Shown in pieces: positions 1 to 33,644 of a DNA stretch of 33,644 nt. Below the pieces are notes generated by a model. It was not told the origin of the DNA. It made no database searches and worked only from the letters and a program-made list of their open reading frames with translations. Location of the stretch: positions 1 through 33,644 of IMG/VR virus record IMGVR_UViG_3300044825_000621; one strand, 5' to 3'. This DNA is from a virus. Every line of letters begins with the position of its first letter. Within the stretch, counting starts at the first letter, position 1. The translations under genes and the position numbers were made by a program.

Positions 1-328
1 CGTTAGCAGCGTCGTAGTACACAGCACGTTCGGACGGATACACCACAAACACATCCTTGGTTCCCGCAGAGAAAGTCACCTTGGTCGTACCCCCCGCACT
101 GGAGGAGAGAACCGTGTCCCGGCTTAGTGTTGTACCCGATGATGTGTATGTGCCGATGCCCACTTCCCACTCGGAAGTGCCCTGACCTGCGATGGTGTAA
201 TAGGTGACGTTGCCGTTGCCAACAGCGGCAAAAGACTGAAAGCCAACGACAGCCCCAGCCAGCGTGATTGTGCCGTTACCGGTTGTGGTCGTTGTCTCTC
301 TAACGCGATCTGCAAGAACAAGCGCCAT
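1..328 (-). CDS. Tail fibre/virion protein, N-terminal part (partial)
   Basis: The gene starts at the ATG at 328 and runs off the left edge, so only the first 109 residues are seen. The protein begins MALVLADRVRETTTTTGNG and is a Gly/Thr/Val-rich beta-type domain containing EWEVGIGTY and GTKDVFVVYPSERAVYYD. I recognise this N-terminal domain type from long fibre-like proteins of many tailed phages, where it probably anchors the protein to the tail; that role is inference. It follows the 192-aa virion gene by 12 bases in the same transcription direction, at the distal end of the virion module. The C-terminal, possibly receptor-binding, part lies outside the window. Confidence 0.7.
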   Translation of the reverse strand, partial: MALVLADRVRETTTTTGNGTITLAGAVVGFQSFAAVGNGNVTYYTIAGQGTSEWEVGIGTYTSSGTTLSRDTVLSSSAGGTTKVTFSAGTKDVFVVYPSERAVYYDAAN

Positions 329-340
329 GCCCTACTCCCA

Positions 341-919
341 TTACGGTGCTTCCAGAGTGAAGGTGTACGTCACATTCAGTGTATCGCCAGAGGCCAAGAT
401 ACGGTCGCCGCCTGTAAAGTCACTTGCTGAGAACAGCGTACCGGTTGTGCCGCCCTTGGTGTTGTCAGTCGTCAGAAACGCACCTGCCACAGTTGTCGCA
501 CCATTGATCGAGAACGAAGTCGCGGTCGTTGCAATCACCGAAGGGTCCGCCAGTGTGGCAGAACCAAAGGTTACTTGTGGGCGGTTGGCGTTGGAGTAAG
601 TCGTATCTTCCGTCCAGCCAAGGTGCGAAGACATAGTGTCTGCCGCATTAAATGTTGTGCCTGATCCGGGGCCGGTAATCAAGCCCAGAAACCAAGCTGC
701 CGTGTAGCTAGTGCCAGCGAAGAAGGTGTCATTCATCAGCTTCAAGCCAGAGTTGACCACCAGATTGGGGAACTCATCACGCCACTTCTCAACACCGTCA
801 GCGCCGATACATACCACGGTATATACGCCAGATGCGCCCAGACCTTCGCGCAGTCCTTTGTTCGTGATGACCGTAGCATCCACGCTATCAGCTACGTTGG
901 ATTTTTCTTTTGTGCTCAT
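341..919 (-). CDS. Putative tail/virion structural protein
   Basis: The protein has 192 residues and starts at an ATG with GAGAGGTAG upstream. An N-terminal segment (residues 1-45) contains GASGVYTVVCIGADGVEKW. It is followed by WRDEFPNLVVNSGLKLMND and a long Thr/Ser/Gly-rich beta region without Cys. The composition matches phage tail or appendage proteins. I know similar proteins only as conserved hypotheticals placed next to fibre genes. It lies between the 140-aa virion gene and the fibre gene, so it is probably part of the tail tip or fibre attachment. No enzymatic motif is visible. Confidence 0.65.
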   Translation of the reverse strand: MSTKEKSNVADSVDATVITNKGLREGLGASGVYTVVCIGADGVEKWRDEFPNLVVNSGLKLMNDTFFAGTSYTAAWFLGLITGPGSGTTFNAADTMSSHLGWTEDTTYSNANRPQVTFGSATLADPSVIATTATSFSINGATTVAGAFLTTDNTKGGTTGTLFSASDFTGGDRILASGDTLNVTYTFTLEAP

Positions 920-928
920 GACTACCTC

Positions 929-1351
929 TCAAGGAAAACGGATTAGCGCCGTCGTTGCCGTGTTAGCTGGCATGGTGACGGTGTTGCTTGTGCTACTAAA
1001 AGTTTTATCTGAACCAAAGTCCAGCACAGCTACTGATTTATTACTGCGAGTAACGTTGTAAATCAATGCACCACGGGCAATAAAGTTGGCTCCGGGCCAT
1101 GAAACATTATTAAAGTCCACATACACTGTGCCTGTGTTTACGTCAGTGCTGATCGTAGCGCCTGTGACCGCAACTCCGCCTGCAACATATCCAGTGCCTG
1201 TTACTTCATTAGTCGCTGTGTAAACCGTAGTCAGCGGACCAATATCAGAGAACGCTGTGTAAAGCGCCATCTTCAGTGTGTCGGTTGCCAAGTTCTGCCC
1301 TGCTTGGAGCATCTCTTGTTTGAAGCTGTTTGTCAGTCCTTGCTGGATCAT
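929..1351 (-). CDS. Putative virion structural protein
   Basis: The protein has 140 residues. It opens with a short amphipathic helix (MIQQGLTNSFKQEMLQAG) followed by a beta-rich Thr/Val/Asn domain with LKMALYTAFSDIGPLTTVY and VSWPGANFIARGALIYN. The pattern resembles small conserved proteins in phage tail gene clusters, but I cannot assign a precise role. Its ATG overlaps the TGA of the upstream adaptor gene (ATGA), which indicates translational coupling. It lies downstream of the neck adaptor and upstream of the tail/fibre genes. Confidence 0.65.
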   Translation of the reverse strand: MIQQGLTNSFKQEMLQAGQNLATDTLKMALYTAFSDIGPLTTVYTATNEVTGTGYVAGGVAVTGATISTDVNTGTVYVDFNNVSWPGANFIARGALIYNVTRSNKSVAVLDFGSDKTFSSTSNTVTMPANTATTALIRFP

Positions 1352-2079
1352 GGATTAACCTTAATCTTCGCCTGACCATCGCGGTATGCATCACCACGCT
1401 CAAGACCTGTACCCAGACGATTCAATTGAGACAGAGCATCGTCGTACTTACCTTTGTAAGTGTTCATCATGTCGGTCTCGCCCTTCAAGAACACATAGGC
1501 TTCAAGCATCGTGCCATACAGCAGAACAGGTGAGTAATTGTCACCAAGCCATGTACGCCCATCAGCAGCGACCGTAATCGACTCTGGGTAAGCGTAGTAG
1601 TGCAACTCTACGGTGTAGGCCGCATCAGGAGTGGGACCAAGAATAAAACTTAACTCGTCTGTTATAACGCTGGTTACCACGGTGGGGCCGAACAAAGCGT
1701 AGTACTCCGGCAAACCTGTAGATGTTGAATTTGGATACGATGCGCGGATAAAGTTTACATCTTTGTTTAACAGGTACTCATAATTCTCATTGGCAGTACC
1801 GGGGTTTTCAATTACCGCCATAGAAAACACCGACATAAAGTCAGACGGACATGAGAGATATTTGTTACCAGTAGTCGTTAAGCCTGTGACGTTCTTACGC
1901 AAGGGCGGAATTTGCACCGTGTTATAGATGCGCTCCTCAGCCTGCTTGATAAAGGTATTGATCTGTTCGGTGCCGTTAGACGTAGTGGTGCCTGTGCCTG
2001 CTACGTCCGTCCACGTATTTGTGGGGAAATCGTTTTGCAGGTAGTTCTTAACCGCAATGAACAGTTCGGTGTACGTCAT
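1348..2079 (-). CDS. Phage neck/tail adaptor protein (SU10 adaptor-like)
   Basis: The protein has 243 residues. The N-terminal helical part (MTYTELFIAVKNYLQNDFP, then INTFIKQAEERIYNTVQIPPL) precedes a beta-rich centre with YLSCPSDFMSVFSMAVI and LHYYAYPES. A helical C-terminus follows (LLYGTMLEAYVFLKGETDMM). This order of an early adaptor helix, a beta domain and late helices is typical of the phage adaptor family named after phage SU10 and of podovirus tubular/accessory tail proteins that sit below the portal. Assignment is by recognised sequence style rather than a search. It is coupled to the next gene through ATGA. Confidence 0.7.
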   Translation of the reverse strand: MTYTELFIAVKNYLQNDFPTNTWTDVAGTGTTTSNGTEQINTFIKQAEERIYNTVQIPPLRKNVTGLTTTGNKYLSCPSDFMSVFSMAVIENPGTANENYEYLLNKDVNFIRASYPNSTSTGLPEYYALFGPTVVTSVITDELSFILGPTPDAAYTVELHYYAYPESITVAADGRTWLGDNYSPVLLYGTMLEAYVFLKGETDMMNTYKGKYDDALSQLNRLGTGLERGDAYRDGQAKIKVNP

Positions 2080-2081
2080 GA

Positions 2082-2339
2082 TTAACCCATCGGACCACGA
2101 GCCATAGTGCCCTTAGTTGCTGCGCCAGTACCACGGATTTTGATGCCATCAGTTTTAGTTGGCTTGTAGTTACCTTTGCTAACACCGCCAGCCGAGATAT
2201 TCATCTCATCCATGTACGCCTTGCCAGACTGCTCCGGCACTTGCGCCTTTACTTTTTTACCACTCATAGTGTGTGGCTCAGCATAGACAGTGGCTTGTCC
2301 CACTTCTTTGCCTTTAACTTTTTGAGAAAATTTAGCCAT
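2082..2339 (-). CDS. Small basic virion-cluster protein with DGI-RG-KG tail
   Basis: The protein has 85 residues and is rich in Lys and Gly, with no Cys. The N-terminus is MAKFSQKVKGKEVGQATVY. The last third contains KTDGIKIRGTGAATKGTM, which resembles the ADGIAQRGKTKGKM-type tails of three other proteins in this cluster. Its ATG overlaps the stop of the 53-aa gene upstream as TAATG. Function is unknown. The charge and position fit a minor virion or DNA-associated protein. Confidence 0.65.
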   Translation of the reverse strand: MAKFSQKVKGKEVGQATVYAEPHTMSGKKVKAQVPEQSGKAYMDEMNISAGGVSKGNYKPTKTDGIKIRGTGAATKGTMARGPMG

Positions 2340-2500
2340 TATCGACCCCTTCCGCCACCGCGCTGATTCATAGCACGAGCCATATTGCGGCCCATGCGCT
2401 TCATAGCCTCACCAGTTACGCCGCCTTTAGCCATGCCTTTGTGCATGCGTTTCTCATGTGCCTTAACTTCGGCCTTAGCCACTTGTTTCATCTTGTCCAT
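2339..2500 (-). CDS. Small basic Lys/Met/Gly-rich protein (53 aa)
   Basis: A short gene read directly from the sequence: ATG at 2500, TAA at 2341-2339, 53 residues. It contains AEVKAHEKRMHKGMAKGG and GEAMKRMGRNMARAMNQRGG and is very basic. Its stop overlaps the start of the next gene as TAATG, and an AGGAG-type ribosome site precedes its ATG. I recognise this AEVKAHE-type peptide as a recurring small protein in phage structural clusters. Its role is unknown. Confidence 0.7.
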   Translation of the reverse strand: MDKMKQVAKAEVKAHEKRMHKGMAKGGVTGEAMKRMGRNMARAMNQRGGGRGR

Positions 2501-2508
2501 AATTACTC

Positions 2509-2931
2509 CTAAGTAATTGTCACACTACCTACTATACCAGCCGATGTTAGGTAGTTTGGCGTTAACGCAGCATCATTTGCGCTTGCCCCACCTACCGGTG
2601 CCCAACCCCACTGGATTACCCGGCTACCGCCCTCCGGAAATCCATTCGATTCTATAGAGGTGTTTTGCTGAAACACCAACTGCAAACCACTGTAGCCAGA
2701 CTGCCGATAACTCACATCAGGACGCGGCTCCCTAACTGCCTGCGGATCGTTCACCGGGTATAGGCCCAGCGACAACTGCGGCTGATCTGGCTCCCAACAG
2801 GTTGGGCACACTTTGATCTTGACGTTTTTTGTCTTGATCGTAAGTGTCTTTAACTCTTTTAGCTTGTACCTAAAACCACAGCGGTCACACTCCGCAATCG
2901 AATGTTTGCCACTTGCATATTTGCTTGGCAT
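2509..2931 (-). CDS. Zinc-knuckle virion-cluster protein
   Basis: The protein has 140 residues with two Cys pairs near the N-terminus: CDRC (residues 15-18) and CPTC (residues 42-45), separated by RYKLKELKTLTIKTKNVK. These would form a small zinc ribbon. The C-terminal half is Gly/Ser/Asn-rich and beta-like (GYSGLQLVFQQNTSIESNG). It sits 3 bases after the neck protein gene and before the small basic genes. I recognise the type as a conserved protein of phage neck/tail clusters, but the role is unknown. Confidence 0.7.
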   Translation of the reverse strand: MPSKYASGKHSIAECDRCGFRYKLKELKTLTIKTKNVKIKVCPTCWEPDQPQLSLGLYPVNDPQAVREPRPDVSYRQSGYSGLQLVFQQNTSIESNGFPEGGSRVIQWGWAPVGGASANDAALTPNYLTSAGIVGSVTIT

Positions 2932-2934
2932 ACA

Positions 2935-3678
2935 TCACCTGTACGTAAGCATGCGCGGCACAAATCGATCTGGTGCCTTTTCGCGGTCTTCGCCAGCAGC
3001 CATCTCCCAAGCTTCAGCGTACTCAGCTTTCAAAATACTCATTCGATCAATCGACACATCTGGCAACTTCAACGCCAGTTTACAAGCAAGCCCCGCAACC
3101 ATCGCATTTTGAAAACGGAATGGAATATCTTCAACATTCACACCCGTCCCGGCGTCCACAATGCGACGCAAACGCCAGTAAACAAAGTAGTAATATGGGT
3201 TTTGTGAGGTGCCTTGGTCAGGCGAAGGCCACACGTTAATCTGCGGATATGCCGGAGTAGCTCCAAGCAAATCTGTAGTTTGACCAGAGCGGCGGTTTAC
3301 CCACACCTGAATTGGTCTTCCTTGCGTAATCTTGTTGGGGATTGTGGCGTATGTAGATACGCTGATCCGGTTAATGTTTATATCCGTTTGATTACCAATC
3401 TGTCCGGGATTAGTACGAATAACATGCTCAAGAAGATCAACGGTATCATTAGGTAGATCATAAGTTACCTGTCCTTGAACTAGTGGGATCTGACCTTGCT
3501 CAACTGTCCACAGGTTGATGCCCCGATTAGCCCACTCAGTAATAAGCAGGTTAAGGCTGCGGCGGGCTGTGCGAAAGTCATAACCAGTGCGCAACTCTTT
3601 GCCGCAACGCTCAAACGCCTCTTCGATAATTTCGTTGAGGTTGGGATTAAAGCTGGTTGTGGACGTAGTTACTGGCAT
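2935..3678 (-). CDS. Head-tail adaptor / tail accessory protein (P22 gp4-like style)
   Basis: The protein has 247 residues. The N-terminal helices (NEIIEEAFERCGKELRTGYDFRTARRSLNLLITEWANRGINLW) are followed by VEQGQIPLVQGQVTYDLP. A beta domain contains GRPIQVWVNRRSG and a Pro/Trp-rich strand (YPQINVWPSPDQG), and a C-terminal helical segment has RFQNAMVAGLACKLALKLP. This layout is typical of podovirus neck or tail accessory proteins that dock under the portal. Assignment is from motif style and position in the virion module. Confidence 0.72.
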   Translation of the reverse strand: MPVTTSTTSFNPNLNEIIEEAFERCGKELRTGYDFRTARRSLNLLITEWANRGINLWTVEQGQIPLVQGQVTYDLPNDTVDLLEHVIRTNPGQIGNQTDININRISVSTYATIPNKITQGRPIQVWVNRRSGQTTDLLGATPAYPQINVWPSPDQGTSQNPYYYFVYWRLRRIVDAGTGVNVEDIPFRFQNAMVAGLACKLALKLPDVSIDRMSILKAEYAEAWEMAAGEDREKAPDRFVPRMLTYR

Positions 3679-3686
3679 GATTTACC

Positions 3687-3863
3687 TTACTTTTTCAAAC
3701 CTTTGAGGGTTTCTGCAAGCCTTGCACGTTGACCCATCTTTCCCGGTTTTTTCGCAGCGGCAGCAAGTTTCTTTGCCGGGATGGGTTTGCCCTCTTTTAC
3801 GCCAAGCTGAGCGCGTAACGCCCCCGGTTTCTTTATTGCCTTTTGAATCCATTTCTCAGCCAT
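3687..3863 (-). CDS. Small basic phage protein (58 aa, WIQKAIKKPGALR type)
   Basis: The gene was read directly: ATG at 3863, TAA at 3689-3687, 58 residues. It begins MAEKWIQKAIKKPGALRAQL and continues with PIPAKKLAAAAKKPGKMGQR. The protein is Lys/Ala-rich and strongly basic. The start overlaps the stop of the 93-aa gene as TGATG, so translation is coupled. I have seen very similar short proteins in virion clusters of many environmental phages. No function is known to me; DNA binding or virion packing is plausible. Confidence 0.75.
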   Translation of the reverse strand: MAEKWIQKAIKKPGALRAQLGVKEGKPIPAKKLAAAAKKPGKMGQRARLAETLKGLKK

Positions 3864-4144
3864 CACACAATCCTTCCCTTGGTCTTGCCCCGTTGGGCAA
3901 TACCGTCTGCACGGGATGAGGCTGTGCGTACTTTACCGCCTTTCTTCATGCCCTCGCTATAATGCGCGGCAATCTGAGCTTGGCGATCAGCGTTTGCTTG
4001 TTCCGCAGCGGCTTGTTGACGCATCCGTTCTTCACGCGCAATCTCCGCCGCTTTCTCGGGATTGAGCATTCTGCCCATCGTACCCTCTCCAGTAGCTGCG
4101 CCATACACGGGGCTAATCGTCCCCATAAAACTTTTAAATCCCAT
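3863..4144 (-). CDS. Small virion-cluster protein with SSRADGIAQRGKTKG tail
   Basis: The protein has 93 residues. The N-terminus is hydrophobic/Gly-rich (MGFKSFMGTISPVYGAA). A helical Ala/Gln/Glu segment follows (PEKAAEIAREERMRQQAAAE), then a basic tail with GMKKGGKVRTASSRADGIAQ and RGKTKGRIV. The tail is nearly identical to that of the 4374-4976 product and similar to two others nearby. The start overlaps the upstream stop as TAATG. The shared tail suggests a common binding partner in the virion; the function is unknown. Confidence 0.7.
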   Translation of the reverse strand: MGFKSFMGTISPVYGAATGEGTMGRMLNPEKAAEIAREERMRQQAAAEQANADRQAQIAAHYSEGMKKGGKVRTASSRADGIAQRGKTKGRIV

Positions 4145-4377
4145 TATCGATACCCCGCTGTTTTCTTTGCGATGCTCTTAGGTTGCGCTACGAACTGCTT
4201 ACCTTTTGCTTTCCCTGCCCGCTTTGCCCTCGTCGTGGCGGCATACTCGGCTGGGCTTAGAGCCTTGATTGCCTTTTCCGGGAGGTAACGCTCCCCGGTC
4301 TTTGACGACGGCTTTCCGCTTTTGGTTCGCCATTTCTGGTCTCCCCAGTCTTTCAGCGATTGCTGTGGCGCTTTCAT
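4144..4377 (-). CDS. Small basic conserved phage protein (77 aa)
   Basis: The protein has 77 residues and a very high Lys/Ala content, with motifs QSLKDWGDQKWRTKSGKPS, TGERYLPEKAIKAL and KGKQFVAQPKSIAKKTAGYR. I recognise this SLKDW...GERYLP...KGKQF pattern as a conserved small protein of phages and some large viruses, without an established function. It starts at an ATGA overlap with the gene above and ends in a TAATG overlap with the gene below, inside the run of small basic genes. Confidence 0.72.
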   Translation of the reverse strand: MKAPQQSLKDWGDQKWRTKSGKPSSKTGERYLPEKAIKALSPAEYAATTRAKRAGKAKGKQFVAQPKSIAKKTAGYR

Positions 4378-4976
4378 CGCATCTTACCTCGCGTCTTACC
4401 CCGCTGGGCTATGCCGTCTGCGCGAGATGATGCTGACTTTACAGCACCCCCCTTGTTCATTTTTTCTGCGTCTTTAAATCTAACAGCTTTACTTTCTGGC
4501 ACTTTGCTTCTGGGTACGCGCATGGTAACAACACCCTCGCCACCTTTCCATTCCCTGCCAAACTTACCAACTTCATCGCCGCCACTCCACCACTTCTCAT
4601 CGCCCGCACCGTACTTTGGGTTTGGGTTTCTCTCAAAATACCCAGATTTTTTTGCTGCTTCATATTCCGCTTGCGACATATTTCTGTACGCGTGCGTAAT
4701 ATCTTTATCGCTGGTTGGCATACGAACTGGCGAACTTTTTAACCGCAACCCCTCTGATGTAACAACTTGGTTTCTAACATAAGGGCGCGTTGCCATTTCT
4801 GCGGTACTTAATGCCCTTTTCCCCAGCCCCAACCCAATCAAATCTTCCGGCCCTACTGGGGATGCTTCCAATGCCTGTTTGCGCTCCAACCGACGACGGT
4901 ACTCTGGGTCACGCATATCTTGCGTTGACATATCCATCACTGACCCACCACCGTCAAATTTTTTGCGCTTCTTCAC
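4374..4976 (-). CDS. Virion-cluster protein with possible ADP-ribosyltransferase-like domain and basic tail
   Basis: I chose the GTG at 4976, one base after the stop of the upstream gene. This avoids the 89-bp overlap of a longer reading and gives 200 residues. The N-terminus is basic (VKKRKKFDGGGS). The centre (about residues 85-180) has AYRNMSQAEYEAAKKSGYF, KWWSGGDEVGKFGREW and GVVTMRVPRSKVPE. This order (an Arg strand, a Ser/Gly turn, then a Val-rich strand) recalls compact ADP-ribosyltransferase folds, but I cannot place a catalytic Glu with confidence. The C-terminus carries AVKSASSRADGIAQRGKTRG, shared with neighbours. The enzymatic role is tentative. Confidence 0.55.
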   Translation of the reverse strand: MKKRKKFDGGGSVMDMSTQDMRDPEYRRRLERKQALEASPVGPEDLIGLGLGKRALSTAEMATRPYVRNQVVTSEGLRLKSSPVRMPTSDKDITHAYRNMSQAEYEAAKKSGYFERNPNPKYGAGDEKWWSGGDEVGKFGREWKGGEGVVTMRVPRSKVPESKAVRFKDAEKMNKGGAVKSASSRADGIAQRGKTRGKMR

Positions 4977-4977
4977 T

Positions 4978-5253
4978 TTAATCCCTGTACCCACCGCCAG
5001 CAGCTTTGTACTTCTTCGCCACCAACTGCGCTTTACGGGCTGACCACTGTCCTGCGCCCGTGCCATGAGTTGCTGCGGCTTTCACTTGGCTCACGATCTT
5101 CTTACGTAGTCCGGGCTTGGTGTAGTTACCAGCAGCATTGACCTTCCCACCTTCTTTGTACTGCGTGAAGTCGGTGTCATCCCGACGGGCTTTCTTCTTC
5201 CCGCCGGGCATCTTGGATGGGCTAATGGCACCCATACCACGCGAGGGCATCAT
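4978..5253 (-). CDS. Small basic protein with KPGLRKKI...GQWSARKAQ domain
   Basis: The protein has 91 residues. After a Met/Gly/Lys-rich start, the conserved part is VNAAGNYTKPGLRKKIVSQV and GTGAGQWSARKAQLVAKKYK, ending AAGGGYRD. I recognise this as a small domain found in phages and large DNA viruses (I recall the name DUF5872, without certainty). Function is unknown; it is very basic and probably binds nucleic acid or packs in the virion. The start ATG overlaps the upstream TGA. Confidence 0.72.
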   Translation of the reverse strand: MMPSRGMGAISPSKMPGGKKKARRDDTDFTQYKEGGKVNAAGNYTKPGLRKKIVSQVKAAATHGTGAGQWSARKAQLVAKKYKAAGGGYRD

Positions 5254-5648
5254 CAGCAGTACCCGCCTTTTTTCATGCCTTTGCCGCCAGCCATGGTAAT
5301 CATCTTGCCTTTGGTTTTGCCTTTAACAGCAACGCCATCACGGCTAGGAGCGGCAGTCTTAACAGCGCCCATCTTTGATGCAGTCATGCCGCCTTTGGCG
5401 TATTTAGCCATGCCACCTTTTTTCATACCTGCTTCAGCCATCTCGTGTTTGACCATGGACTTGGGTGCGCCCTTTTTCTTCATGAACGCAATTTCCTTAC
5501 CCATCATTTTCTTTGACTCTGCCATACCGCCTCCTGATTTAGTAAACTCTTTTCCCACAGATTGCGGCACTCCGGCCTTTTTAGCGAACGCAGGGTTGTG
5601 GGCAACCGCCTGCATAAACTTTTCCTGCTTTTTGGACACGGTCGGCAT
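5253..5648 (-). CDS. Basic Lys/Met/Gly-rich virion-cluster protein with DGVAVKGKTKG tail
   Basis: The protein has 131 residues. The N-terminal part (MPTVSKKQEKFMQAVAHNPA, then FAKKAGVPQSVGKEFTKS) looks like a short conserved helical domain. The rest is low-complexity Met/Gly/Lys, with AKGGMTASKMGAVKTAAPSR and DGVAVKGKTKGKM. The latter matches the tail motif of the 93-aa and 200-aa proteins downstream but lies 16 residues before the C-terminus. An AAGGAT ribosome site precedes the ATG. Role unknown; probably a minor structural or injected protein. Confidence 0.7.
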   Translation of the reverse strand: MPTVSKKQEKFMQAVAHNPAFAKKAGVPQSVGKEFTKSGGGMAESKKMMGKEIAFMKKKGAPKSMVKHEMAEAGMKKGGMAKYAKGGMTASKMGAVKTAAPSRDGVAVKGKTKGKMITMAGGKGMKKGGYC

Positions 5649-5651
5649 TAC

Positions 5652-5891
5652 TTATCCTTTTTGCCCAATGAGTTGATCAATCTTCGCCTCAAGTCTGTTA
5701 AAGCGTTGATCGATGTGGTCAGTAATACGCTCAACTTCAGCTTTAGTGACGTTATCACGAGCTATCTCCTCACGAGTCTTGTTCAACAAGATCGTAATCC
5801 GCGCCAGTTCAGAGAACTTCTCATGCGCTATGTAAGCAAAAAGACCGGTAAACAGCGTTAATCCGCCGGTCCACACATAAGTCATTTCCAT
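5652..5891 (-). CDS. Membrane-anchored coiled-coil protein (holin-like or lysis accessory)
   Basis: I chose the ATG at 5891, just after the upstream stop, giving 79 residues. One membrane segment (MTYVWTGGLTLFTGLFAYIA, residues 3-22) is followed by a charged coiled coil, including REEIARDNVTKAEVERITD and FNRLEAKIDQLIG. A single N-terminal membrane helix with a cytoplasmic or periplasmic coiled coil is a common arrangement of phage holin-like or lysis-accessory proteins. No endolysin is seen nearby, so the lysis role is an inference. An alternative is a tail-associated membrane protein. Confidence 0.55.
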   Translation of the reverse strand: MEMTYVWTGGLTLFTGLFAYIAHEKFSELARITILLNKTREEIARDNVTKAEVERITDHIDQRFNRLEAKIDQLIGQKG

Positions 5892-5893
5892 GC

Positions 5894-6148
5894 TTAACAC
5901 TTCCAAGCTCTCAAAGATTTATTAATGCGACTGTTTGGATCGTTCGCGGTTTTGGCAGACGTAAGCTTCTTCTTCATGCCTTTCATACGAGCACAAAAAG
6001 AATCTCTACGCGACCCACCTTCAGGTTGAGGAGCTTTAAGCCCCGGCTTCCCCGGATTGGCAGCGTTATACGAAGCACGCCCTTTAGCATTCAATCCTCC
6101 CTTGGGATTCTTGCCTTCCTTACGCTGCCATGCCGGAGTCTTAGCCAT
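5894..6148 (-). CDS. Small basic phage protein (NPKGGLNAKGRASYN type)
   Basis: The ATG at 6148 gives 84 residues; the longer reading upstream would run through the preceding gene. Conserved stretches are NPKGGLNAKGRASYNAANPG, RRDSFCARMKGMKKKLTSAK and INKSLRAWKC. This is the pattern of a small conserved phage domain (I recall DUF6321, without certainty). It is strongly basic, with Cys at the end of the SFC motif and at the C-terminus. The start overlaps the end of the upstream gene by 8 bases. Function unknown. Confidence 0.75.
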   Translation of the reverse strand: MAKTPAWQRKEGKNPKGGLNAKGRASYNAANPGKPGLKAPQPEGGSRRDSFCARMKGMKKKLTSAKTANDPNSRINKSLRAWKC

Positions 6149-6425
6149 AGAACACCGTCGCAGTCGCTCCTGATGGAGTCGTAACGTACACGTCCGTAGC
6201 GCACAATATGCCTTCGCCGGGGAATAGCATGTAGATGCCTTCCGCAACTGCTGGTGTTGTGTACGAAAACATCGTAGCGCCGCCAGAACCACCGTCTTTG
6301 ATCGTAATAGAACCGGGGGTTGCGCCGTGGCTAATAGCAATACCTCGTACGCGTGTCCGTCCGTCAAATGCAGTGGTGTTTGCACCTGCCGGACATGCCG
6401 CCGATTTAACGTCTGTTTGCATCAT
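6141..6425 (-). CDS. Small virion protein (94 aa)
   Basis: The protein has 94 residues with a beta-rich, Gly/Ala/Thr-rich composition. Notable strands are RVRGIAISHGATPGSITIKD, GIYMLFPGEGILC and DVYVTTPSGATATVFYG. This resembles small conserved phage structural proteins that form a single beta sandwich. It follows the 160-aa virion gene and precedes the small basic genes. No catalytic motif is visible. A minor capsid or decoration role is inferred from composition and position. Confidence 0.65.
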   Translation of the reverse strand: MMQTDVKSAACPAGANTTAFDGRTRVRGIAISHGATPGSITIKDGGSGGATMFSYTTPAVAEGIYMLFPGEGILCATDVYVTTPSGATATVFYG

Positions 6426-6440
6426 GGTGATGCCTCCTTA

Positions 6441-6923
6441 TTAGACGTTCTGTTGACCTTCTAGCGGATCGGCTACGAAGTATTGGATCACACCAGACAT
6501 GTTGCCAGTACCTGCGCTGCCGCCTACGCGAGCCGTGATGTACACCAACTCGGTTGCCGACATAACAAGACCCAAGCTTGTGCCAGAGCCAGACGCGCCG
6601 GGGGTAATTGTGCCAACCACGTTGCTTGCATTATCCAGCAAACCTGCGCCAGTATTGGTGCCAGTGGTGTAAAGGGTAAAGCCCATATCAGTCTGACCAG
6701 TCGCAGCGTCACCAGTAAAAGTGATCGACATGATTCGAGCGCCAGCAGGGAGAATCAGCGCGGGTGCGCCAGAGGCGGAAGAAACTACGACGTTTGTAGA
6801 GCTTGCAGCAGCTACGTCAGCAATATAAAACGTAGCAGCCATCAGGCCGGAGCCACAGTAAGCGGTGCGAGTCTGATCGCCGCCGCCCGAACGCCAAATA
6901 CTTTGGGTGGTAGAAAGTGCCAT
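6441..6923 (-). CDS. Putative capsid-associated structural protein
   Basis: The ATG at 6923 is preferred because GAGGA lies 9 bases upstream; a GTG five codons earlier overlaps that ribosome site. The product has 160 residues, is rich in Ala, Gly, Thr and Ser, and begins MALSTTQSIWRSGGGDQTR. It continues with beta-type repeats such as ARIMSITFTGDAATGQTDMG. It is the first gene after the terminator downstream of the major capsid gene. It probably forms part of the head surface or connector; that is inference. Confidence 0.62.
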   Translation of the reverse strand: MALSTTQSIWRSGGGDQTRTAYCGSGLMAATFYIADVAAASSTNVVVSSASGAPALILPAGARIMSITFTGDAATGQTDMGFTLYTTGTNTGAGLLDNASNVVGTITPGASGSGTSLGLVMSATELVYITARVGGSAGTGNMSGVIQYFVADPLEGQQNV

Positions 6924-7033
6924 TTGAGTTGTCCTCACATGCGAGTTAAGCGCAAACGATCTGCATGTCGTCAGGCGGGGGGCCTGTTCGTAAGCGCCGG
7001 GAAATCCCCCGGAAATTCAGTACTTTATATACG

Positions 7034-7062
7034 AAAAAAGGGGGCCAGTAAAGCCCCCTTTT
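7034..7062 (-). terminator. Rho-independent terminator after the major capsid gene
   Basis: On the minus strand a 10-bp stem (AAAAGGGGGC paired with GCCCCCTTTT) with a 7-base loop ends in a run of T. It begins 4 bases after the capsid stop codon. The A-run on the other side makes it potentially bidirectional. Terminating after the capsid gene is a familiar way to make capsid mRNA more abundant than tail mRNA. Confidence 0.9.
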
Positions 7063-7065
7063 CTA

Positions 7066-7980
7066 TTACGCGCCTTGCGAACCGTACATACCCAATGGGT
7101 CTGACCAGCCGAAGGAATAACGCTCACGAGCCTTGTAACGAACGTTACCAGTATCGAAGTCGCCGTCCATCGAGTTCTGCAAAGGAGTACGAACAAAGTG
7201 CTTCATGCCGTTAGGAACGTCAGTGGTTAGGAACCATGCGTTCGTGTCGGTCAGGAAGTGGTTGATCGTATAGCCCTCTGGGATCGAACCGTTGTTCTTG
7301 ATCGCGTTGACATCGTTGTCATTGGTACCGACACGGAGTTCGGTTTCCAGCAGACGAGTCGCAACGAACTGGAGAGCAGGAGGAACGATCAGCTTCTTAG
7401 GACGAGCAGCGATCAGCAGGCCACGTTCGTCAGTCCACGCAGCGATCTGAATCACAGCGTTTTCCAGCGAGGTTTCGTTCAGGTCAGCAGGTGTCGAAGG
7501 GATATTCGAGTTAGTGCCGCCAGAAACGAGTGGGTGCGAAGCCGAGAACAGAGGCACGTTGTCGCCGCCGTAATACTGAGCGGAGTTGGTGAAGCCGTTG
7601 TTCAGGACGTTTGCTGCTTTGACTTGCTTGGTGTAAGCCATAGCACGAGCCAGAGCCTTGGTGTAACGAGCAGACAGGCTGTCGTACAGGTTGTCTTCGA
7701 TGGCCTCTTCGGTCAGCGAGAAACCCAAAGCGATGGTTTCGTGGTTATAGCGGGCAGTCCAAGCTTCCTGACCGTTGTCGTACGCGATTGCAGAACCTTC
7801 GTTCTTAACCGGTGCGGCACTAAAGCCAGAGAGTTTGGTTTCTTCTTCAAAGGAACGCTCGGAAGTCTCGGTTTCGTAGATTTCCTTGTGTTCTTCGCCG
7901 TAACGAGCATACTCCATACCGAACAGGGCGTTCAGGCCGGGGAGCAGCTCTTTCAGTAGTTGTGCGCGTGAAATAGCCAT
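7066..7980 (-). CDS. Major capsid protein (HK97-fold, Mu gpT-like style)
   Basis: The protein has 304 residues and starts at an ATG with GGGAG upstream. The N-terminus MAISRAQLLKELLPGLNALF is followed by YARYGEEHKEIYETETSERS, an arm and E-loop-like region. Later blocks include GFSLTEEAIEDNLYDSL, ARAMAYTKQVKAANVLNNGF, PLFSASHPLVSGGTNSN and RPKKLIVPPALQFVATRLLE. These are typical of Mu gpT-type major head proteins: the SxxHPL motif, then KxLIVPPxL, then the late VPNG/F-rich strand. Position downstream of scaffold and upstream of a strong terminator agrees. It should be the most abundant virion protein. Confidence 0.9.
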   Translation of the reverse strand: MAISRAQLLKELLPGLNALFGMEYARYGEEHKEIYETETSERSFEEETKLSGFSAAPVKNEGSAIAYDNGQEAWTARYNHETIALGFSLTEEAIEDNLYDSLSARYTKALARAMAYTKQVKAANVLNNGFTNSAQYYGGDNVPLFSASHPLVSGGTNSNIPSTPADLNETSLENAVIQIAAWTDERGLLIAARPKKLIVPPALQFVATRLLETELRVGTNDNDVNAIKNNGSIPEGYTINHFLTDTNAWFLTTDVPNGMKHFVRTPLQNSMDGDFDTGNVRYKARERYSFGWSDPLGMYGSQGA

Positions 7981-7992
7981 GGTTTAACTCCC

Positions 7993-8691
7993 TTATACGT
8001 TGAACTGACCGTTCGGATTCAGGTAGCAATGACCACCTGTCACGGTACTAGTAGTTACATAGACCAGCGGACTTCCGGATGCAGTCGTGGAAGATACGAT
8101 ATGAGCCGCATTCCACTTAACAATCACTTCGCTGTAATTGCCGCTCGAATTGGTAGTCTCTTCTACCAAACCAACGACACGCAACGGGAGCGTAGCAACA
8201 GTGCTATCTGCCGCATTGTATGCGCCGATGTTGGAATTGCCAGAGATTGTGGTATTCGCGGCGGGCTGAGAAATACCCAAGTTGCTGCCAAGAATAGTGC
8301 CAGCAATAGGGGTGATGGTGGTCGAAGTTGAACCGCCAGTCACAGCAACCTTGAACAGTTGATCTGGATCATCTGCTACATAAGCCAGAATGTCGTCAGC
8401 AGTAACGCCACCCGGATACGAGTTGGCAAACAGCTTCTGACCTGTCGAGGGGTTGGTATAGCTGCAACCAAGAAACACGCCAACAATACCATTAGCACTA
8501 ATGGTAGCGGTGCCAGTCTCTTTCTCGATGGTGCCGTCAGTAGTGTTGAACTTAACTACGTCGCCGTTATTAATAACGGTAGCGTAGGCGCTTGCAATCG
8601 GGAGTTCACGGGTTTGACCCGCAAACACCTGACCGCCGATCAGATTGATCGGTTTTAGCCCGTAGGGGGCTGATACAGTCGGATAAGCCAT
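7993..8691 (-). CDS. Capsid decoration or head structural protein
   Basis: The protein has 232 residues and starts at an ATG with GGAG upstream. It begins MAYPTVSAPYGLKPINLIGG, followed by a beta-rich Thr/Ser/Gly domain with NGIVGVFLGCSYTNPSTGQK and PLRVVGLVEETTNSSGNYSE. The N-terminal APYGLKPINLIGG pattern is common in phage proteins encoded directly before the major capsid gene. It lies 12 bases upstream of that gene. A head decoration or stabilising role is likely by analogy with small capsid-stabilising proteins encoded next to the scaffold. Confidence 0.68.
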   Translation of the reverse strand: MAYPTVSAPYGLKPINLIGGQVFAGQTRELPIASAYATVINNGDVVKFNTTDGTIEKETGTATISANGIVGVFLGCSYTNPSTGQKLFANSYPGGVTADDILAYVADDPDQLFKVAVTGGSTSTTITPIAGTILGSNLGISQPAANTTISGNSNIGAYNAADSTVATLPLRVVGLVEETTNSSGNYSEVIVKWNAAHIVSSTTASGSPLVYVTTSTVTGGHCYLNPNGQFNV

Positions 8692-8713
8692 ATTAAGCTC
8701 CAGTAATTAAAAA

Positions 8714-9160
8714 TTAACCTTTCCCAAACGACGTTGTAGACTTTCGTTCATTGAACAGCGGCATACGCGGATCGTTTTGGCGCATCAAACTGTTATCGAC
8801 AGACTCCATCTGGCCCTCTGCTTGATTCTGGTAATAAGAATTACGCTGATCAACAAGTTCCTTCGGGGTCTTACAAAGTAACAGTCCGCCAACCTCGACA
8901 TTGTCTTTGAATCGACTTGTCGGATCGACTAGCAGTTGGAATTTTGGCTGCTCCTCAATCTTGACTGGCTCCCATCCCTCACGCAGCTTTGCGGAAAGAT
9001 TACGCGGATCAGAATTGTTCAAGGTTGAAATGCGAATCCATCTGTACGCGAAGCCGGGTTGCTTATCTGGTTCAGGGAGAAGCTCTGGCGGTGTCCACTG
9101 CTTAGGACGCGCCGACTCGTCACGCGTTTCTGTATTACGGGGTGCTCTGTTTTCAGCCAT
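8714..9160 (-). CDS. Head assembly protein of unknown function
   Basis: The protein has 148 residues, with charged Pro-rich ends and a compact middle: FAYRWIRISTLNNSDPRNLS, LREGWEPVKIEEQP and VGGLLLCKTPKELVDQRNSY. The C-terminal tail is disordered (MRQNDPRMPLFNERKSTTSF). Genes of this kind lie between scaffold and capsid genes in related phages, but I know no function. It overlaps the scaffold gene by 8 bases, so the two are co-translated. A capsid assembly role is inferred from position. Confidence 0.62.
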   Translation of the reverse strand: MAENRAPRNTETRDESARPKQWTPPELLPEPDKQPGFAYRWIRISTLNNSDPRNLSAKLREGWEPVKIEEQPKFQLLVDPTSRFKDNVEVGGLLLCKTPKELVDQRNSYYQNQAEGQMESVDNSLMRQNDPRMPLFNERKSTTSFGKG

Positions 9161-10121
9161 TTTGGGCCTCCATTTTCATCTTCTCACGGACATATTGCTC
9201 AGGTGTTAACCCGAGGCGCTTGGCAATGTTCAGTTCCGACTGCTTCAGCACAATCTTTTTGGAGGCTGTGCTTCGGGTCGCTGGTGCCACGACCGTAGAA
9301 GGTTTTTCTGTACGCTGCTGTCTTGTCGGCTGCGTTTCGTCCTGCCTTCGGTCCTCGAAATAATCGGGGAACCGGCGGCGCATAGTCTCATCGACTTTCG
9401 CCCAATACTCATCAGTACTGGGGTAGCTAGACCCATACTGATTAACCAGCTTTTGATGCAAACCAAGTGCAAGGCTGGTCATTTCCTCATCCTTACCGAA
9501 CCATGTATTGCGCTCTTGCCACGCAACAGCCCGTTGGTCAGGACGAGGCACTTGATTTTCTGATGCGACTTTTACATCATCTTCTTGCTGTTGTAAAGCA
9601 GGAACATATTCTTGCGCTTTTTGCAACTTAAACTGTGCTGCGTTTAGTTGTTTCTGCGCAGTAATAATGGCATCAGAATCGCCCATGTCATAGGCGTCTT
9701 TGTATGCCTTCTCTGCCGACTTAAGTTCTAACTCTGCTGCATTCTTGTAGGTATGCAAGAAGGATATTTCTCCCTCTGTGATCCTAGATCTAAGCTTCTG
9801 GTTCTCAGCGTAAATTCGCTGCGCCAACTCTTCTGCCGCTTGGCGCTCACGCAAGGCTTGATCTTTCTCCCGGCGCTCATCGTGCCAGACCTTCTTCATC
9901 TGCTTGAGCTTGACCTTTACGTTCTCGGAATATTCTTCCAAGTCGTCTTTTTCTAGATCTTCAACCAAGTCCTTTGGCAGAGGGGTGCGGCCTCTATCTT
10001 CCGGCGGGGTATCGTCCTCAATCTCAAACTCAATATCATCATCCACAGGCTTAGCCTTGGACTCCGTTTCCTTCTGCTCATCAGGAAATTGAAATTCAAC
10101 TTCATCCATCTTTTTAACCAT
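9153..10121 (-). CDS. Capsid scaffolding protein
   Basis: The protein has 322 residues. An acidic N-terminus (about residues 1-60, with DDDIEFEIEDDTPPEDRG) precedes a long coiled coil (about residues 60-190) rich in Glu, Lys, Gln and Ala. The C-terminal basic segment contains TASKKIVLKQSELNIAKRLG and LTPEQYVREKMKMEAQNG. An acidic start, coiled-coil middle and small basic C-terminal helix that binds capsid are the signature of phage scaffolding proteins. Position between portal and capsid genes agrees. No protease domain is visible. Confidence 0.85.
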   Translation of the reverse strand: MVKKMDEVEFQFPDEQKETESKAKPVDDDIEFEIEDDTPPEDRGRTPLPKDLVEDLEKDDLEEYSENVKVKLKQMKKVWHDERREKDQALRERQAAEELAQRIYAENQKLRSRITEGEISFLHTYKNAAELELKSAEKAYKDAYDMGDSDAIITAQKQLNAAQFKLQKAQEYVPALQQQEDDVKVASENQVPRPDQRAVAWQERNTWFGKDEEMTSLALGLHQKLVNQYGSSYPSTDEYWAKVDETMRRRFPDYFEDRRQDETQPTRQQRTEKPSTVVAPATRSTASKKIVLKQSELNIAKRLGLTPEQYVREKMKMEAQNG

Positions 10122-10132
10122 TTGTTTCTCCT

Positions 10133-10534
10133 TTATGCACGGCTAATTCCGCGTGGGTCTTGGACCACCGCTTCAACCGTGTCGTCATTGATCAAACGGA
10201 ATTCGCGTCCGTGGATCTTCAACCGTGTGCCAGAATTTGGGCGAGCGAGAATAAAATCACCCTCTTTGCACCACGGCCCTGTTGGGAACCTTTTCTCATC
10301 CTTGTAGCAATCAGGTCCCATCTTCACTACAAAAAATACTGTAGCCAGCACTTCTTCAAATCTCCGCGTTTCGTCCGCTTTGAAAATGCCGCTTTCGTAT
10401 TTGTCTTCCGCCTCTGGTAGAGCCACAAGGATGTGGTATCCAACAGGTTCTGGAAGTTGCTTCGCTTTCTCCTCTGCTGATTGAGGCAGAGTAGATACTT
10501 CACCGCTTTCTGTGGCGATGGCGATATCAGTCAT
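10133..10534 (-). CDS. GroES-like co-chaperonin (chaperonin 10 family)
   Basis: The protein has 133 residues. After a 30-residue leader, PVGYHILVALPEAEDKYESG matches the first strands of GroES, which read as a phrase of the type HDRVLVKPLEAEEKTAGGI. The middle ADETRRFEEVLATVFFVVKM covers the mobile-loop exit and second strand. GDFILARPNSGTRLKIHGRE and DDTVEAVVQDP match the closing strands. It should form a heptameric cap on host GroEL to fold the capsid protein, like T4 gp31. It lies among head genes, between the 64-aa gene and scaffold, and overlaps the former by 8 bases. Confidence 0.82.
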   Translation of the reverse strand: MTDIAIATESGEVSTLPQSAEEKAKQLPEPVGYHILVALPEAEDKYESGIFKADETRRFEEVLATVFFVVKMGPDCYKDEKRFPTGPWCKEGDFILARPNSGTRLKIHGREFRLINDDTVEAVVQDPRGISRA

Positions 10535-10721
10535 CAGATTGCTCCATAAGTTTTTTGAGGTCTAAAATAAAACCCTCTGCAAGGGATAGACCCCTAATCT
10601 CCCCGCAAAGTTTTTGATACTCAGCAAAGTCTCGACAGGAGTTGGTGGCTACCGCCTCGACTAACTGCTGACGTTTTTCACGCAATTGCTCAAGAACAAC
10701 CTCAAGCGTTTTGTCCATCAT
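10527..10721 (-). CDS. Small helical protein (64 aa) between portal and GroES-like genes
   Basis: The protein has 64 residues and is mostly helical: MMDKTLEVVLEQLREKRQQL, then RDFAEYQKLCGEIRGLSLA and LDLKKLMEQSDD. The ATG overlaps the portal stop (ATGA) after an AGAGGTGA ribosome site. It resembles short coiled-coil proteins found next to phage head genes. Its role is unknown; it may assist assembly. Its length and coupling argue that it is real. Confidence 0.68.
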   Translation of the reverse strand: MMDKTLEVVLEQLREKRQQLVEAVATNSCRDFAEYQKLCGEIRGLSLAEGFILDLKKLMEQSDD

Positions 10722-13180
10722 TCACCTCTTGTCGGTGGTTTCTCTCTAGCTGTGATGGCACGTTCTTTGGCTATTTGTGAGCCAACCTTGATGCCCTCCA
10801 ACTCCATTTTGCCTTCGAACTCTTGTCGATCTTTGGCAGCTTTTGCTCCAACTTGCATGCCTGCAATTTCCTTCTGTGCAGCGATGCGTTCCTTCTCAAT
10901 CTCCAGTTGATCTGCTTTTGTCGCAGCGTCAATCTGAAGTTTTTGCTTCTTGACCTCAAGCTCACCAGCTTTGATAGCAAGCTCTTGCTGTTGCATTTGA
11001 ACGATAGGATCTTGTGCCGCTTGCTGTGCTTGTTGTTGCGCAGCTTCAGCTTGATCCTTTTGCAACAGTTTTCCAGCAGCAGCAGCCATCATGCGTGAGA
11101 TCTCAATCTCAACATCCTCAGACATATCCTCATCCATCTTAGGCAGAGGAATACCAAGCTGCTCTTCAATCTGTTTGCGATATTCAAACGCAACGTGCTC
11201 TGCAATGTGTGCTTGCAGCGCTGCCATCATCACACCTGCTTGCGGATTTTGACCGATGATTTTTTGAATCTTCGGATCTTGTGCGGCAGAAATGTGGACC
11301 TGAATGTGCGCTTCGTGGTCTTGATACACGAATGCTTTAACAGGCTTGTTGTTCAAGATCGCCATGTTTTCGGACACAGGATCTTTGGGCTTTTGGTCTT
11401 CGGCAGTAGGAATAAGTTTTCCAATATTCTTAATGCCGAGTACTTCTAACATCTGGCGATTCAGTTCTACCTGATCATAGATTTGCGGGTTTTGTGACGC
11501 CATCTGCATGACAGCTTGATACTGAACTACCTTCTGCGACATCGTTGCCGCGTTGGGATCAGACACAGGGATGATGTCCACCATGTCGTAATCCGAACTC
11601 TTTGCTTGCGGCGTACCATCAACTGGCACATAGTCATAATCACTAGGTGCATAGTCTTTGATGATCTCTTTGAGCAAGCGGAATTCTTCTTTCATGGCAA
11701 AGTGAATGCGAGCCTGTACTGCGCTCATCACTTTTAACTGCCTCTCAAGAATTGCCAATGTAGTCCCAACCGGGGACTGTGAAGACATGTCACTAACTTT
11801 TAAATCTGCTGCGGAAGCAAAGCGTCTGCCTTCTTCCACAATCTGATTCATCAGTTGGAACAGGACCTGACTTGGTTCTTTGTACGGGAGTGGCAGGATG
11901 TTGTCGCGTATCGTGCCCGACGCAACGTCAACGTCTCTCCATTCACCCGGTGCAATCGGTGTGTCGTCTCCTTTGGTGCGCATGCCCTTAGACTTAAGAC
12001 CACCCGGCAGATTGCTAAGGGTGCCAGCATCAACAAGCTGGCGAATAATAGAAGTACCAGACTTAGCAAACGCCCCAAGAAGATGAATGAGGCCAAAATA
12101 GTAGAAACCAAATCCCGGAATGTATCCATAGTGTACGAAGTGTTGGCGCTTCAATTTGGCTTTGTCATCTGGCCTCCAGTTACGACGGATTGCCAGCACT
12201 TTGCGTGACTCTTTGTCGATAGTCACAATATAAGGAATGGCGATTCCAGTTTTTTCACCGTCATCGTCCTTATCTTCGTAGCCTTCGAGGTCCAGATCCA
12301 CCTGTATCTCGAGGAATTTGTATCGATCATCAGATGTAGCGCGGAATCCCATCTTTTCCGCAATCTTTTTCTCTACATCGTCCAGCGTATTTTGTGGTTC
12401 TGGTAAATCTACGTCACGATAGAACCCAGCAACGACCAGTTTCCTGTATTCGTTCTCTGTTTTACGCATGATGTGCGTAACACGCGGGGAAGTTTTGAGA
12501 TTGCTTGCGCCGTAAGGGACAACTACGTCCTCGGCTGGGACAAAAATCGCAGTTTCGCGACCTAATGATGGGTCAAAGTAGACTTTCTTGAACGCATTGC
12601 CAGCAAGACCCAAGCCCCACAGCATTCTTTCGTGTTCTGGGCGGTATTCTGTGTTCTTTACAGTAAGGCGATAGTTCATATCGTCCTTAACTCGCAGTGC
12701 AGCGTCACGAATTTTGGGAGTTTCCTTGCCAATGATCTGTGTTTTCACTGGGCCCGATGCAGGAAACGTTTCCATGATCGTTTCTGACTGAAACTTCACC
12801 AGAGTTTCTGCCATGATGGGGTGGTAAACGCCGCATGCGCCTTCCCATGGCTCTGATCTCTCCTCTATCTTCATGCCGAGAAGCTCTAGGCCATCGACAT
12901 AAGTCTGCATCCAGTCTTTTCTTGAGTTGTTGTCGTCCTCATACGCGTCAACCAACTCATTTGCCAACTCTTCTAGCGTGTCTTCACTAATATACTCAGC
13001 CAGATTTGCCGCAAAATCGTCTTCAGATTCTTCGTCCGGCTCGATTTCAATCTCAAGGCCGGGCATTCCTATTCTCACCGACTCCGGATCTTCGATCTCA
13101 ATCTCAAATTCTGGCTCTTCCGTCATTGCGTCCAGACCGATAGGTGCCTGATAGAGTGCTTTATCAATATTTGTCGCCAT
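10718..13180 (-). CDS. Portal protein (large podovirus-type)
   Basis: The protein has 820 residues. The acidic N-terminus (about residues 20-75) precedes a core with RKDWMQTYVDGLELLGMK, ACGVYHPIMAETLVKFQSE, HERMLWGLGLAGNAFKKVYF and EDVVVPYGASNLKTSPRVTH. The C-terminal region (about residues 640-820) is a long Gln/Ala/Lys coiled coil. This size and motif order fit large portals of podovirus-like phages, which form the dodecameric DNA gate at one capsid vertex. It is directly downstream of the large terminase gene, its docking partner. Confidence 0.85.
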   Translation of the reverse strand: MATNIDKALYQAPIGLDAMTEEPEFEIEIEDPESVRIGMPGLEIEIEPDEESEDDFAANLAEYISEDTLEELANELVDAYEDDNNSRKDWMQTYVDGLELLGMKIEERSEPWEGACGVYHPIMAETLVKFQSETIMETFPASGPVKTQIIGKETPKIRDAALRVKDDMNYRLTVKNTEYRPEHERMLWGLGLAGNAFKKVYFDPSLGRETAIFVPAEDVVVPYGASNLKTSPRVTHIMRKTENEYRKLVVAGFYRDVDLPEPQNTLDDVEKKIAEKMGFRATSDDRYKFLEIQVDLDLEGYEDKDDDGEKTGIAIPYIVTIDKESRKVLAIRRNWRPDDKAKLKRQHFVHYGYIPGFGFYYFGLIHLLGAFAKSGTSIIRQLVDAGTLSNLPGGLKSKGMRTKGDDTPIAPGEWRDVDVASGTIRDNILPLPYKEPSQVLFQLMNQIVEEGRRFASAADLKVSDMSSQSPVGTTLAILERQLKVMSAVQARIHFAMKEEFRLLKEIIKDYAPSDYDYVPVDGTPQAKSSDYDMVDIIPVSDPNAATMSQKVVQYQAVMQMASQNPQIYDQVELNRQMLEVLGIKNIGKLIPTAEDQKPKDPVSENMAILNNKPVKAFVYQDHEAHIQVHISAAQDPKIQKIIGQNPQAGVMMAALQAHIAEHVAFEYRKQIEEQLGIPLPKMDEDMSEDVEIEISRMMAAAAGKLLQKDQAEAAQQQAQQAAQDPIVQMQQQELAIKAGELEVKKQKLQIDAATKADQLEIEKERIAAQKEIAGMQVGAKAAKDRQEFEGKMELEGIKVGSQIAKERAITAREKPPTRGE

Positions 13181-13188
13181 GATTGTCC

Positions 13189-14664
13189 TTAGTAATAAGA
13201 GCGTTTGCGGCGAAAGCCCATAGGCTCATCTTCTTCGTCCGAATCCAAACGCAAAAACCCGCCTTGCCTAAACCTCATCAAGGCTTGTACGCTGGAGTCA
13301 ACCAAGTCATCGTGCTCAGCATTGGGAAACCTAGCCATTTCCTCGATAACTTCGTCCGCCCAGCGCGTCTCAGGTGCCCACACTTTACCCGAACTAAACA
13401 AATCTGTAACCGAATTCAGACGCACAAACTTGTCATTCCCCCGGCTTGGCGTGTAGTCCTGAACGTACACCCCCATCCGCCGTAATTCGTGGATCAACGG
13501 CGCACCCGCGGCCTTCGCTTCAATAATGCAGGAGTCCGGCTCCCACTCGTCATACATCTCTTTGGCCTTTTGCTTTAACTCCGGGAACTCCATCTTCTCC
13601 TTAAAGGCGTCCAGCAGGATGATATTCACATCATTCTCGTCCTCATCCTTGTAGAAAACTCCCCAAGTCGTACAGGCAGAATAGTCAGCCCGCTGGCTTT
13701 TGGTAAAGGCCGTATCCCAAGACTGGATGACGTACTCACACCGGGGCGGTCTGCTGCCCTCCCACCGTTTCCACCAGTCCCGTTTTACTATCGCCCCCTC
13801 TTCACCCGTCGGTTTCTGCTGATACTGGGCGTTCCACTTATAAGGTGGCAGTTCTTCCTTCAACGCCTCTAGTTCCGTCAAGCTCCAGAACTCAGGCCAG
13901 AGCGGATTCCCGGACGGCATGATCGCCGGTAGCTCTATCAACTCCCAATCTGTATTGTCAGACTTCAGTACCCGGCCTGTCAGATCCTTGTCCGACCACC
14001 GCGTCATCACAATAATGATCGCCCCGCCCGGCTGAAGTCGCTGCCGTGGACCCGAGGTGTACCACTCATACACATTATCAAAGACAGTAGGATCACCCTG
14101 CGCCAGCCGCGCTTCCTGTTCGGAATGTGGGTCATCAATGATCAGTAGATCCGCACCCTTACCAGTAACAGTACCGCCAACACCGATAGCAAAGTAATCA
14201 CCGTTGTGATTAGTAGCCCAACGACCGGCAGCTTTGGAGTCAGCCCGCAACGCCACATTTGGAAAAATTTTTGCATACTGCTCCGAATCCACCAGATTCC
14301 TGACCTTACGACCAAAACCCACCGCCAGATCCGCCGTGTTAGATGTCTGGATAACCTTCTTGTCCGGGTACTTCCCCAAGAACCACGCCGGTAACATGTT
14401 GGACGCAAACTCCGATTTCGTATGACGCGGCGGCATATTAATAATCAACCGCTTTAACTTCCCCTCAGCGATCTCCTCGAACTTCTTAGCCATCAGGGCA
14501 TGGTGCCGCCCATGTATAAAGCCCGGCCACATCTCATGGACAAAAGCCATAAAAGACTTCTGCGCCTTCTCCCGCTTCACCGCATCCCGATATTGCGATA
14601 CCTGCTCCAGCAGCTTCTCCTGCTCAGCCATAGGTAACTGCGATATCAGTTCACTCAGATCCAT
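13189..14664 (-). CDS. terL: Terminase large subunit
   Basis: The ATG at 14664 overlaps the stop of the zinc protein as TAATG and is preferred to a TTG six codons earlier, giving 491 residues. The ATPase half has the Walker A-type loop PPRHTKSE (about residues 78-85) and Walker B LLIIDDPH (about residues 173-180). The C-terminal RNase H-like nuclease half shows SWDTAFTKSQRADYSA, CIIEAKAAGAPLIHEL and the closing NAEHDDLVDSSVQAL. It powers DNA packaging through the portal and cuts the concatemer. It lies between the zinc protein and portal genes. Confidence 0.95.
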   Translation of the reverse strand: MDLSELISQLPMAEQEKLLEQVSQYRDAVKREKAQKSFMAFVHEMWPGFIHGRHHALMAKKFEEIAEGKLKRLIINMPPRHTKSEFASNMLPAWFLGKYPDKKVIQTSNTADLAVGFGRKVRNLVDSEQYAKIFPNVALRADSKAAGRWATNHNGDYFAIGVGGTVTGKGADLLIIDDPHSEQEARLAQGDPTVFDNVYEWYTSGPRQRLQPGGAIIIVMTRWSDKDLTGRVLKSDNTDWELIELPAIMPSGNPLWPEFWSLTELEALKEELPPYKWNAQYQQKPTGEEGAIVKRDWWKRWEGSRPPRCEYVIQSWDTAFTKSQRADYSACTTWGVFYKDEDENDVNIILLDAFKEKMEFPELKQKAKEMYDEWEPDSCIIEAKAAGAPLIHELRRMGVYVQDYTPSRGNDKFVRLNSVTDLFSSGKVWAPETRWADEVIEEMARFPNAEHDDLVDSSVQALMRFRQGGFLRLDSDEEDEPMGFRRKRSYY

Positions 14665-14918
14665 TAATACCCCGGCTCCCAAGGACTATTCTTCCGGTGG
14701 CGCATACCCGCCGGTGAAAGACTATCTGCCTCAAATTTTTGTTCTGGCGCTTTACCAGTCGCCACATATCCCGTACCTGTCTTCACCCCATGATTGCCGC
14801 ACGTAAAACACATAGGCGTAGACGGGCTGTACACCCTACGACAACAAGGACACTGCCACCCCTGCTGAACCATTGCCGGATATCCCCAATGATCACTTGG
14901 ACTCATTACGTATGTCAT
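14664..14918 (-). CDS. Zinc-ribbon protein upstream of terL
   Basis: The protein has 84 residues with two Cys pairs, CPCC (around residues 23-26) and CFTC (around residues 37-40), spaced for one zinc ion. The C-terminus is Pro/Gly-rich (GYVATGKAPEQKFEADSLSP). A GGGGGTGAT ribosome site precedes the ATG, and its stop is fused to the terL start (TAATG). Small zinc proteins beside terminase genes can assist packaging, but I cannot confirm that here. It follows the terminator of the LexA-like gene. Confidence 0.72.
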   Translation of the reverse strand: MTYVMSPSDHWGYPAMVQQGWQCPCCRRVYSPSTPMCFTCGNHGVKTGTGYVATGKAPEQKFEADSLSPAGMRHRKNSPWEPGY

Positions 14919-14927
14919 ATCACCCCC

Positions 14928-14950
14928 AAAAACGACGCCGCGTCGTTTTT
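14928..14950. terminator. Bidirectional terminator-like hairpin after the LexA-like gene
   Basis: This is a perfect 10-bp inverted repeat, AAAAACGACG and CGTCGTTTTT, with a 3-base loop. It overlaps the stop codon of the LexA-like gene and lies 10 bases upstream of the zinc-protein start. The T-run on either strand allows it to stop transcripts in both directions. It would make the regulator a separate short transcription unit. Confidence 0.8.
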
Positions 14951-15249
14951 CAATCTATCTTCCTAAAGTTGATATACACAGGCCGCACACTCCGCCCCGC
15001 TCCCCTCAACTTCTTCAACACACCCAACTTCACCAACCTGTCAATAATCTCACTCGTATTCCCCATCCCGCCCTTACCCCTCAACTTACATATATCCCGT
15101 ATAGACGGCCCAAACCCATACCGCTTCCACCATTCATCCACCACCAAAAACACTTCCTTCTGCGCCGGGGTCATCTTTATCTCCATACACTCGGCCTCCG
15201 TCACCCGAGGCTTGCGTGCCATCTCCCTATTAATCAATAACTTATCCAT
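14950..15249 (-). CDS. LexA-like winged-helix DNA-binding protein without protease domain
   Basis: The protein has 99 residues. After a basic N-terminus, residues 26-95 match the LexA DNA-binding domain in length and order: MTPAQKEVFLVVDEWWKRYG, FGPSIRDICKLRG (first part of the HTH), then NTSEIIDRLVKLGVLKK and a wing with GAGRSVRPVYI. The LexA counterparts are LTARQQEVFDLI, PPTRAEIA and HLKALARKGVI. The autocleavage and dimerisation domain is absent. A palindrome of LexA-box geometry lies 12 bp upstream of the ATG and another near 25209, so it is probably an autorepressor and regulator of the early operon. It may need a partner to dimerise. Confidence 0.75.
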   Translation of the reverse strand: MDKLLINREMARKPRVTEAECMEIKMTPAQKEVFLVVDEWWKRYGFGPSIRDICKLRGKGGMGNTSEIIDRLVKLGVLKKLRGAGRSVRPVYINFRKID

Positions 15250-15260
15250 GTCCCAAAAAC

Positions 15261-15284
15261 CTATCTGGTAATATTACCAGATAG
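15261..15284. promoter_or_regulatory. Perfect 24-bp palindrome, LexA-type operator
   Basis: The arms CTATCTGG and CCAGATAG surround TAATATTA, giving a perfect 24-bp palindrome. Its core is CTGG-N8-CCAG, the same geometry as the E. coli LexA box CTGT-N8-ACAG. It lies 12 bp upstream of the ATG of the LexA-like gene and includes TAATAT, a plausible -10 element on the minus strand. Binding there would block transcription of the regulator itself. Confidence 0.8.
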
Positions 15285-15321
15285 AAGTTGTCTGTTTATT
15301 AACGTCACGGTTTTCATTTTT

Positions 15322-16041
15322 TTATACCCCCCCGGGGGTCTGCGTTTCGGAAGACAAGGGGGTGGGTTCGATATTTTGAGGGGATTGTTCGTGTGGAATA
15401 GTATGTTCTAGCGCGTGGGACTCCGGCTCGCCAGCAGCGGGGGGTGCCCCGGCGGTGGGGTCGGCAGGGGCGGCATCGTCAACGGGTACCCGGTCGGTTG
15501 TCAATTCAGCAAGCAAGTCTACCGCATCAACGTCCGTCACATCCTGCGAGCCGGAACCGATCATCAACGTCTTAAGCTGATCCATGATTTGCGACTTGAT
15601 GGCATCTGAGCCGCTGATCGTGGTGATCTCTTTGCGCTCGGTGAATGCCGCAACTTCGGTTACCGTCCCCAGAACTTTTGCCGCGGTTACCTTTGTGCTC
15701 TGTTTTGCCGCTGGATCGATCAGGACGGAGACGAGCGACTGAATTACTAGAGCCCGCAAGGATTCAGAGGAGCGATATTTCTGAGCCTCTAATGCCAACT
15801 CATAAGCTTCTATTTCCGCGGCTATTCGGGAATCGGCCTTGAGCTTGCTAGCCTGATCCCCTTGTGTCTTAGGTTTACCCTTACTGTCATATGCCTTGCG
15901 ATAGCTCTCCGCCCCGCTATTACCGAGCGCAACCTGCCGGGCAAACTCTCTCTGCTTAGGTGTGAGTTCGCTCTTACCCACCATCAAGATAGTTTCAATG
16001 GGCATCTCTTTTAATGCTTGCTTTATCTCTTTGCGTTTCAT
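15322..16041 (-). CDS. terS: Terminase small subunit
   Basis: The protein has 239 residues. Residues about 25-75 carry the typical small-terminase start SELTPKQREFARQVALGNSG and AESYRKAYDSKGK, followed by SRIAAEIEAYELALEAQ. A central helical oligomerisation region (ESLRALVIQSLVSVLIDPAA) leads to a long acidic Pro/Ala-rich tail (about residues 180-239). The family recognises packaging sites in DNA and recruits the large subunit. It is separated from terL by the regulator and zinc genes, an uncommon interruption. It starts the minus-strand virion transcription. Confidence 0.85.
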   Translation of the reverse strand: MKRKEIKQALKEMPIETILMVGKSELTPKQREFARQVALGNSGAESYRKAYDSKGKPKTQGDQASKLKADSRIAAEIEAYELALEAQKYRSSESLRALVIQSLVSVLIDPAAKQSTKVTAAKVLGTVTEVAAFTERKEITTISGSDAIKSQIMDQLKTLMIGSGSQDVTDVDAVDLLAELTTDRVPVDDAAPADPTAGAPPAAGEPESHALEHTIPHEQSPQNIEPTPLSSETQTPGGV

Positions 16042-16307
16042 GTCTTGGACTGTTCCGCTTCGCTATATCTAACCGCCCCGATCATACCGGAACAAACGCG
16101 GAAAGTGTACCAATATGGAACAACTGTCACACAACGGAACAGGATTGTCACATATTGACACACCGGGGAAACGGGCAAACCCAGTATTTATGCGACCTTT
16201 GCCCTTGGCATGATCTATGCAATATGTTCCATGCACGACACCTATTGCATCGATACATGGAAACCGCTTACAATTTGCAGGCACTAACCAACCCGGAGAC
16301 CACCACC
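16042..16307. promoter_or_regulatory. Divergent control region between terS and the plus-strand island
   Basis: These 266 bases lie between genes transcribed outwards. They hold repeated GGAACA at 16089, 16117 and 16136 (and TGTTCC near 16048 and 16224). They also hold two GTCACA at 16126 and 16147, forming GGAACA-GTCACA direct repeats. On the minus strand TATGAT (16081-16086) is a candidate -10 for terS. On the plus strand TTGGCATG-N4-ATGCAAT shows GG at 16207 and GC at 16219, the -24/-12 spacing of sigma54 promoters, with two mismatches. No gene is visible. Confidence 0.5.
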
Positions 16308-16766
16308 ATGAAAGCATATAAGCACCTAGTCCGCTACGCCCTGAACGCCGGGCACACCGTTTCGGTATTCGACGGCGAAATATGGGAAGTGAAACGCTCT
16401 ACCAAATACAAGACCATCATCGATTGCATTGAATCGGTAGAGGAAGCCCAGTTAAACATTCGAGACGCTAACGGCGAACCTATCGGATGGGCACTTGTAT
16501 CCGCTTACGGACTGGCAGACGATGAAACCGTTATCGACTTCGGATGCAATGAATTCATGCTCGGATGGGAAAAAGCTTTTGAGAATCCGCACGCCGAGCG
16601 TGATGCCCTAATGCGTGCCGCCCGGGAGCTTTCCACCGGGATACATGGAAGCTTTGCCGCTGGTATTGGAGACGCAGCACTACGCGCCGACAGTCACAAC
16701 CTGCAAATTTTAGTGAATGCCTTCCCTGAGATATTCGCCAAAGCCACCGCCGCCGAAACTGTTTAA
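16308..16766 (+). CDS. Unknown protein, first gene of the plus-strand island
   Basis: The ATG at 16308 is chosen: CGGAGA lies 8-13 bases upstream, and a longer in-frame reading would cover the control region. The product has 152 residues, beginning MKAYKHLVRYALNAGHTVSV. An alpha/beta part with FDGEIWEVKRSTKYKTIID and IGWALVSAYGLADDETVIDF precedes a helical C-terminus (HAERDALMRAARELSTGIHG). I do not recognise the family with confidence; similar proteins occur on phages and plasmids. GC content is higher than in flanking modules. Confidence 0.72.
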   Translation: MKAYKHLVRYALNAGHTVSVFDGEIWEVKRSTKYKTIIDCIESVEEAQLNIRDANGEPIGWALVSAYGLADDETVIDFGCNEFMLGWEKAFENPHAERDALMRAARELSTGIHGSFAAGIGDAALRADSHNLQILVNAFPEIFAKATAAETV

Positions 16767-16774
16767 CCCAACCC

Positions 16775-16792
16775 GCCCGGGATATCCCGGGC
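16775..16792. repeat. Perfect 18-bp palindrome between island genes
   Basis: GCCCGGGATATCCCGGGC is a perfect palindrome 8 bases after the first island gene. In RNA it gives a 7-bp GC stem with a 4-base loop. No T-run follows, so it is not a typical terminator. It could stabilise or process the mRNA, or bind a dimeric protein. Confidence 0.55.
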
Positions 16793-16816
16793 ACCTAACC
16801 CAAAGGAAACCACACC

Positions 16817-17083
16817 ATGAGCAAATACAACGGACACAAAAACTGGAATCACTGGAATGTCAGCCTATGGATAAACAACGACGAAAAACTGTATCGCCAT
16901 GCGCTGGAATGCATCAACACCGCCAAGGGATACACAGCCGCCGGTGCCTTGCGCGTATACGGCATTCACAAATCCGGGCGCGACCTTGCCGCTTGCCTGA
17001 TGATGCAAAGCTTGCCAACCGCAACCCCGGACGGCGCACCCTACAGCGCATCATCAATCCGTGCCGCCATGGTCGGAATGTAA
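16817..17083 (+). CDS. Small conserved phage/plasmid protein (YNGHKNWNHWNVSLWI type)
   Basis: The protein has 88 residues, starting at an ATG with AAAGGAAA upstream. The N-terminus MSKYNGHKNWNHWNVSLWI is a recognisable Trp/Asn-rich signature of a small conserved family in phages and plasmids (I recall DUF7249, without certainty). The rest is helical, with LYRHALECINTAKGYTAAGA and SASSIRAAMVGM. Function is unknown. The gene sits second in the island. Confidence 0.72.
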   Translation: MSKYNGHKNWNHWNVSLWINNDEKLYRHALECINTAKGYTAAGALRVYGIHKSGRDLAACLMMQSLPTATPDGAPYSASSIRAAMVGM

Positions 17084-17096
17084 CGAAGCCGCCGCC

Positions 17097-17309
17097 ATGA
17101 ACTACATTCACCAACTACAGACCGAGATCGAGACGCTACACGCCGACGCGGCTACACGCGCCGACCGCACCCGGGAATTCCGGGCGCACTTACTATCGGC
17201 GAAGTTTCACCCGATCCAGCAAGACGGAAGCCGGGGAGACTGGATCAGCACCGGCGACGTTATGAACTGGCTTTTGTATATCGAAGACACCAACCGCTTA
17301 AACCCTTAA
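17097..17309 (+). CDS. Small unknown protein (70 aa)
   Basis: The ATG at 17097 follows the previous stop by 13 bases, giving 70 residues; a longer reading would overlap the previous gene. An N-terminal helix (MNYIHQLQTEIETLHADAAT) leads to LLSAKFHPIQQDGSRGDWIS and TGDVMNWLLYIEDTNRL. The C-terminal RGDWISTGDVMNWL pattern is one I have seen in small plasmid and phage proteins. Function is not known. No strong ribosome site is evident. Confidence 0.65.
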   Translation: MNYIHQLQTEIETLHADAATRADRTREFRAHLLSAKFHPIQQDGSRGDWISTGDVMNWLLYIEDTNRLNP

Positions 17310-17322
17310 GGAACCCGACACC

Positions 17323-17493
17323 ATGAACCGCATCCCTGAAATTATCGTGATCGCAGGCATTTTGCTCGCAACCGCTTGTCTTTACCTTGGAGTGACCGGA
17401 GAGATTGACACCGTCGATATGGTAATCATGACACTCGCAAGCTTGTTTATATCGGTAATCGCCGCCGTTGAAGACCACAACCTGAGAGATTAA
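17323..17493 (+). CDS. Small membrane protein (56 aa)
   Basis: A short gene read directly: ATG at 17323, TAA at 17491-17493, with AAGGAA upstream. The product has two hydrophobic stretches, IIVIAGILLATACLYLGV (residues 7-24) and VDMVIMTLASLFISVIAAV (residues 31-49), and a short charged end (EDHNLRD). It should span the inner membrane twice. No function can be assigned. It sits in the middle of the island, with matching spacing on both sides. Confidence 0.65.
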   Translation: MNRIPEIIVIAGILLATACLYLGVTGEIDTVDMVIMTLASLFISVIAAVEDHNLRD

Positions 17494-17497
17494 TAAA

Positions 17498-17698
17498 ATG
17501 AAAATCACCGTTAAACATCGCTCGAATTATGGCATCGACACTTTTTACCCTGCGTGCCCCGCCGCCGAACTATTCGCCCGGATAGCAGGCACGAAGACGC
17601 TAACCCGCAACACCCTGCGAGATGTGCAGGCACTGGGTTATGAAATCGAACTACAAACCGAGGCACCGAAGATTTTTAACCACCTGAAAACCGCTTAA
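17498..17698 (+). CDS. Small unknown protein (66 aa)
   Basis: The protein has 66 residues and begins 4 bases after the previous stop. MKITVKHRSNYGIDTFYPAC is a beta hairpin-like start. AAELFARIAGTKTLTRNTLR and DVQALGYEIELQTEAPKIF follow and suggest one alpha/beta unit. I recognise a general resemblance to small proteins of phage and plasmid islands, not a named function. Codon use and GC match its neighbours. Confidence 0.65.
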   Translation: MKITVKHRSNYGIDTFYPACPAAELFARIAGTKTLTRNTLRDVQALGYEIELQTEAPKIFNHLKTA

Positions 17699-17711
17699 AG
17701 GATAAGACACC

Positions 17712-17987
17712 ATGAAAACTTTCGACTTTATTTCCGATCCCGGGCACGGATGGATCAAGGTACCGCATCGCATGCTCGCCGAATTCCAGATCGCAGACAA
17801 GATCAGCCACTACTCATACAGCCGGGGCGATTATGCCTACCTTGAGGAAGACATGGACGCAGCGACATTTTTTAATGCGTACCGGGCACGCCATGGACAC
17901 GACCCGAAAATCCGGGAGCGCAACAGCGCACACAACTATAGCCGCGTCCGCAATTACGCAACCTACCGCCCGCAGGTGACCGCATGA
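17712..17987 (+). CDS. Conserved small phage/plasmid protein (FISDPGHGWIKVP type)
   Basis: The protein has 91 residues with an AAAGGATAAG ribosome site. The N-terminus FDFISDPGHGWIKVPHRMLA is a clear family signature that I know from phages and conjugative plasmids. It is followed by IADKISHYSYSRGDYAYLEE and a basic end (KIRERNSAHNYSRVRNYATY). The family's role is not established to my knowledge. Its stop overlaps the next start as ATGA, so it is probably co-translated with the Cys-rich protein. Confidence 0.75.
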   Translation: MKTFDFISDPGHGWIKVPHRMLAEFQIADKISHYSYSRGDYAYLEEDMDAATFFNAYRARHGHDPKIRERNSAHNYSRVRNYATYRPQVTA

Positions 17988-18664
17988 AAATCCACTTCAT
18001 CCGCAAATCAAACAACCGCAAGACCGGAGCGATCCCGGTAACCTACAGCGAGCGCAAAACCTGCCCGCCAACCTGCCCGCACTACGAGGCCGACTGTTAC
18101 GGCGAGGATTTTTTAACCCGCATGGCATGGAACAAGGTACCCGACCGGGGCTCGGACTTGCCCGAAACTTGCGCGAGTATTGCAGCGCTACCAGTCGGAC
18201 AGCTTTGGCGCATGAATGTAGCCGGAGATTTACCGGGCGAAGGTGAAGACGTGGACGCGTACGCACTGGGAGAGATAGTCCGGGCGAACATAGGCCGCAA
18301 AGGATTCACCTACACGCACAAGAAGAGCGCGAGCGCCATCTTTTGGGCTCGCCATGCTACTGCATGGGGTTTTACCGTCAACCTATCCGCGGACGATGCC
18401 GGAGAGGCGGACACGCTCGCCGCCCACGGATTGCCATTGACTTGCATTGTGCCAATGGACACGCCCGAGCGCACCACTACGCCCGAAGGCCGCCCGATAG
18501 TGGTATGCCCGGCGCAGACCCGGGAGGATAAGACTTGCGAAACTTGCGGACTTTGCCAGCACGCCGACCGAGCAGTAATCGTCGGTTTTCGGGCGCATGG
18601 TACCCGAGCGAAGCAAACCGACCAACGAGCCCGCCGGGTAATCCCCATCGCACGCACCGCATAA
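17984..18664 (+). CDS. Cys-rich protein, gp88-like/DUF7227-type
   Basis: The protein has 226 residues. The N-terminus has RKTGAIPVTYSERKTCPPTC followed by PHYEADCYGE, a cluster of three Cys (CxxxCx6C). The centre resembles an alpha/beta barrel: LPVGQLWRMNVAGDLPGEG, GRKGFTYTHKK and AWGFTVNLSADDAGEADTLA. The C-terminus carries VVCPAQTREDKTCETCGLC and a basic tail. The CPxxC...CY start recalls the mycobacteriophage gp88 family and the type I recall as DUF7227. A metal or Fe-S site is likely; the reaction is unknown. It is the largest gene of the island. Confidence 0.72.
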   Translation: MKIHFIRKSNNRKTGAIPVTYSERKTCPPTCPHYEADCYGEDFLTRMAWNKVPDRGSDLPETCASIAALPVGQLWRMNVAGDLPGEGEDVDAYALGEIVRANIGRKGFTYTHKKSASAIFWARHATAWGFTVNLSADDAGEADTLAAHGLPLTCIVPMDTPERTTTPEGRPIVVCPAQTREDKTCETCGLCQHADRAVIVGFRAHGTRAKQTDQRARRVIPIARTA

Positions 18665-18683
18665 TCACAAGGAGATCAGACGA

Positions 18684-18866
18684 ATGAAAACGACCGAAGA
18701 ATTAAAGGCACGCGCTCGAGGCATCGCCGAATCGCATTTTTACTGCGACGATGAATGCGAAATCCCATGGGAGCCATTCGAGTACCACGACCCGGACGAA
18801 ATCGAAACCGAATGCCAGAACCTAGCCGATTCAATTTTTAATGCCATGCTTTGGGCGCAATCATGA
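18684..18866 (+). CDS. Small acidic protein (60 aa)
   Basis: The protein has 60 residues and starts at the ATG of the first leader repeat. It is acidic: MKTTEELKARARGIAESHFY, then CDDECEIPWEPFEYHDPDEI and LADSIFNAMLWAQS. Its strong negative charge could suit DNA mimicry, as in some anti-restriction proteins, but no known family is visible and this is only a possibility. It overlaps the next leader repeat at its stop. Confidence 0.65.
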   Translation: MKTTEELKARARGIAESHFYCDDECEIPWEPFEYHDPDEIETECQNLADSIFNAMLWAQS

Positions 18867-18879
18867 GGAGATCAGACGA

Positions 18880-19068
18880 ATGAAACCCGACCAAGAAATG
18901 AACGAATATATCGCCATCATTATGAGCGCCGAGCTTTTTAAATTCTGCAAAGAACAGAACTTACCATTCTTGCAAGCTTATGAGTTATCCCTGCGCGAAG
19001 ACCTTACGGATTTTCAATTCGGGTATTTGGTCGCGCACGCCCGGACACTTACCGCCCTTGTCAATTAA
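18880..19068 (+). CDS. Small helical protein (62 aa)
   Basis: The protein has 62 residues from the ATG of the second leader repeat; an upstream in-frame reading would overlap the previous gene. Helices include MNEYIAIIMSAELFKFCKEQ and LPFLQAYELSLREDLTDFQF. I do not recognise it. It is bracketed by leader repeats on both sides, which suggests movement as a cassette. Confidence 0.62.
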   Translation: MKPDQEMNEYIAIIMSAELFKFCKEQNLPFLQAYELSLREDLTDFQFGYLVAHARTLTALVN

Positions 19069-19083
19069 GAGGAGATCAGACGA

Positions 19084-19251
19084 ATGAGTCACGCACACCT
19101 GCAACGCTGTTTATATACGCCCGGGTGCCATCGGTGCCAATACACCGTAGTGAAAACGGCGGACGGTGGATTCGCCACCATCTGCCGCCCCTGCTTTCAG
19201 GAATACAAGCGATTACAAGGAGATCAGACGGACAACCCGCGCATGGATTGA
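19084..19251 (+). CDS. Small zinc-binding protein (55 aa) ending opposite the primase gene
   Basis: A short gene read directly: ATG at 19084 after the third leader repeat, TGA at 19249-19251. Cys residues C9, C15, C18 and the CRPC pair at residues 34-37 (TPGCHRCQYT, TICRPCFQEYKR) fit a small zinc knuckle. The last 28 bases overlap the end of the minus-strand primase gene, and the fourth leader repeat lies in its 3' end. The tail (GDQTDNPRMD) may therefore derive from fused flanking DNA. Confidence 0.62.
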   Translation: MSHAHLQRCLYTPGCHRCQYTVVKTADGGFATICRPCFQEYKRLQGDQTDNPRMD

Positions 19252-20054
19252 GTCAGGCTTTGAGTAAACCTGAACAGACCCACACGCCGGTGGTAGTCGT
19301 TGGCATCCTCGCCCACTGTATCGCTGATCCATACAGGCCAGCCTATCTGCGCCGCCGTCTTTTGCCCGGTCTCGCTGGCATCATTGTCAGCGATGACCAG
19401 CCCCGGCTTAAGACTTTCCGCTACCTTCAGCATATTGCCCGCCGAAAAACATACATGCAGAGTGTAGCGCCGCTTCATGGTCTTCAAGGCCAGACGAACG
19501 GAGAGCGCAGTCGCATACCCTTCGCAGAGTATGTGCATCCCCTTGTTGTCGAACGTGAAGGTAGCGCCTGATGTACGCTGCCCGAACAGGAATTTTTTCC
19601 CGCCCTCTGCATCAATCATCTGCACACCGACCAGCGAGCCCGCTACCCTCATCGGCACGAGAAGGACAGGCTTGCCTTCAATGTGCAAGACGTTGCCCTG
19701 CTCATCCGGGAACCCCTTTGCTGCCAGATATGGGTGAGTCATCAGGCCGCTATCGTTCAGCATGCGGACTGCCTTCTGCGTGGCCTCGCGCTGACGCTTA
19801 CGCATCTCCTGCTCTGCGTTGAGAACAGACGAACGGATTTGCCGCTGGTCTAGCTGGTTGGGAGAGTCATGCTTCCATATCGAAACGATGGTGTCGGTGG
19901 CGTGGTTCTGTACGAATCCATGCGTGCCCATGTACTTGACTGCGCCGTTGCGCTTGCGCGGGTGATCCTCTGTTGGGTACCGCTTCCATGTACCGACAGG
20001 CGGGTAGTCATGGATGATGATGCCATGAGAGCGGGCAAAATCTAAGAAGTCCAT
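19224..20054 (-). CDS. Toprim-domain DNA primase-like protein
   Basis: I chose the ATG at 20054, which overlaps the upstream stop as TGATG, giving 276 residues. The N-terminal part has GTWKRYPTEDHPRKRNGAVK and GFVQNHATDTIVSIWK, as in P4-type primase N-terminal domains but without an obvious zinc Cys set. The Toprim domain shows HILCEGYATALSVRLAL (catalytic Glu near residue 178) and GLVIADNDASETGQKTAA (DxD near residues 223-225). It probably makes RNA primers for phage replication. It follows the helicase in the same operon and ends inside the leader repeat. Confidence 0.82.
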   Translation of the reverse strand: MDFLDFARSHGIIIHDYPPVGTWKRYPTEDHPRKRNGAVKYMGTHGFVQNHATDTIVSIWKHDSPNQLDQRQIRSSVLNAEQEMRKRQREATQKAVRMLNDSGLMTHPYLAAKGFPDEQGNVLHIEGKPVLLVPMRVAGSLVGVQMIDAEGGKKFLFGQRTSGATFTFDNKGMHILCEGYATALSVRLALKTMKRRYTLHVCFSAGNMLKVAESLKPGLVIADNDASETGQKTAAQIGWPVWISDTVGEDANDYHRRVGLFRFTQSLTQSMRGLSV

Positions 20055-20215
20055 CACACCTGCCCCCATTGATACAACCACCCATCCCTCGTGCTTTGCA
20101 GCAACAACACTTTGCCCTCTTTAAATGCGCGAAGAAACTGTTTACGCTTGGCTTCGTGTGACCACTTGTACCGATGGACAAAGTACTTGCGACCTTCAAC
20201 TGGTTTTAGTTTCAT
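20054..20215 (-). CDS. Small basic protein (53 aa) coupled to the primase
   Basis: A short gene read directly: ATG at 20215, TGA at 20056-20054. It begins MKLKPVEGRKYFVHRYKWSH and ends VLLLQSTRDGWLYQWGQV, with a basic middle (EAKRKQFLRAFKEGK). ATGA and TGATG overlaps on both sides show coupling in the operon. The family is not recognised. The basic Trp/Tyr-rich composition could fit nucleic-acid binding. Confidence 0.7.
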   Translation of the reverse strand: MKLKPVEGRKYFVHRYKWSHEAKRKQFLRAFKEGKVLLLQSTRDGWLYQWGQV

Positions 20216-20433
20216 GCTTGCCCCCTTGCGCGGATACGGCGAGCCGACACTGGATCCCTAGGCAAACGCTCGTAACCGTTGTATTCCAATACTTCACATA
20301 CCTTCGCGCACTCCTCACGCTCGGCTGCTGCGACTAGGGCGGCGAAGCGTTCAAGTTCTATTTCACAACCTACGATGTCCCATTCAGGCCAGCCAGCCTC
20401 CCGCGCCATATTGATAATGTCATCTGTAGTCAT
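20212..20433 (-). CDS. Small helical protein (MTTDDIINMAREAG type), paralogue of 32819-33082
   Basis: The ATG at 20433 overlaps the helicase stop (ATGA), giving 73 residues and avoiding a 109-base overlap. MTTDDIINMAREAGWPEWDI is followed by IELERFAALVAAAEREECAK and a basic end (PVSARRIRARGQA). The same DD-I-MAREAG and LERFAA-VAAAER segments occur in the plus-strand gene at 32819. These short modules are frequent in phage accessory genes. Function unknown. Confidence 0.72.
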   Translation of the reverse strand: MTTDDIINMAREAGWPEWDIVGCEIELERFAALVAAAEREECAKVCEVLEYNGYERLPRDPVSARRIRARGQA

Positions 20434-21905
20434 CTCTTCCCAATCCTTTTCAAGAATGCGTGCAGCTTTTTGCGGATAAACTTCTTCACCTCTGGCGATG
20501 GCAGCATGACCTGATTGTCGTTCAACCCTCGAGGCCACACGCCAAACTTATCCCGGTAAGTATTCGCAGCGCGACCACTGGACCAGCCCTCATGCCGGAC
20601 GTAGTACTGCATCATCGACCAGAATTCCTGCTTGCTCTCGCGAGTCATGGTTGCCGTTGCTAACTCTTCCATCTTGCCAGCCACCGCACTTACTTTGTTC
20701 TGCCGCTCACGAACGTGCCCGCAGTTGTAGCAGGTATCAGACCCACCGACCCACAGCGCATGGCATGCAGGACACTTTGATTCTTTCTTCTCCCGCTCTG
20801 TTGGTTCCTTCTTTGCCTTCTCTTTGCCTTCGTCAAGCTTGCTTACGCCATCCTCATAGACCTCATCCCAGTCTTCCCGGAACCGCAGGTAGTTGCCGGA
20901 GTGGTCCAGCCACAGCGCAAACTCTTTGTTTTCGCAGCCACGCATGACGCGCCCCATCTGCTGAATGTGAGAGGACAGGGATTTGCTGAATGGCCTAGCT
21001 GATACGCCGATCATTACATCGGGAACGTCGAAGCCCTTCGTCAGGATATCGGTGGCGATCAGACCTTGTATCTCCGTGTCAGGCTTGGAAAAGTCTTCGA
21101 TGATTTTCTTCTTCCACTCTTCGTCATCCTTGTAACTCAGGCTGATGAAGTTGTAGCCATGCTCCTGAAACTTACGGGCGAGATCAGCACCGTGGTCTAC
21201 GCCAGCAGAGAAGACAATCGTCTTGCGTGGTTCACCGAATATCTCATGAGTCTTGGCAACCCACTCGGATACAACGTCACCGGTGATCTTCATGCCTCGA
21301 GTCGTGGCTTCCTGTTGTGACCACTCGCCCGCTACCTTCTTGGCACCGGTCATGTCGATCTCTTTCGCGATGAAGACACGCAGCGGCACCAGCATCTGGC
21401 GCTGCACTAGTTCTTTGGTGGTGACAGGACTGACCACGTTGTCGTAGATCTTGCCGAGCCCTTTGGTAAACGGGGTGGCAGTCAAGCCAACGACCTTCAC
21501 ATCGGGATTGTTCTTGATGAACTCAACCGTCTGCTCCCGCGTAGCGTGGCATTCATCCACGATCAGAAGGTTCAACCCGGGGAAGGCACCGCGGCGCTCG
21601 AGGGTTTGAGCAGAGCAGACCTGAATGTTTTCGTACGGACGATAGCGCCAGTGCCCTGACTGCATCACGCCGTGCTCGATGTTGTACCGCTCCAGCCGCT
21701 TGCTGGTTTGATCGCACAGAACGATACGATCCAGCAGCATTGCAGCCTTGTTGCCTTTGGTTTTGGTGGCAGCCATCAAGGCGATTGCCATCTCTGTTTT
21801 ACCGCTGCCAGTCGGACTGACTAGCACCTGCGCCCGCTTACCTTGTGCGAACCCTGCACGAAGATCGGCGAGCGCCTTCTCCTGATAATCACGAAGACTT
21901 AACAC
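20430..21905 (-). CDS. Superfamily 2 DEAD/DEAH-type helicase
   Basis: The protein has 491 residues from a GTG start. Motifs occur in order: a Q-like start LRDYQEKALADLRAGFAQGK, Walker A SPTGSGKTEMA (residues 30-40), DECH box LLIVDECHA (residues 113-121), GLTATPF (140-146) and motif VI HIQQMGRVMRG (about residue 315). A C-terminal zinc ribbon (CPACHALWV then CYNCGH, about residues 378-396) follows, and the end is basic. It probably unwinds DNA or branched intermediates in phage replication. It is coupled to the small gene downstream. Confidence 0.9.
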   Translation of the reverse strand: MLSLRDYQEKALADLRAGFAQGKRAQVLVSPTGSGKTEMAIALMAATKTKGNKAAMLLDRIVLCDQTSKRLERYNIEHGVMQSGHWRYRPYENIQVCSAQTLERRGAFPGLNLLIVDECHATREQTVEFIKNNPDVKVVGLTATPFTKGLGKIYDNVVSPVTTKELVQRQMLVPLRVFIAKEIDMTGAKKVAGEWSQQEATTRGMKITGDVVSEWVAKTHEIFGEPRKTIVFSAGVDHGADLARKFQEHGYNFISLSYKDDEEWKKKIIEDFSKPDTEIQGLIATDILTKGFDVPDVMIGVSARPFSKSLSSHIQQMGRVMRGCENKEFALWLDHSGNYLRFREDWDEVYEDGVSKLDEGKEKAKKEPTEREKKESKCPACHALWVGGSDTCYNCGHVRERQNKVSAVAGKMEELATATMTRESKQEFWSMMQYYVRHEGWSSGRAANTYRDKFGVWPRGLNDNQVMLPSPEVKKFIRKKLHAFLKRIGKR

Positions 21906-21954
21906 TGTCGCTCCTTACTCTACTGGCACACATGCCCGCCAGCGTGGGCATAAC

Positions 21955-22776
21955 TCACTTTTCTTCTAGCTTCTTGAGCTTCTTCTGAAGCATAGCCACC
22001 TGTTTCATAAGCTGGGCGTTTTCAGATTGGAAGGTGTCGCGTGAATGCTTGACCGCAGCAAGTTCAATCTCGAGCAGACGAATCTGTGCACGCAAATCCT
22101 TGATGGTGGACTCTGCCATCTGCTTTTCAATCTCATCAGCGTCCATCGTGGCAACGGCAAGCCTGTCGGACAGCGCCTCATTCTCAGCCTTGAGCAGGGT
22201 AATAGCCTCAGCCATCTGCTGTTCCGGCGTTTCCTCAAAAGGCCAGTCTTCAACGGGCTCCTCTTGCTTCGGCTCGTCCTGCTTCTTGTCTTTGGTCTTC
22301 ATGACATGGGTCTTGCCGCCACGCTCAAACTTGATGGAGTCATTGCCTATGCCCAGTTCCCGGCGGATGTTGGCGACCAGCACATGACTAACGTGACAGT
22401 GCTTGGCTATCTCACGGTCAGACCACTCAGACCATTCGATATCTTGGAGCATGCGAATAACTACGTTGCGCTTGTCTGCATTGGTACGCTGCAAACCATG
22501 ATCACCGTTCGCGCCGTTGGAGTAGAGCACCGCATCACGGAGAGTGCCGTTGATAATGTGGCAGTCGATGTTGGGAGAGCCCGCCGCTTTGGTTGCGAGG
22601 TAGCGGTGGAATCCATCGGCAAGGTAGTACTGGAGGCCGTCATGGAATACGATGACCTTTGGGAATACAACGGAGTTTTTAATCGCCTCGCAGTATTGTC
22701 CAACCACTTGATCGTCAATCTTGGTACGTGATTGCGTACCACAATCGATTCTAATTTTGTCTAAGCTGAGATTCAT
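21955..22776 (-). CDS. ParB/Srx-fold DNA-binding protein with coiled-coil tail
   Basis: The protein has 273 residues. The N-terminus (residues 1-90) is a ParB/Srx domain, with VFPKVIVFHDGLQYYLADGF and HRYLATKAAG in place of the GERR box. An HTH-like segment follows (SEWSDREIAKHCHVSHVLVA, about residues 115-137). The last 100 residues are a Lys/Glu/Gln coiled coil, beginning around AITLLKAENEALSDRLAVAT. It may act as a transcription or partition regulator or bind a replication site. It lies between the 38-aa membrane peptide gene and the helicase. Confidence 0.82.
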   Translation of the reverse strand: MNLSLDKIRIDCGTQSRTKIDDQVVGQYCEAIKNSVVFPKVIVFHDGLQYYLADGFHRYLATKAAGSPNIDCHIINGTLRDAVLYSNGANGDHGLQRTNADKRNVVIRMLQDIEWSEWSDREIAKHCHVSHVLVANIRRELGIGNDSIKFERGGKTHVMKTKDKKQDEPKQEEPVEDWPFEETPEQQMAEAITLLKAENEALSDRLAVATMDADEIEKQMAESTIKDLRAQIRLLEIELAAVKHSRDTFQSENAQLMKQVAMLQKKLKKLEEK

Positions 22777-22893
22777 TTACCCCTCCGAAAGTTTAATCAT
22801 TAACCACAACACACCCGCAATGCCAAGCAAACATAGCCCGGCTCCAATGAGCGCACCCGCCGCCAACAACAAGTAGGTAGCGAGATCAATCAC
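22777..22893 (-). CDS. Single-pass membrane peptide (38 aa)
   Basis: A short gene read directly: GTG at 22893 overlapping the previous stop (GTGA), TAA at 22779-22777, with the next ATG at 22776. Nearly the whole product is hydrophobic (LATYLLLAAGALIGAGLCLL, then GIAGVLWLMI), one membrane helix with a short charged tail. Ribosome site GGAGGGG for the next gene overlaps its end. Overlaps on both sides support that it is translated; the function is unknown. Confidence 0.6.
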   Translation of the reverse strand: MIDLATYLLLAAGALIGAGLCLLGIAGVLWLMIKLSEG

Positions 22894-23093
22894 TCTGGTT
22901 TCCTTCCCTTGATAACGTCAACCATGTCCGCGTATGCAGCCTTGCTGGCTACGTCGTTGCGGGCATAGACCATGTCATAAGCTGCTGCGTAGACACGCTC
23001 CATCTTCCTGATGAAGATTGCCGCTTCCAGATCAAGCTTGTTCCGAGGCTGAGATTCCAACCACTCTGCCAAGTCTTCTGCCACCGATCTCAT
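22890..23093 (-). CDS. Small helical protein (67 aa)
   Basis: The protein has 67 residues, all helical in appearance: MRSVAEDLAEWLESQPRNKL, EAAIFIRKMERVYAAAYDMV and ASKAAYADMVDVIKGRKPE. ATGA and GTGA overlaps with its neighbours show coupling. I do not recognise the family. It is likely an accessory protein of the replication operon. Confidence 0.68.
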   Translation of the reverse strand: MRSVAEDLAEWLESQPRNKLDLEAAIFIRKMERVYAAAYDMVYARNDVASKAAYADMVDVIKGRKPE

Positions 23094-23512
23094 TTCACTC
23101 TCCTTAGTTTTATTTTTGATTTAGTAACGTGCCACTGGTTGTTGGTGTGTTGCCGTTCAAGGTTATGACCAAGGATATCCATACGCCCATGATCATGGGT
23201 TACTTGCCGCCTTAGTCTCCTGCGCTCGTTGTCGATCTTCCTGTCTTGCTGACACTCGATGTTCTTCATCCAGTCCAGTGTCTTCATGTCCTGCGATGGA
23301 TCGGTGTCCCACAACCTGTCTGCCAGTGGCTTCAAGAAAGTGCCGACGAATACCCTGACTGACATCTTGTTAGCCATGGGCGGCTGCCGCATCAAGTCCT
23401 TATCTGGAGGCGCGATGTTGTAGGGCTTGAGCCAGTAGTACAGGTAGCCGATGGTGATGTCTGACCGGAACCCCTTGATCAGCATGGCATCATAGATCCG
23501 TTGCCTGTCCAT
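23090..23512 (-). CDS. Unknown protein (140 aa) of the replication operon
   Basis: The ATG at 23512 overlaps the previous stop as TGATG and is preferred to a start 26 codons earlier. The product begins MDRQRIYDAMLIKGFRSDIT and continues IGYLYYWLKPYNIAPPDKDL and NKMSVRVFVGTFLKPLADRL. It ends in a very basic region (DNERRRLRRQVTHDHGRM and later). It resembles a DNA-binding protein in composition, but I cannot name a family. Confidence 0.68.
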   Translation of the reverse strand: MDRQRIYDAMLIKGFRSDITIGYLYYWLKPYNIAPPDKDLMRQPPMANKMSVRVFVGTFLKPLADRLWDTDPSQDMKTLDWMKNIECQQDRKIDNERRRLRRQVTHDHGRMDILGHNLERQHTNNQWHVTKSKIKLRRVK

Positions 23513-23772
23513 CAGTGCATCGTCCCGGCTGCTTCCTTCATGGCCTCCTTGTGCCCACGATACGCAGCCACAGCACCCACGCTGAACCACGCAACAGAAG
23601 TCCGCTCATCCGCCAGATTGGGGGATAGCCCCTCCGACTCAGCGAGCATCACACCTGCCACCTTGGTCAGCGCCATCAGGATAACGAACATATCCTCCCC
23701 ATCCAAGACTGACTCCAGCCGGTCTGACAATTCCATGGCCTCCCTGACCAAGCTCATCACTTCCTTTTCCAT
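23512..23772 (-). CDS. First gene of the replication operon, small helical protein (86 aa)
   Basis: The protein has 86 residues, starting at an ATG after AGGAGG (4 bases apart). It is helical and moderately acidic: MEKEVMSLVREAMELSDRLE, MFVILMALTKVAGVMLAESE and VGAVAAYRGHKEAMKEA. I do not recognise it. As the promoter-proximal gene just below the triple operator, it could be an early regulator, perhaps the ligand of those sites, but no HTH is evident. Confidence 0.65.
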   Translation of the reverse strand: MEKEVMSLVREAMELSDRLESVLDGEDMFVILMALTKVAGVMLAESEGLSPNLADERTSVAWFSVGAVAAYRGHKEAMKEAAGTMH

Positions 23773-23782
23773 ACCACCTCCT

Positions 23783-23836
23783 CTACATATAGTGGATGAT
23801 TCCTCTACATGTAGTAATCATAATCCCTACATATAG
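23783..23836. promoter_or_regulatory. Three phased palindromic operators (22-bp spacing)
   Basis: CTACATATAG at 23783-23792, CTACATGTAG at 23805-23814 and CTACATATAG at 23827-23836 recur every 22 bp. The middle one is a perfect palindrome and the outer ones differ from it at one position. Two helical turns between copies put them on one face of the DNA. They cover the spacer, start site and leader of the replication promoter, a layout typical of a dimeric repressor binding cooperatively. Confidence 0.8.
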
Positions 23837-23845
23837 ATGTGTCAA
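23817..23845 (-). promoter_or_regulatory. Near-consensus sigma70 promoter of the replication operon
   Basis: On the minus strand a perfect -35 TTGACA (23845-23840) and a -10 TATGAT (23822-23817, one mismatch) are 17 bp apart. Transcription would begin near 23810, about 38 bases upstream of the first ATG. One operator lies in the spacer and one over the start site. Confidence 0.82.
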
Positions 23846-23875
23846 CAGGTAGTTCTGGTCTCATCCTACCTATTG
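23843..23875. promoter_or_regulatory. Inverted pair of ACCTRTTG motifs
   Basis: CAACAGGTAG (23843-23852) and CTACCTATTG (23866-23875) form an inverted pair with a 13-bp gap, overlapping the -35 end of the replication promoter. The same TACCTATTG and TACCTGTTG motifs form a direct pair at 25265-25273 and 25282-25290 in the opposite-facing early promoter. This suggests a shared regulator at both promoters. Confidence 0.45.
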
Positions 23876-24172
23876 CATACCCGTGTCTAGGTTCCCCAAG
23901 GGTGATAGCCCAGCCTTTACCCATGCCGTAGGCACAGAGGCGGTGGTATCTCCCTGCCCAACGCCCTGCTACTGGCGCCCAGCAAACCCGTGAGGCAGCG
24001 ATTATCTCGATGGCAGGGTTGTCTCACCACTTGTCCCCACCGTCTTGTGTAGTCCCTCGCTGACAGGCTACGTGGCTCGCAGGGGGGTGAATCCTCGGCC
24101 AGTGTACTCTCTACGGCAGCCCATGCAGGCTCTCTGCTATCGCGGTAGGTGCGGTCAGAGCGCCCAAAGAAA
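23876..24172. other. Gene-free stretch of the central control region
   Basis: There is no coding region with a ribosome site here. The sequence is GC-rich with short inverted repeats such as GTAG...CTAC near 24050 and a CGTCTTG at 24041. CGTCTTG also occurs at 24618, 24718 and 24807. Purpose unknown; it may be part of the same noncoding transcript or a remnant of further repeat modules. Confidence 0.4.
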
Positions 24173-24333
24173 AACCCCAGTACAACTTAGGTGGGGCATG
24201 GCCCGTTGGCATGGGCAACTCAGTCATATCCACGCTAATGGATTTTCCCCTCGTGAGAAGGAAGATATAACTGAACTACACATGCCCCACCTAAACTGAC
24301 TGGGGTTAGTACTCATTAGCGTATATGACAGAG
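24173..24333 (-). ncRNA. Large structured RNA element ending in a U-tract
   Basis: Outer arms AACCCCAGT (24173-24181) and ACTGGGGTT (24299-24307) pair, and AGGTGGGGCATG (24189-24200) pairs with CATGCCCCACCT (24281-24292). Inside, CAGTCATATC (24221-24230) pairs with GATATAACTG (24264-24273) with one mismatch. On the minus strand the stem is followed by TTTTTCTTT, so it can end a transcript. CATTAGCGT near 24314 can instead pair with ACGCTAATG at 24232-24240, giving a competing structure. Strand is inferred from the T-run. Confidence 0.6.
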
Positions 24334-24506
24334 TGCCAGCTCTGACAGGACGAATGATAAGACAGTATGAGATTCCGTGCAACTGGACGTTACTGGACTT
24401 TAGTGGAGGTTGGTGACCGGCGCTGATCTCCGGCATATTCAGGTCAGCCTTGGTGTCCGTCGTTTCCTGCATTAGCTCCGGCTCGCCGCGTATCAGCCTA
24501 CGCATT

Positions 24507-24709
24507 CACCAACACGACTGAGGACTGCGGCCTTACGAGCCCGCCTAGTCACTAAGGACACTCCGCTGATCTCATTACCTTTAGTCCGGACTTTCCAGTA
24601 ATAAGCCAATCCTCATGCGTCTTGGTTGTTGGTGACAGCTATTCCCTATTGCCCGTGTGCGATATGCCACTGCCAGCTATTCACTGACACCAACACGACT
24701 GACCACTGC
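24507..24709. repeat. Diverged tandem repeat module, 181-189 bp period
   Basis: CACCAACACGACTGA followed by NN and ACTGC occurs at 24507-24528 and 24688-24709, 181 bp apart. TCATGCGTCTTGGT recurs at 24613-24626 and 24802-24815, 189 bp apart. TTAGTCCG and AGC-AAT segments recur in between. The copies are well diverged, so the duplication is old or under structural rather than sequence selection. The second module abuts the tRNA, the first abuts a tRNA-like element. Confidence 0.65.
24623..24695 (-). ncRNA. Degenerate tRNA-like element
   Basis: Read on the minus strand it is 73 bases. It has a perfect 7-bp acceptor stem (TGTTGGT with ACCAACA), unpaired A and CCA end. A 3-bp D-like arm with a 7-base loop (CAG-TGAATAG-CTG) and a T-like arm with 4 of 5 pairs and a 7-base loop (AATAG-GGAATAG-CTGTC) are present. 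The anticodon arm is unclear; GTGGCATAT resembles that of the neighbouring tRNA-Met with three bases missing. The T-loop lacks the TTC motif. It is likely a pseudo-tRNA or tRNA mimic. Confidence 0.4.
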
Positions 24710-24811
24710 TATTTCCCCGTCTTGCTACCACCGAGGTGTCTAGAACTCGGGGCTTCCCGCTTCTGGGTTAGTCCGCTTTACGTTTTCACGTCCAGCAATG
24801 GTCATGCGTCT

Positions 24812-24886
24812 TGGTAGCGGGAGCCGGAATCGAACCGACGACCTATGGAATATGAGCCCACCGCGCTACCGCTGCGCCATCCCGCA
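24812..24886 (-). tRNA. tRNA-Met (CAT anticodon), CCA encoded
   Basis: On the minus strand a 75-base cloverleaf is complete. The acceptor stem has six pairs (GCGGGA with TCCCGC) plus a T-T first pair. The D-arm is GCGC-AGCGGTA-GCGC, the anticodon loop CTCATAT gives CAT, and the T-arm GTCGG-TTCGATT-CCGGC has the standard loop. ACCA follows. CAT could read AUG, or AUA if lysidine-modified. The mismatch at the first pair would be compatible with an initiator-like feature, but the anticodon stem lacks the three G-C pairs of initiators. Confidence 0.92.
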
Positions 24887-24895
24887 TCTGATGAG

Positions 24896-24926
24896 ACTAT
24901 AACAGGAACGACATATTGCGTGTAAA
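24896..24926 (-). promoter_or_regulatory. Promoter of the tRNA transcription unit
   Basis: On the minus strand TTTACA (24926-24921) and TATAGT (24901-24896) are 19 bp apart. The -10 is preceded by TG with one base between, an extended -10 form that tolerates long spacing. Start would be near 24889, just before the tRNA. Confidence 0.6.
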
Positions 24927-24967
24927 AAAAGCCCCCCGTCTCGAAGGAGGGGGAGAGCGGAGGGGCT
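24924..24967 (-). terminator. Orphan rho-independent terminator on the minus strand
   Basis: On the minus strand AGCCCC pairs with GGGGCT, with further C-run to G-run pairing inside, and a run of seven T follows (24930-24924). No minus-strand gene lies between here and the divergent early promoter, so what it terminates is unclear. It overlaps the tRNA promoter -35 and could insulate the tRNA unit. Confidence 0.75.
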
Positions 24968-25208
24968 CCCGGCATTCACCACCGGCAAGAAGACTCTCCC
25001 CGTCTCTCCGGGGTGTCCACAGGATCATCCAGTTACGCTACAGCTTAAAGGATTACCAGACTCCTGTCGCCGCCGTTTGCCCACCTGCGGCTGGGGTATG
25101 AACACAACAACGTTGCAATCACCGAGTACTCGCTACATCTGGCAAGCAATGACCGCTTTGGAGGTGCAGTCTCCAGCATCCGCTTTCCTCGCCCCAAGAA
25201 TAGCATAC
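24968..25208. other. Gene-free stretch upstream of the early operon, possible minus-strand small RNA
   Basis: I see no coding region. Small hairpins include CCCCG...CGGGG (25007-25022 region) and CCGG...CCGG near 24969-24986. Because a minus-strand terminator follows directly at 24967-24924, these bases could be the body of a structured small RNA transcribed leftwards. No convincing promoter was found for it. Confidence 0.3.
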
Positions 25209-25232
25209 CTATCTGGAAGAATTACCAGATAG
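25209..25232. promoter_or_regulatory. Second LexA-type operator, upstream of the early operon
   Basis: Arms CTATCTGG and CCAGATAG surround AAGAATTA, matching the palindrome at 15261-15284 in both arms and in 21 of 24 positions. The core is again CTGG-N8-CCAG. It lies 39 bp upstream of the -35 of the early promoter, where a dimer could act as repressor by looping or as activator, or control a leftward transcript. Confidence 0.75.
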
Positions 25233-25270
25233 CCTTAATGCAACAGATTGTTCCCCCTTGAATATACCTA

Positions 25271-25299
25271 TTGACACTACCTACCTGTTGTAATAGCAT
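25271..25299 (+). promoter_or_regulatory. Promoter of the rightward early operon
   Basis: A perfect -35 TTGACA (25271-25276) and TAGCAT (25294-25299, four matches) are 17 bp apart. Start would be near 25306, just upstream of the GGGAGG ribosome site of the first gene. The -35 overlaps one TACCTATTG motif, and another (TACCTGTTG) lies in the spacer. Confidence 0.7.
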
Positions 25300-25323
25300 G
25301 CAGATATTGTGAGGGAGGACGCT

Positions 25324-25521
25324 ATGGGTAAGTGGAAAGAGTTTACTGACGATTCGGTACAGCAGCTATGGCTGGCGTACTGCGAAAAGAAGATGGAAGT
25401 CGAAGCGCTTCAAGAGATCAACGCAAAGCTGATTGCTGCGTTAGTAAAAATAAGAATGGGCGGCGATCCTCAGTGGGCTAATGATGTCCTAGATGAGATA
25501 GAACAAGGAGAACAACAATGA
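25324..25521 (+). CDS. First early-operon protein, small helical (65 aa)
   Basis: The ATG at 25324 is preferred to a GTG at 25309, because GGGAGG at 25312-25317 would be its ribosome site. The product is acidic and helical: MGKWKEFTDDSVQQLWLAYC and EKKMEVEALQEINAKLIAAL. It ends VLDEIEQGEQQ with an ATGA overlap into the next gene. It is not recognised; it resembles small accessory proteins of phage early regions. Confidence 0.7.
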   Translation: MGKWKEFTDDSVQQLWLAYCEKKMEVEALQEINAKLIAALVKIRMGGDPQWANDVLDEIEQGEQQ

Positions 25522-25721
25522 CACCAACAAATAAACTGCGCTTTGTTGAGCGTTTTGTAAATATGAACACAGACCAAAAGACAGGTATTTCAACAGGCCA
25601 TGCAATAAAAATTCTTCAGCAATGGTGGGCACCGCACAGGACATTTTCTGACGGTTATGGGTATCAAACTGTTGAGCTTGTAGGAGGCGAATGGCGCGAC
25701 ATACCTCTGGAGGCAGAATGA
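25518..25721 (+). CDS. Small unknown protein (67 aa)
   Basis: The protein has 67 residues, with AAGGAGAACAAC upstream of the ATG. It contains NKLRFVERFVNMNTDQKTGI, KILQQWWAPHRTFSDGYGYQ and TVELVGGEWRDIPLEAE. An Arg/Trp-rich pattern suggests a compact binding domain, but no family is recognised. ATGA overlaps on both ends show coupling. Confidence 0.68.
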   Translation: MTPTNKLRFVERFVNMNTDQKTGISTGHAIKILQQWWAPHRTFSDGYGYQTVELVGGEWRDIPLEAE

Positions 25722-25957
25722 CCATCACATTAACACGCGAGGAAGCGCAACAGGTGTTGGATGCGTTGATTGATGCGGCAGATTCGCAAAACTGGGAGAT
25801 GCAACAAAACATAGATCAACACGGCGAGTGGTACAGGCGTTCTATATATTTAAAGCAAGCGGTAGCAAAGTCTCAGGAAACAATCGAAACCCTTCGCGCC
25901 CGACTTGCACTACACGACATGAACAAAGCAGCAGAACAGAATGGGGAGGAACTGTGA
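25718..25957 (+). CDS. Small modular protein (MTITLTREEAQQVLDAL type)
   Basis: The ATG at 25718 overlaps the previous stop and follows TGGAGGCAG, giving 79 residues. The N-terminal MTITLTREEAQQVLDALIDA is repeated nearly unchanged at the start of the next gene. The rest is helical, with SIYLKQAVAKSQETIETLRA. Such helical modules recur in phage accessory genes. It ends in a GTG overlap with the next gene. Confidence 0.72.
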   Translation: MTITLTREEAQQVLDALIDAADSQNWEMQQNIDQHGEWYRRSIYLKQAVAKSQETIETLRARLALHDMNKAAEQNGEEL

Positions 25958-26409
25958 TTGCTTTGACCAGAGAGGAAGCGCAGCAGGTGCTGGATGCGTT
26001 GGAGGCAGAACACAGATGGCTAGAATCATTAAACACAGGCAAGACTATGAGAGCAATCGAAACTCTCTGCGCCCGACTCGCGCAGCCTGAACCGGAGCCG
26101 GTGGCAGACAAGTACCTGATGGAAGTTGAATGCACAAAATGCGGCGCAAAGCAGGATGGCATCTTGACCGTCAACGTCCCACCACAGCGCAATGAACCGG
26201 AGCCGATTGCATATAAGGTCAACGATGCTACGGTTTACATTAAGCCGCCAATTTATAACGCCCCACCACAGCGCGAATGGCAGGGGCTGACGGATGAGGA
26301 AATGTTTGACTGTTTAGCACAAACTGACGGCGAAGCAAAACGATTGCCGTTAGGTTTTAAATGGTTTGCTGAAGCCATCGAAGCCAAGCTGAAGGAAAAA
26401 AACATATGA
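25954..26409 (+). CDS. Modular accessory protein with CxxC and GLTDEE...KEKN module
   Basis: The GTG at 25954 overlaps the previous stop as GTGA, giving 151 residues. Residues 2-20 (IALTREEAQQVLDALEAE) match the preceding gene. AIETLCARLAQPEPEPVA follows, then VECTKCGAK (a CxxC pair). A C-terminal module, EWQGLTDEEMFDCLAQTDGE plus AEAIEAKLKEKN, closes it. The last module recurs in the genes at 30585 and 33079. The protein is assembled from exchangeable short modules; the function is unknown. Confidence 0.75.
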   Translation: MIALTREEAQQVLDALEAEHRWLESLNTGKTMRAIETLCARLAQPEPEPVADKYLMEVECTKCGAKQDGILTVNVPPQRNEPEPIAYKVNDATVYIKPPIYNAPPQREWQGLTDEEMFDCLAQTDGEAKRLPLGFKWFAEAIEAKLKEKNI

Positions 26410-27293
26410 AGATTACAAATAAGTTCAACATCCCGCAGACCTTTGTCAACGTAGTGAAGCGGCCTCAATACAGCAAGGGTGATGTCAACCTGAGCGTGAC
26501 CGAACTACTGAACTCACCGCGTATCGTGCAGCTACGCAACAAGCATATCGACGAGCTTGAGACGGACGTATCTGAGATGGTCTGGTCTCTATTTGGCACC
26601 GCCGTTCACAACATCCTCGAGCATGGCAAGGATGAGAACCACATCGTAGAAGAGCGCCTGTTCACCCAGTTCGAGGGATGGAAGATCTCTGGTGCTATCG
26701 ACCTGCAAGAAGTCCACTCCGATGGCATCGACATCAAGGACTATAAGGTCACCGGCGCGTGGTCAGTACAGCAGGAGAAGACAGACTGGGTCAACCAGTT
26801 GAACTGCTACGCATGGCTGGTAGAGAAGGTAAAGGGACAGCGCGTCCGCTCTATCCAGATCGTGGGCATCGTTCGGGACTGGAGCCGCCGAGATGCGGAA
26901 GCCAAGGAGACATACCCACAGGCACCCATCGTCACCATAGACATCCCTCTCTGGACATTCGAGCAGCGTGAGGATTACATCCGTAGCCGCTTAGTCCTGC
27001 ACAACGAGGCGCTGTTTAACCGGCAGGTAGATGATGAGCTACCCGCATGCACGCCCGAGGAAATGTGGGAGAAGCCTACCGTCTACGCCGTCAAGAAGAT
27101 CGGCGGTGTACGTGCCAAGACTTTGTTTGGTGAGAAGGATCGAGCAGAGGAAGAACTGGCAACGCTGAATGCCAAGAAGAAGGAGTATGAAATCGAAGTG
27201 CGTGAGGGGGAGCGCACCCGGTGTGAGAAGTTCTGTCAGGTCTCCCAGTTTTGCGATCAACATCAAAGATACATTTCAATGAGGGGGCAGTAA
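26406..27293 (+). CDS. PD-(D/E)XK nuclease, RecB/Cas4-like
   Basis: The protein has 295 residues. SLFGTAVHNILEHG places a His (residue 68) where RecB/Cas4-type nucleases have GTxxH. SGAIDLQ supplies Asp 99, and IDIKDYKVTG supplies the D-x-K pair (residues 112-114); QLNCYAWLVE matches the following Q-helix. A C-terminal Cys group (CEKFCQVSQFC, about residues 272-282) resembles an Fe-S anchor. It is likely a DNA exonuclease that works with the ERF annealing protein downstream. It overlaps the previous stop (ATGA). Confidence 0.85.
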   Translation: MKITNKFNIPQTFVNVVKRPQYSKGDVNLSVTELLNSPRIVQLRNKHIDELETDVSEMVWSLFGTAVHNILEHGKDENHIVEERLFTQFEGWKISGAIDLQEVHSDGIDIKDYKVTGAWSVQQEKTDWVNQLNCYAWLVEKVKGQRVRSIQIVGIVRDWSRRDAEAKETYPQAPIVTIDIPLWTFEQREDYIRSRLVLHNEALFNRQVDDELPACTPEEMWEKPTVYAVKKIGGVRAKTLFGEKDRAEEELATLNAKKKEYEIEVREGERTRCEKFCQVSQFCDQHQRYISMRGQ

Positions 27294-28238
27294 ATGTTCT
27301 ACATAATTTTATCGTTCTTAATTTTAACCATCCCAACCTTGGGATTGTTGTATGCGCGGCACGACTCGCTGTCAACTTGGCAAAGACGTTGCAACGAAGT
27401 GGAGCGCCGTAATGCGACCTACAAATCTTTGCAGCCAGATCCGTTGCCTGAGAAGCCTCAGTTCAACAACATTCTTTTTATTGCGGCACCAGTAGTTTTT
27501 GTAATTTACACATTGTCTGAATCGTTTACCGTAGTTCCAGCGGGACATATAGGCATTCAGGTGACGTTTGGTACGGTAAATCAGCAGACGCTGACAGAGG
27601 GCGCACACTTTGTTAACCCACTTTCATACATCCGAGAAGTAGATGTCCGTCTGGTAACTACCAAGTTGGGCAACGCCAGCGCAGGCACCAAAGATCTTCA
27701 GCAGGTACATACCGATATCGTAGTTAACTACCGTCTGGACGGAGCTAAGGTAGGACACATCTACAAAGAGTTCGGTCTGAACCTTGAGGACAAGGTAATC
27801 CTGCCGGGCATTAACGAGTCATTCAAAGCGGTCGTTGCTCGCTATACCAGCGAAGACCTGATCGTTAAGCGTGACGTAGTGTCCCAGCAAATCCGCGAAG
27901 AACTGGCTACCAAACTTGCCAAGTACAACGTGGGTGTGAATGACATTAGTCTGGTTAACTTTGCCTTTAGCGCCGACTACCAGAAGGCTATTGAAGCAAA
28001 AGTGATTGCAACCCAAAGCAAGCTAAAAGCAGAGCAAGACCTAGCACGTATCGAAGTAGAAGCAAAGCAGGCTGTTGCCCGCGCCGAAGGACGAGCAAAG
28101 GCAATTCAAATTGAAACGCAAGCAATTAATAGCCAAGGCGGTGCAGCATATGTACAGCTAAAAGCTATTGAACGTTGGGATGGAAAACTTCCCGCAACCA
28201 TGGCAAATGGATCTGTGCCATTTGTTAATCTTAAATAA
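27294..28238 (+). CDS. SPFH/prohibitin-family membrane protein
   Basis: The protein has 314 residues. Two membrane segments (MFYIILSFLILTIPTLGLLY at residues 1-20 and NILFIAAPVVFVIYTLSESF at residues 59-78) are followed by a SPFH domain. That domain shows VVPAGHIGIQVTFGTVNQQT, EGAHFVNPLSYIREVDVRLV, DIVVNYRLDG and a Glu/Ala/Lys coiled coil (ARIEVEAKQAVARAEGRAKA). SPFH proteins form large rings at membranes and include HflK and HflC, which regulate FtsH. A phage copy beside recombination genes is unusual. It may mimic or disturb host HflKC (inference). Confidence 0.88.
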   Translation: MFYIILSFLILTIPTLGLLYARHDSLSTWQRRCNEVERRNATYKSLQPDPLPEKPQFNNILFIAAPVVFVIYTLSESFTVVPAGHIGIQVTFGTVNQQTLTEGAHFVNPLSYIREVDVRLVTTKLGNASAGTKDLQQVHTDIVVNYRLDGAKVGHIYKEFGLNLEDKVILPGINESFKAVVARYTSEDLIVKRDVVSQQIREELATKLAKYNVGVNDISLVNFAFSADYQKAIEAKVIATQSKLKAEQDLARIEVEAKQAVARAEGRAKAIQIETQAINSQGGAAYVQLKAIERWDGKLPATMANGSVPFVNLK

Positions 28239-28248
28239 GGAGAGTCAC

Positions 28249-28401
28249 ATGAAATACCTCATCGCTATCTGGGCAATCGCCGCCGCTGGCATGGCATACG
28301 CAGGCTGCACATCACACAGCTATCAATACAACGGGCGTTTTGTTTACTGCACCACATGCTGCGACAGCACCGGTAACAACTGCCAAACTTATTGCAACTA
28401 A
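28249..28401 (+). CDS. Small secreted Cys-rich protein (50 aa)
   Basis: The ATG at 28249 follows AAGGAGAG, giving 50 residues. A signal peptide (MKYLIAIWAIAAAGMAYA) could be cut at AYA before GCTS, or less likely at a lipobox-like YAGC. The mature part is about 32 residues with six Cys (GRFVYCTTCCDSTGNNCQTY). It should be an exported disulfide-rich peptide. It directly follows the SPFH gene, so both may act at the membrane. Confidence 0.65.
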   Translation: MKYLIAIWAIAAAGMAYAGCTSHSYQYNGRFVYCTTCCDSTGNNCQTYCN

Positions 28402-28411
28402 GGAGGGGACA

Positions 28412-28645
28412 ATGGAAATCCGAATCATCATCGAGAACGCTACACCAGCCGTTATCCAAGCACTAGCCAGCCTGTCTGCACCCAAGGCGGTGCGGGCTGC
28501 TGACGTGCCGCCTAAGCGTGGTCATCGTTGGTCTCGCAAGGCGAAGATGAACCTAAGACTTCGTACTCCAGAAGCACCGTACGGACTCAAGAAAGATGGA
28601 ACCCCCCGCGCCAAGCCCGGCGTACCTAAAAAGGTGACTACATGA
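28412..28645 (+). CDS. Small basic protein (77 aa)
   Basis: The ATG at 28412 follows AGGAGGGG, giving 77 residues. MEIRIIIENATPAVIQALAS forms a short beta-helix start. A basic Arg/Lys/Pro-rich half follows (VPPKRGHRWSRKAKMNLRLR and GTPRAKPGVPKKVTT). It is probably DNA- or RNA-binding; no known family is recognised. Its stop overlaps the ERF start (ATGA). Confidence 0.68.
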   Translation: MEIRIIIENATPAVIQALASLSAPKAVRAADVPPKRGHRWSRKAKMNLRLRTPEAPYGLKKDGTPRAKPGVPKKVTT

Positions 28646-29358
28646 AAAACATAGCAGCAGCACTGGTTAAAGCGCAGCGAGAGTTTGGTCCTGCGCTCAA
28701 GACCAGCAACAACCCACACTTCCGCACCAAGTATGCAGACCTGTCTGCGTGCATCGAGGCGGTGATTGATGGGCTAAACAACAACGGCATCTACTTGATG
28801 CAGTTGAATGAAGAGCGTGCCGGTGGTGTGTGTATCCAGACCGTGTTCATCCACGAGTCTGGAGAACAGCTTACCGCTGGTTCTTTATTCGTCCCGGCAG
28901 CCAAGCAAGATCCGCAAGGCTACGGTAGTGCTTTGACCTACGCTCGCAGGTATAGCCTGATGGCTGCTTGCGGCATTGCTCCAGAGGATGATGATGCCAA
29001 CTCCGCTAAAGCTCCTGTTGCTAGACCTGCGGTGGCACCTGCGCCAAAGCCTGCGACTACTCCGAAGCTTGAAGCGCCACCTGTTGTACCTCCTAAGATG
29101 GAAGGGAAGGATGCACAGTGGCAGCTTAAAGTTTCAGCGGAGCCCGATACGGAATGGGGAGACTGGCTCAAAACTGTAGTAGACCTGACTGTGTTTGCCC
29201 TCGAGGCCGCGCAGACTAAGGCAGATGTAATGACCATCTTCCGCACCAACCGGATTATCTATGACCGCATTCAGGCACAGGACGTAGATGCGTACACAGA
29301 ACTGACCGCAACATTCAAGCATTTCAAGGAGCAGTTTAATGAACAAGTATCCGAATAG
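28642..29358 (+). CDS. erf: ERF-family single-strand annealing protein
   Basis: The protein has 238 residues. The first half matches ERF: IAAALVKAQREFGPALKTSN, HFRTKYADLSACIEAVIDGL, the strand GVCIQTVFIHESGEQLTAGS, and GYGSALTYARRYSLMAACG followed by EDDDAN. A Pro/Ala-rich linker (about residues 125-155) leads to a helical C-terminal region. ERF proteins anneal complementary DNA strands in phage recombination and circularisation. Neighbours include a PD-(D/E)XK nuclease and an SSB-like gene, giving a complete annealing set. Confidence 0.9.
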   Translation: MKNIAAALVKAQREFGPALKTSNNPHFRTKYADLSACIEAVIDGLNNNGIYLMQLNEERAGGVCIQTVFIHESGEQLTAGSLFVPAAKQDPQGYGSALTYARRYSLMAACGIAPEDDDANSAKAPVARPAVAPAPKPATTPKLEAPPVVPPKMEGKDAQWQLKVSAEPDTEWGDWLKTVVDLTVFALEAAQTKADVMTIFRTNRIIYDRIQAQDVDAYTELTATFKHFKEQFNEQVSE

Positions 29359-29629
29359 TGGCGCTCTGTTTTACGCACAGAACCGCATACACCCTAACTC
29401 ACCGGATATGACTGGCGACATCTCGGTTGAGCGCAGTCTGCTCCGCCAGATGTTGGATGAGACAGACGAAGACTCCATCAAGATTCGTTTGTCCGGATGG
29501 GAGAAGCAAGGTAGCCGCGGTCCTTTCTTTAGCCTGAAGGTGAACACCTACAAGAAGCCGGAGGAAAGCGCTCCACCACCAAAGCAACAGGAGTTGCCGC
29601 CAGTTGATGATGACGACATACCTTTTTGA
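29339..29629 (+). CDS. SSB-like protein with DDDDIPF acidic tip
   Basis: The protein has 96 residues and overlaps the ERF gene by 20 bases. SGALFYAQNRIHPNSPDMTG followed by SIKIRLSGWEKQGSRGPFFS is a compact OB-like pattern, similar to DUF736-type proteins. The C-terminus PPVDDDDIPF is the classical SSB tip that recruits host replication and repair proteins. It probably binds single-stranded DNA and acts with ERF. It is shorter than host SSB (about 170 residues), lacking most of the linker. Confidence 0.75.
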   Translation: MNKYPNSGALFYAQNRIHPNSPDMTGDISVERSLLRQMLDETDEDSIKIRLSGWEKQGSRGPFFSLKVNTYKKPEESAPPPKQQELPPVDDDDIPF

Positions 29630-29633
29630 TAAT

Positions 29634-29663
29634 TTGTCATTTGCATTAGTCATGACTTATGTT
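29634..29663 (+). promoter_or_regulatory. Possible promoter before the homing endonuclease
   Basis: TTGTCA (29634-29639) and TATGTT (29658-29663) are 18 bp apart in an AT-rich 63-base gap, unlike the gene overlaps elsewhere in this operon. It might have come with the inserted gene. The -10 match is weak. Confidence 0.4.
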
Positions 29664-29692
29664 TTACTATTGGACTTTTAATAGGGAGACAT

Positions 29693-30340
29693 ATGAAATT
29701 TCATAGAAACGCAAAAGACATTTCTGGTCAAAGGTTTGGAAGACTGGTCGCCACAACGCCAACCGAAAAGAGGGAAGGAGGAAAAATAGTTTGGGAGTTT
29801 GACTGTGACTGTGGCAACAAAGTCAACTATCGCTCTTCCCTCGTTACGCTTGGCGAAGTTGTTTCTTGCGGTTGTTGGCGAAAAAGAAGAGGCGGTCTTT
29901 CCACAACTAGGTCTTACCAAATCTGGGCAAAGATGATTAAAAGGTGCGACGAAGCAAATGACAAAGACTATCCAAACTATGGCGGCAGGGGTATTCAAGT
30001 GTGTGATAGATGGAAGTTTTTTGAAAACTTCTATGAAGACATGGGAGAGGCTCCGGACAAAAAAACTCTTGATCGTATAAATAACGCTGAAGGTTACTCA
30101 AAGGAAAACTGCCGATGGGTATTAATAAAAACTCAGCAAAACAATAAGAGAACCAATGTCCAAATTACCTACCAAGGAATCACGCTGACGATTTCTGGGT
30201 GGGCCGAAAAACTTAACATCGGGTACTCAACATTATGGAGAAGACTGAAAAGAAACCTACCGCCAGAAAAAGCACTAGTACCTCGCCGACTCAACGGTCA
30301 CTCAAGTATTTGCGAGCACAAGGGTACCACTGCGAAATAG
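29693..30340 (+). CDS. HNH-like free-standing homing endonuclease
   Basis: The protein has 215 residues with a GGGAGA ribosome site. It starts with a zinc-ribbon-like part: GQRFGRLVATTPTEK, CDCGN, then SCGCWRKRR. The nuclease core YQIWAKMIKRCDEAND, YPNYGGRGIQVCDRWKFFEN, LDRINNAEGYSKENCRWV and QQNNKRTN is typical of phage homing endonucleases with a YGGRGI block. A terminal HTH-like segment (YQGITLTISGWAEKLNIGYS) binds target DNA. It is more AT-rich than its neighbours. Its last 105 bases overlap the start of the next gene in another frame. Confidence 0.85.
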   Translation: MKFHRNAKDISGQRFGRLVATTPTEKREGGKIVWEFDCDCGNKVNYRSSLVTLGEVVSCGCWRKRRGGLSTTRSYQIWAKMIKRCDEANDKDYPNYGGRGIQVCDRWKFFENFYEDMGEAPDKKTLDRINNAEGYSKENCRWVLIKTQQNNKRTNVQITYQGITLTISGWAEKLNIGYSTLWRRLKRNLPPEKALVPRRLNGHSSICEHKGTTAK

Positions 30341-30588
30341 TTGAACGGTGGAATTCTTGGACAAAACGAAGAGCTGATCTTTGGGGGTGGGCAGACATCC
30401 TTGCCATCCGCAAAGGAGAGGTACTGGCTGTACAGGTAACCAGCACTGCAGTGGCAACACGCATCAAAAAGATTCAGGATAGCCCGACAGTTCAGTTCGT
30501 CCGGGATGCTGGCATCAGGATTGAAGTCCATGGATGGCGGCAGAAAAGCAGCGGCGAGTGGGTGATAAGAGTGGAGGACATATCGTGA
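30235..30588 (+). CDS. PD-(D/E)XK nuclease, resolvase/VRR-NUC style
   Basis: The protein has 117 residues from the ATG at 30235. SPTQRSLKYLRAQGYHCEIV is a helix and strand. KRRADLWGWADILAIRKGEV followed by LAVQVTSTAVATRIKKI gives the D-Ix-ExxxxQVTS nuclease pattern. RIEVHGWRQKSSGEW ends the fold. Family members nick or resolve DNA. The first 20 or so residues are read from endonuclease-gene sequence, so the original start was probably lost on insertion. It overlaps the next gene as GTGA. Confidence 0.75.
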   Translation: MEKTEKKPTARKSTSTSPTQRSLKYLRAQGYHCEIVERWNSWTKRRADLWGWADILAIRKGEVLAVQVTSTAVATRIKKIQDSPTVQFVRDAGIRIEVHGWRQKSSGEWVIRVEDIS

Positions 30589-30857
30589 CCGACCAAGAAC
30601 TGCAAGACTTCATTGAACATGGTGAGAATGGCTTTGTTGAATTCGCCATGGTGTTTGGTGAAGGCTGGGCAAAACACGCTATTGATATTGCAAAAGAACT
30701 CCGCGCTCGACTTGCGCAACCTAAACGCAAATGGAAAGGGCTGACACGCAAAGAACGCAGTGAATTGTGGTGGTCAATCGATATGGGTGGAATGCCAGAA
30801 CATGATTATGGCAAAGCCATCGAAGCTATGTTGAGGGAAAAAAATGCAGACAAGTAA
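30585..30857 (+). CDS. Modular accessory protein with GLT...REKN module
   Basis: The GTG at 30585 overlaps the previous stop, giving 90 residues. MTDQELQDFIEHGENGFVEF and AKHAIDIAKELRARLAQPKR precede WKGLTRKERSELWWSIDMGG and GKAIEAMLREKN. The RARLAQP and GLT-KEKN modules are shared with the genes at 25954 and 33079. Function unknown; it is one of a set of recombining small proteins. Confidence 0.72.
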   Translation: MTDQELQDFIEHGENGFVEFAMVFGEGWAKHAIDIAKELRARLAQPKRKWKGLTRKERSELWWSIDMGGMPEHDYGKAIEAMLREKNADK

Positions 30858-31266
30858 CTTTGAAGCCGTCAAGGTTGCGCTTAAGCAAGACAAGACTGGC
30901 TATATCTTAACTATGTGTATCCACCCCAACGAGATACCAGATGAGCTTCTGCGTGACTTCGTGGGTGCCCGCTATCAGGTGGTGATGGTGCGCCTGACCG
31001 AGGACGAGATGCCTATGAACCGTGAGCAGGAGTTCGGCAAAGACTCAGTCAGAACTGCGGCAATGCTGTGCCGGGACAAAACCTTCTGGCGGTTCCTGAA
31101 AGAAGCAGGCCAGATCTTTGAGGCTTCAGAGGAAGAAGCCACCGACTGGTTGAAGCATGAGCTAGGCGTACCCAGCCGGGCAGATATACCTAAGAGCCAG
31201 ATTGCAGTAAACCGACTTATCTCAATACGACAGGAGTTTAATTTATGGAAACAAGTAAACGATTGA
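30844..31266 (+). CDS. Conserved phage protein of the recombination region (140 aa)
   Basis: The protein has 140 residues, starting at an ATG inside the end of the previous gene. MQTSNFEAVKVALKQDKTGY, VLTMCIHPNEIPDELLRDF-type text (read ILTMCIHPNEIPDELLRDF), GARYQVVMVRLTEDEMPM and MLCRDKTFWRFLKEAGQIFE form a compact alpha/beta protein. I recognise similar proteins in phage early regions near recombination genes. No function is known to me. Confidence 0.7.
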   Translation: MQTSNFEAVKVALKQDKTGYILTMCIHPNEIPDELLRDFVGARYQVVMVRLTEDEMPMNREQEFGKDSVRTAAMLCRDKTFWRFLKEAGQIFEASEEEATDWLKHELGVPSRADIPKSQIAVNRLISIRQEFNLWKQVND

Positions 31267-31532
31267 TACCTTACTCCGTGCATCTTTCGGAGTCGGTATA
31301 CAACGCGTTGAAGGAGCATGCCAAGGGACGTAAGGCATCCTCGATTGTGCGTGACGCTATCACCATGATCCTCGAGGGTGATGATGCGTTCCAGAGTGGG
31401 TACCGCAAGGGACTTCGTGATGCTATGGATGTGATTCACCGCGACCCGTATGCGTCCAGCATCAGCGTGGGTGAGCGCAAGATTGCCGATACTTTGATTG
31501 ACCAGCTTGAGCAAATGGTGACAGCGCCATAA
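31245..31532 (+). CDS. Ribbon-helix-helix DNA-binding protein
   Basis: The protein has 95 residues. LIPYSVHLSESVYNALKEHA, then GRKASSIVRDAITMIL, is a ribbon-helix-helix unit of the CopG/Arc type: strand PYSVHLS, helix one and helix two separated by a Lys-Ala-Ser turn. A helical C-terminal half follows (GYRKGLRDAMDVIHRDP), perhaps for oligomerisation. It may repress a promoter in this phage; RHH proteins often bind short palindromes, so the triple CTACATRTAG operator is one candidate. It overlaps the previous gene by 22 bases. Confidence 0.75.
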   Translation: METSKRLIPYSVHLSESVYNALKEHAKGRKASSIVRDAITMILEGDDAFQSGYRKGLRDAMDVIHRDPYASSISVGERKIADTLIDQLEQMVTAP

Positions 31533-31547
31533 CTCTTGGAGGAAGGA

Positions 31548-31790
31548 ATGTTAAAGGACGGAAAATTTATTAAAGAGCCGCCCATAAAAATTGGTGTGCA
31601 TTATGTGCCACCCTCAAAAAAAACCCTTACCGAAGAGGAAAAGGAAATGCAGCAAGTACTTCTGCGTGAACGGTGGAGAAAGCGTAAACCTGTGAACCTT
31701 GGCGTTGGCGGCTTCTTGGTGATGGCATACCTGCTTTTCTGCGTCATTGTCTTAATAGCCAATCTTATAGTAGGTACATTGTTTGAGTAA
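31548..31790 (+). CDS. Single-pass membrane protein (80 aa)
   Basis: The ATG at 31548 follows GGAGGAAGG and is preferred to a TTG four codons upstream. A charged cytoplasmic part (about residues 1-50, with KTLTEEEKEMQQVLLRERWR) precedes one membrane helix (GGFLVMAYLLFCVIVLIANL, about residues 53-72). It is not recognised. It overlaps the next start by 8 bases. Confidence 0.65.
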   Translation: MLKDGKFIKEPPIKIGVHYVPPSKKTLTEEEKEMQQVLLRERWRKRKPVNLGVGGFLVMAYLLFCVIVLIANLIVGTLFE

Positions 31791-31983
31791 GAGTCTTGTA
31801 AAACTGGCACAGCAGGTAGCGGATGAGGAGGATCTTGTCTATGCCCCGGATGTAGCGGCGCTCAACTGGATGAATAAGTTTGCCAAGTTGGTAGCCATCA
31901 GGGAGCGGGAGGCGTGCGCCCACAAGCTGGAGGAAGCAGGGTACCCGGACATGGCAAAGCTACTACGAGATAGCAAATGGTAA
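31783..31983 (+). CDS. Small helical protein (66 aa) with TTG start
   Basis: The TTG at 31783 overlaps the end of the previous gene; no ATG with a ribosome site is available near the front. SKSLVKLAQQVADEEDLVYA is followed by NWMNKFAKLVAIREREACAH and KLEEAGYPDMAKLLRDSKW. Segments with REREACAHKLEE resemble small modules in the genes at 20212 and 32819. Function unknown. Confidence 0.6.
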   Translation: MSKSLVKLAQQVADEEDLVYAPDVAALNWMNKFAKLVAIREREACAHKLEEAGYPDMAKLLRDSKW

Positions 31984-32000
31984 AACACATAGGAGATTAA

Positions 32001-32204
32001 ATGTTTATTGAAACTGTCAGCCCGCGCAAAATTCTGGACTGGTTGAATGCTGTTTGGGCGAAGTCACTTGCTGCGGTGATCATGCTGCTGATCGGCCTGT
32101 ACATAGGCGGCATAAATGCAGAGGATAGGATCGTGTCTGACTGCAAGTTTGCAGGCGCGTTCCGTGTGGGCATTCAGGCATTTACCTGTCAACGGAGGAT
32201 TTGA
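32001..32204 (+). CDS. Small membrane protein (67 aa)
   Basis: The protein has 67 residues with AGGAG upstream. One membrane helix (SLAAVIMLLIGLYIGGINA, about residues 22-40) lies between a basic start and a short, Cys-containing outer end (ISDCKFAG-type text read as VSDCKFAGAFRVG and FTCQRRI). It ends in a TGATG overlap. Function unknown. Confidence 0.62.
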   Translation: MFIETVSPRKILDWLNAVWAKSLAAVIMLLIGLYIGGINAEDRIVSDCKFAGAFRVGIQAFTCQRRI

Positions 32205-32416
32205 TGAAAGCATTTCCAAACGCACCATTTAGTGATGCAGGTAGACAACAAGACACCGGCATGGATTTGCGTGATTACTTTGCGGCAAAGGCGATGCAGG
32301 GGATTCTGACAACAGACCCTGACGATCAAGGCCACGAAGACAGTTTAGAAGCCATAGCAATAGTGTCATACAAAGTAGCAGATGCAATGATGAAAGTTAG
32401 AGATGAAACCACCTGA
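32204..32416 (+). CDS. Small conserved phage protein (MDLRDYFAAKAMQG type)
   Basis: The ATG at 32204 overlaps the previous stop as TGATG, with GGAGG upstream, giving 70 residues. TGMDLRDYFAAKAMQGILTT followed by IAIVSYKVADAMMKVRDE is a pattern known from many phage early regions. Function is not established. It overlaps the next start by 14 bases. Confidence 0.72.
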   Translation: MKAFPNAPFSDAGRQQDTGMDLRDYFAAKAMQGILTTDPDDQGHEDSLEAIAIVSYKVADAMMKVRDETT

Positions 32417-32585
32417 GATCGTAGCCGTCGCGTTCTACATAGCCATCGCCCTGTTTACCTTGTACTACGGAACCAAGGTTATCTCGCAGGGACCACAGTT
32501 AATGTGCGGCGTGGCTGAGATTAGCCCTGATTTTAGCGAAGCGGACAGACAAAGATGCAGACAGATACGGGGGCATAAGTTATGA
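32403..32585 (+). CDS. Small membrane protein with Cys-containing tail (60 aa)
   Basis: The protein has 60 residues. A membrane helix (IVAVAFYIAIALFTLYYGT, about residues 6-24) is followed by a soluble part with two Cys (LMCGVAEISP and DRQRCRQIRG). It overlaps both neighbours. Function unknown; it may be a lysis-accessory or host-membrane protein, with no evidence to choose. Confidence 0.62.
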   Translation: MKPPEIVAVAFYIAIALFTLYYGTKVISQGPQLMCGVAEISPDFSEADRQRCRQIRGHKL

Positions 32586-32815
32586 ACGAGATTGCTTTGT
32601 ATAACTTGACGTTTGCCCTGCCTACCTGTGCGGTATGCAACAAGCCAGTGGAGAAGATGGAGTCCATGTACCTGCCAGACTATGATGGCAAGCTGTTTCG
32701 GGCGCACTGCCACGGCAAGACAGAGGATTACATTCTTGGTTCTTACACGATGCTGGATGCCACAGAGATTACGTTTGGCAAAGCATTTGATGTGCCGAAG
32801 ATAGAAGGGGCATAA
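32582..32815 (+). CDS. Small zinc-binding-type protein (77 aa)
   Basis: The protein has 77 residues. A CAVC pair (residues 16-19) and HCHG (about residues 42-45) could bind one zinc ion. Between them lies MESMYLPDYDGKLFRAH. The C-terminus is acidic to neutral (GKAFDVPKIEGA). No family is recognised. It overlaps the previous gene by ATGA. Confidence 0.65.
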   Translation: MNEIALYNLTFALPTCAVCNKPVEKMESMYLPDYDGKLFRAHCHGKTEDYILGSYTMLDATEITFGKAFDVPKIEGA

Positions 32816-32818
32816 GTT

Positions 32819-33082
32819 ATGAACGACGAAGACATTGTCCGCATGGCGCGGGAGGCTGGAGCGCAGGGTCACCATAACCCTGATTGTTGGGATGTTTTTT
32901 TGATGCAACCTGAAAATCTTGAACGCTTCGCCGCCATCGTCGCAGCAGCAGAGCGCAACGCAATACTTGAAACAGTGAATGAACTAATGGGCGCGGAGCA
33001 GGGACGTAACGCTATGTTTTCTGATGGCTACGACTATGCGCTAGGGCATGTGAAGGAATTTATTGAGGGGCGTGCACCATGA
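32819..33082 (+). CDS. Small helical protein, paralogue of 20212-20433
   Basis: The protein has 87 residues. MNDEDIVRMAREAGAQGHHN and LERFAAIVAAAERNAILET match the minus-strand gene at 20212 in order and spacing. A C-terminal extension contains SDGYDYALGHVKEFIEGRAP. These short modules are common in phage accessory regions. The role is unknown. It ends in ATGA with the next gene. Confidence 0.7.
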   Translation: MNDEDIVRMAREAGAQGHHNPDCWDVFLMQPENLERFAAIVAAAERNAILETVNELMGAEQGRNAMFSDGYDYALGHVKEFIEGRAP

Positions 33083-33318
33083 CTTGTCCAAACTGCGAAC
33101 GATACAAAGAGAGCGCCAAGAATTGGCGGCACAAAGCTTATGAGTTATCCGGTCACCCGCTGCCGTGGGATCGTGGCGATACGTGGGTAGGGCTGACGGA
33201 CGAGGAAGTAAGGCAGCTTGAAGTCATGGAAGACGAGGAAGAAGAACGCAAGGGGTGGTGTGATCCGAAGCTGCTCATTGCGTGGACAGAAGCCAAGTTG
33301 AAGGAGAAGAACACATGA
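33079..33318 (+). CDS. Modular accessory protein with CxxC and GLTDEE...KEKN module (79 aa)
   Basis: The protein has 79 residues. MTCPNCERYKESAKNWRHKA opens with a CPNC pair. After GHPLPWDRGD, the module VGLTDEEVRQLEVMEDEEEE and IAWTEAKLKEKN matches the end of the gene at 25954 and that at 30585. It shows how a common tail is joined to different heads. The function is unknown. Confidence 0.72.
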   Translation: MTCPNCERYKESAKNWRHKAYELSGHPLPWDRGDTWVGLTDEEVRQLEVMEDEEEERKGWCDPKLLIAWTEAKLKEKNT

Positions 33319-33500
33319 TAGATGCAAGGAAATTACAGTATTACACAATGGCGCACAGGCTACGTGGCTACGCAGAAGGATTGGACGAAGGCCGAAACGA
33401 AGCGTTGGTACATATTCTAATGAAGGCAGCTATGCTTTTGGAAGAAGCATGGGATGATTATCAACTAACGTTACCAGAAGACCAACGAGTAGGGAGTTAA
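33315..33500 (+). CDS. Small helical protein (61 aa)
   Basis: The ATG at 33315 overlaps the previous stop (ATGA) and has AAGGAGAAG upstream; a longer GTG reading is unlikely. MIDARKLQYYTMAHRLRGYA, GLDEGRNEALVHILMKAAML and LEEAWDDYQLTLPED look fully helical. It is not recognised. Confidence 0.65.
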   Translation: MIDARKLQYYTMAHRLRGYAEGLDEGRNEALVHILMKAAMLLEEAWDDYQLTLPEDQRVGS

Positions 33501-33505
33501 GAATC

Positions 33506-33644
33506 ATGCCTGACATCAAGCTATACGATTACCAGAAGATTCTGCACCCACGAGTTAAAACGGTGATGCACTACTTTGTACCAGAGCATATGACTAGCGT
33601 TGGCCTACAACCCAAAGCACCGTGGAGTGCTGGCAATATGTTTT
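33506..33644 (+). CDS. Unknown protein, N-terminal part (partial)
   Basis: The gene opens at the ATG at 33506 and runs off the right edge after 46 codons without a stop. The visible part is MPDIKLYDYQKILHPRVKTV, MHYFVPEHMTSVGLQPKAPW and SAGNMF. The early operon clearly continues to the right. No family can be named from this fragment. Confidence 0.6.
   Translation, partial: MPDIKLYDYQKILHPRVKTVMHYFVPEHMTSVGLQPKAPWSAGNMF

Follow-up and report, generated by a model that had tools for sequence, protein, structure and literature searches.

Phage early repressors such as lambda CI/Cro and the RHH proteins Arc/Mnt act at several palindromic sites tiled over an early-gene promoter. RHH proteins bind short palindromes cooperatively, and Ogr/Delta proteins, which are phage zinc-finger regulators, are activators of late genes. 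In bacteria, NrdR carries a zinc ribbon with two CxxC motifs and a DSR-type base-reading motif, and multiple NrdR boxes overlap the -35/-10 spacer and the start site (PMC9110341, PMC12051234). The published consensus of the NrdR box is acaCwAtATaTwGtg (PMC4009431), and the GC pairs found by mutation to be essential for binding of the Streptomyces coelicolor NrdR are 9 bp apart (PMC9110341). Cellular NrdR needs 14 to 17 or 24 to 27 bp between its 16-bp boxes, i.e., a centre-to-centre distance of ~30 to 33 or 40 to 43 bp; integral turns, about three or four, are required, and binding at other spacings is ~100-fold weaker (PMC12051234).

The locus described here lies in a 33,644-nucleotide stretch of viral DNA from IMG/VR (hereafter, the window) and shares features with each of these systems. 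It has several palindromic sites tiled over an early-gene promoter, as in the phage early repressor systems, and the sites have the palindromic core C-w-A-N-A-T-N-T-w-G of bacterial NrdR boxes (Rodionov and Gelfand consensus), placed, like those boxes, over the promoter spacer and the start site. Unlike for the lambda CI/Cro or Arc/Mnt types, the spacing of the sites is not tightly conserved, and the binder that we favour is a zinc ribbon.

Palindromic sites on the early promoters

A predicted promoter of the leftward replication operon (23817-23845, minus strand) consists of TTGACA (23845-23840), a 17-bp spacer, and TATGAT (23822-23817), and leads to the AGGAGGT and ATG of the ORF at 23512-23772. 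Site 1 (23827-23836, minus strand), reading CTACATATAG on the plus strand and CTATATGTAG on the minus strand, lies between the -35 and -10 elements, at a distance of 9 bp from the first base of TTGACA. Site 2 (23805-23814) is the perfect palindrome CTACATGTAG, just downstream of the -10 element and near the expected start. Site 3 (23783-23792, minus strand; again CTACATATAG, or CTATATGTAG on the minus strand) lies between the start site and the Shine-Dalgarno AGGAGGT, which it directly precedes in the minus-strand reading. The start-to-start distances are 22 and 22 bp, and the window has no exact CTANATNTAG match besides these three. These results bear out the earlier note, which had reported three CTACATRTAG sites every 22 bp over TTGACA-N17-TATGAT and had placed them in the spacer, at the start, and downstream. 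When the window was searched for triples of 10-bp palindromes with equal spacing and mutual similarity, this triple was the only one found; a comparable triple was seen in 0/100 dinucleotide shuffles used as the control.

The genes under this promoter, all on the minus strand, include a first gene encoding an 86-aa product with no family match (23512-23772), a ParB-like protein (21955-22776; PHROG 1033), a DNA helicase (20430-21905; PHROG 16), and a DNA primase-like protein (19224-20081; PHROG 2249). In the opposite direction, a promoter of the putative recombination operon (25271-25300, plus strand; TTGACA-N17-TAGCAT) has in the window just one degenerate copy, CTACCTGTTG (25281-25290), again at the +10 offset, whereas in many relatives it has the same operator arrangement as the leftward promoter. 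The rightward early genes encode an exonuclease (26406-27293, plus strand; PHROG 2139), an Erf-like annealing protein (28642-29358, plus strand; PHROG 2324), SSB, HNH, an RHH protein (31245-31532, plus strand), and others. A 140-aa protein with no assigned function (30844-31266, plus strand) overlaps the start codon of the RHH gene, and in one search of the relatives its gene accompanied the RHH gene in every record where the latter was found.

We then compared the sites among relatives. A 58.6-kb IMG/VR contig, G001, contains the window's sequence at 100% identity. In contig L002, whose helicase is ~90% identical, all three sites are kept (CTAGATGTAG, CTACATGTAG, and CTATATGTAG, with a spacing of 23 and 22) and the spacers between them have changed. 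The third site was found only in the window's species and L002. More distant members (helicase, ~70 to 79% identity) have same-core CTANATNTAG sites at a 10-bp offset after the -35 element; most relatives have one or two sites per promoter, and their spacer sequences diverge. Family-wide, the first site is fixed 9 to 10 bp from the -35 element, and the second usually lies 21 to 25 bp further on, mostly 23 to 24. In 43 promoter instances, among them a few chance matches, site 1 keeps its position, and 17 of the 20 exact sites in six long genomes are at early promoters.

A wide first pattern scan gave many chance matches, so a two-site pattern (TTGACA plus two sites) was used. From the DNA alone, this pattern picked out 19 viral contigs, and each of them encodes proteins of the window's phage family; the same scan of bacterial contigs for prophages gave two matches, both unrelated. 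The persistence of the sites and the restriction of the scan matches to one family show that the operator is real, that it is specific to this family, and that its placement follows the geometry of the promoter. The phages concerned are a freshwater family, whose early promoters carry conserved sites of the repressor type, the three in the window among them. The relatives thus support the earlier proposal of a multi-site operator over the replication promoter; loss of the sites with retention of the promoter was looked for in them, and the sites were conserved at the promoter.

Two further expectations of the earlier note held in part. A single DNA face fits the window, where 22 bp corresponds to 2.1 turns, and copies of the sites do recur in related phages, but there the spacing is 21 to 25 bp instead of a strict 22. 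Since it is mostly 23 to 25 bp (2.2 to 2.4 turns), i.e., 70 to 140 degrees away from whole turns, strict same-face phasing is not conserved; the constraint is the promoter position.

The region between the divergent early promoters has other features. Element A (23840-23875, minus strand), a pair of inverted half-sites CAATAGGTAG...CTACCTGTTG(AC) overlapping the -35 element, reads CAAYACATKGTTCCTGT in relatives, where it is found at both early promoters in opposite orientations and at the tRNA/ncRNA promoter. There are about three copies per genome (in the window at 23840-23875, 25241-25275, and 24918), and in the window the two arms have changed together (CAATAGGTAG / CTACCTGTTG); element A is possibly an activator element or a second operator. 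A non-coding block at 23885-24165 (minus-strand sense), with conservation extending to ~24520, is 69 to 85% identical in nucleotide sequence throughout the family, the site-less L268 included. Of the 64 pairs in a consensus fold of 12 sequences, 23 have compensatory changes, and no Rfam family was matched within the block at E <0.2, the only Rfam match being the nearby tRNA; the block is likely a new large structured RNA. A perfect 14-bp inverted repeat around ~80 nt lies at 24187-24294 (single-strand folding z-score, -7.65), and a tRNA-Met (CAT) at 24812-24886 (minus strand) has element A and a terminator-like hairpin with a T-run directly upstream.

An NrdR-like zinc ribbon accompanying the sites

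Site-bearing and site-less genomes were compared for gene content, and this drew attention to a protein of 63 residues from G001, which we call mini-NrdR. Its gene corresponds on G001 to window positions 34740-34931 (plus strand), 1.1 kb past the end of the window, and lies downstream of the known rightward early genes and on their strand. The product scored 35.1 bits against Pfam Zn_ribbon_NrdR (PF22811; cut-off, 27.2), with a second score of 37.8 bits against the same cut-off. Like bacterial NrdR, it is a zinc ribbon with two CxxC motifs; it aligns to residues 1 to 47 of the Escherichia coli NrdR and has the equivalent of the base-reading D15/R17 of that protein in a D-S/T-R motif, with the RRRR motif reduced to R-x-R. 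The nine best PDB matches of its AlphaFold2 model (pLDDT 89) are NrdR structures. The match to TIGR00244 (NrdR) covers only positions 1 to 48 of 147, at 30 bits versus a cut-off of 124.65, and an ATP-cone (PF03477) was found in 0/16 records. Because of these two results, we regard mini-NrdR as NrdR-ribbon-like and not as NrdR. Bacterial NrdR controls ribonucleotide reductase genes; here, the large subunit of that enzyme (PF02867) was found in 0/12 phage records, and the sites are at replication and recombination promoters. Mini-NrdR resembles Ogr/Delta in being a small phage-encoded zinc protein with a proposed role in transcription regulation, but its Ogr_Delta Pfam match reached 13.9 bits versus a cut-off of 26.3, whereas that to Zn_ribbon_NrdR was above the cut-off.

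The phyletic comparison covered 40 records, 18 site-bearing and 22 site-less. Mini-NrdR was present in all 14 records with a site at offset 9 to 11 and in four with an exact site at offset 22, overlapping the -10 element (G016, G017, G019, and G020). With these four, which were classed as site-bearing after the data had been seen, the subtype occurs in 18/18 site-bearing versus 0/22 site-less records. In three site-less genomes (G045, G047, and G049), a ribbon also passes the Pfam cut-off, but it belongs to a different subtype, which has CANLH and lacks the DSR motif. A small zinc protein of this kind, MKCPQCGTW...RRRRYQCANLHRF, NrdR-ribbon-like with CANLH and without the DSR motif, was seen in the site-less L340, L333 (5909-6025), and L336 (4568-4684).

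The exonuclease tree shows one change of state for the ribbon and two for the sites, and the association is essentially a single co-gain, as both appear on the branch after L268. An independent-contrast test of sites against mini-NrdR had only two independent pairs and thus no power, and an 84-aa protein with no assigned function has a phyletic pattern similar to that of mini-NrdR. In L267/G027, the ribbon gene appears broken and the sites remain at both promoters; the mini-NrdR frame of L267 (~18732-19290) is apparently frameshifted, by an assembly error or a recent loss.

A stronger argument than co-occurrence is the independent match of the site core and of the protein family. CTANATNTAG agrees with the NrdR-box core CwAtATaTwG at every strongly conserved core position, and its C1 and G10 are 9 bp apart, as are the essential GC pairs of the S. 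coelicolor boxes. The outer aca/tgt flanks of the NrdR box are not conserved in the family's sites, and their centre-to-centre distance of 21 to 25 bp differs from the ~31 or ~41 bp of bacterial box pairs.

Candidate binders of the sites

The earlier note had read the sites as a phage switch and had named several candidate binders from the window, none of which fared well. The switch reading is not supported either: an integrase (PF00589) was found in 0/12 records and an S24/LexA domain (PF00717) in 0/7, and no LexA-like protein was seen among the ORF translations of the window; no CI/Cro- or LexA-type repressor is common to the site-bearing genomes. Among the viral contigs, the product of the first gene (23512-23772) is confined to the window's species and L002, whereas the operators are widespread; it had no match in the other site-bearing genomes compared, and the first genes differ between relatives. 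An HTH_3 protein, another candidate common binder, is present in some relatives only and absent from the window, G001, G013, and G015. The RHH protein (31245-31532), also proposed in the earlier note, remains a rival. Its dimers could bind each 10-bp palindrome and bridge neighbouring sites, and it is a small protein of DNA-binding type encoded in the rightward early operon and seen in all family records >34 kb searched, with a strand, KRxIPYSVxL, that is invariant apart from one row with KSSR. We nevertheless consider it an unlikely repressor of these promoters, as the RHH gene is found in both branches and is equally conserved, with the same beta-strand, in a large branch without sites, and the NrdR-box match would then be a coincidence. 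Its RHH_1 Pfam match is below the cut-off (14 versus 20.5 bits), and its structure model has a pLDDT of 73, with the N-terminal strand below 50. Residue 13 of the RHH protein (H/Y/N) was no usable guide to the site sequence: the half-sites of genomes with Y13 are for the most part CTAGAT, but H13 is seen in site-bearing and site-less genomes alike, and the distribution tracks the phylogeny.

The match to the cellular consensus (PMC4009431) would also be expected if host NrdR, near-universal in bacteria, bound the boxes and coupled early phage transcription to the host dATP/ATP, with the phage ribbon modulating or antagonising it. Other phages do have canonical box pairs of this kind: a search for ~31-bp spacing at the same promoter found seven contigs of another phage family (L353 to L359) and a 4.7-kb contig, L216, and the NrdR ribbon gene was not detected in these records, some of which are short fragments. 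Their NrdR box pairs, 31 bp apart on a TTGACA promoter, may be under the control of host NrdR. In the window's family, however, the 21- to 25-bp distance conflicts with the ~30 to 33 or 40 to 43 bp required by cellular NrdR (PMC12051234), which makes host NrdR an unlikely binder there. As the 31-bp pairs come without a detectable ribbon of their own and the 21- to 25-bp pairs with one, the contrast suggests host NrdR in the former and the phage-encoded ribbon in the latter. The 22-bp period of the direct repeats and their position next to replication genes would also suit iterons or part of an origin, to which a replication initiator would bind. This we hold to be very improbable, since the sites are tied to the -35/-10 geometry, are present also on the recombination-operon promoter, and number only one or two per promoter in most relatives.

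A putative early-gene shut-off

We therefore favour, with a probability of roughly 0.6, the reading that the sites are NrdR-box-like operators of the phage-encoded mini-NrdR, whose gene, late in the early operon, would serve to shut off early transcription. Host RNA polymerase would open the two divergent early promoters, and the rightward genes would be transcribed as one operon towards the mini-NrdR gene. Because this gene is late in the operon, its product would build up with a delay. Pairs of ribbons may then bind each CTANATNTAG palindrome, covering the -35/-10 spacer and the start region and blocking RNA polymerase, which would shut off the replication promoter and, in many relatives, the operon of mini-NrdR itself. 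Since mini-NrdR has no ATP-cone, dATP/ATP sensing is not expected, and closure would occur regardless of dATP. Searches for an integrase and for an S24 repressor were negative, which favours a temporal switch over one for lysogeny, and the arrangement may act as an early-to-late timer.

In cellular NrdR, the ATP-cone has a role in DNA binding, and a pair of boxes ~3 turns apart is required (PMC12051234, PMC4009431), which speaks against a ribbon acting alone. Our literature search found no report of a phage-encoded NrdR ribbon regulating phage promoters. From the sequence comparisons, the phage has probably turned the host nucleotide-reductase repressor system into its own early-gene switch. 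We put at slightly better than even the fuller scenario, i.e., that a family without a detectable integrase captured the DNA-reading half of host NrdR and rewired its boxes at a shorter, two-turn spacing, giving an ATP-cone-free timer that silences the replication and recombination promoters. Controlled DNA binding by NrdR is taken to depend on the ATP-cone. If our reading is true, this phage family would offer a natural ribbon-only version with its own operators, showing what the ribbon alone can do, in what way the geometry of the oligomer sets the spacing of the boxes, and how a host circuit for nucleotide control is put to new use by phages.

Follow-up and report, generated by a model that had tools for sequence, protein, structure and literature searches.

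The minus strand of a tailed-phage genome fragment carries, directly after a tRNA-Met gene, two copies of a two-part unit made of a hairpin (A) followed by a domain (X), and these two modules apparently belong, on the sequence comparisons presented here, to a very large family of phage RNAs with swappable parts. According to our main reading, to which we give a probability of about one half, the region would encode a leftward noncoding RNA unit composed of the tRNA, two A-X units and a terminator, in which X would be a tRNA-like slot and the RNAs would act by tRNA mimicry. As for the structures and the family themselves, we are highly confident that they are real. The original prediction of an undescribed noncoding RNA operon gained support from stem covariation, from the minus-strand signature of the stems, from the common orientation of the linked tRNAs and from the lack of a matching Rfam family, but it had missed the membership of a large family, the K domain as the tRNA-like part and the exchange of cassettes.

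Setting and borders of the proposed noncoding unit

The window, i.e., the whole stretch of DNA analysed (33,644 nt), lies at 100% identity inside a 58.6-kb IMG/VR contig (L054 = G003), in which the tRNA-Met is the sole tRNA. Among the 20 window ORFs compared with PHROGs, matches were obtained to portal, terminase, major head protein/protease, helicase, exonuclease, an Erf-like annealing protein and an HNH nuclease. A leftward operon, whose first ORF ends near 23772, and a rightward operon, starting at about 25309, are about 1.5 kb apart, with no convincing gene between them; the noncoding unit occupies the middle part of this gap. As predicted, no coding region was recognized in the stretch: its longest ORF (24224-24505, 93 aa) had no PHROGs match, and a coding explanation was rejected. 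With the region as query, Megablast against phages gave no match, and the tRNA was the sole match in a more distant BLAST search. Inverted repeats (GTGTCAACAGGTA / TACCTATTGACAC at 23839-23852 and CAACAGGTAG / CTACCTGTTG at 25265-25290) sit at the two outward promoters (TTGACA-17 on both sides) flanking the RNA region, and they probably form one operator common to both divergent early promoters. Upstream of the unit, the GC-rich noncoding stretch 24925-25240, which has a terminator-like end of its own, is probably structured; no relative of it was present among the fetched loci.

Features of the noncoding region, in window coordinates and in the order of leftward transcription
Feature	Position	Strand	Evidence or detail
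Terminator-like site of the preceding upstream noncoding unit	24925-24948	-	stem 24948-24932, then T run
Extended -10 motif TGTTATAGT	24896-24904	-	one mismatch to TGNTATAAT
tRNA-Met (CAT), initiator-like, 3' CCA encoded	24812-24886	-	ARAGORN; Rfam RF00005, 59.6 bits
A1, frame hairpin with variable payload	24690-24814	-	fold z -4.97; frame conservation, stem covariation
X1 (B domain), closed by GUUGGUG/CACCAAC	24628-24694	-	inverted repeat I11; recurs elsewhere
A2, second frame hairpin, payload unrelated to that of A1	24509-24625	-	fold z -3.42
K domain (second X), tRNA-like plan	24409-24513	-	covariance model built without the window: 71.6 bits, E 5e-16
K closing stem	24507-24513/24409-24415	-	
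K hairpins	H1 24488-24503; H2 24416-24434	-	
K loop-loop pairing	GCUGAU 24492-24497 x AUCAGC 24422-24427	-	
Long intrinsic terminator-like hairpin, its apex carrying two small hairpins	24173-24307	-	z -8.6; T run 24174-24170
Element D, conserved and structured, directly downstream of the terminator	23860-24164	(-), tentative	13 viral contigs, alignment

At the upstream border, the terminator-like stem and T run are of a kind expected 1.2 times in shuffled sequences and found once. The extended -10 motif follows right after this site, a few nucleotides ahead of the expected start. The motif predicted to precede the tRNA is indeed present, but such matches occur at chance level in the window (8 observed vs 19 expected) and a search for a -35 box found none; its support is thus positional, between the terminator-like site and the 5' end of the tRNA. 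The minus-strand tRNA-Met of the prediction was recovered by both ARAGORN and the Rfam model. By reading, its positions 1 and 72 form an unpaired U.U and its 3' ACCA is encoded, like in initiator tRNAs, and the surroundings of its anticodon arm are similar to those of the bacterial initiator.

At the downstream border, the predicted long hairpin with a U-tract stands: these 135 nt fold with -70.6 kcal/mol and are followed by TTTTT. A relative (L009) keeps the long stem, with an apical part that differs yet folds. A tRNA at the apex of this hairpin was rejected, as ARAGORN called none and the D-arm-like GUAGUUCAGU pairs with ACUGAGUU in the rod; over 24160-24640, ARAGORN gave no second tRNA. 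A tRNA-like plan is found in the K domain. The whole 721-nt minus-strand RNA folds better than its shuffles (z = -4.1). Besides, the structured region extends past the predicted end of the unit, into the conserved element D. The consensus fold of D has a z of -6.3 on the minus strand and -4.7 on the opposite strand, and no Rfam match was obtained for it. It stops short of the minus-strand operon's TTGACA promoter, and such a promoter is usual after D.

Covariation of the A hairpins and the K domain

The two diverged repeat modules of the prediction are borne out by the direct repeats D1 and D2 of the two units (91% and 90% identical, spacing 181/189), which are folded and whose copies differ by compensatory changes. 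The A frame is CCAA(C/G)ACG.CA.UGAGGAUUG-[payload]-CAGUCCUCA.GU.CGUGUUGG; A1 and A2 share CCAAGACG.CA.UGA..AUUG ... CAGU..UCA.GU.CGUGUUGG around unrelated interiors, and the first bases of A1 (CCA) double as the 3' end of the tRNA-Met. Between the two copies, the frame stem changes in a compensatory way, with TGACCA/TGGTCA in one and TGAGGA/TCCTCA in the other (CC/GG vs GG/CC). Folding of the segments 24690-24815 and 24505-24626 gave z values of -5.0 and -3.4, respectively. Relatives of A were then sought with a pattern in which the stem positions were unconstrained. Roughly half of the initial matches proved to be due to chance and were kept as controls. The first six free stem positions were paired in all cells but one (G-C, C-G, A-U, U-G) among the 30 distinct elements with A-like flanks, and no pairing was seen in the 42 other matches of the same pattern. 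In a set of 108 elements, the inner stem positions were 95-100% paired and the internal loop CA/GU was kept in 107. The stem contained 119 G.U against 6 A.C cells, which implies that the conserved product is an RNA of the minus strand. The interiors of the payloads are only a little more stable than their shuffles, and hence no common payload fold is claimed.

The second X domain of the window, K, begins with the closing stem and a 3-nt linker (AAU), followed by a first hairpin GCGY[AGGCUGAU]RCGC, an insert of 12-166 nt, a second hairpin GCCGG[AGAUCAGCR]CCGGY and the closing strand. The first loop (GCUGAU) is complementary over 6 nt to AUCAGC of the second. In 36 sequences, the 22 pairs, loop-loop pairs included, were 97.7% paired vs 90.5% in shuffles, with 53 double-change cells vs 16 (0/500 shuffles as high), and slid controls were 28-54% paired. 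With 121 sequences, 145 double-change cells were counted in the closing stem (48 +/- 5 in shuffles), 20 in H1 (3.3) and 11 in H2 (0.7), every stem alone exceeding all 1000 shuffles. These numbers come from related sequences, retrieved with patterns in which the first hairpin was partly fixed. With the window left out, the 36 other sequences yielded a covariance model that recovered the window's K domain and also finds K in cultured phages outside the model. Hence, compensatory stem changes in relatives, whose absence would have counted against the original prediction, are present.

For the loop-loop pairing, the search was run leaving out the usual second loop. Jointly changed loops were found in L318 (GCUCA x UGAGC), L336 (GCUAAU x AUUAGC), L326 (UGGCA x UGCCA) and L352 (ACUGAU x AUUAGU), and another search gave L102 (ACUGAU x AUCAGU), whereas L313, L327 and L345 fail to fit the pairing. 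The pairing rests on these few changes, and its own shuffle control is modest, with few loop variants. On its own, K has a fold only marginally more stable than that of shuffles (z -1.35), and the proposed structure is not its nested fold of lowest energy.

These covariation data weigh on a simple explanation of the region, a decaying array consisting of one working tRNA followed by degenerate tRNAs and functionless spacers. Remnants of tRNAs do occur in payloads and X slots, and 1-5 tRNAs are present in some neighbours. However, strict frames and compensatory changes in more than 100 distinct sequences imply selection on structure, which largely refutes decay and leaves it extremely improbable.

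Linkage to tRNAs, distribution and exchange of cassettes

Both X domains of the window come after an A hairpin. Within 320 nt, 49 of the 103 distinct A 3' flanks had their exact 7-nt complement, vs 5.3 expected. The B domain is nearly unchanged in L037, L042, L122 and L161 and contains the internal repeat GAATAGCTG. Another recurrent X type, in L035, L062, L092, L137, L148 and L164, has a first-hairpin loop similar to UUAGC and is possibly a second loop-pairing domain.

The density of tRNAs is 0.156/kb within 1 kb of A and 0.003/kb beyond 2 kb, i.e., about 50 times higher near A, and the tRNAs neighbouring A or K share their strand in 51/51 cases. In one relative, the slot itself scores as a tRNA: the X domain of L109, bounded by GUUGGUG and CGCCAAC strands, reached 40.8 bits with the tRNA model (gathering score 29), exactly over GUUGGUG...CGCCAACA, and that of L091 reached 26.4 bits. 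Of the 63 X domains other than K, 7 had a 5-bp hairpin in T position abutting the closing stem (0.9 expected), the other 56 having no clear one. T-arm hairpins inside payloads of A or inserts of K numbered 11, against an expectation of 0.4, and the reverse strand had none. K shares with tRNA a closing stem of 7-8 bp, the four-part plan with a T-position hairpin directly on the stem, a short linker ahead of the first hairpin and none behind the last, as well as strand and neighbourhood, with a true tRNA in the slot of some relatives. It differs by the lack of an encoded CCA and of canonical D and T loops, by a 6-nt loop pairing that is not the D-loop/T-loop contact of tRNA, and by its insert where tRNA has the anticodon arm. 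Since neither K nor B of the window matched RF00005 at the 29-bit threshold, they have the plan of a tRNA and not membership; K follows the cloverleaf in plan only, its stems covarying at the positions of the plan while its loops differ.

The two parts of the family are widespread. The A frame pattern CAGTCCTCAGTCGTGTTG by itself was found in at least 119 viral contigs and the exact K core in at least 120, and BLAST with K retrieved 134 cultured phage records, some via one half of K only. K was also present in 7/300 genomes of a further Burkholderiales sample, and 156 of 5,426 E. coli genomes contained the HK633 version of the region, in whole or in part, in their prophages. Two bacterial contigs, L191 (Polynucleobacter) and L188 (a Burkholderiales MAG), carry an A frame with a closed X, L191 having K as well, which suggests that the hosts of these phages are freshwater Burkholderiales. 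The A-frame matches of three other bacterial contigs (L187, L189, L190), without a closed X domain, are probably due to chance. In cultured phages, K is often overlapped by hypothetical ORFs and also occurs in kilobase-long noncoding regions. In phage Bas77 (L364 1588-2070), it is antisense to annotated ORFs among tail genes, and in phage Magnus (L366 2401-2535) a hypothetical protein is annotated over it; the hypothetical proteins over K in these two phages are likely false ORFs. Klebsiella phage UPM 2146 (L183, record 88143-92230) has about 3 kb of noncoding DNA with K, an STnc100 match that scores exactly at the gathering threshold and two stretches resembling tRNAs, with T-arms and CCA ends, neither of which is called by the Rfam tRNA model.

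The location of K bears on a role in cis, as a leader or processing element that would influence, for instance, antitermination or the stability or cutting of a leader bearing a tRNA. In the lambdoid phage HK633, the E. coli HS prophage and ST16-OXA48phi5.2, K is found between Q/pR'/qut and the holin gene, and it adjoins tRNA genes in some cultured phages, e.g., phiEt88, as such a role would have it. However, K is 3' of the repressor gene in EPP-1 and IME307 and among tail genes in Bas77, and in the window it is part of a noncoding unit with its own terminator. So many settings argue against one fixed cis role, which we regard as quite unlikely, and in favor of a trans-acting RNA.

Payloads and flanks of A have been exchanged independently. 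Among 145 A elements, 47 pairs had a common 3' flank and different payloads, and 72 pairs a common payload and different 3' flanks. This is illustrated by L025, whose 3' flank is 99% identical to that of L013 with payloads only 36% similar, and whose payload is identical to that of L004 with 3' flanks only 29% similar. The exchange breakpoints are located at the A frames, and recombination at short frame homology by the Erf-like annealing protein of the phage would be a plausible route. Such exchange could also be expected if the frames were DNA elements, either attC-like folded sites or homology boxes, and the array a series of DNA cassettes with a functionless RNA. Integron attC sites are folded sites with a variable terminal part, GTT/AAC edges and a core GTTRRRY/RYYYAAC, and they serve cassette exchange. 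The A/X units share the folded site with a variable end, the exchange and the GTT...AAC edges with a common, mutually complementary core, and the nearby annealing protein and exonuclease could recombine at short homology. However, GTTGGTG/CACCAAC misses the attC core by reading, no integron integrase was found among the 20 window ORFs compared with PHROGs, and K, which lacks an attC-like core, has a tertiary pairing that covaries. The excess of G.U over A.C cells in the stems is that expected for RNA, and all linked tRNAs are co-oriented. An attC identity is thus not supported, and we consider DNA elements very unlikely in either form.

The GUUGG strand is complementary both to CCAA(C/G) at the A foot and to the CCAAC ending X, the two pairings being mutually exclusive; in the case of A1, the tRNA-Met's own CCA is part of the competing strand. 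The outer pairs of the A foot are 94-99% kept, except for a single position with similar numbers of C-G and G.G. A folding switch through a change of the GUUGG partner is possible. An extended reading, in which a mobile RNA-cassette array would use this switch to control the tRNA CCA and its payloads would be decoys or inhibitors against tRNA-targeting defences, appears unlikely to us as a whole. If true, it would represent a categorically new phage element, with constant frames presenting hypervariable, horizontally exchanged payloads. Conversely, the variety of payloads could mean that they do not matter.

Proposed tRNA mimicry and comparison with known RNAs

In the mechanism that we propose, the initiator-type tRNA, the two A-X units and the terminator would form one leftward transcription unit, whose transcript would be made and cut like a tRNA precursor. 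The X slot would hold K in the window and a recognisable tRNA in some relatives, and the paired loops of K would lock the arms in D and T position together. The released tRNA-like RNAs may mimic tRNA and thereby occupy or distract host factors that handle or attack tRNAs. The A frames would provide a fixed scaffold and, probably, short stretches of homology for payload exchange between phages. Mimicry is the most economical reading because of the tRNA plan, the tRNA linkage and the tRNA-filled slots, and the decoy role is proposed because phages use tRNAs against tRNA-cutting defences (PMC11555353; PMC10264068). As a function for these RNAs, tRNA mimicry is put forward tentatively, with the odds somewhat against it. 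If K does mimic tRNA, it could help to explain directly the presence of tRNAs, and of the noncoding DNA surrounding them, in phage genomes, and the swapping of payloads within constant frames would add a new means of RNA diversification in phages. K is kept, unannotated or hidden beneath false ORFs, in more than 100 cultured phages across several families and hosts and has so far remained outside RNA catalogues. As laboratory-growable coliphages carry it, the idea is directly testable.

Comparison with known RNAs gave few candidates. In an Rfam 15 scan of the window, nothing but tRNA was matched, low-score matches to Plastid-ycf2 (tRNA antisense), snoTBR5 and rydB being rejected as chance, and ARAGORN found no tmRNA. 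Rfam 15 and the open literature that was searched gave no description of the A/K RNAs. The bacterial Y RNA YrlA is a noncoding RNA with a tRNA-like module enclosed by a Ro-binding end stem. Both YrlA and the window RNA have a tRNA-like module, but that of the window comes after a separate hairpin; no Rfam match to YrlA was obtained and no Ro/RtcB gene was found among the window genes tested, so that a Y RNA identity is not supported. The prophage sRNA STnc100 (RF02076) shares the long noncoding regions of UPM 2146 and of Aeromonas phage ST4 with K. Its sequence differs from the window RNA, and its covariance model matched L183 and L185 only, with no match in the window.

The main rival to tRNA mimicry is a scaffold or cage of the GOLLD/ROOL kind, formed by folding or self-assembly of the whole transcript, in which frames and paired loops would make the contacts and payloads would be disordered or peripheral. 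GOLLD and ROOL are phage RNAs found near tRNAs, one GOLLD (env-38) lying downstream of a Met-tRNA, and they have kissing loops and a variable linker able to hold tRNAs (PMC12286853). This setting matches that of the window, as do the large size, the strong folding and the constant contacts around variable interiors. However, GOLLD and ROOL models were unmatched in 23700-25500 at E up to 5, in line with the absence of Rfam matches other than tRNA. In many phages K occurs solo or with one A-like hairpin, which better suits a small domain, and its loop pairing can be explained within one molecule; we hold such a scaffold to be rather unlikely. Like GOLLD and ROOL, the window RNA is phage-borne, several hundred nucleotides long and close to tRNAs, with loop-loop contacts and a variable interior; it differs from them in being built of small, repeated, exchangeable units, of which K also occurs alone. 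GOLLD and ROOL are thus its closest known relatives in kind.
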